From assembly GCA_003555145.1 (NCBI GenBank), contig PWID01000320.1, positions 1-39,019 of the forward strand: DNA of 39,019 bases. The letters are read 5' to 3'. Below are positions 1 through 39,019 of this stretch, piece after piece (the first letter of the stretch is position 1; every line of letters starts with the position of its first letter). The notes beneath the pieces are model-generated. The model was not told where the DNA came from, ran no database searches, and saw nothing but the letters and a program-made list of their open reading frames with translations. This DNA comes from Balneolia bacterium (GTDB lineage Bacteria; Bacteroidota; Rhodothermia; Balneolales; Cyclonatronaceae). Position numbers and translations under genes: made by a program.

Positions 1-232
1 AGTGTCTGAGGAAGGCAATATAATACCAATAGGTGACAGAAGGCGTCACTGTCAGTTAAGATTCTGCTCTTCTTATTAAGGCATTTAGGAGAAACCTACC
101 AAGTCTGTTAGGCAGGCACTAAAAAAGGAAACTCAAAAAACCACTAAAAGTTAAATATGCCCGGAATAATCATAGTAAATTAATTTAATCAGCTTAACAG
201 TGGTTAAGACAATTAGGTGATAGCATAAAAAA

Positions 233-282
233 AGGGTGATGCGCATCCGGGCTGAAAATTCAACCCGGAACACATCACCCTA
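233..282 (-). terminator. Probable intrinsic terminator downstream of gatA
   Basis: Two-part inverted repeat AGGGTGATG-cgca-TCCGGG...CCCGGA-aca-CATCACCCT; read on the minus strand it ends in a T-run (TTTTTTT), just downstream of the gatA stop. Confidence 0.75.
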
Positions 283-304
283 AAAAACAGAGGCTAAAAT
301 TATT

Positions 305-1807
305 TTACTTTTGCGCGGCCTCAACAGCTGATGCCACCCTAAACAGCTCTGATTCGCCAAAGTGAGGCGCCATAAACTGAATGCCAACCGGTAGTTTATC
401 AGACGGATGCATGCCTGCAGGAACGCTGATTGCCGGAATACCTGCCAGATTCGCGGAAATAGTGTAGATATCGCTCAGATACATCTGAAGCGGATCGTCG
501 GTTTTCTCACCGATTTTAAAAGCCGTAGTGGGCGAAGTCGGGGAAACAATTACATCGCATTTACTGAACGCGCTTTTGAAGTCTTCCTGAATAAGACGAC
601 GAATTTTCTGCGCTTTAGCGTAGTATGCATCATAATAGCCGGAGCTCAGAACGTAGGTTCCCAGCATGATGCGTCTCTTCACCTCGGTTCCGAATCCTTC
701 TGTGCGGCTTTGCTTATACAATCGTATTAGCGGCGAATCGATTACTGAAACATCACCACCAGCATCCTGGATTTTTTTCTTTTCTTCAGCCAGGTCGGCA
801 GCTACTTTTTTCTGATCTGCGCGGTGTCCGTACCGGATACCATCAAACCGTGCCAGATTGCTGGAGGCTTCGGCTGTTGCAAGGATATAATAGGTGGCAA
901 CAGCATACTTTGTGAGCGGAAGCTTGAGCGGTACAATTTCAGCACCGGCTTTTTCTAGCTCGCCAATACGATCCATCACCATCTTATGCACATCCTGATC
1001 GAGTCCTTCGCCGAAATATTCTTCAGGTAGGCCTACTTTCATTCCTTTTACAGATTTCCCAACAGATTCTGTGTATTTCTCTACCGGCTGTGTCGATGAA
1101 GTTGCATCGGCAGCATCTTTACCGGCCAGTACTTCCAATAGCAAAGCAGCGTCTTCGACATTGTATGTAAGCGGGCCAATGCTGTCGAACGAGGACGCAT
1201 AGGCAATAAGACCGTAACGCGATACCCGGCCGTAGGTCGGGCGCAAACCAACTACTCCGCAAAGCGAAGCCGGCTGCCTTACAGACCCACCGGTATCCGA
1301 ACCCAATGCGGCATGGCACATACCGGCTGCAACTGCCGCTGCGCTACCACCGGATGATCCACCCGGCACACAGTCTGTATTGTGCGGATTTTTAGTAACG
1401 CCAAAAGCTGAGTTCTCTGTTGATGAGCCCATGGCAAATTCATCCATATTGGCTCGGCCAATAATTATGGCGTCTTCTGCCAAAAGCTTTTCAACTGCTG
1501 TGGAGCCGTAAACGCTTTCGAAATGTTCAAGCATTTTTGAGCCGGACGTGGTAACCTGGCCTTTTTCGACAATTGCTTCCTTCATGGCAATAACGACTCC
1601 GGCTAGTTTACCGGCTGTTCCTGCCTTTACTTTCTCATCAATCTTATGAGCACGTTCAAGTGCGGGCTCAGCAGAAACAGATGTAAGAGCAAATATCTCT
1701 TCGTTTTTGCTGTCGATGACGGAAAGAAAGTTCTTTACGGTTTGAAGAACGGTGATTTCACCTTTTTCGAGCTGTTGGCGGGTAATCCGTATTGATGAAG
1801 ACTGCAA
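305..1807 (-). CDS. gatA: Asp-tRNA(Asn)/Glu-tRNA(Gln) amidotransferase subunit A
   Basis: Amidase signature GGSSGGSAAAVAAG, 'GSDTGGSVRQPASLCGVVGLRPTYGRVSRYGLIAYASSFDSIGP' typical of GatA; 500 aa. Confidence 0.96.
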   Translation of the reverse strand: MQSSSIRITRQQLEKGEITVLQTVKNFLSVIDSKNEEIFALTSVSAEPALERAHKIDEKVKAGTAGKLAGVVIAMKEAIVEKGQVTTSGSKMLEHFESVYGSTAVEKLLAEDAIIIGRANMDEFAMGSSTENSAFGVTKNPHNTDCVPGGSSGGSAAAVAAGMCHAALGSDTGGSVRQPASLCGVVGLRPTYGRVSRYGLIAYASSFDSIGPLTYNVEDAALLLEVLAGKDAADATSSTQPVEKYTESVGKSVKGMKVGLPEEYFGEGLDQDVHKMVMDRIGELEKAGAEIVPLKLPLTKYAVATYYILATAEASSNLARFDGIRYGHRADQKKVAADLAEEKKKIQDAGGDVSVIDSPLIRLYKQSRTEGFGTEVKRRIMLGTYVLSSGYYDAYYAKAQKIRRLIQEDFKSAFSKCDVIVSPTSPTTAFKIGEKTDDPLQMYLSDIYTISANLAGIPAISVPAGMHPSDKLPVGIQFMAPHFGESELFRVASAVEAAQK

Positions 1808-1879
1808 TGGAAAAATAGTGTTGGTTAATAGTTAGGCTATGCAAAATCAGCCAGTCTGATCCTATGGTTTAGGCTGGAT

Positions 1880-2113
1880 CTACTTGTCTGCAGAAGGAGG
1901 CGTTTTTTCACTTTCCTTTTCTGATGACGCTTTTTTTTGCTCTGACTCACGTGCACCGTGTTCGATTTCGCTTTTAATTTCGTTTGAAGCCTTGCGGAAC
2001 TCGTTGATTCCCTGGCCCATTCCGCGTGCAAGTTCAGGTATTTTCTTAGCCCCGAACAAAAGCAGAACAACTAATACAATAATGGCTATTTCAAGTCCGC
2101 CAAAAGATCCCAT
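1880..2113 (-). CDS. tatA: Sec-independent protein translocase TatA/E family
   Basis: [42 protein letters not shown]: single TM, [11 protein letters not shown] motif, charged C-terminal tail. Confidence 0.93.
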
Positions 2114-2378
2114 AAAATTATTTTCTGAGATTAAAATTTAATACATTCCTGCGAATGCGCTACAGTCTGAAATATAAGAAACAATAAACTGTTTCCACAC
2201 CCGTAAATGCGCATAGAGTGGATTTGCAACATATGCTCAACTGTTTGGATTAAGCTTTAAAATGACGAAAAATTAATCTGATAATTTACCGTTAAGCCCT
2301 TGCAAATTCGCTTAACTTTGTTTTATTACTGCTACAATTTTTAATCTCTTACTTTTTACACATTAAATTATTACCGCA

Positions 2379-2624
2379 ATGATCTGGACCGTTGAATTAG
2401 CTGCAACGCTTGAAGAAGCACCATGGCCGGCTACCCGCGAAGAGCTCATCGAATGGGGCGAGCGGAACGGCTGTCCGCAGCAAGTTATCGACAATTTGTA
2501 CGAGCTGGATGAAGAAGACGACACCCCATACGAAAATATCGAAGAAATCTGGCCCGATTACATCATGAAAGAAGATTTCTTCCATGGTGAAGAAGACGAC
2601 GGCTTTGACTACGACGACGTATAG
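2379..2624 (+). CDS. DUF2795-like small acidic protein
   Basis: 81 aa; 'TREELIEWGERNGCPQQVIDNLYELDEEDDTPYENIEEIWPDY' resembles the DUF2795 pattern; ATG start, strongly acidic C-terminus. Confidence 0.7.
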   Translation: MIWTVELAATLEEAPWPATREELIEWGERNGCPQQVIDNLYELDEEDDTPYENIEEIWPDYIMKEDFFHGEEDDGFDYDDV

Positions 2625-2706
2625 GGGCACACCGGTACCTGTTGTTGCAGTTTGCCGGGTAAACAGCTCTGCATGTGTTTATCTTAAATAGTTTTTATGA
2701 AACCTT

Positions 2707-2737
2707 AACGGCTGTGTGCTTGCATACAGCCGTTTTT
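2707..2737 (+). terminator. Intrinsic terminator after the DUF2795-like gene
   Basis: AACGGCTGTGTGC-TTG-CATACAGCCGTTTTT hairpin with T-run. Confidence 0.8.
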
Positions 2738-5168
2738 GTATTTTATCGCTAAGGTTTTTTTGTCAACACGCATTTTACGCCAATCTGCATTGAGCGCTAT
2801 CCGCATCAATTTATTCTCTTGCTTAGCAGAACCCTTACGGCCTGGATCTAAATATGCCGGACCAGGCCTCTTTGCGTTCTGCTTGATTTGCCTGCTTTTG
2901 ATTCCCTGCCCCTTTTCAGCTCTTTACGCACAGAGCCAGGACAGACCACTGCAAAACTCGAACGGTGAAAGCGGTATAGTGAGAGATGTGCGTTTCGATG
3001 GCAACAGCGCGTTTGGCAACGGAGAGCTGCAAACGGTTGTTCGAACCCGAACCAACAGAGAAATTTTTGGTATTCCGGGAGCAACCCTTTGGCTCGGGCT
3101 TTACCGTATAAGCAGCCGGCTTGGCGAAGCCCCCCGGATGCTCGACCGAACCACCGTTGGCCAGGATGCAGAGCGTCTTAGATTATTCTACAACAATAAC
3201 GGTTTTTTTAACGCTGAAATCGATACAACGGTCGAAAAGATTCGAGAAGCAAGATATCGCGTAACATATCACATAGATGAAGGTGAGCCGTCTAATATAC
3301 GCTCCGTGCGCTATGAAGGCTTTCCGGACTTCGAAGACGAAAGGATATTGGAGCGATTCTACAGCAGAAGTTCTTTGATTCGATCTGTTGCAGACGACAC
3401 CACATTTAGCGTAGACCGCCAGTATACAGTAGATCTTATAAGCCATGAGCGTAATCGCATCCTGGCTTTACTACACAGAAATGGATTTGCATCGGCCAAC
3501 AGAGATTCCATCATCGCACTTGTGAAACGCGATGAAGACAATCCGCTTGAGCTGGATATGCTTTACCGGATAAATCCCGGCAGTGTTTACTTTTTTGGAG
3601 ATGTGAGAATCAATCTGGAATCACCCGAAGGTGAGTCCGGCACAATTGATTCCGATACGCTTCGCGGAGAGCCCATCACCATTGAGCCAAACGCGATGAT
3701 TATTAATATCGACAGGGTTACGCGTACAAAACCCCGGTTGCTTCAGCAGCGTGTGCTTTTTAAGCCAGGCGAGCGTTTTAACCAGGATATTTATATGGCT
3801 TCTGTTGGTCAGTTTCAGTCGCTGCAGATGCTCACAGTTCGCCAGTTCAGTCTTACCGAAGCTGGTGGGCAGCCCGATTACTCAAGCGAATACCTGCCTG
3901 TACTTTTAAATTTACAGACCCTCCCCCGACACCAGATCCGGACGGACTTGTTCGGGATGCAACGGGTAGGTCTTGGTGCCGGCGCCGGGGTTCAGTATAG
4001 TAACAACAACATTTTCGGATCTGCCGAACGGCTTGAGCTTGGAATGAATACCAGTTTCGAATACATAGCCGGCAGTCAGACCGATCCCAGAAGTATCGAG
4101 GCCTTCGTAAACTACAGCTTCCCACGATTTGCTTTCCCGTTCAGTTCTCTCAACAATAATCCCAATTTCCTGAATCCCAGCACGAGGTTTCAGCTGAGCT
4201 ACGGACAAATACGCCAAATCAATTTCAACGTTGATGACAACGTAAGGTTTAGCACACGTTTCCAGGCTAATCACGACCAAACGACAACCAGCTTTCTGGA
4301 TTTGCTCGAGCTGGAATGGTTCGACGCTAATATTTCTGCCGGTTTCCGGCAGGATATTGAAGACAATATTGAAGACCCCTTATTGGTACAGCTTATTCTC
4401 GAAGATTACCGCCCTCAGTTCAGTTCTATTACAGGTTATACGTTTAGAAATGCTGCGGTCCACCCTATCAGGCGTAACGATGGCTTCTTCCTGGAAACCC
4501 GTATAGAAGTCGGCGGTAACCTGCCACGCATAATTGAAGAAGTATTTATTAATCGCGAAGATTCACTTCGGGGCACGATTCCGTCATTCAGCGTTACCGG
4601 TCGTGAGCTTGCCTACAGCCAGTTTGTAAAGACATCTTTCGACTACAGGCGTTATCACCCTTTAACCAGCAATTCTGTGTTTGCATGGCGAGGTTTTGTC
4701 GGGCTTGCCTACCCCTACGGTTTGAGCAGCACCATTCCTATAAACCGACGGTTCTTCGCTGGTGGTGCCAACGATATTCGCGGCTGGGAGCCACTAACTC
4801 TTGGGCCTGGCGACAACGACCGGACCGTAAATCCGATAAACGGGGGCGACATTAAGCTGGCCGGATTTCTGGAATACCGGAATACGTTCTCGCGAAACTT
4901 CCTTTCTACTAACTGGATATTTGCAGCGTTCACCGATTTTGGCAACGTCTGGACAGGCCCGCGTAATGAAATAGATGAGGGCAAATTCAACTTCAATACC
5001 TTCTGGAATGAAATTGCTGTGGGTTCGGGAGTTGGCATACGGCTCGACTGGGACTTTGTTGTAGTCCGTTTCGACCTGGCATACAGAATTACAGATTTGG
5101 GCAACGAGCCCGGCACGTCTATTTTTGACAGAAATACCATACATTTCGGTATTGGACATTCTTTTTGA
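2736..5168 (+). CDS. BamA/TamA-family outer membrane protein (POTRA repeats plus beta-barrel)
   Basis: Signal-like hydrophobic segment (FAFCLICLLLIPCPFSALYAQ), POTRA-like 'IVRDVRFDGNSAFGNGELQ' and 'IRSVRYEGFPDFEDERI', barrel 'RRFFAGGANDIRGWEPLTLGPG', C-terminal 'HFGIGHSF'. Start codon uncertain (TTG; no ATG before the signal segment). Confidence 0.88.
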   Translation: MYFIAKVFLSTRILRQSALSAIRINLFSCLAEPLRPGSKYAGPGLFAFCLICLLLIPCPFSALYAQSQDRPLQNSNGESGIVRDVRFDGNSAFGNGELQTVVRTRTNREIFGIPGATLWLGLYRISSRLGEAPRMLDRTTVGQDAERLRLFYNNNGFFNAEIDTTVEKIREARYRVTYHIDEGEPSNIRSVRYEGFPDFEDERILERFYSRSSLIRSVADDTTFSVDRQYTVDLISHERNRILALLHRNGFASANRDSIIALVKRDEDNPLELDMLYRINPGSVYFFGDVRINLESPEGESGTIDSDTLRGEPITIEPNAMIINIDRVTRTKPRLLQQRVLFKPGERFNQDIYMASVGQFQSLQMLTVRQFSLTEAGGQPDYSSEYLPVLLNLQTLPRHQIRTDLFGMQRVGLGAGAGVQYSNNNIFGSAERLELGMNTSFEYIAGSQTDPRSIEAFVNYSFPRFAFPFSSLNNNPNFLNPSTRFQLSYGQIRQINFNVDDNVRFSTRFQANHDQTTTSFLDLLELEWFDANISAGFRQDIEDNIEDPLLVQLILEDYRPQFSSITGYTFRNAAVHPIRRNDGFFLETRIEVGGNLPRIIEEVFINREDSLRGTIPSFSVTGRELAYSQFVKTSFDYRRYHPLTSNSVFAWRGFVGLAYPYGLSSTIPINRRFFAGGANDIRGWEPLTLGPGDNDRTVNPINGGDIKLAGFLEYRNTFSRNFLSTNWIFAAFTDFGNVWTGPRNEIDEGKFNFNTFWNEIAVGSGVGIRLDWDFVVVRFDLAYRITDLGNEPGTSIFDRNTIHFGIGHSF

Positions 5169-5193
5169 TTCAACAGATTTTTATCCAACTATC

Positions 5194-5754
5194 ATGACCA
5201 AGAAAACAGGCTTTTTCGGAAGGATTAAAAAACAAAGCAGCATTGTTTTTAACTCTCGTTTTTTAAACAACCTATCACACCTTGAGGCGTATGAGTTTAT
5301 ACAGCTATGCCATCGTCGCAAATACGACAAAGGTGAATACATCTACCACCAGAATGATCCCGGTAATGGCTTCTACATTATTGAGAACGGTAGCGTTGAA
5401 CTGATAATTGAAGGCGAAAGTCCGGCTGAAGGAGAAGATTCTGTACCAGTAAATATCCTGCTGGATAGCCCCCAAAGCTTTGGCAACCTCAGCCTCAGTC
5501 ACGAAATGAGGCGAATGTCCTCAGCACGGGCTGCCGAAGACACCATAGTACTTGGATTCTTCAGTCCCGATTTCGATACGCTTGAAAAACGGTTTCCTCA
5601 AATTGCGATTAAGGTTCTTGGAGAAATTAACCGGGTGATGGCCGTACAGCTCGAATCAACGATTCAGGAGCTGGGCAAGCTCAGCAGCATTTCAGATGCC
5701 TACCGCCTGCAGTTCGAAACATTTTATACGCAGGAAGATGACACGCTGATTTAA
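5194..5754 (+). CDS. Cyclic-nucleotide-binding (cNMP) domain protein
   Basis: 'CHRRKYDKGEYIYHQNDPGNGFYIIENGSVELIIEG' is a cNMP-binding fold signature. The track ORF starts at 5125 inside the previous gene; ATG at 5194 (MTKKTGFFGRIKK) is the more likely start. No HTH apparent. Confidence 0.82.
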   Translation: MTKKTGFFGRIKKQSSIVFNSRFLNNLSHLEAYEFIQLCHRRKYDKGEYIYHQNDPGNGFYIIENGSVELIIEGESPAEGEDSVPVNILLDSPQSFGNLSLSHEMRRMSSARAAEDTIVLGFFSPDFDTLEKRFPQIAIKVLGEINRVMAVQLESTIQELGKLSSISDAYRLQFETFYTQEDDTLI

Positions 5755-5816
5755 GTGACTTCATCTCTCCTGCAAGCAATTTCATTTCCAGTTATTCTTT
5801 AAGTTTATAATTAAAT

Positions 5817-7229
5817 ATGTCTGTAAAAAAAGGCTCCGAAGCCGAAGTATCTATTCTGTCTGCAGCTTTCGAAGGCAAAGGTTTTGGTAAATTAAACGAC
5901 CGCGCCTGCTTCGTGAAAAATACCGCCCCGGGTGATATCGCCCGGGTTCGTATCATAAAAAAAAGGAAGGGATACTACGAAGGCCAGCTTTTGGAACTCC
6001 TGGAAAAAGGACCAGAACGCGTGGAGCCGGTATGCAAACACGCCGAAGTATGTGGCGGATGTACCTGGCAGCATGTTTCTTATGATGAGCAGCTCCGTTT
6101 CAAAAGACAGCATGTCGAAGATCATATCCACCGGATTGGAGGGCTGCGTGAAGTAGTTCCCAACCCAACCCTCGCCGCTCCTGATACGCTTCACTATCGT
6201 AACAAAATGGAGTATTCCTTTGGCGACCGCCGCTGGCTGACCCGCGAGGAAATTGAAAGCGGTGTGGAGTTCAAAGACAAAGATGTGGCTGCAGGAATGC
6301 ACGCACCCGGAAGGTTCGATCGTATCCTCAATTTGGAGGAGTGTTTTCTTCAGGGACCCGTATCATACGAGATTCTGGACTTCGTGCGTACGTACGCTCT
6401 TGAGCACGACATTCCCTCCTTCAATCCAATAAAACATGAGGGCTTTATCCGAAACGTGATGGTTCGTAACGGTCATCATACAGGAGACCTGATGGTCAAT
6501 TTCGTTACTTACCAGGACGATATGGACGTGATGGAACCCCTCAAAGACGCGCTCTTGAAACGCTTCCCACAGGTTACCACTGTTGTCAATAACGTGAATG
6601 ATACCAAATCACCAAGTTCGGAAGGCCGCTTCGAGCACGTATTGCACGGGCCGGGATACATCACCGAAAAAATGGGAAGCAATACATTCCGGATTGATGC
6701 CAATACGTTTTTCCAGACCAACACGCTTCAGGCCGAACGGCTTTATCAAACGGCAAAAGACTTCGCCGAAATAAAGCCCGACGATCTGGTATTTGATCTG
6801 TATTGCGGCGTTGGTTCGCTCACGCTTTTTGTAGCTGATGCTGCACGGGAAGTAGTAGGCATTGAGCTGAACCCGGTTTCAGTTGTTAATGCCAAAGAAA
6901 ACGCGGAACGCAATGAGGTTGCCAACTGCGCTTTCGAAACCGGCGATATGAAAGATGTTTTCACAGATAAGTTTATAAAGAAATATGGCAAGCCAGATGT
7001 AATCATAACAGATCCTCCGAGAGCTGGAATGCATCCTGATGTTATACAAACGCTGAACGAACTTGCCGTAGACCGGCTTGTGTATGTAAGCTGTAACAGC
7101 GCTACTATGGCACGAGATCTTGCTGAACTGAACAAAGTGTACGACATTATCGAAGTACAGCCTGTGGATATGTTTCCGCAGACTTATCATATTGAAACGG
7201 TAGCCAAACTTAAACGGAAATCAAGCTAA
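5817..7229 (+). CDS. rlmD: 23S rRNA (uracil-5-)-methyltransferase, RumA/RlmD/TrmA family
   Basis: N-terminal TRAM domain, Fe-S cysteines CKHAEVCGGCTWQH, 'DLYCGVGSLTLF', 'ITDPPRAGMHPDVI', 'VYVSCNSATMARDL'. Confidence 0.92.
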   Translation: MSVKKGSEAEVSILSAAFEGKGFGKLNDRACFVKNTAPGDIARVRIIKKRKGYYEGQLLELLEKGPERVEPVCKHAEVCGGCTWQHVSYDEQLRFKRQHVEDHIHRIGGLREVVPNPTLAAPDTLHYRNKMEYSFGDRRWLTREEIESGVEFKDKDVAAGMHAPGRFDRILNLEECFLQGPVSYEILDFVRTYALEHDIPSFNPIKHEGFIRNVMVRNGHHTGDLMVNFVTYQDDMDVMEPLKDALLKRFPQVTTVVNNVNDTKSPSSEGRFEHVLHGPGYITEKMGSNTFRIDANTFFQTNTLQAERLYQTAKDFAEIKPDDLVFDLYCGVGSLTLFVADAAREVVGIELNPVSVVNAKENAERNEVANCAFETGDMKDVFTDKFIKKYGKPDVIITDPPRAGMHPDVIQTLNELAVDRLVYVSCNSATMARDLAELNKVYDIIEVQPVDMFPQTYHIETVAKLKRKSS

Positions 7230-7245
7230 TAAGCCGGATACGAGC

Positions 7246-8739
7246 ATGAAACGAACAATCGGAATAATCGGAGCCGGAATCGGAGGTCTCACAGCTGCTG
7301 CACGGCTGGCTTCAGAAGGCCATAGCGTTAAAGTTTGGGAACGCAACGACAAAGCGGGTGGCAAGATGAATGAAGTCGTAAAAGACGGCTATCGTTTCGA
7401 TACCGGGCCAAGCTTGTTCACCATGCCCTTTATTCTTGAAGAACTGTTTGAAAGCTGTGGCCGCAATCTTAGCGATTATCTTGAGCTTCAGCCAGTAGAT
7501 CCGCTTTGCCGCTATAACTGGCAGGATGGTACTGTTTTTGATTGTTCAACTGATTTGCAAAAAACATTAGGTCAGATTGCTAAGTTTGCTCCGGAGGATG
7601 CTGAAGCGTACGTTAAATTCCTGGGTTATTCAGCTGATTTGTATGGAAAAACAGCAGAAACATTCATCATGAATCCATTGCAAACCGTAATGGATCTCCG
7701 CAACCTCAAAAAGTCTGATATATTCAAGATTGATGCGTTTCCAACCGTTAGTACACGCGTAGACAAGTATTTTAAGTCACCCTACCTTCGCCAGGTTTTT
7801 AAGCGTTTTGCAACCTACAACGGCTCCTCTCCTTATCTGGCTCCGGCAACCATTAACGTAATTGCTTATGTGGAACTGTGCCTGGGCGGTTACTATGTGA
7901 AAGGCGGGCTGTATTCTATCTGCCGGGCCCTCGAAAAGCTCTGCACCGAATTAGGTGTGGAAGTGAGCTATAACACAGACATAAAACGGATTTTAACTGA
8001 GAAAAAATCTGCAACCGGTGTAGAGTTAAGCGATGGTACAGCTGCAAAAGCCGACATAATTTTCTCCAACTCCGACGCTACTTTTACCTACACAGACCTG
8101 GTCGATAAAAAAGTTCTGAGAAAAAAGCAGGTCAGCAGAATCAGCAATATCGAGCCTTCTTGCTCCGGTTTTGTGATGATGCTTGGCACAGATAAAGTTT
8201 TCGATAATCTAAAGCATCACAACATCTTTTTCTCCAGGGATTACGAAAATGAATTTGCTGAAATATTCCACCGTAAAATGCTTCCCGAAGACCCAACTAT
8301 ATACATCGCAAACACTTCGGCCGCTGAAGCCGGCCACGCCCCTGAGGGTGGATCCAACCTGTTTGTTCTTATTAATGCTCCCTACCTCACAGAGAAGCTT
8401 GCATGGGATGAGGCGCGCTGCAAAGAGTATGGCGACCTCATTATACACAAGCTCGAGAACTTCGGCCTCAAGGGGCTTCGCGAGAGCATAAAGGTTCGTG
8501 AGCACATAAGTCCGCAGGACTTCTACGATCGCTACCGATCCAATCGCGGAAGTATCTACGGTACATCATCAAACCAGCAGCTCTCAGCCTTTATGAGGCC
8601 CAGGAACAAATCACCCTACATCGACAATCTTTATCTTGTGGGTGGCTCAACTCATCCAGGAGGCGGCATTCCGCTCGTAATGATGTCGGCCAGACACGCC
8701 GTTACCATCTTCAACAGGGAAAACGATAACGGCGAATAA
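7246..8739 (+). CDS. crtI: Phytoene desaturase family protein (CrtI/CrtD type)
   Basis: N-terminal FAD motif IGIIGAGIGGLTAAARLASEGHSVKVWERNDKAGGKMNE, 'GYRFDTGPSLFTMP', C-terminal 'NLYLVGGSTHPGGGIPLVMMSARHA'. Confidence 0.88.
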   Translation: MKRTIGIIGAGIGGLTAAARLASEGHSVKVWERNDKAGGKMNEVVKDGYRFDTGPSLFTMPFILEELFESCGRNLSDYLELQPVDPLCRYNWQDGTVFDCSTDLQKTLGQIAKFAPEDAEAYVKFLGYSADLYGKTAETFIMNPLQTVMDLRNLKKSDIFKIDAFPTVSTRVDKYFKSPYLRQVFKRFATYNGSSPYLAPATINVIAYVELCLGGYYVKGGLYSICRALEKLCTELGVEVSYNTDIKRILTEKKSATGVELSDGTAAKADIIFSNSDATFTYTDLVDKKVLRKKQVSRISNIEPSCSGFVMMLGTDKVFDNLKHHNIFFSRDYENEFAEIFHRKMLPEDPTIYIANTSAAEAGHAPEGGSNLFVLINAPYLTEKLAWDEARCKEYGDLIIHKLENFGLKGLRESIKVREHISPQDFYDRYRSNRGSIYGTSSNQQLSAFMRPRNKSPYIDNLYLVGGSTHPGGGIPLVMMSARHAVTIFNRENDNGE

Positions 8740-8823
8740 AAGGCTGTTTGGAGTTTATTAAAGGGTGATGTTATTCTTAACCTGAACAACTTACCAGGCT
8801 AATAAGAAATCCCACGGTCGGAT

Positions 8824-8850
8824 GTCTGGGTGAACTCAGACCTATTTTTT
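8824..8850 (+). terminator. Intrinsic terminator after crtI-like gene
   Basis: GTCTGGG-TGAA-CTCAGAC hairpin followed by CTATTTTTT. Confidence 0.75.
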
Positions 8851-8906
8851 GAATGATAGAGCATACAGGATTTTTTATATCATTCTGCACGTCTTCAGGA
8901 TCAGGA

Positions 8907-9791
8907 TTAGAGTTCAATTGTCTCAAATCCCTTTAGCTTAAGGTCGAACATATAGGTGAGTCCATTCGGCGTTATTTGGGTCCCCTCAAATATGGTCTCT
9001 GCTCCTATTCCAAAGTTTTCGAGCGACATGCCACAAACGACGAATGTTATACCGGCTTCTTTGCCATCTTTATACACTTCCGACATATCTGTACTGCTAC
9101 CCTGTGTGAAAGCTTCAACGGACCTCCCACATGCCATTACCACAAATTCACCGGTATTGTATTTTTTGTCTGCAATCATTGTTTTAGCCGTGTGGACCGC
9201 GGCTCCCAGATGACCGGGCTGGCTAATGAGCACAGCATAATCCTGTTTTGAAGTATCGTAGCTAACTGGGGATGCGCTGTGGGCTGTAGACGGGTAGGAT
9301 GACAAAAGCATCGCAATTACCAGGCTTGCAGCGCCGGCACCCCGCACCGGACTTTGTGTTTTCTTCTTTTTAAGCCAATGGTCCAAGCTATATGCAAGGG
9401 AGCCATTTACGATAAAGAAAAACAGAATCCCGGCAATTGCAATATTTTTAAACAAAGGTCCCAGAGTATCTGTACTTCCGGCCTGAATGGTAAGAGAGAT
9501 TGGAATTAGAATAAGAATAAGAAGTAAGGCAGCTATGCGTGTCTTAAAACCAATCAAAAGAAAAACTCCGCCTGTTAATAATCCGATACCTGAAAGAATT
9601 ACGAGCATTTCGGCTGGAAAAATACTGGTTGCAAGAAAACCAAACGGAGCACTTTCCAGTCTTGCAACCGGATTAGAGGTTTCAAAAATATGATTTAAGC
9701 CGGCAATTAAAAAGATACCGCTACCCAACACACGAAGTATTAAATAAGATAGATTTTGCAGCTTTAGTGAATGTGTGGTTGCTTTATTCAT
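8907..9791 (-). CDS. DoxX-like membrane domain fused to a DsrE-like domain
   Basis: N-terminus 'LSYLILRVLGSGIFLIAGLNHIFETSNPVARLE...LSGIGLLTGGVFLLIGFKTRIAALLLILILIPISLTI' is DoxX-like; C-terminus 'YAVLISQPGHLGAAVHTAKTMIADKKYNTGEFVVMACGRSVEAF...GITFVVCGMSLENFGI' is DsrE-like. ATG at 9791 preferred over the TTG at 9827. Confidence 0.8.
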   Translation of the reverse strand: MNKATTHSLKLQNLSYLILRVLGSGIFLIAGLNHIFETSNPVARLESAPFGFLATSIFPAEMLVILSGIGLLTGGVFLLIGFKTRIAALLLILILIPISLTIQAGSTDTLGPLFKNIAIAGILFFFIVNGSLAYSLDHWLKKKKTQSPVRGAGAASLVIAMLLSSYPSTAHSASPVSYDTSKQDYAVLISQPGHLGAAVHTAKTMIADKKYNTGEFVVMACGRSVEAFTQGSSTDMSEVYKDGKEAGITFVVCGMSLENFGIGAETIFEGTQITPNGLTYMFDLKLKGFETIEL

Positions 9792-9823
9792 TTTCCATGT
9801 TTGTTTATGATCAAAAATCAATA

Positions 9824-10468
9824 TCAATTAGAAGAGTCTGCATATTCAGCCAGTTCTATAAGCCAATCCCTGAACGCCGGAGAGCTATAGTCTGCGATTC
9901 CTGCTTTTTCATACACTATTTGCCCGTCTCTGGAAACCACATACGTTGTAGGCAGTGCCGTGCTATTGAAAGCATTTGGCAAGGGTGATGCCGGAAACTG
10001 ATAAGGCATTGTATATCCTTTATTGCTCATGAAGGTATTTGCGTTAGCCCGTTCCTCATCAACAGATAACATTATGAACCGAATATCCTCATGCTCTGAA
10101 ACTTGTGTATACAGAGTTTCTATGGTTGGCATTTCGGCCACGCATGGCGGGCACCATGATGCCCATACGTTTACAAAGGTCACCTTACCTTTAAAGTCAC
10201 TTAGGAAAACCTGCTCTCCCCCGGCGGTAACCATTGCGAAGTTATAGTCGGTATCGGTTAGGAATGGTCCGTCTGCTGTTTCAATATCCACTATCTTCGC
10301 ATTAAATAGCCCGGTGTATAGCATACCCTGCTGTATGCCCACAATTACATTGGTATGAAGCCCGGTAAGCCAGAGAAAGCTAATCACGGCACCGATACTC
10401 AGCCATTGGAATACGTTTTTTTTCAATCCAGACTTTCCAGATTGGTCTTTTTTTTGATGTTTACCCAT
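9824..10468 (-). CDS. TlpA/ResA-family membrane-anchored thioredoxin-like protein
   Basis: N-terminal TM segment, 'FKGKVTFVNVWASWCPPCVAEMPTIETLY' with WCPPC motif, cis-Pro 'LPTTYVVSRDGQIV'. Confidence 0.9.
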   Translation of the reverse strand: MGKHQKKDQSGKSGLKKNVFQWLSIGAVISFLWLTGLHTNVIVGIQQGMLYTGLFNAKIVDIETADGPFLTDTDYNFAMVTAGGEQVFLSDFKGKVTFVNVWASWCPPCVAEMPTIETLYTQVSEHEDIRFIMLSVDEERANANTFMSNKGYTMPYQFPASPLPNAFNSTALPTTYVVSRDGQIVYEKAGIADYSSPAFRDWLIELAEYADSSN

Positions 10469-10632
10469 AATTAATGATGTATTTCTTTATTTAAGAGAAT
10501 AATAGCATTTTCAATTTTTTCCTGATCGTGAAATGAAGACTGGAGACTGGAGTACTTAAATATCGGTTTTGCGTAAGTCCGCATTGCCGAGCTAAAAATA
10601 AACCAGCCTTCGGTCATCATTTTTTCATTGCT

Positions 10633-11226
10633 TTATCTGGCCGCAAGCTCCTGCAGTATTGGTTGCAGTTGTGCTTTTGAAATCATACCAGGTATAACAT
10701 ATTCTACCTGCCCTTGTTTATTGATTATGAAACTGGTCGGCAGCCCCGGGTAAGGCCCGTATCTTGCATCTACCGTACCATCATCAACCACAAGCGGATA
10801 ATTGATTTCAAATTCTTCTGCAAACGGACGGACCACATCCCAGCCCGTTTCATCAACAGATACCCCGACAAATAACACACCGTCATCTTTCATCTCATTC
10901 TGGATTTCTATGAAATCCGGGATCTCTTCACGGCAAGGCGGGCACCAGGTAGCCCATATATTAAGAACAATTACCTCCCCTTTATGATCTGAAAGCGTAA
11001 ACGCTTCTCCCTCCATATTTAAAAGAGTAAAATCGGGTGCTTCCGGAAAATCCCGGGTAACATTATGTTCTTTGGAAGCAGGAATAGAATTAGCTAATAC
11101 GGGTTTAGACGGATAATAAGCATCAGCCTGAGTTTGGACAATTATGAATAAAGCTATTAATGCCAAACCGGAAACTAGCGTTGTAAGTACAACTGTTTTT
11201 TGGGAAAATTTCATTGTGGTAATCAT
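10633..11226 (-). CDS. TlpA/ResA-family thioredoxin-like protein
   Basis: N-terminal TM segment, 'HKGEVIVLNIWATWCPPCREEIPDFIEIQNEM', 'GLPTSFIINKQGQVEYVIPGMI'. Track start 11274 is TTG; ATG at 11226 or 11214 preferred. Confidence 0.9.
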   Translation of the reverse strand: MITTMKFSQKTVVLTTLVSGLALIALFIIVQTQADAYYPSKPVLANSIPASKEHNVTRDFPEAPDFTLLNMEGEAFTLSDHKGEVIVLNIWATWCPPCREEIPDFIEIQNEMKDDGVLFVGVSVDETGWDVVRPFAEEFEINYPLVVDDGTVDARYGPYPGLPTSFIINKQGQVEYVIPGMISKAQLQPILQELAAR

Positions 11227-11480
11227 TGTATTCTGCTTAATGAAGGCTTTAGAAATTCGTTTATGCGTGTTCAATGCCAGAGCAGTCTAGAAAACATCAA
11301 CATTCACCAGCCGGCGAATGTAGTGATGTCAGACTTAATCAAGACGAAAGAAAGGCTTAACCCGAAATCATGAACCTTCATAGATTGGTCTTACAGCTTC
11401 AAAAGCAATCAAACGATTCGCTTACATAAAACGATGTCGGATGTTGAAATGAAGGTGTAAGCAGGAAGGGCGGGAAGTGT

Positions 11481-11876
11481 TTATACCAGCTGTGGGGGAT
11501 CAGCTATGGGCAGAACAAACAGCTGTGAGTCAGCAAGGAGTACTGAATGGTCGACAGCTGAGGTAACGTGAGGATGGTTCAAAGAAACTATACGGGTCGG
11601 AATAAGCTGCAGGCTTGTGCTGCAGTTACTCACAATTACATTTCCCTTTTCTTCTTCTGAAGCCTTATCGGCTATCAAGGGCAGGTAACTGATACTTTGA
11701 CCAGTATTCTGAAGTTGCGGCAGGCCAGCCTCGCATTGAGCCCGCGAGTCGACTTCATAATCTACGTTATTCGCAAATTGATATACATTATGAGCCGTAG
11801 TAGCTATATCAATCCCTAGCGTGCTCATAAAAATGAGCAGCAAAAAAGATCCGATATGCTTACTGTGTGGGAACAA
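11481..11876 (-). CDS. Hypothetical protein with N-terminal hydrophobic/signal-like segment
   Basis: 131 aa ORF; 'HSKHIGSFLLLIFMSTLGIDIATTA' N-terminus; two cysteines; sits at the head of the TlpA/DoxX gene run. No family recognised. Confidence 0.5.
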   Translation of the reverse strand: MFPHSKHIGSFLLLIFMSTLGIDIATTAHNVYQFANNVDYEVDSRAQCEAGLPQLQNTGQSISYLPLIADKASEEEKGNVIVSNCSTSLQLIPTRIVSLNHPHVTSAVDHSVLLADSQLFVLPIADPPQLV

Positions 11877-11989
11877 AATGTCTGCTAAAATTACCGCTAT
11901 TGGTTAAGCCCTACGAACGCAGTATAAAATCCGTTTATTGCATTTTTAATTAAAAACCTTAGGGTCTTCAAACACCCGATGTGGCCTGC

Positions 11990-13261
11990 TTAGCTCCTCA
12001 TTCTGTACTCGTCTGTTACTTTAAGACCGGCTAAGTCCTGCCCCGATGGCTGCTGATATACCTTAAGACCGAACTCGGGCATTACCGCCAGAAGATGATC
12101 GAAAATGTCGGCCTGTATGCCCTCGTATTCCGCCCAGACGGTCGTATTCGTAAATACGTAGATCTGCAGGGGTAGTCCGCGATCTGTTGGCTCCAGCTGA
12201 CGAACAAGCATCAAAAGATCTTTTTTGGCCTGAGGATGTTTTTTCAGGTATTCAATTATATATGCGCGGAATGTACCCACGTTCGTTAACCAGCGGGAGT
12301 TGGTTAGAATAGAAGGGTTGTCTTTTAAATACTTCTCGTTGTACGCGCTTATATCTTTTATTTTTGCATCGATGTAATCGCAAAGCAGATGGGTTTGCTT
12401 TAGCCTTTCAATTTCCTTCATGGTTAAAAACCGAATGGATGATATATCGATATTAAGCGATCGCATTATCCGCCTTCCCCCCGCTTCACTCATTCCGCGC
12501 CAGTTACGGAAACTGTGCTCCAGAAACTTATGTGTTGGAATTAAGGTAATCGTCTTATCAAAATTCTGGACTTTTACAGTATTAAGGGAGATATCCACCA
12601 CATCTCCGTCGGCTCCAAAATTAGGCATCTCAATCCAGTCACCGATTCTTATAAGATCGTTATTTGTAAGCTGAACGCTTGCGACAAGCGAAAGAAGCGT
12701 ATCGCGAAAAACCAGCAGCAGAATAGCCGTAATAGCACCAATACCGCTTAAAAAGTACCAGGGCGACTGATCGGAAAGGCTTGCGATGATAAAGATGATG
12801 GAAAACAGGTAAACAATTACCTTACCAAGCTGAATATACGTTTTGATAGGCCGCATGTTGGCCTTAGGCAGCATCAGATAGAGCGTATGGGCTGAAGATA
12901 AAAACGCGTCTATAACGCGGGCCGCTACCAGAATCATAAGCGCGGCGGTAAGTCTGGTAATAAAACCGGAAAAACCTTCCGGCAGCCCTGGTATCAGCTC
13001 TATACCTATGAACAGCACCATTAACGGAATAAGCATAAGTGCCCTTTGGGGCAGTTTGTGCCTTAGTACAGATGCATACCATTCGGTTTCGGTCTTTTCA
13101 TCAAGTCTTTTTAACAGCTTGATGACCCACACCCGAATCACTACGTGAATGAACGTGGAAACTGAAAAAAGAATCAGCAGGCCGATGTAAGCTTCAGTAT
13201 CAATTGAAGCAAGCATTTCGGAAATACGTTCATTAAAGTGCGTGAAGACAGAAAACAACAT
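11990..13261 (-). CDS. MscS-family mechanosensitive ion channel (YbdG-like)
   Basis: Multiple TM segments, 'ISGIGAITAILLLVFRDTLLSLVASVQLTNNDLIRIGDWIEMPNFGADGDVVDISLNTVKVQNFDKTITLIPTHKFL' MscS beta-domain pattern. Confidence 0.9.
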   Translation of the reverse strand: MLFSVFTHFNERISEMLASIDTEAYIGLLILFSVSTFIHVVIRVWVIKLLKRLDEKTETEWYASVLRHKLPQRALMLIPLMVLFIGIELIPGLPEGFSGFITRLTAALMILVAARVIDAFLSSAHTLYLMLPKANMRPIKTYIQLGKVIVYLFSIIFIIASLSDQSPWYFLSGIGAITAILLLVFRDTLLSLVASVQLTNNDLIRIGDWIEMPNFGADGDVVDISLNTVKVQNFDKTITLIPTHKFLEHSFRNWRGMSEAGGRRIMRSLNIDISSIRFLTMKEIERLKQTHLLCDYIDAKIKDISAYNEKYLKDNPSILTNSRWLTNVGTFRAYIIEYLKKHPQAKKDLLMLVRQLEPTDRGLPLQIYVFTNTTVWAEYEGIQADIFDHLLAVMPEFGLKVYQQPSGQDLAGLKVTDEYRMRS

Positions 13262-13512
13262 ACTTATGGGTTATTAAAGGGTACCAGATTATTCTGAATG
13301 AAGGTACGCCTGAACGCCTGTCTTTACAAGCAGTTTCAAATCCCCAACAGATAATCTAACCGACTTTTAAGTCCTCATACAGATAGCCTTATCTGAAGAA
13401 TCACCAGCATATTTTGTATATTTAATCCTCAAAACATACGGTCTGTTTAGCCCGATTATTTTCCAGACTCTGTGATGTTTCAACAATCGAGTTAAAAACA
13501 AGATCTCTCTCC

Positions 13513-15084
13513 GTGCCGCAAATAAACAAAATTCCAAGACTTTTTTCTGCCTCAATTTACTTTTTTGTGATGCAGCTCATCTTTGGATCTCCCCTCTCTG
13601 CACAGGAAACATCAGACGCTGAACCAAGAGTATGGAACTCGCAAACATACGGCTGGCAGGTCCGGGCCGGAGCAGCAACTGCGGGTGACCTTCCCTTTTG
13701 GCTTTACTCAAATCAGTGGGGCCAAATAGATCCTTACAGCGCAAACGGAATGCTTAACCTGTTCGGTCGGCAGGTTTTCAGTTTCGATTCAGGCATTTCA
13801 ATAACTGGTAAAGCTGACCTATTGCTAAGAGCTTCTCAGGGCTCAAATGTTCATTTTAATGAAGCTTTCCTGAAGGTTAGCTACGGATACTTTGAACTCT
13901 GGGCCGGGCGGAAACATGAACAATACGGGCTTGTGCACCCTACCCTCTCGACGGGTACTATGGATTTGTCGCAAAATGCGCGGCCTGTTCCGCAAATCGT
14001 GTTTGCCACACGCGGCTTTATGCCTGTACCCTTTACCAGGGGTGTAGTCTATGCGGATGCTTCTCTGGGCCACGGATGGCTGACCGACTACGACGATCGT
14101 TTTGTAGAAGGCACTGTAAGGATTCACAGAAAACATCTTTACCTGCGCATATTCAGCGAAAACTCACCATTGGTGCTTCATGGCGGATTGAAACACTTTG
14201 CGCAATGGGGCGGCACCAGTCCGCTGCACGGAAACTCTCCGGTTAACTTCCGATCGTTTATTGATGTCTTTTTTTCAAGGGCTGCCGATTCAGAGGAAAT
14301 TATCGGCGGCGGGAATCTGCTAAACAGCGCACAAAATCATTTGGGTACCTACGACTTTGCCGCTTTAGTGAATACCGAGAACTTCGCTATTTCACTCAGC
14401 CGTCAGTTTATTCTTGAGGACACTCCGAACGCCCGCTTTGGCACGCCATGGGATGGTCTTTGGGGAGCAACAATTTCGCTGCGTCCGCCGGATTCCCCGA
14501 GAAGCTGGAGAGGCAGCGGATCTTCATCTTCGCGTAATTCAGGTTCAGGTACCCGGCTTCACAGAGCTTCAGACAAAAACTTCCGTCCCTTACTGGAAAC
14601 GGTTCATTACGAGTATATGGATTTAAAGGAAGGCATGTCGCGCTTCCCTCAGCGCGCAAGAGATGAGTATTTCAACTATTATAACCACTGGGCCTACAGA
14701 GGCGGCTGGACGTATCATAATCAAAGCATGGGGAATTCCCTGCTTTTAACAAACAGAACCCATCTTGGCGTGGTAAACAACGAGATAATCGCCCACCATG
14801 CGGGTTTGAACGGCTACATAGGTGATGCTGCAGACTGGAGGTTCTTAACGACATACAGCCGCAATTACGGAGCTAACAGAGCTTCTCTGAGAACGAATCC
14901 TACCGGCCGGCAGAATTTGCTTACCGAACGTAAAGATCAATGGTCGTTCATGCTCGAGCTAAGCACAGTTAAACTCTTCGAAAACCTTGAGACTGGAATT
15001 ATGCTTGCATATGATACAGGTGCGGTCCACTCACAAAATTTGGGCGCAATGCTTTCGGTTCGGTGGACTTCCGGACGAAACTGA
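13513..15084 (+). CDS. Capsule assembly Wzi-like outer membrane beta-barrel protein
   Basis: Signal peptide ending 'GSPLSAQ', 'AGAATAGDLPFWLYSNQWGQIDPYSANG', 'RKHEQYGLVHPTLSTGTMDLSQNARPVPQI' typical of the Wzi family; GTG start. Confidence 0.72.
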   Translation: MPQINKIPRLFSASIYFFVMQLIFGSPLSAQETSDAEPRVWNSQTYGWQVRAGAATAGDLPFWLYSNQWGQIDPYSANGMLNLFGRQVFSFDSGISITGKADLLLRASQGSNVHFNEAFLKVSYGYFELWAGRKHEQYGLVHPTLSTGTMDLSQNARPVPQIVFATRGFMPVPFTRGVVYADASLGHGWLTDYDDRFVEGTVRIHRKHLYLRIFSENSPLVLHGGLKHFAQWGGTSPLHGNSPVNFRSFIDVFFSRAADSEEIIGGGNLLNSAQNHLGTYDFAALVNTENFAISLSRQFILEDTPNARFGTPWDGLWGATISLRPPDSPRSWRGSGSSSSRNSGSGTRLHRASDKNFRPLLETVHYEYMDLKEGMSRFPQRARDEYFNYYNHWAYRGGWTYHNQSMGNSLLLTNRTHLGVVNNEIIAHHAGLNGYIGDAADWRFLTTYSRNYGANRASLRTNPTGRQNLLTERKDQWSFMLELSTVKLFENLETGIMLAYDTGAVHSQNLGAMLSVRWTSGRN

Positions 15085-15111
15085 AACGAAATGAGCGGTA
15101 AGCGACTAATT

Positions 15112-16197
15112 TCAGTCGACTACAAAGAAGTTGTAGAAACCATTCAGTTTTTTATTACCGGGTAGGTGCAATTCACCTTCACCACGAAATTCGAGGACCT
15201 CTCCTCCAAGAAAGGAGCGTGCTGCACGGCGCGCAACCCAGGACAGCTCAGACAGAACAGAGAAACGTTCATCATCCTTTGTACGCTTAATAGTAACAAC
15301 TTCGAGCCGGCCTTCAGGATGAATCATCATTACTTCCATCGTATGGGCGAGTCGCTTACCAAAGGTACGGGATTCATCAATTTTCTGAATGTTGTTGGCC
15401 TCGAAAACATCCAGATTACCATCGCGGCTTGAAATACGATGGCCAATAGTCATCTTTTCTCTTGCATCGGACGGTAGCATGAAATACAACACATCCCAGT
15501 TTTGGGAATCAGTATGCGAGATAAAACGATAGCCACTATCCAGAAGCCTTGTTGTTGTTTGGTTTTGAAACGTTTGATCCATGTAAGCTGTACCGGAAAC
15601 TTCCTTTCGCTTGCCATTAATTTCTACAAATCCGCTGGCATTAGCATAGGGAATATGGGTAAAAATCCCAATCCGTTCATCACCAACCGTATAGATTCCA
15701 TCCCCCCACTTTACTCCTTGAACTATTTCGCTTAGCTTGAGGTGAATATCGTAATTGACTCCGTCTTTCGACGTCTCAACACGCACTTCATGCTCTTCGG
15801 GTAGTTTCCCTTTGAACCAGACCGTACGTTCCGGGCGAGGCTCGAACTTATACGTGTCCTCATGCTGCACCAAATGATCGATAGAATACTCTCTCGACAA
15901 TTGATATGTGTTACTGTCGAAACCGTAAACGCTAACCCTTACGCCTGTAACGGGCGATTTAAGACTGCCAAAATTTGCAGCTGAAAACGTAATATGAACT
16001 TTAAGGCCATCATCCAGAAAAAAGTGATAGGTCCAGAACTCGTTAAAATGACTACCCGTGAGCGTCTGTGCTCTGATGTCCTCAGCAGTAGTTGGCCCGA
16101 GTCCGCCTTCCGGATTGAGCAGCTGTGCCTTAGCCGGGTGCAGTACGGCAAGAGAAAATAGGGCGGTAAATAGGATTACTGCTGCGGATAGTTTCAT
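15112..16197 (-). CDS. Secreted lipocalin-like protein, possibly CrtC/Svf1-like
   Basis: Signal peptide (MKLSAAVILFTALFSLAVLHPAKA); 'FWTYHFFLDDGLKVHITFSAANFG', 'SGTAYMDQTFQNQTTTRLLDSGYRFISH' recalls the hydroxyneurosporene synthase/Svf1 fold. Family call tentative. Confidence 0.5.
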   Translation of the reverse strand: MKLSAAVILFTALFSLAVLHPAKAQLLNPEGGLGPTTAEDIRAQTLTGSHFNEFWTYHFFLDDGLKVHITFSAANFGSLKSPVTGVRVSVYGFDSNTYQLSREYSIDHLVQHEDTYKFEPRPERTVWFKGKLPEEHEVRVETSKDGVNYDIHLKLSEIVQGVKWGDGIYTVGDERIGIFTHIPYANASGFVEINGKRKEVSGTAYMDQTFQNQTTTRLLDSGYRFISHTDSQNWDVLYFMLPSDAREKMTIGHRISSRDGNLDVFEANNIQKIDESRTFGKRLAHTMEVMMIHPEGRLEVVTIKRTKDDERFSVLSELSWVARRAARSFLGGEVLEFRGEGELHLPGNKKLNGFYNFFVVD

Positions 16198-16264
16198 AAA
16201 ACGATGTCGGTTAAAATGATACCTGCTCGTCAGAGGATGGCTTCAGTTCAGGATACAAATCTTT

Positions 16265-16864
16265 TCAGGAGACGCCAGCTCTGTTCTTAAGGTTTTCAAG
16301 AAGCGCATCATAACCCCTTCTGTTAATAATCCGCTGAAAAGAACGGCGGTAGGAATCAGCTGTAGACACGCTGTCGATCGACATATCGATTACAATCCAT
16401 TCGCCATCACGGTTTTCCAGTTCATATATAACAGGGGTTCTTACATTCTGAAGCGTTGCAATAGTGCGTGCAGTAACCCGGTCTCCGCGAACGTCAAACG
16501 ATTCATAGGCTACATCAGCGCGGTAAATATCGAGACTATTTAGCGACTGATCGCGAACAACACGCGCAAAAACATCTACAAACTCAGCTCTTTCTTCTTC
16601 AGAGAGGTCATCCCAGGTATCCTGCAGAGCATGAGAAGCCATGGCTCCGTAGTCTATTACTTCATTGATGATATCCATAAGCTCCTGGCGCTGTTCGTCT
16701 GTGTACTCGGTACCCTCAGGTCCAAGGAGATCTTTAATTTCCTGATCACGATCTTCAAGCATAGCACGGACTTCGTCCTGCACGTCTTGAGTGGATGCAT
16801 TCACAGTGCTGCTAAAAACCAGCGCAAATGATATTATGATGGCGAAGAAAAAAGTCAATTTCAT
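16265..16864 (-). CDS. MlaC/Ttg2D-family phospholipid-binding periplasmic protein
   Basis: Signal peptide; 'VIDYGAMASHALQDTWDDLSEEERAEFVDVFARVVRDQSLNSLDIY...VIYELENRDGEWIVIDMSIDSVSTADSYRRSFQRIINRRGYDALLENLKNR' is MlaC-like. Confidence 0.87.
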   Translation of the reverse strand: MKLTFFFAIIISFALVFSSTVNASTQDVQDEVRAMLEDRDQEIKDLLGPEGTEYTDEQRQELMDIINEVIDYGAMASHALQDTWDDLSEEERAEFVDVFARVVRDQSLNSLDIYRADVAYESFDVRGDRVTARTIATLQNVRTPVIYELENRDGEWIVIDMSIDSVSTADSYRRSFQRIINRRGYDALLENLKNRAGVS

Positions 16865-16889
16865 AAATAGTCCTCTGTTAAACTTAAAC

Positions 16890-18314
16890 TTAATCGTTAT
16901 TCAAAAAAAACTGATTCAGGCTAAAGCCGCTTGCGTTAAGCAAACGAGCGTATCTGATATTGAAGTCGTGTATCCGCTGTCTGGATTCAGCCTCAAGCTC
17001 AAGATTCGACCGGACTGCATCTACCAGATTGGTAACATCACCAAAACCGATATCATAATCCAGCTGCTCCTGTCTCAGCCAGTTACGGCTCACTTCGAGC
17101 GCACCGCGCGTTGTCTCCATCCTTGAACGTGCGACAACGGCATCTTTGTATTTATCACTTACATCTAGTTCAACACCGTCTTTAACGGCCTCCAGTGCAT
17201 ACCCGGCCTGTCTGGACTGAAGTCTCGAGCGCTCTGTCCTGCTGTTTAATATAAAAAAATTGAGGTTCTGACGAATTCCAACGCCAACTGTAAGACTGGA
17301 GGTGTTAGCGGGATTACTAATAAACGGGTTGCGCTGTCGTGGTCTGTTAGACGCATACGCAAAACGATAGTTAGCTCCAATGAATAAAGCGGGATAGCTT
17401 TGCGCCCGTGTGGCCTGAAGCCCAAACTCGGCCGCATCTCGAACCGCACCCAGCTGCAGCACCTCAGGCCGTGCCTGAAGGGCGTGGCTAAGATACATCT
17501 GAATGTCCTCAACCTCTTCATCAAGCGGGTCCAGAAAACGTTCGGCTGGCCTGTAGATCTGGTTGTACTCGCGACTTCCAAGCGCTACTGCCCATGCCCT
17601 TTCCAGAAAACTCAAATTCTGGCGAACATCTTCAGCCTCAGTTTCAAACTGGTATATAAAAATTTCAAACTGATACAGGTCTGCATCATCAATTTCTGTG
17701 CTGCCTTCATCCAGAAGCTGCTGCAATTCTCTTTCAGCAGTCCTTAGATTACGCTCTGCTTCATCTATAAGACGATCCAGCTCCATTGCAAGAAGCCGCC
17801 CCTGATATAGCTGAAATAACTGTAGTTCTGTATTACGTTGATCGGCTTCAAAATCATAAGTTGCAATCCTTACGGCAGCCTGAGATGCTTTTATAGCACT
17901 ACTTATTGCTCCCCATGTATACACAGGTTGCAAAGCAGTAACCTCAAACTGGTTAAAAAAGGCCCAGTCTTCCCAGTCGTTTCGCAGCGAGGGATCCAGA
18001 TAAAGTTGTGAATTCGAAAATCCATCAGCACCACTTACCCCCGGAACTAATCCATGTGCCGTAATTACTTCGAAGTTAGGAAGGTATCTGCTTGCCTTAG
18101 CCTCTGACTGTCGGGCCTGTGCCATGCCAATAGACTGTCTTCTGGCGTTAAGCTCTTTTGAACGCTCAAGGGCCAGATCCAGAAAATCTGTAAACGTTAA
18201 TTCGACGGTATCCTGTAGAGCAGTTGTACGTGCATCAGCAGAGTGAGGTGCAACCCAAAGCAAAAGGATAGCTAAAGACGCCAGTAGCGTAATAAAAGGA
18301 TTCGCAGTTTGCAT
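16890..18314 (-). CDS. TolC-family outer membrane efflux protein
   Basis: 'LTFTDFLDLALERSKELNARRQSIGMAQARQSEAKASRYLPNFEV', 'LQPVYTWGAISSAIKASQAAV'. Real start probably ATG at 18314; the upstream part of the track ORF reads through a tRNA. Confidence 0.88.
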   Translation of the reverse strand: MQTANPFITLLASLAILLLWVAPHSADARTTALQDTVELTFTDFLDLALERSKELNARRQSIGMAQARQSEAKASRYLPNFEVITAHGLVPGVSGADGFSNSQLYLDPSLRNDWEDWAFFNQFEVTALQPVYTWGAISSAIKASQAAVRIATYDFEADQRNTELQLFQLYQGRLLAMELDRLIDEAERNLRTAERELQQLLDEGSTEIDDADLYQFEIFIYQFETEAEDVRQNLSFLERAWAVALGSREYNQIYRPAERFLDPLDEEVEDIQMYLSHALQARPEVLQLGAVRDAAEFGLQATRAQSYPALFIGANYRFAYASNRPRQRNPFISNPANTSSLTVGVGIRQNLNFFILNSRTERSRLQSRQAGYALEAVKDGVELDVSDKYKDAVVARSRMETTRGALEVSRNWLRQEQLDYDIGFGDVTNLVDAVRSNLELEAESRQRIHDFNIRYARLLNASGFSLNQFFLNND

Positions 18315-18370
18315 ATACGTAGTGATCGGAATAGAAAGACGTGTAACGCTGTGATGAGGCTTTATTATAC

Positions 18371-18402
18371 AAAAAAAGCCCCCATAAAAATGGGGGCTTT
18401 TT
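18371..18402 (-). terminator. Intrinsic terminator downstream of tRNA-Ser
   Basis: AAAAAAGCCCCCAT-AAAA-ATGGGGGCTTTTTT perfect hairpin with A/T flanks. Confidence 0.88.
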
Positions 18403-18409
18403 AAGATTG

Positions 18410-18494
18410 CGGAGAGTGAGGGATTCGAACCCCCGGAGACTTGCGCCTCAACGGTTTTCAAGACCGCCGCATTCGACCACTCTGCCAACTCTCC
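18410..18494 (-). tRNA. tRNA-Ser(UGA)
   Basis: Minus strand GGAGAGTTGGCAGAGTGGTCGAATGCGGCGGTCTTGAAAACCGTTGAGGCGCAAGTCTCCGGGGGTTCGAATCCCTCACTCTCCG: acceptor stem GGAGAGT/ACTCTCC, anticodon loop CTTGAAA, long variable arm, GGTTCGAATCC T-arm. Confidence 0.96.
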
Positions 18495-18517
18495 GGCAGA
18501 TTCACAATATAAGGATT

Positions 18518-19405
18518 TTATCCATTCAATGCTTCAGCACCTGAAACAATTTCTGACAATTCTGTAGTAATAGCAGCTTGTCTTGCTTTGTTGTATTTCA
18601 GGTTCAGATGACCAATAATTTCCTTGGCATTTTCGGTCGCATTATCCATGGCTGCCATTCTTGCACCCTGCTCGGAAGCATTAGATTCAAGAAGTGCGCG
18701 CCATAGCTGCATATTGATATGCAGTGGTATAATGTTGTCCAATATCTGCTTAGGATTTGGCTCGAAAATATAATCAATCGTGTTAGCCGCTGTCAAGTCT
18801 TTTTCATCCGATGTTTCAACAGACACAGGAAGCAGCTGACTGAACAGTCTGTTTTGAGCGATAACGCTTTTGAACTCATTAAAGGCAAGAAATACGCTAT
18901 CGTAGTTTCCTTTTTCGAATTCATTTGCAACATGAGTCGAGATAGCTACAGATGCATCGAAATTTAAATTATCAAAGAATCCGTCGTTACGGCTCACAAT
19001 ATTGAAACCACGCTTCTTAAAATATTCGCCGGCTTTTCGTCCAATTGTAATAAGCGAAAGCTTACCGCTCTCTTTAAAACCAGGAAAGCGGGCTTCGATA
19101 GTATCTGTGATAAAACGAAACAAATTACTGTTGAAACCACCACATAAACCTCTGTCTGAACCTACAGCAATCAAAAGAATATTCTGCGGGTTCTCGACAT
19201 CGGTCATGAAAATATTTTCAGAGTCGGTGCTGCTGCTTAGCTGTTCAAGAACTGCCTGCAGACCCGCCACGTAAGGACGGGTCGCGACAACATTTTCCTG
19301 AGCTTTGCGCAAACGGGCAGCAGCAACCATTTTCATGGCCTTGGTAATCTGCTGTGTACTTTTAACCGATGATATACGGTCGCGTATTTCGCGCAGATTA
19401 GCCAT
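18518..19405 (-). CDS. atpG: F1 ATP synthase gamma subunit
   Basis: '[36 protein letters not shown]', C-terminal '[46 protein letters not shown]'. Confidence 0.97.
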
Positions 19406-19406
19406 A

Positions 19407-21023
19407 TTACTTGCTGATAGAGTTTAATATTTCATTTTTAGCTGTGTTGGCAACGGCTAGAAACTTAGCTTTCATTTCGTCATTCAGATTTCCGGATGCG
19501 TTTAGTTCATCCAGTTCTTTCTGATGTTTGAGATGAAGTGCTTCAAGGAAGCTTGTTTCAAATGCCTGAACCTTATCAACCGGTATTTCGCTAAGTACGC
19601 CTTCGTTATTGGCAAGGAGTACGGCAATTTGCTCCTCGACAGAAAGTGGTGAGTACTGATTCTGCTTAAGGAGCTCGACTGAACGCTCGCCTTTAGAAAG
19701 CTGACGCTGCGTTGTAGCATCCAGGTCAGAACCGAATTTGGCAAAAGCTTCCAGCTCACGATACTGTGCAAGATCAAGCTTAAGCGTACCAGACAACTTC
19801 TTCATACCTTTCACCTGTGCGTTACCACCCACACGAGATACTGAAATACCTACGTCGATAGCCGGGCGAACACCAGAGTTGAACAGGTTAGTCTGCAGGA
19901 ATATCTGACCATCTGTAATCGAAATTACGTTTGTCGGGATATAAGCAGAAACGTCACCGGCCTGTGTTTCAATAATCGGAAGCGCTGTAAGCGATCCACC
20001 ACCTTTAATAAGCGGACGAAGACCTTCCGGCACGTCGTTCATCTTTTCGGCTACGGCCTGATTACGGTTAATCTTAGCTGCACGCTCAAGAAGACGGCTA
20101 TGGAGGTAGAATACGTCGCCAGGGTAGGCTTCACGTCCCGGAGGACGTCTCAAAAGAAGGGAAACCTCACGGTAGGCTACCGCCTGCTTGGACAAATCAT
20201 CATAGATAATAAGAGCATGGCGACCTGTATCACGGAAGTATTCGCCAATTGAAGCGCCTGCATAGGCCGCAATATACTGAAGCGGTGCAGGTGCGGTGGC
20301 GGGAGCCGAAACGATAGTAGTGTACTTTTTAGCACCTTCCCGTTCCAGAATATCATTTATCTGAGCAATGGTAGAATTTTTCTGACCAATGGCGACATAA
20401 ATACAGTATACACCGTCTCCTTTGTCGTGCGATGCTTTCTGATTCAGAATGGTATCGATAGCGATAGCTGTTTTACCAGTCTGGCGGTCACCAATAATAA
20501 GTTCACGCTGACCACGGCCAATCGGTATCATAGAGTCGATAGCTTTGATACCTGTCTGGAGCGGTTCACTTACCGGCTCGCGATACACAACACCGGGAGC
20601 CTTACGCTCAAGCGGCATTTGTATGGTATCCCCAACAATAGGGCCTTCGCCATCTACGGGCTTACCGAGAGGATCGAGTACGCGGCCAAGAACGCCTTCA
20701 CCCACTTGAATGGATGCAATAGTTTTGGTTCTGCGAACAGTATGACCTTCCTGTATGGAACTTGCTGAACCGAATAGTACAATACCTACATTGTCTTCTT
20801 CAAGGTTAAGAACCATACCCTGAACAGGGTTTCCATCTTTGTCTCTGGAGTCTGGGAGCTCTACAAGCTCACCGGCCTGAATTTTACTAAGGCCGTACAC
20901 TCGGGCAATACCATCACCCACTTCGAGTACGGTTCCTTCATCATAAATATCGGACTCAGACTGAAACCCAGCCAGCTGTTTTCTCAGGATGGCTGATACT
21001 TCGTCGGGTTTAACGTGACTCAT
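19407..21023 (-). CDS. atpA: F1 ATP synthase alpha subunit
   Basis: '[27 protein letters not shown]' Walker A, '[47 protein letters not shown]'. Confidence 0.98.
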
Positions 21024-21066
21024 AATAATATTTAATTAAACGCTGTCTTTAATCGGTATCGGTTGT

Positions 21067-21612
21067 TCAGATTGCGGCTTTTAAAAACAAATGCTCGAGT
21101 TGTTCAAGACTGTGTTTTACAGAGCCATCAATAACAGTATCATCAATTTTAACGACAAGGCCGCCTACAAGGTCGGGTTTGTGTTTGGAAACAAGCTCTA
21201 CGGTTTTTCCGGTTCTGGCAGCTATTGCCTTTCGGATTGCCTCAAACTGTTTTTCATCTGGCATATCGGCGTAAAACACCTCAGCCACAATTATACCCTT
21301 ATGTTTGCGGTACGCCTCGATAAAAGCATGCGTGATACCAGGAAGAAGATCAAATCTTGATTTTTCTGCAATCAGCCCGAACATGGAGTTCATCTGCTCC
21401 GAGACGTTTTTTCCAAACAGTTCTTTGAGCACATCAGATTTCTTAGCCGGTTTAACAATCGGATTTCTAAGAAAAAGAAGCAGCTCTCTGGACTGTCTGA
21501 TTGTCTCATCCACATGCTGAACGTCCTTAAGTACCGACTCTAGTGAATCGGTTTCCAGTGCGTACCCTAAAAGGGCCGCGGAATAACGTCTGGCGGCTTT
21601 AGTTGGAATCAT
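21067..21612 (-). CDS. atpH: F1 ATP synthase delta subunit
   Basis: 181 aa, 'AARRYSAALLGYALETDSLESVLKDV', C-terminal 'LVGGLVVKIDDTVIDGSVKHSLEQL'; between atpF and atpA. Confidence 0.95.
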   Translation of the reverse strand: MIPTKAARRYSAALLGYALETDSLESVLKDVQHVDETIRQSRELLLFLRNPIVKPAKKSDVLKELFGKNVSEQMNSMFGLIAEKSRFDLLPGITHAFIEAYRKHKGIIVAEVFYADMPDEKQFEAIRKAIAARTGKTVELVSKHKPDLVGGLVVKIDDTVIDGSVKHSLEQLEHLFLKAAI

Positions 21613-21618
21613 CAGAGA

Positions 21619-22128
21619 TTAGTTCTTGGAAAGCCCGTCGATGAAATCATCAACAAGTTTCTTGTTCTTCTTTTCATCAAGCTCTGCATTCAGAATCTTA
21701 CTGGCTGCTTCGAGAGCAAGTTCCGCAACATGGCTACGCAGTTCAAGCATTGCTTTTTGCTTTTCCTGCTCAATAGATGCGAGGGTCTGGTCTCTTACGG
21801 CTTCAGCTTCTGAACGAGATTTTTCAATGATATCAACGCGAATCTTTTCGGCTTCCTCTTTGGCTTCCTTGCGGAGGCGCTGAGCTTCTACTTCGGCCTG
21901 ACGGAGCGCTTCATCGTTCTTTTTAGAAATCTCTTCTGCACGGCTCATGGCCTTTTCAGCAGAATCGAGCGATTCCTGTATACTCTTCTCACGCTGCTCT
22001 AGTGCCTGCAGAACTGGTCCCCAGGCAAACTTTTTAAGCAGTACGAAGAAAAGCACAAACGTGATACCCACCCACAGAACAATGCCTGTTTCGAAGTTCA
22101 GCAGTGCGTTAGCTAAAACCGGATTCAT
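21619..22128 (-). CDS. atpF: F0 ATP synthase subunit b
   Basis: N-terminal TM then long charged coiled coil; 'FAWGPVLQALEQREKSIQESLDSAEKAM'; operon context. Confidence 0.95.
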   Translation of the reverse strand: MNPVLANALLNFETGIVLWVGITFVLFFVLLKKFAWGPVLQALEQREKSIQESLDSAEKAMSRAEEISKKNDEALRQAEVEAQRLRKEAKEEAEKIRVDIIEKSRSEAEAVRDQTLASIEQEKQKAMLELRSHVAELALEAASKILNAELDEKKNKKLVDDFIDGLSKN

Positions 22129-22202
22129 GTGTAATTTGTTTAGAATGCACAGCCCTTAGGTTGTACATCAGTTGCAGGTTTAAAGAAGATTGTTGCTAAA
22201 GA

Positions 22203-22421
22203 TCAGGCAAGTGCAAGAATAATGCAGATTACCAGAGCAAAAAACGCAGCACCTTCAATAAGACCGGCAGCGATAAGCATGGCAGTACGAACGTCACCAG
22301 CAGCTTCCGGCTGACGAGCCATAGCATCCATTGCGCCTTTACCGATCATACCGATACCAAAACCAGCTCCAAGAAGGATGATTCCAGCTCCGAGGCCAGC
22401 GGCGAGGTAAGCAAATTCCAT
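22203..22421 (-). CDS. atpE: F0 ATP synthase subunit c
   Basis: 72 aa, two TM hairpin, 'ARQPEA' loop, essential Glu in 'GLIEGAAFFALV'. Confidence 0.97.
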   Translation of the reverse strand: MEFAYLAAGLGAGIILLGAGFGIGMIGKGAMDAMARQPEAAGDVRTAMLIAAGLIEGAAFFALVICIILALA

Positions 22422-22461
22422 AATAATTACTCCTAGATTTGTGAATTAAGTTAAGTATTGA

Positions 22462-23580
22462 TTATAAGTGTGTAGCAGGTTGAAGTCCATCAGGTTCTTC
22501 TTCATGATGATGGTCGTGGCTGTGGTCTTCCAGAGCCATACCAATAAAGAGAGCCGAAAACATTGTAAAGATGAAAGCCTGCAGAAATGCTGCAAAGACT
22601 TTCAATGCGTAAATAAAAAGTGTGAAACTAACCCAGATGATACCGGATCCAAGTCCTACGCCTGTGCCATACATGCCCATGAAAATAAAAATCATGCCAA
22701 GCATACTCAAAATTAGCATTTTACCAGCAAGCATGTTTGCAAAAAGTCGAATGGCAAGAGCAAAAGGCTTCGTGAACAGGCCAAGAATCTCTACCGGAAT
22801 CATAATGATTAGCATTAGCTTGGGCACGCCGGGCATGGCGAACACGTGTTTCCAGTAATCCTTGGTTCCGTTTAGATTCACCATAAAGAAAGTGGTAATC
22901 GCAAGAGCTGCGGTAACGGATATATCAGCAGTGGGCGTCTGTCCCCATGGCATAAGGCCGAAGAGGTTCATAAAAAGAATAATGAAAAAGCATGACAGCA
23001 GATAAGGAGCGAACTTAAGGTATTTCTCTTCCCCAATGTTCGATTTTACTACTTCATCGCGCAGATAGACAATCATTACCTCTGCAAAATTCATACCTGC
23101 TCCACGTGGTGCAGTTTCACGGCCTATACCAGACTTGTATTTATTAGCGAGCCGACCAAATATAAGAAGTGTCAGAAGTCCGGAAAGCCAGAACCAAACA
23201 ACATGCTTTGATATCGACATATCCAGCATCACAGGACGACCATCATCGGTATGAACCAATGTATAAGAGACCGGACCGGATACACCGGCTTCGAAAGCCT
23301 GTGGATTTTCGAAATAAAACTGATCCTGAAAAACGCCACTATTCATTGCGCTCTTTGTAGAGCTGTAGAAATGGAGGCCGTCAGAAATTATAATGCGGGG
23401 CAAATAGAACTTGAACAACCCTTCAAATTCGATGTAGTAACGGTCACCCATTTTACTGAGAATATCAACCTCTTGGGCTGGCTCAATTGGTGTTTCGGTA
23501 TCCACCTCGGCATTGGCGTTAAAACCGCCAAGCATCAATAATAAACAGAATAGAAAAGCTATTCGAAGCGTTTTAACCAT
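22462..23580 (-). CDS. atpB: F0 ATP synthase subunit a
   Basis: '[27 protein letters not shown]' with the essential Arg, '[26 protein letters not shown]'; N-terminal signal-like segment. Confidence 0.96.
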
Positions 23581-23986
23581 TATGGATTAGTTCCGGGTTG
23601 TCCTTAATTTTTAGGATAAAAATAATTTCCAGTACAGATTTGGAAATATAAGAAATAAATAGGCTAATAATAAAGACAAAAATTGGCAATTTGGACAAAA
23701 AAATCACTAAAAAGACGACTATCAGCATTACCAGCATCCGCAGTCCCATCCCTCCCATAACTTTCACCATAAAAGTGTTCATATCGGCATGTATCCCGCT
23801 TTTTGCGAATGCGAATGCAGCTATCGCGTTCAGAGTCGAAATCACAACTGCCAGCAGCAGTGCAGCCATACCTCCAACCGTTTCTGTAGCTCCAATAACT
23901 GCATATCCGCCACCAATCAGAATTACATCGATCAGCAGCAGCCAGGTTAAATACTGGCGCCACATACTTACCTTCTGATTACTCAT
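23573..23986 (-). CDS. Small membrane protein, ATP synthase subunit I (AtpI-like)
   Basis: About 4 TM segments, overlaps atpB by 8 bp, located between the AtpZ-like gene and atpB. Confidence 0.65.
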
Positions 23987-24221
23987 TTTCTTTTCTTCTC
24001 TTTTTTTCTCTTTTATCCTTTTCGTTGAGTTCCAGGGCTGTTTTAATGATGGTCCATATCATAGATACGAACCCAAGAAAAACGCCTGTCAGCGTCAGCC
24101 AGGGAGATGTATCGTACCGGCCGTCCAGCCAGAAGCCTATTAGTACGGGTGCAGCCATGGTAACCCCTATCTGCAGGCCGAACTGTATGTGGTGACCGTA
24201 GCCACTAACATTAAACTTCAT
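23979..24221 (-). CDS. AtpZ/AtpI-family putative F0F1-ATPase subunit
   Basis: 80 aa, '[50 protein letters not shown]' is an AtpZ-like two-TM pattern. Confidence 0.8.
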
Positions 24222-24269
24222 TCAGAAATATCCCCCGTGTCTGATCTTAGTTAAACAAACAGACAACAC

Positions 24270-24701
24270 TTATTTCTGGGCTTTTTCAATTGTAACTCTG
24301 CCAGTCTGCTCACTCTTGGCTGGTTTCTGCCCCATATGGCAGGCGCCATCAAAACGCGCGCCTTCTTCAATAAGAATAACTTTTGTTGTCAGGTCGCCGG
24401 TAACATGAGCTGTTTGGCGCAGCGTGAGCTTATTTGTTGTGGTAACAGTACCCTCAACTTCTCCGGAAATATCAGCATCCTGAGCGTTGATTTGCCCAAC
24501 CACTTTTCCTGTCTGTGTTATTATACACTTACCCTTCACATCAAGCTCACCCTCGACCGTTCCTGAAATACGGAAGTCGTTCTGGGTGGTAATGTTTCCT
24601 TTGATGTGGGTTCCTTCGCTTATCATGTTTACTGCTGGCTGTCCATTCATTGTGTTTTGTACACCGTTTGATTTTTTCATCTTATTCTTATTGTTAAACA
24701 T
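24270..24701 (-). CDS. Bactofilin (polymer-forming cytoskeletal protein)
   Basis: 'NMISEGTHIKGNITTQNDFRISGTVEGELDVKGKCIITQTGKVVGQINAQDADISGEVEGTVTTTNKLTLRQTAHVTGDLTTKVILIEEGARFDGACHM'. Start ATG at 24701 (MFNNKNKMKK) avoids overlap with the upstream gene. Confidence 0.93.
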   Translation of the reverse strand: MFNNKNKMKKSNGVQNTMNGQPAVNMISEGTHIKGNITTQNDFRISGTVEGELDVKGKCIITQTGKVVGQINAQDADISGEVEGTVTTTNKLTLRQTAHVTGDLTTKVILIEEGARFDGACHMGQKPAKSEQTGRVTIEKAQK

Positions 24702-24706
24702 TTCCT

Positions 24707-25579
24707 TTAGTTTAAATTTATAAAATACTGTGATGGGTCCAGAGGCACTCCGAACCTCCAAAGCTCAAAATGCAGATGCGGTCCGGTACTTACCAAACCG
24801 TCTGACCCAACAAAACCGATTACATCGCCTCTTCTTACTATATCCCCTTTTTGTTTTGCGAGGTTTTTGCTGTGCTTAAATATACTCATATAGCCTTCTG
24901 GGTGTTGCAGTACTACCACGTTGCCATAGTTTATGGTAAAACCACTAAAGATGACCACTCCATCAGCGAAAGACGGGATTACTGTGCCTTCTTCAGCCGC
25001 AATATCGATTCCAAAGTGGCCGCTTGAAGCCTCAAATGTGCGCGTTACTGAGCCCTGAAGCGGGAAAGATGCCGGAAAATCAAGACCACTGGAAAAGAAA
25101 TGAGCATTCGACAATATTATTTCTTCAGCTCGTAAACCTCGTGCTCCGGGTGATATTTCCACCCCCTCTGCAAAAAGCTGTGCTGTTGGTTCCTCATCAT
25201 ATAGCTGCGACAAATCCTGAGGCCGTCGGGTTATAAATGTGGTATCGCTCCCTGCAGCAAGCGCATCTTTAAACATTGCCAGCTGTAGCTCACTGGCATG
25301 CAGCGAATCTCTGAGCGCCTCAACCCGATCCCTTATTTCAAGAATCTGCTCCCTTACTGCCTGGTCTTCTCTGTTAAACAGAATCGTGCCAAGCGGGGTG
25401 AGGAAAAAGAACAGAAACACCACTACTAAAACACCCATACAGCCTGCGACAGCTATTCCAAGAATTTTACTGGGTATAATTACATATGACTCCGTTTCAT
25501 CGTGCGTCGGTCCTTTCCAAAGAAGGACCGTAATCTTTTCCGAACTGAACGAAACAATACGTTTTAAAAATTCAATCAT
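24707..25579 (-). CDS. M23-family (LytM) metallopeptidase with N-terminal TM anchor
   Basis: 'GHFGIDIAAEEGTVIPSFADGVVIFSGFTINYGNVVVLQHPEGYMSIFKHSKNL...GLVSTGPHLHFELWRFGVPLDPSQYF' with HxxxD and HxH. Confidence 0.94.
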   Translation of the reverse strand: MIEFLKRIVSFSSEKITVLLWKGPTHDETESYVIIPSKILGIAVAGCMGVLVVVFLFFFLTPLGTILFNREDQAVREQILEIRDRVEALRDSLHASELQLAMFKDALAAGSDTTFITRRPQDLSQLYDEEPTAQLFAEGVEISPGARGLRAEEIILSNAHFFSSGLDFPASFPLQGSVTRTFEASSGHFGIDIAAEEGTVIPSFADGVVIFSGFTINYGNVVVLQHPEGYMSIFKHSKNLAKQKGDIVRRGDVIGFVGSDGLVSTGPHLHFELWRFGVPLDPSQYFINLN

Positions 25580-25589
25580 AAGTTGTGTC

Positions 25590-26930
25590 TCAGAACTGCT
25601 TTTTCCGGCTTTTAGCTACTATAAGCTCGTTTAAAAATTCGGACAGGTTCCGTGTGAGGTTAATTCGGCTGTAACGTAAGCCGGTCTCATCCCCGGAACC
25701 CAGTTGTTTAAACTCGTCGAGACGAGTAAGGATATACGATAGTCTTTCTTTTACCGAAATCGCATCATTGGGGTTGGCCACAAATCCAGCAGCGAGCGAA
25801 TCAAGCACCCTGGCTGCTTCACCCCGGGAGGGAACAAGTCCAAGTATAACCTTTCTGCACCCAATATATTCAAATAATTTGCCCGTTGTAACCTGTTCAG
25901 GACTTTTTTTGTGGCCTACTGTAAACCAGACCACATCTGCAGAAGCGAGCCCCTTCAGCGCTTTTTTGTGGCTCAGGTATCCACAATCCTTTATCAAATC
26001 TGTAAGTCCCAGTCTCTTTATTAATGTATGGTGCTCAGCCTGTAGCCCCCCTTGAAAAATGAGTTCAAGTTTTGGCCGGAGTTCGGGCTGTGCCTCCAGT
26101 AATAGCCTAACGCCCTCAAGAAAGGTATCAGGCTGGTTTTCACCATAAAACAAACCATTATATAGAATCCGGATAGTTTCGTTTTCGGTACTGGAACTCT
26201 TCGGACTTACATCATCCGATGCAGCAAGTAAAATATCTTCAGGGTCGTACCCCTGCTCAAGAACCTCAAACTTAAGCCCTTCCCTTCCATTCCGGCTTTT
26301 GAGCGAATCCAGCATAAAGCCATTGATTGCCGTTACCATATCTGCGCTAAGTAAACATTTCTTTTCTAAATCCTTCATTCTGTTCCGGTGGAATGGAGTA
26401 GGATACCTAAGCAGATGACTTCCGTACCAGTCATCACGAAAATCCATGAGAACAGGAATATCCAGACTTTCTTTCAACTCAGCAGCAATCATTAGGTTAC
26501 TGTATGGAGGAGCAGTAGCAAATATGGCGTCAAATTTGCGGATTTTGTGAAGCTCATTTGCTTTTTCAACAGCCGGAAGTATCCACCCTTTTTTATTATC
26601 CGGCAAATAAAAGAAGGATGATACCATTCGGGCAGGAGCTGCCATCCAGTCCGGAATGTTTCCAATCGCGCGCCTCCCGGCAGTTTTATCGAATGGTGTA
26701 TTTCCTTTAACCCTGTGCACTTCAACAGCAGGCTGTATTCGATCCAGCTCTTCCTGAAGGCTCTCATCATAATGAGTATAAAGTCCCGGCTCCGGCGCAA
26801 GCACCACGGGTGTCCACCCAAACCGCTGCAGGTATTTCACGAATTTTAACGGCCGCTGCACACCCGAAGATCCCATTGGCGGAAAATAGTAGGCTATTAC
26901 AAGTACGGTTTTATGTCCCCGGCTTTGCAT
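25590..26930 (-). CDS. GT4-like glycosyltransferase
   Basis: 'VLVIAYYFPPMGSSGVQRPLKFVKYLQRFGWTPVVLAPEPG', 'KLFEYIGCRKVILGLVPSRGEAARVLDSLAAGFVANPND'. Confidence 0.85.
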   Translation of the reverse strand: MQSRGHKTVLVIAYYFPPMGSSGVQRPLKFVKYLQRFGWTPVVLAPEPGLYTHYDESLQEELDRIQPAVEVHRVKGNTPFDKTAGRRAIGNIPDWMAAPARMVSSFFYLPDNKKGWILPAVEKANELHKIRKFDAIFATAPPYSNLMIAAELKESLDIPVLMDFRDDWYGSHLLRYPTPFHRNRMKDLEKKCLLSADMVTAINGFMLDSLKSRNGREGLKFEVLEQGYDPEDILLAASDDVSPKSSSTENETIRILYNGLFYGENQPDTFLEGVRLLLEAQPELRPKLELIFQGGLQAEHHTLIKRLGLTDLIKDCGYLSHKKALKGLASADVVWFTVGHKKSPEQVTTGKLFEYIGCRKVILGLVPSRGEAARVLDSLAAGFVANPNDAISVKERLSYILTRLDEFKQLGSGDETGLRYSRINLTRNLSEFLNELIVAKSRKKQF

Positions 26931-26979
26931 TTCCGCTTTCTTATTTTCCTGTGATGTGGCCCTGAGTTCAGACAGAATT

Positions 26980-28458
26980 TTATCTCATTGAATAGTTCGG
27001 CGATTCTTTGGTGATCTGTACCGAGTGCGGATGACTCTCCCGCATGGATGCCGGAGAAATTTTAACAAATTCTGCATTTTGCAGCGTATTTATATCCGGT
27101 GCGCCACAGTATCCCATCGCGGCTCTGAGGCCGCCAGTCATTTGGTAAACAACCTCGGCAAGCGTTCCTTTATATGGAACCCGGCCTTCAATCCCCTCAG
27201 GAACTAACTTATTAACATCGTCTTCAACATCCTGGAAATAACGATCTTTGCTGCCTTTTTTCATAGCGCTTATACTACCCATACCGCGATATGTCTTAAA
27301 CTTGCGTCCTTCATAAATTACGGTTTCGCCAGGGCTTTCATCAACGCCGGCAAATAATGATCCAAGCATTACCACTTCAGCACCGGCAGCTATCGCTTTG
27401 GGGATATCACCTGTTTGTTTAATACCGCCATCGGCTATAAGGCCAAGTCCGTGCTTTTTGGTGTACGCAGCAATTTCCATAATAGCGCTCAGCTGAGGCA
27501 CGCCAACACCGGTCACCACGCGCGTGGTACATATAGAACCGGGGCCAACTCCTACTTTAACTACGTCGGCACCGGCTTTATGAAGAGCTTCAGCGGCGGC
27601 TTTAGTTGCTATATTTCCACCAACAATTACAAGTTCCGGATAGGCCTTGCGAATGCGGGTTACCATATCGAGCACGCCCTGAGAATGGCCGTGAGCAGTA
27701 TCAATTACAATACAGTCGACTGAAGCATGAACCAGTGCCGCTACTCTTGTTTCCGTATCGGCAGCAATCCCAACGGCTGCTCCCACCCGAAGCCGGCCCA
27801 TTTCGTCCTTACAGGCATTCGGGAAATTTTTCTTTTTCTCAATATCTTTAAAAGTGATTAACCCGACCAGCGTGTAGTTTTCGTCCACTATCGGAAGCTT
27901 TTCAATTTTGTAGGTTTGAAGCAGCTTTTCGGCTTCTTCAAGGGTTGTCCCGGATTTAGCAGTAATAAGGTTTCCGGTTGTCATAATTTCACTGAGGAGA
28001 CGAGCAGGGTTAGTTTCGAAACGCAAATCCCGGTTGGTTACTATACCCAATAGTTTTTTTGCTGCATCTACTATTGGTATACCGCCGATTTTGTGCTGGC
28101 TCATAACAGCCCGGGCATCTTTTACGGTAGACTGCTTTTGGAGTGTAACCGGATCCACAATCATCCCGCTTTCGCTTCTTTTAACCAGACGAACATGTTC
28201 GGCCTGCTCTTCAATAGTCATGTTTTTATGCAGAATCGACATCCCTCCCTCACGAGCCAGCGCAATAGCCAGCCTGTATTCGGATACAGTATCCATTGCT
28301 GCGCTTAAAAGCGGAATATTAAGCGTAAGGTTTCTGGCTAGATTTACCGAGGTGTTTACATCTCTGGGCAGAACGGCCGAATGCGCAGGCACCAGCAAAA
28401 CATCGTCGTAAGTTAAGCCTTGGCGGGTAATTTTACTTTCGAAGGGAGATTCTGACAT
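26980..28458 (-). CDS. guaB: Inosine-5'-monophosphate dehydrogenase
   Basis: '[13 protein letters not shown]', CBS domains, '[20 protein letters not shown]', '[20 protein letters not shown]'. Start ATG at 28458 (MSESPFESK) rather than 28530. Confidence 0.97.
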
Positions 28459-28604
28459 AATAATTTGAATGGAATTTTGGGTTCGGCAAAAATAATTAAT
28501 TATTACGTGAATCGCTTGAACAATCCACAATTTAACAGCCTAACGAATGTCCCGCTTCAATCTTGCCGAAAAGCATCTTAAGGCCATGAATTCTTCAGTT
28601 TTCT

Positions 28605-31220
28605 TTGCTGTTTATTGAAGACTGCGATAAGCACCAGATTGATTATATTACAATTTGCTCAAATCCAACCACTAAACGACAAAGGTTCTTGGAATTTATT
28701 TATAACATTGGCTCAAACCTGCCGGTAAACGATCCAGTACTTATTTTCGCTATCGTGATGATCATCATTCTGATAGCGCCCATAATCGTTCAAAAGTTAA
28801 AAATCCCGGGACTTGTTGGAACCATTCTCGCTGGTACAATTGTCGGACCCAGCGTTCTTGGTTTACTGGAACGCGACGACACCATCATACTATTGGGTAC
28901 CGTAGGTCTGCTTTACCTCATGTTTATGGCCGGCCTGAGCATAGACCTTAACAAATTTGAGAAAAACAGAAACAAGAGTCTCGCATTCGGCCTTATCTCA
29001 TTTTTCATTCCGCAGCTTGCAGCTATACCGGTTGGTATTTATCTGCTCGATTTTTCCCTGGTCTCGTCAATTCTTCTGGGTTCCATTGTTGGTTCTCACA
29101 CCCTTCTGGCCTACCCGATTGCAAACCGTATAGGAATTCAAAAGAATACGGCTGTAACTATGGCAATGGGGGGAACCATTGTAACGGATATGCTTTCCCT
29201 AATTTTTCTGGCAATAGTAGCAAATACAATAGGCGAGTCGTCCGGGGTTGGATTTTGGATAACTTTCGTAATTATGGTTGTCATTTACGGGGTCGCTGTA
29301 TTATTCGGTCTTCCGATCCTGGGGCGCTGGTTCTTCAGAAACGTGAGAAACCAGACGAATACAGAATATGTATTTATGATTGCGCTTCTGTTTATCTCAG
29401 CGTATCTGGCCGAGCTGGTTGGATTAGCTGCTATTATCGGTGCCTTTCTCGCCGGTTTAACCCTCAACAGACTCGTACCAGAATCCGGCACCTTAATGAG
29501 TCGTGTTCAGTTCGTTGGGAACGCTCTGTTTATTCCTTTCTTCCTCATCTCTGTGGGTATGCTCGTGGATGTAAAGGTGATGATCGAAAGCTGGGCTGTT
29601 TGGCTGCAAACCGGCGCTTTTACGGCTCTTGTTGTTTTTGGGAAAGGTATTGCCGCTAAATTCACCCAGCTTATTTTCAGAATGTCGGCAGCTGAAGGCT
29701 GGACCGTTGTTGGGCTTACGATCCCTCAGGCTGCAGCTACACTCGCCGTTACCCTGGTTGGTTTTGAAATAGGGCTGTTCACCCAGACTTCTGTTAACGC
29801 GGTTGTTCTTATGATTCTCATTACCTGTATGATTGGCCCAAGTTTCGTCGAAAAATTCGGGCGTCAGGTTGCTCTGCAGGATGCTAAAAAGCCGTACGAT
29901 CCCAAAGACGCACCTGAACGTATTCTTATTCCTCTTGCTAATCCGCAAACAGCAGAAACGCTTATGGATATAGCCATGATTGTTAAAAAGAAGAACAGTG
30001 AGGAACCTCTTTTTCCGCTTACCGTGGCCCGCGACACAGGTAACGCAGATACCGACGCAAGGGTAGCCGAAAGTGAGAAAATGCTGAGTCATGCTGTTGT
30101 ACATGCCGCAGCCGCTGAAATGCCGGTTTTACCCATCACAAGAATCGATATGAACATATCGAACGGTATTCTCAGGGCAATCAAAGAATTACGGGCTTCT
30201 CACGTGGTTATAGGCTGGAACGGACAAATTTCTGCGCGTCAGCGTATTTTTGGTACTGTACTCGACCAAATGCTGGAGCAAGCTCAGCAGCTGGTAATGG
30301 TTTGTAAAGTAGACCATCCTATAAATGTTACCGAGCGCATTTTTCTTATGGTTCCTCCCTACATCGATCGGGAACCAGGCTTTTCGGATGCCATGTCTAC
30401 TATCCAGAACATGGTTAGCGAAATCGGGTCTGACCTGATTGTGGTAACATCCCGCAACAATCATAATACCATACGTACAGTAATTGAAACCGAAGAGCCC
30501 CAAATCGAAGGTGAATACATCACCCTGGATAACTGGAGCGATTTACTCAAGGATGAGCGTATTAATCTTCAGGATGAGGAAGACCTTGTTTTGCTTCTTA
30601 GTACCCGGAAAGGCACTGTTTCCTGGGATGATAATCTGGAGCGTCTGCCCCGTATTATCGCCCAGAACTATCCAAACGTTAATTTCATAACCATGTACCC
30701 TTCCGAAGTTACAACCGAAGATACTGTTGTTAACCGTATTAGCTTTGAAAGCGTAGGCAAAATTCCAAGTATAAGCACCGAGCATGTTAATTTTGAGCTT
30801 GATGACATGGATGCTTCAAACGCATTGCGGGAACTTATGGGTAAGAAATTTCACAACAATCCTGTTGCTCTGTCTGAAGTTATAGAGCGAATTTTGAAGC
30901 AGGATATTGATAACCTCCCCGGCGAACTACCGAATGTAGTGTTAACGAAAACCCGCACTTCTCTTTGTAATAAGCCCACTCTCTTTTTGGGGATTAGTAC
31001 AAAAGGGATAGATTATCCAAACGTAGGAGAAAAAGTAAACCTGATTTTTGTTTTACTTTCGCCGAAAACAACATCAACACAACAAAATATCTCAGTTCTC
31101 GCGAACCTTGCGCGGGTTCTGGCCCATAAAAAAACATACCTGAAAATAAAAGAAGCGAAAACCGTTGCCGAAATCAGCGAAATTATTGATAATGTAAGAC
31201 TGCGAATCCGAAACCGATAA
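28605..31220 (+). CDS. CPA2-type (Kef-like) cation:proton antiporter with C-terminal USP-like domain
   Basis: 'LKIPGLVGTILAGTIVGPSVLGLLERDD', 'GLSIDLNKFEKNRNKSLAFGLISFFIPQL', 'AIIGAFLAGLTLNRLVPESGTL...FIPFFLISVGMLVDVK'; C-terminal soluble half with 'SHVVIGWNGQ'. Start codon uncertain (TTG). Confidence 0.87.
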   Translation: MLFIEDCDKHQIDYITICSNPTTKRQRFLEFIYNIGSNLPVNDPVLIFAIVMIIILIAPIIVQKLKIPGLVGTILAGTIVGPSVLGLLERDDTIILLGTVGLLYLMFMAGLSIDLNKFEKNRNKSLAFGLISFFIPQLAAIPVGIYLLDFSLVSSILLGSIVGSHTLLAYPIANRIGIQKNTAVTMAMGGTIVTDMLSLIFLAIVANTIGESSGVGFWITFVIMVVIYGVAVLFGLPILGRWFFRNVRNQTNTEYVFMIALLFISAYLAELVGLAAIIGAFLAGLTLNRLVPESGTLMSRVQFVGNALFIPFFLISVGMLVDVKVMIESWAVWLQTGAFTALVVFGKGIAAKFTQLIFRMSAAEGWTVVGLTIPQAAATLAVTLVGFEIGLFTQTSVNAVVLMILITCMIGPSFVEKFGRQVALQDAKKPYDPKDAPERILIPLANPQTAETLMDIAMIVKKKNSEEPLFPLTVARDTGNADTDARVAESEKMLSHAVVHAAAAEMPVLPITRIDMNISNGILRAIKELRASHVVIGWNGQISARQRIFGTVLDQMLEQAQQLVMVCKVDHPINVTERIFLMVPPYIDREPGFSDAMSTIQNMVSEIGSDLIVVTSRNNHNTIRTVIETEEPQIEGEYITLDNWSDLLKDERINLQDEEDLVLLLSTRKGTVSWDDNLERLPRIIAQNYPNVNFITMYPSEVTTEDTVVNRISFESVGKIPSISTEHVNFELDDMDASNALRELMGKKFHNNPVALSEVIERILKQDIDNLPGELPNVVLTKTRTSLCNKPTLFLGISTKGIDYPNVGEKVNLIFVLLSPKTTSTQQNISVLANLARVLAHKKTYLKIKEAKTVAEISEIIDNVRLRIRNR

Positions 31221-31235
31221 AACCTACTGACGCTT

Positions 31236-31952
31236 ATGTTTTTTGTATTTGATATTGAATCTGTACCCGATTTTGAGTTTATACGCACCGTTCTGAATAA
31301 GCCCGAACTTGAAGAAGACGCACTGCTTGAACTCGCTGCAGAAGAGCTCGCCAAGAATAAGTCTGGCTTTCTGCCACCTATGTTCCACCGGATGGTTTCA
31401 TGGGTCGGTCTTTGGGTGGACAATATGGGAGAACCTAAAAACAAAGTCTCCTGGTCCGGTAAAGATGAGAAAGAGGGCTTGGAAAAACTGATCCAAACGC
31501 TGGGCTTGTTCAAGGACTTCGGACTTATTCATCATAACGGGCGGGGGTTCGATTTGCCTCTCATCACCTATCGGTCCCTGAAGCATGGCCTGCAGCTTCC
31601 ACGGCGTATGAGCCATCACGACATCAGATACAGATTCAGCCAGCAGAATATTGATTTGGTGGATGAATTTAGTAATTATGGCGCAAGTTCGTGGCCTAAG
31701 CTAAAACATCTGGGAATGCTGATTGGCATACCTTTCAAACAGACTGGTGAAGGTAATATCGTGCTGGAGATGTTCCGTGAGGAGCGACTTGAAGCCATCG
31801 AACACTATTGCTACGAAGATGTAATCGCGACCTATCTTATCTGGCTGTTTATGAAGTTTAATAACGGCGAGCTCAACGAGCTTACCTTTAGCCAGCTAAG
31901 AGACCGGGCTATTCAAAAACTCAATGAAATCCAGGCCAGCGTACCGGACTAA
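31236..31952 (+). CDS. Predicted 3'-5' exonuclease related to the PolB exonuclease domain
   Basis: 'MFFVFDIESVPDFEFIR', 'DFGLIHHNGRGFDLPLITYRSLKHGL', 'HYCYEDVIATYLIWLFMKF': RNase H-fold DEDD-type motifs. Confidence 0.83.
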   Translation: MFFVFDIESVPDFEFIRTVLNKPELEEDALLELAAEELAKNKSGFLPPMFHRMVSWVGLWVDNMGEPKNKVSWSGKDEKEGLEKLIQTLGLFKDFGLIHHNGRGFDLPLITYRSLKHGLQLPRRMSHHDIRYRFSQQNIDLVDEFSNYGASSWPKLKHLGMLIGIPFKQTGEGNIVLEMFREERLEAIEHYCYEDVIATYLIWLFMKFNNGELNELTFSQLRDRAIQKLNEIQASVPD

Positions 31953-31981
31953 TCAGAGGTGTCGGGTATCAGGAAAATAGA

Positions 31982-32017
31982 AAGCCGCTGAAATGGTTTT
32001 AGACATCTCAGCGGCTT
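31982..32017. terminator. Hairpin between convergent exonuclease (+) and glgC (-) genes
   Basis: AAGCCGCTGA...TCAGCGGCTT 10-bp inverted repeat in the convergent intergenic gap. Confidence 0.65.
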
Positions 32018-32046
32018 AAGTTTAGTTTATAAAAGGTTTGAAGCAA

Positions 32047-33315
32047 TTATATATTCGTACCGTCTTTGAGAATGCTGCCTTTAGGAACTACCACTATTCC
32101 GTCTACTACCGTATAGTTGTCGTAGTTGCCATCCGCCAGATGATCACCGCCGTTTATACGTACGTCGTTTCCAATACGAGCGTTTTTATCGATAATACAG
32201 TTTTGGATAAAACATCTTTCTCCGATTCCGACCGGCGGGAAATCTGCATTTTTCTGTTCGATTTCTTCATACTTAGGAAAGGAATCATTACCCATTATTA
32301 TGCTGTCTGCAACGGTAGTTCCTCGGCCAATTCGTGAGCGAATTCCAACAAGGGTGTGTTCTATACGGCTGGCTTCTACTACGCAGCCTTCCGCGATGAT
32401 GGAGCGCTCCAGAGCGGTTCCGCTAACTTTGGAAGCCGGCAGCATGCGTGCACGGGTGTAAACCATACGCGATGTGTCGTACAGGTTGAAGCTTGGCATG
32501 GCATCTGTTAGCGCCAGATTCGCTTCATAAAAAGATTTAATTGTTCCGATATCGGTCCAGTAGCCACCATAAATATACGAGCAGATCTTTTTCTTCTTCG
32601 AAATTGCGGAAGGAATTATTTCCTTACCAAAATCTGTGGCGTCGGGGTTTTGCTCAAGAAGCTCACGAAGAACTTCTTTACTAAAGACATAAATACCCAT
32701 CGATGCAAGGTAGTGCTGGCCTTTCTTTTTTAGATCATCAGGTACATCGGAAGCCCAGTCTCCAAGTTCCTCTTTGCCGGGCTTTTCGACAAATGATTCA
32801 ATTTTACTGTCTTTACCAACTTTCATAATACCAAAACCGGTGGCGTCGTCAGCATCAACCGGAATCGTTGCTATAGATAAATCGGCTTTCGAATCGATAT
32901 GAGCCTTCATCATCTCTTTAAAATTCATCTGGTAAAGCTGGTCGCCCGACAGAATCATTACATAATCGAATTCGTGGTTATCCATATGATGCATTGACTG
33001 GCGCACCGCATCGGCTGTGCCCTGAAACCAGCTTTGGCTGCTTATGGTTTGCTCTGCAGCGAGCACATCAACAAAGCCAGGATTAAATGCATCGAACGTA
33101 AACGTATTTTTAACGTGACGGTTTAAAGAGGCCGAATTAAACTGAGTGAGCACATATATTTTTCTGATATGCGAGTTCAGGCAGTTTGAAATTGGAATAT
33201 CCACCAATCTGTATTTTCCCCCAATGGGAACCGCCGGTTTAGATCGCGTTTTGGTGAGCGGAAACAATCGGGATCCCTGCCCGCCGCCTAGTATTACTGC
33301 AAGTACATTTTCCAT
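32047..33315 (-). CDS. glgC: Glucose-1-phosphate adenylyltransferase
   Basis: 'AVILGGGQGSRLFPLTKTRSKPAVPIGGKYRLVDIPISNCLNSHIRKIYVLTQFNSASLNRH', 'ILSGDQLYQMN'. Confidence 0.97.
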   Translation of the reverse strand: MENVLAVILGGGQGSRLFPLTKTRSKPAVPIGGKYRLVDIPISNCLNSHIRKIYVLTQFNSASLNRHVKNTFTFDAFNPGFVDVLAAEQTISSQSWFQGTADAVRQSMHHMDNHEFDYVMILSGDQLYQMNFKEMMKAHIDSKADLSIATIPVDADDATGFGIMKVGKDSKIESFVEKPGKEELGDWASDVPDDLKKKGQHYLASMGIYVFSKEVLRELLEQNPDATDFGKEIIPSAISKKKKICSYIYGGYWTDIGTIKSFYEANLALTDAMPSFNLYDTSRMVYTRARMLPASKVSGTALERSIIAEGCVVEASRIEHTLVGIRSRIGRGTTVADSIIMGNDSFPKYEEIEQKNADFPPVGIGERCFIQNCIIDKNARIGNDVRINGGDHLADGNYDNYTVVDGIVVVPKGSILKDGTNI

Positions 33316-33334
33316 AATTCAAATGATTAGTAAT

Positions 33335-34771
33335 TCACTGTTTAAGTTGATGATATAAATCGATATAAGTTTGTGCAGACTTATTCCAGGTGAAGTCGAG
33401 TTTCATTATTTCTTTTCTCACTTTCTTAAACTCAGCCTGCTGCTCGTACAAGCCTATGGCTCTGTAAACGGCGTGGAGCGCATCATTTGCTGAATACTCC
33501 CTGAAACGGATTCCATAACCATTTTCCTCACCTATATCTTTAACTGAATCTTTAAGACCACCTATCTCTCTTACGATAGGAACCGTACCATATCTCATGG
33601 CGAACATCTGGTTGAGACCACAGGGTTCTACCCGCGATGGCATTATAATAAAATCGGCACCGGCATATATCCTTCTGGATAAAGTCTCATTGTACTGTAT
33701 TGAAGAGTCGAAAAATCCCGCATATTCTCCCGACATTAAGCGAAGGCGCTCCTGCAACCAGTGGTCTCCGGTGCCTAGTACTACAAAAGATGCTTTCCCG
33801 CCTTCCTCTATAAAACGGGAAATTACTTCAGGAAGAAAATCGGCGCCTTTTTCTTTAACCAGCCTTCCAATAAATGCGATGAGCGGGTAATTAGTATTAA
33901 GATTAAAATAGTCGCAAATGAGCCTCTTACTTTTTTCCTTCCCCTTTTCTACGGTTCTAACATCGTAATGATGCTCGAGCATTGGATCTGTTTTCGGATT
34001 CCAGACTTCATCGTCGATTCCATTAATAATACCGACACATTTACCGCGCTCAGCTCTCAAAAGTCCTTCAAGCCCGTTGGCCGAATCCTGCAGCTCTTCC
34101 ATGTAGCTCTGAGAAACCGTGGTAACCTTCCAGGCTTTCCTGATTCCGGCTGACAAAGAGTTTAACCGCCCCCCCCAGTCTAAAAAGCCCTGCTGATCTT
34201 CTCTGATGCGCGGCAGCAGGTTTTTCTTCCCAAGTTCGTAATTTCCATGATATTCACCATTATGTATAGTAACAACGGTAGGTATATGCTCCATTCCGCT
34301 AAATAACTCGCAAGAGGTCATCAAAAAAGGAATCAGGGATGTATGGTGATCATGGCAGTGCAGTACATCTGGTGTTGTGGAAAAGGTGCGAATCCATTCC
34401 AAAGCTGCCAATTGAAAACTCAGGTACCTTTCAAACTCATCCCAGTAACCGAAGCCGCTTTCTGCGTCCACATATATTCCTTTCCGGTCTAGTTTACCAG
34501 GTACGTGTACCAGATAAAGTGGAAACCCCAGCTCTTCGCCTTCAACTTTATGAATTTCGAACTGAAACATCCGATCGCCCATGTACGTATTGCCGGCATG
34601 CACAACCCGAACATTTCTTTGGTTTATCCAGTCGTTATTAAAGCGGGGCATTACAACCCAGGCATCAGCCCCAAGGGCACGCTGATATTTAGGAAGTGAA
34701 CCAACTACGTCTGCCAAACCACCCGTTTTTGCAACCGGATAACACTCAAAGCTTAAATGAATAATATTCAT
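33335..34771 (-). CDS. glgA: Glycogen/starch synthase
   Basis: 'MNIIHLSFECYPVAKTGGLADVVGSLPKYQRALGADAWVVMPRF' (KTGGLADV), 'IIMPSRVEPCGLNQMFAMRYGTVPIVREIGGLKDSV'. Confidence 0.96.
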   Translation of the reverse strand: MNIIHLSFECYPVAKTGGLADVVGSLPKYQRALGADAWVVMPRFNNDWINQRNVRVVHAGNTYMGDRMFQFEIHKVEGEELGFPLYLVHVPGKLDRKGIYVDAESGFGYWDEFERYLSFQLAALEWIRTFSTTPDVLHCHDHHTSLIPFLMTSCELFSGMEHIPTVVTIHNGEYHGNYELGKKNLLPRIREDQQGFLDWGGRLNSLSAGIRKAWKVTTVSQSYMEELQDSANGLEGLLRAERGKCVGIINGIDDEVWNPKTDPMLEHHYDVRTVEKGKEKSKRLICDYFNLNTNYPLIAFIGRLVKEKGADFLPEVISRFIEEGGKASFVVLGTGDHWLQERLRLMSGEYAGFFDSSIQYNETLSRRIYAGADFIIMPSRVEPCGLNQMFAMRYGTVPIVREIGGLKDSVKDIGEENGYGIRFREYSANDALHAVYRAIGLYEQQAEFKKVRKEIMKLDFTWNKSAQTYIDLYHQLKQ

Positions 34772-35022
34772 GCAATCAATTTCCCCAGCGGGTAAAGCTG
34801 TATTTTTTGGTCTTAAAAATGATGTATCTTCATCCCTATTATAATGTAAAGCGTCTTAATTGTAAAATTTAAAGCACGATTTCTTATTGAATTTTCCTGA
34901 AGCAATTAATTCTTTCAGGATTACAACTATATACGGTTTTTAAAGCTCCGGAGCCCATTGAGGTATTCTGGAAAATCTTTTCAATCTTTTCCGAATTTAA
35001 TCCAATTACATCAAACACTTAC

Positions 35023-35946
35023 ATGATAGAAGTCAGAGATATTACTAAACGCTACGGTAGCTTTACTGCAGTCGAAAACGTTTCGTTTAATGTTGAGAAA
35101 GGCCGGATTTTCGGTGTGTTAGGGCCTAACGGTGCCGGTAAAACAACCACCATTCGTATGATTAACTACATTACGGTTCCAGACCAGGGTGAAGTTATTA
35201 TCAACGGCAACCCTGCCGGTCCCCAAAGCCAGAAGCTAATTGGTTACCTGCCGGAAGAACGCGGTCTCTATAAAAAAATGAAGGTTGGAGAGCAGCTTAT
35301 TTACCTGGCCCGCCTGAAAGGAATGAGCGATTATGATGCCCGTAAATCTCTGAAATACTGGCTCGATCGCTTTAATGCCTCCGACTGGACCAAAAAAAAA
35401 CTGGGTGAATTATCCAAAGGCCAACAGCAGAAAATTCAGTTTATATCCACCATCGCTCACGATCCGGAAATCTGCATTTTTGACGAGCCATTCAGCGGTC
35501 TGGATCCGATAAACAGCGAGCTGCTTCGAGAGGTAATTATTGAGCTCAACCAGAAGGGAAAAACCATTTTGTTCGCAACTCACCGTATGGAGCAGGTCGA
35601 GCAAATGTGCGACGACATCTGTCTGTTTAATGAGGGAAAAATTCTGCTTACGGGACCACTAAGCGACATCAAACGGTCGCTCGGCAAAAACACCGTGAAG
35701 ATTGAGTTTACAGGCGACGGCAGCTTTATCGATAATCTGGAAAACGTTCGTGTTAACAACCGCTCATCTAATTTTGCGGAAATTCGCCTTCTTGAGGGTG
35801 TAACCGAACAGCAGATTTTGCGTGAAGCCATCAAGCATGTAGACCTCACCCATTTTGAATTCGTACAGCCAAGCCTGAACGAAATTTTCATTACTACCGT
35901 AAACGACGCCTCTGCGCGTAAAAAACTTCAGGAAACGATAGCATGA
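35023..35946 (+). CDS. ABC transporter ATP-binding protein (NatA-like)
   Basis: Walker A GPNGAGKTTT, 'LSKGQQQKIQFISTIAHDPEICIFDEPFSGLDPIN', C-terminal NatA-like extension. Confidence 0.95.
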   Translation: MIEVRDITKRYGSFTAVENVSFNVEKGRIFGVLGPNGAGKTTTIRMINYITVPDQGEVIINGNPAGPQSQKLIGYLPEERGLYKKMKVGEQLIYLARLKGMSDYDARKSLKYWLDRFNASDWTKKKLGELSKGQQQKIQFISTIAHDPEICIFDEPFSGLDPINSELLREVIIELNQKGKTILFATHRMEQVEQMCDDICLFNEGKILLTGPLSDIKRSLGKNTVKIEFTGDGSFIDNLENVRVNNRSSNFAEIRLLEGVTEQQILREAIKHVDLTHFEFVQPSLNEIFITTVNDASARKKLQETIA

Positions 35947-37250
35947 TCGATTTCAATAAATTTTCCATCATCTTCAAACGCGAATACCTCACGCGCGTTA
36001 CGAGCAAGGCCTACATTCTCACTACCCTGCTTGCCCCTCTGCTGTTTCTGAGCTTTTTTCTCATTCCTATTGCCGTAACTCTACTATCTCCCGATACAGA
36101 ACGGGTTGTCGCCATTGTCGATGAAACAGGTGTAATTGCTCCGCGCATGATTGAGATAAACCCGGAGCAGTTTATCGTATATCCGGAACTGAGTCTGGAA
36201 GAAATTCGGGACATGGTTACCACAGGTGCCCTCAACGGATATATTATAATCGATCAGGACGTGCTTGAAGGAAACCGAACTCCCGAGCTTATTTACGGCG
36301 GTACCGGCGGCATGGGATTCGTATCTGACGTAAGGTCGGCTATCCGTACCAGTATTCGCGACGAAAAGCTGGATCGCGCCGAGGTAACAGAGGAAATCCG
36401 TGGTATTATGGCCGAACGCATCTCTCTTTCCACCCGTGTTTTAACCGAAACCGGTGAGGAAGAGCAGGATACCAGCGCTCTGTTTATTGTCGGAATTGTG
36501 CTCGGCATGATTATGTATACCTCCATGTTTGTGTATGGCGGAATTGTGATGCGTGGCGTTATTGAAGAAAAAACCAGCAGAATAGTTGAAGTTATCATTT
36601 CTTCGGTGCGGCCTTTCGAACTCCTGATGGGCAAGGTGATGGGTGTTGGCGCTCTGGCTGTTACCCAGTTTACCTTCTGGATACTGGCCATTGCTGGCAT
36701 TTCAGCTGCCAGTACACCTCTTTTGCTTTATTTCTTCGGAAGCCGCGTAAGTGAAGCCGCCGGAAGCGGCGACACCCAGGCTGCAATGGCAACAATCGAA
36801 TCCGAGCTTCCTTTCACTATTCCCGATATTGGTATGGGGCTTGTATTTGGCTTCATCCTCTTTTTTATACTCGGCTATTTGATGTACAGCGCACTTTTTG
36901 CTGCTGTAGGATCAGCACTCGAATCAGAAACCGAGAATCAACAGCTTACTATGGTGGTTTCGCTACCGATTATCATTCCGATATTCTTTCTAAGCCCGGT
37001 CTCAACTGATCCAGATTCCACTCTGGCTTTTGTACTTTCTATGATTCCGCTGTTCAGTCCAATCATTATGCCGGTCCGTATGGCGATTATGAATGTGCCC
37101 CTTTGGGAGGTTGCGCTCGCTGTTGTTCTAATGACAGCTACCTTTATAGCACTCATTTGGTTAAGCGCACGCATTTACCGTGTCGGCATTCTGATGTATG
37201 GAAAAAGCGCTAGCTTACGTGAGCTTTCCCGCTGGGTTCGCTACTCCTGA
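35943..37250 (+). CDS. ABC-2 family permease (NatB-like)
   Basis: 'FKREYLTRVTSKAYILTTLLAPLLF', 'MRGVIEEKTSRIVEVIISSVRPFELLMGKVMGVGALAVTQFTFW'; 4-bp overlap with the ATPase gene. Confidence 0.93.
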   Translation: MIDFNKFSIIFKREYLTRVTSKAYILTTLLAPLLFLSFFLIPIAVTLLSPDTERVVAIVDETGVIAPRMIEINPEQFIVYPELSLEEIRDMVTTGALNGYIIIDQDVLEGNRTPELIYGGTGGMGFVSDVRSAIRTSIRDEKLDRAEVTEEIRGIMAERISLSTRVLTETGEEEQDTSALFIVGIVLGMIMYTSMFVYGGIVMRGVIEEKTSRIVEVIISSVRPFELLMGKVMGVGALAVTQFTFWILAIAGISAASTPLLLYFFGSRVSEAAGSGDTQAAMATIESELPFTIPDIGMGLVFGFILFFILGYLMYSALFAAVGSALESETENQQLTMVVSLPIIIPIFFLSPVSTDPDSTLAFVLSMIPLFSPIIMPVRMAIMNVPLWEVALAVVLMTATFIALIWLSARIYRVGILMYGKSASLRELSRWVRYS

Positions 37251-37319
37251 TATAAGAGATTAGCCTAACGAACATTTCATGAGATGGCGGGCCGGCCACA
37301 CATCCGGAACGCAGTACAT

Positions 37320-37367
37320 AACCCAACAAAAAAGCCGGCTGAAAACCGGCTTTTTTGTTGTTGGGTT
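37320..37367. terminator. Bidirectional intrinsic terminator
   Basis: AACCCAACAAAAAAGCCGG-CTGAAAA-CCGGCTTTTTTGTTG(T)TGGGTT between the convergent ABC permease (+) and PIN-domain gene (-). Confidence 0.85.
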
Positions 37368-37432
37368 GTTTCTATTTGAGTTTAGGGCAATTCAGATCAT
37401 TATATAACGGTCGGTCTTATACCGCTTGAACT

Positions 37433-37837
37433 TTATTTTGTTATAACCTCTAATGGTCTGGCAGCAAATTCCGGAAAAGAACGAAGAATCCGCTTATCCA
37501 TCGTTATCAATTTTAAATTCAGATCTACAGCAAGACTGACGAATTCGCAATCGTATGCAGAGCATTCAGATTTTTCTACCAGACTATAGACTTGAATAGA
37601 GTTTACATGAAACTCCCGGTCTTTCATCTGACTCTCTGCTTTTTCTGATATCTGTAATGCCTCAGAAAGATCAATAAGCTCTTTTCTCAAATAAAGTGTT
37701 ACTACATTTCGAAATTCACTTTTCCATAGTAGAGGTGCTACCCATTCCGAATCCCATTGGAATAATTGGTCACAAAGTTCGGTGTGTTCAGAAGGCAACC
37801 AAAAGTGTGCAAGGATATTTGTATCAACGACAATCAA
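37433..37837 (-). CDS. PIN-domain ribonuclease toxin (VapC/FitB-like)
   Basis: 'MIVVDTNILAHFWLPSEHTELCDQLFQWDSEWVAPLLWKSEFRNVV...SECSAYDCEFVSLAVDLNLKLITMDKRILRSFP': conserved D-x-N, E, D-C-E and D residues. Confidence 0.92.
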   Translation of the reverse strand: MIVVDTNILAHFWLPSEHTELCDQLFQWDSEWVAPLLWKSEFRNVVTLYLRKELIDLSEALQISEKAESQMKDREFHVNSIQVYSLVEKSECSAYDCEFVSLAVDLNLKLITMDKRILRSFPEFAARPLEVITK

Positions 37838-38073
37838 GGTCGGCCTTGATCAATTGCATCCTGAATTTCATCAGCAGACAAACTCCCTTTTACTTTTTTT
37901 CTCATTATTCTTGCCTGACGAAGTACTTCATCAGAAGATATACGGGTTGGTTCAACAGTACGCTCTAAACAAGCAATGATTTCACTATTCATACTGCGGT
38001 GTTGAGCTTCTGCCTGTTGCTTCAACTTCTTATAAATAGAGTCTGGAATATTTTTGACTGTAATGCTCGGCAT
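37834..38073 (-). CDS. Ribbon-helix-helix (Arc/FitA-like) antitoxin
   Basis: 'MPSITVKNIPDSIYKKLKQQAEAQHRSMNSEIIACLERTV' FitA/Arc-type RHH; ATGA overlap with the PIN gene. Confidence 0.9.
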   Translation of the reverse strand: MPSITVKNIPDSIYKKLKQQAEAQHRSMNSEIIACLERTVEPTRISSDEVLRQARIMRKKVKGSLSADEIQDAIDQGRP

Positions 38074-38214
38074 AAGGCTGAGTTTCGTTATGGTGTAATA
38101 ATGAAACTAATACAGGCGGAGGAATATTGCAATAGTGAAAAATAAAACGGCCCAGCGTATAACGGGCGTGACTTTTAGGTCACCAGTTGAAGCGCTTCAT
38201 ATACTGCGTCCAAA

Positions 38215-38439
38215 TTATTTTAAGGCTTTTCGAGCACTTTCTAAAAGTTCAGAATATTTCTTAGAAAATGGTTTCTCAAGCTGCTTTTCTAACACAGCCA
38301 AAAAATTCCATAACGCTTGTTTTTCTGATGGGTCATGAATACTCAATTCATCATCTTCAGAGAATCTTGAAAGAAATTCGAAAAGAACCAGGGCTTCATC
38401 TGAACTTAAAGTTATTTCGACTTTAGTTTCTTTTGGCAT
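38215..38439 (-). CDS. Small hypothetical protein
   Basis: 74 aa from ATG at 38439 (MPKETKVEITLSSDEALVLFEFLSRFSEDDELSIHDPSEKQALWNFLAVLEKQLEKPFSKKYSELLESARKALK); coherent amphipathic helical composition. No family name recognised. Confidence 0.6.
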   Translation of the reverse strand: MPKETKVEITLSSDEALVLFEFLSRFSEDDELSIHDPSEKQALWNFLAVLEKQLEKPFSKKYSELLESARKALK

Positions 38440-38503
38440 CTTAGAAAAAATTTGGGAGCGGTATAACAACTAATTTATAGTCATCATAAATCAAACTCCC
38501 ATA

Positions 38504-39019
38504 TCAATAAAACTCGTTGAACGCCGATCGTACTCTTGGGTCCCGCTCGGCCTCATATCGCTGCTCCAGCAAATCATTCATGCGGTTGGCTGAGAGTCGA
38601 TCCAGATTTGCCAGCGCCAGGTATCTGATGCGCGGATCGGCATCGGTGGTCAGGCCCGGAAGCACTTCTGCAAGCTCCGAAGTATGGTTATGACGGATTA
38701 GCATTCGCATAGCTGTTTCCCGCATAGCGTACGGGAAATCTGTGCTTTCAAGAACATCCAGGCTGGTAAACAGAGCAACATCCTGATCGTCGGCGCGGTA
38801 CAGTTCTTCGATTGCGGCGGCCCGAATTCCGGCCGGACGATTGCCCAGAAGCAGCGATCTGGAGAGCTCGTTAAACTGATCTTCCGACGCGATTCTTCTG
38901 AAAACGCCAATTGCAGCAACAGCAGCCGGCTGATAGGTGGACTGCTGCGCAACCCGGCCAACGGCATTGATTACATCATCGTTGCCCTCGTAGTGCCACA
39001 GCGCGTCGATTGCGGCATG
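38504..39019 (-). CDS. HEAT-repeat protein, C-terminal part (5' end outside window)
   Basis: Manual translation of the frame open to the window edge: HAAIDALWHYEGNDDVINAVGRVAQQSTYQPAAVAAIGVFRRIASEDQ...PAGIRAAAIEELYRADDQDVALFTSLDVLESTDFPYAMRETAMRMLIRH...DPRIRYLALANLDRL...DPRVRSAFNEFY; repeated helical HEAT pattern. The track shows only the last 73 aa because no upstream start lies in the window. Confidence 0.8.
   Translation of the reverse strand, partial: HAAIDALWHYEGNDDVINAVGRVAQQSTYQPAAVAAIGVFRRIASEDQFNELSRSLLLGNRPAGIRAAAIEELYRADDQDVALFTSLDVLESTDFPYAMRETAMRMLIRHNHTSELAEVLPGLTTDADPRIRYLALANLDRLSANRMNDLLEQRYEAERDPRVRSAFNEFY

Follow-up and report, generated by a model that had tools for sequence, protein, structure and literature searches.

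The region at 37402-38467 of the window, by which we mean the whole 39,019-nt stretch of DNA analyzed here, probably represents two gene cassettes that an integron integrase inserted outside of any integron and whose attC sites have since decayed. We assign this reading a probability of roughly 80%. The strongest support comes from other genomes, where homologues of both the toxin-antitoxin pair and the small open reading frame (ORF) of this region appear as cassettes in real arrays. This line of evidence lies outside the argument of the first-pass annotation, which had proposed integron-type cassettes bounded by three short motifs. Its cassette proposal is supported by the array-borne homologues, but two of its three R'/R'' box assignments need correction.

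The segment is absent from related genomes at this locus

The window corresponds to C318, one of the 357 contigs that make up a draft genome of 3.1 Mb. There, the spacer that separates an ABC-2 permease gene from a HEAT-repeat gene holds an apparent insert of about 1.1 kb. Read on the minus strand, from right to left, it encodes a 74-aa ORF, an RHH antitoxin and a PIN toxin. The features are:

38461..38467, minus strand: putative 5' junction, G|TTATACCGCT, at which the small-ORF cassette starts, with the ATG 22 nt away
38215..38439, minus strand: small ORF, 74 aa, 'DEALVLFE' family, assigned by its relatives and the invariant DEALVLFE
38142..38204, minus strand: candidate degenerate attC of the small-ORF cassette, ranked first both with model R2 and in the two-arm comparison
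38081..38132, minus strand: conserved leader, TTGCAATATT block and AGTTTC...GAAACT inverted repeat, aligned over 30 loci
37834..38073, minus strand: RHH antitoxin, FitA-like, 79 aa (PF22513, 52.2 bits)
37433..37837, minus strand: PIN-domain toxin, 134 aa (PF01850, 33.4 bits)
37402..37432, minus strand: putative remnant of the toxin-antitoxin cassette attC, forming the 3' junction, TTCAAGCGG ... CCGACCG|TTATAT

The same flanking pair is found in the sister species G004 and also in G005 and G006, where the spacer contains none of the insert genes and no attC site. In G004, whose permease is 90% identical, alignment of the spacer region revealed that homology ends at 37356 and restarts at 38508; the spacer measures 280 bp there and 1152 bp in the window genome. 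The permease and HEAT genes of G001 are about 4.9 kb apart, and again the insert genes are absent between them. The comparison with relatives that the first-pass annotation had suggested came out in its favor: the segment is not carried at this locus by the relatives examined. Their spacers lack the insert, yet are too diverged to reveal the exact empty site. Since the two flanking genes are convergent, the insert breaks neither of them and none of their promoters.

The RHH-PIN pair belongs to a cassette family

For the detection of attC sites we used a first covariance model built from 20 canonical sites of the order, in which 88% of the cells in the drawn structure are paired and whose covariation score was reached by 0 of 500 shuffles, and a second model, R2, built from 67 attC sites, none of them from the window. 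Being tuned to the order, both models give low scores to attC sites of distant phyla. A regular-expression search for canonical attC was abandoned; it missed true sites because the R' boxes here are mostly GTTATRG.

The matches of the RHH and PIN proteins to PF22513 and PF01850 were over the cut-off, and their genes overlap. The PIN gene starts with TTG in the window and with ATG in the G009 homologue. Homologues of the RHH protein, up to 95% identical, occur in 70 of 129 genomes of the order, and 19 genomes besides that of the window hold a near-full-length copy of at least 75% identity. An alignment of 30 loci revealed that the homologous leader starts at the cassette boundary; it probably holds a promoter and an operator.

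In G009 (contig C210) and G005 (C129) the pair lies between two canonical attC sites within an array, and in G084 and G044 it resides inside arrays of about 10 or more attC sites. Across the 30 loci, an attC of at least 20 bits was detected just upstream of the pair in 11, just downstream in 9 and on both sides in 5, and the end of the upstream attC was always 70-74 nt before the ATG (11 loci). Loci L223 and L224 carry the homologue alone with a downstream attC only, such single cassettes being found in G066 and G097, while at L227 the homologue stands alone with an upstream attC only. The closest relative, L225 (95%), has no detectable attC across its 10 kb contig. By these loci, the RHH-PIN pair is a member of a cassette family. 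It shares a FitA-like antitoxin, a PIN toxin and overlapping genes with pairs of the FitAB/VapBC type, but differs in being carried as a cassette in this order; its activity is predicted from sequence.

The RHH-PIN loci L095 (G093:C216) and L096 (G006:C60) are identical, as are the flanks compared, although their genomes are placed in different families; this points to either misbinning of a contig or a very recent transfer.

The small ORF has cassette-borne relatives in distant lineages

Among the 245 genomes of the class we detected no credible relatives of the small ORF; the two other matches in the class were short (E 0.001 and 0.006). Other lineages contributed 68 relatives, mostly 35-55% identical, to which the DEALVLFE motif is common. 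This family (L153-L220) is widespread and includes members from Proteobacteria, Actinobacteria, Planctomycetes, Bacteroidota and others. Searches of Pfam, PADLOC and PDB with the small ORF returned no family and no function.

In Aliiglaciecola (L173), a relative exactly fills the gap between attC sites at 4883-4981 and 5223-5321 of a long array. An attC also adjoins the relatives in Chryseobacterium (L176), Flavobacterium (L190) and a member of the Steroidobacteraceae (L219); the Flavobacterium copy contains an internal stop. By this comparison the small ORF likely is a cassette gene as well, with at least four family members abutting attC in other lineages. Since our models score distant phyla poorly, counts of cassette-borne relatives are lower bounds. 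Both the RHH-PIN pair and the small ORF thus have homologues that are cassettes in arrays elsewhere.

Two degenerate attC-like sites probably delimit the cassettes

When the window was searched with attC covariance models, as the first-pass annotation had recommended, both sites were picked out, albeit weakly. The top two places in the 39 kb by R2 were 38142-38204 (14.9 bits, E 0.19) and 37402-37446 (14.1 bits, E 0.29), neither of which is significant alone. With the first, smaller model they ranked second and third, below a chance match inside an ORF. A two-arm sequence comparison with 63 attC sites of related genomes, which uses no structure model, placed 38142-38204 on the minus strand first of 38,956 windows, and the 37402 site was the second independent place. 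An Rfam search of the window revealed nothing at these sites, its only match being a tRNA at 18410-18494. Measured against an attC with its R''/L'' and L'/R' arms, both sites are detectable but degenerate.

In the middle site we assign R'' to GTATATG (38204-38198) and R' to GTTTTAT (38148-38142), with the junction between 38148 and 38147. We placed R' there because both arms, GAAGCGCTTCAACTGG and CGCCCGTTATACGCTGGGCCG, have matches among the attC sites known from related genomes, e.g., AAGCGCATCAACTGGGACG...CGCCCGTTATGCACTGGGTCG|TTATGG in G009. This boundary lies 69 nt before the RHH ATG, compared with 70-74 nt in the 11 homologous loci, so that a candidate G|TT boundary is found in register with the cassette homologues. 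The first-pass annotation had taken GTATAAC at 38157-38163 as the middle boundary, a motif that actually falls within the L' arm of this attC. Its GTTATAC was rejected as R', since it would leave 84 nt to the RHH ATG against 70-74 nt in the homologous loci.

The 37402 site appears to be a largely deleted attC, as if R'' and the apex had been lost, and is the weakest point in the argument. The 37433-37446 portion of its R2 match, about half of the match, is PIN coding sequence. This also applies to the TTATAAC (37446-37440) previously read as its R'', which encodes the last codons of the toxin, V-I-T-K-stop; the homologue L087 reads I-I-T-I-stop at this place. The 3' edge of the insert is nevertheless confined between the PIN stop (37433) and a terminator shared with G004 that ends near 37366.

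The three GTATAAC/ATATAAC motifs of the first-pass annotation were located at the positions given there, all in the same orientation, and they enclose the RHH-PIN pair and the small ORF. The window contains 9 copies of RTATAAC, against an expectation of 7.7. The 7-mer by itself is therefore uninformative, while the wider sequence exceeds chance.

The ends of the small-ORF unit are complementary

No attC arm was found upstream of the junction at 38461-38467. The small-ORF unit begins with 21 nt (38445-38465) of which 17 are complementary to 38200-38220, where the R'' end of this unit lies; nowhere else in the window does that strand offer a 17/21 complement. This would agree with a single circular cassette whose R'' and R' ends are paired. 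For the toxin-antitoxin unit no clear pair of complementary ends was found. As 71 of 150 shuffles attain the best value observed, generic inverted repeats of this size are not enriched in the region and were dropped as an argument, so that only the position of the complementary ends counts.

A perfect 10-nt inverted repeat, TTATACCGCT/AGCGGTATAA, connects 37417-37426 with 38457-38466, close to either end of the insert, and is unique in the window. Its copy at 37417-37426 falls inside the 37402 attC remnant. The complement may stem from the R'' of the toxin-antitoxin cassette or of another cassette, or may be due to chance.

Integrases and attC sites in the genome and its family

An intI was also sought elsewhere in the genome, as the first-pass annotation had advised: none was found over the cut-off in the window genome; the sister species G004 possesses one. 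In the window genome (a draft, about 94% complete) no full intI exceeded the TIGR02249 cut-off; it encodes two other tyrosine recombinases, probably XerC and XerD, and a short N-terminal-like ORF. No intI and attI beside cassettes, as in a complete integron, were found in it. Six of the 11 genomes of the family encode an integron integrase over the same cut-off; that of G004 has 326 aa and is 45% identical to the plasmid-borne IntI1 over 97% of its length.

The IntI-like ORF on contig C330 (L067, 9767-10012; 119 aa in one frame, 117 aa from the listed GTG start) matched only model positions 1-82. We rejected it as evidence of a lost integrase because similar short ORFs occur in congeners. Such ORFs, of 106-145 aa, are present in G001, G003, G004 and G005, in the genus and beyond, and may constitute a separate conserved small gene instead of an intI remnant.

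Related repeats, which the first-pass annotation had advised looking for elsewhere, are abundant: all 11 family genomes contain matches to the attC model, 1 to 20 each, some of them far from any intI. The window genome itself has a clear solitary attC of 43 bits on contig C326 and a weaker one of 26.9 bits on C124. The C326 site (L126 1501-1622; G000:C326:8475-8596) is situated between ordinary chromosomal genes, with no evident cassette gene upstream. Contig C1 of the complete congener genome G001 holds 17 attC sites in about eight places and, of an integrase, only broken pieces around 753-758 kb; G001 thus combines scattered cassettes with a dead integrase.

Insertion model and alternative explanations

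We propose that the small-ORF cassette, followed by the RHH-PIN cassette with its own leader, would have been inserted in the same orientation by IntI into a non-integron, attG-like target between the ABC-2 permease and HEAT-repeat genes. The 5' junction would be a bare G|TT, the internal junction the attC of the small-ORF cassette and the 3' junction that of the toxin-antitoxin cassette. The outer junctions would lie at 38467/38466 and 37408/37407, and the predicted empty site on the minus strand would be AAATTAGTTG|TTATATAATG. Decay of the attC sites would have followed insertion, in a lineage that lacked an integrase of its own. With both attC sites degenerate and no integrase detected in the draft genome, the pair has probably ceased to be mobile. 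Toxin-antitoxin addiction might have contributed to retention, and the small ORF is possibly read through from the HEAT gene upstream on the same strand.

The main rival explanation is a shrunken CALIN: the segment would be what remains of a longer array, either a CALIN or an integron whose integrase has gone, instead of one or two cassettes inserted at a secondary site. CALINs of the order with up to ten or more attC hold the same toxin-antitoxin cassette (L222, L226), and the shared orientation of both cassettes agrees with such an origin. On the contrary, the attC-free spacers of G004, G005 and G006, the 5' junction without an attC arm and the common occurrence of isolated single cassettes speak against it, and we regard a longer array as possible but unlikely. 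Considerably more doubtful is a different route altogether, by illegitimate or homologous recombination or by way of a small element bounded by the 10-bp inverted repeats TTATACCGCT/AGCGGTATAA, where the resemblance to attC would be coincidental. The weak individual E-values and the lack of 7-mer enrichment are compatible with this, and the perfect 10-nt repeat (37417-37426 / 38457-38466) could be read as element ends. Yet, no target duplication was seen flanking these repeats, and both sites, which coincide with the predicted ends of genes that have cassette homologues, come out highest in two independent rankings.

Relation to known systems

Insertion by IntI outside of integrons thus remains our preferred reading, and the case would be a degenerate new example of phenomena that are already known, namely CALINs, attG insertions and toxin-antitoxin cassettes. 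Similar to CALINs, it combines cassette genes and attC remnants with no integrase nearby, but it has only two attC sites, far below normal score and one of them largely deleted. Insertion of cassettes at attG sites outside integrons is attributed to Loot et al. (2024) in the papers that cite it (PMC12901181, PMC11023631). The putative event shares with it a chromosomal non-integron site, a bare G|TT 5' junction and an attC on the 3' side; it differs in that the attC is decayed, no integrase was found and the event is deduced from sequence. Sedentary chromosomal integrons carry toxin-antitoxin cassettes, e.g., 19 in Vibrio cholerae (PMC11023631), and these likewise contain a type II pair with its own leader, whereas the window pair lies outside an integron.

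More tentatively, the cassettes of the order, toxin-antitoxin cassettes above all, could largely be free-standing chromosomal insertions made by a distant integrase and then fixed by attC decay. If true, the genomes of the order would be a fossil record of attG-type insertions. The present case shows how far attC can decay before cassette ancestry escapes a covariance model, and that this ancestry can be recovered by cross-genome comparison of homologous genes. The toxin-antitoxin cassette is seen in arrays, in small clusters, inserted singly and with no recognizable attC, and these states offer a ready set for studying how cassettes leave integrons and turn into ordinary genes. The widespread, uncharacterized 'DEALVLFE' family, too, has cassette-carried members.
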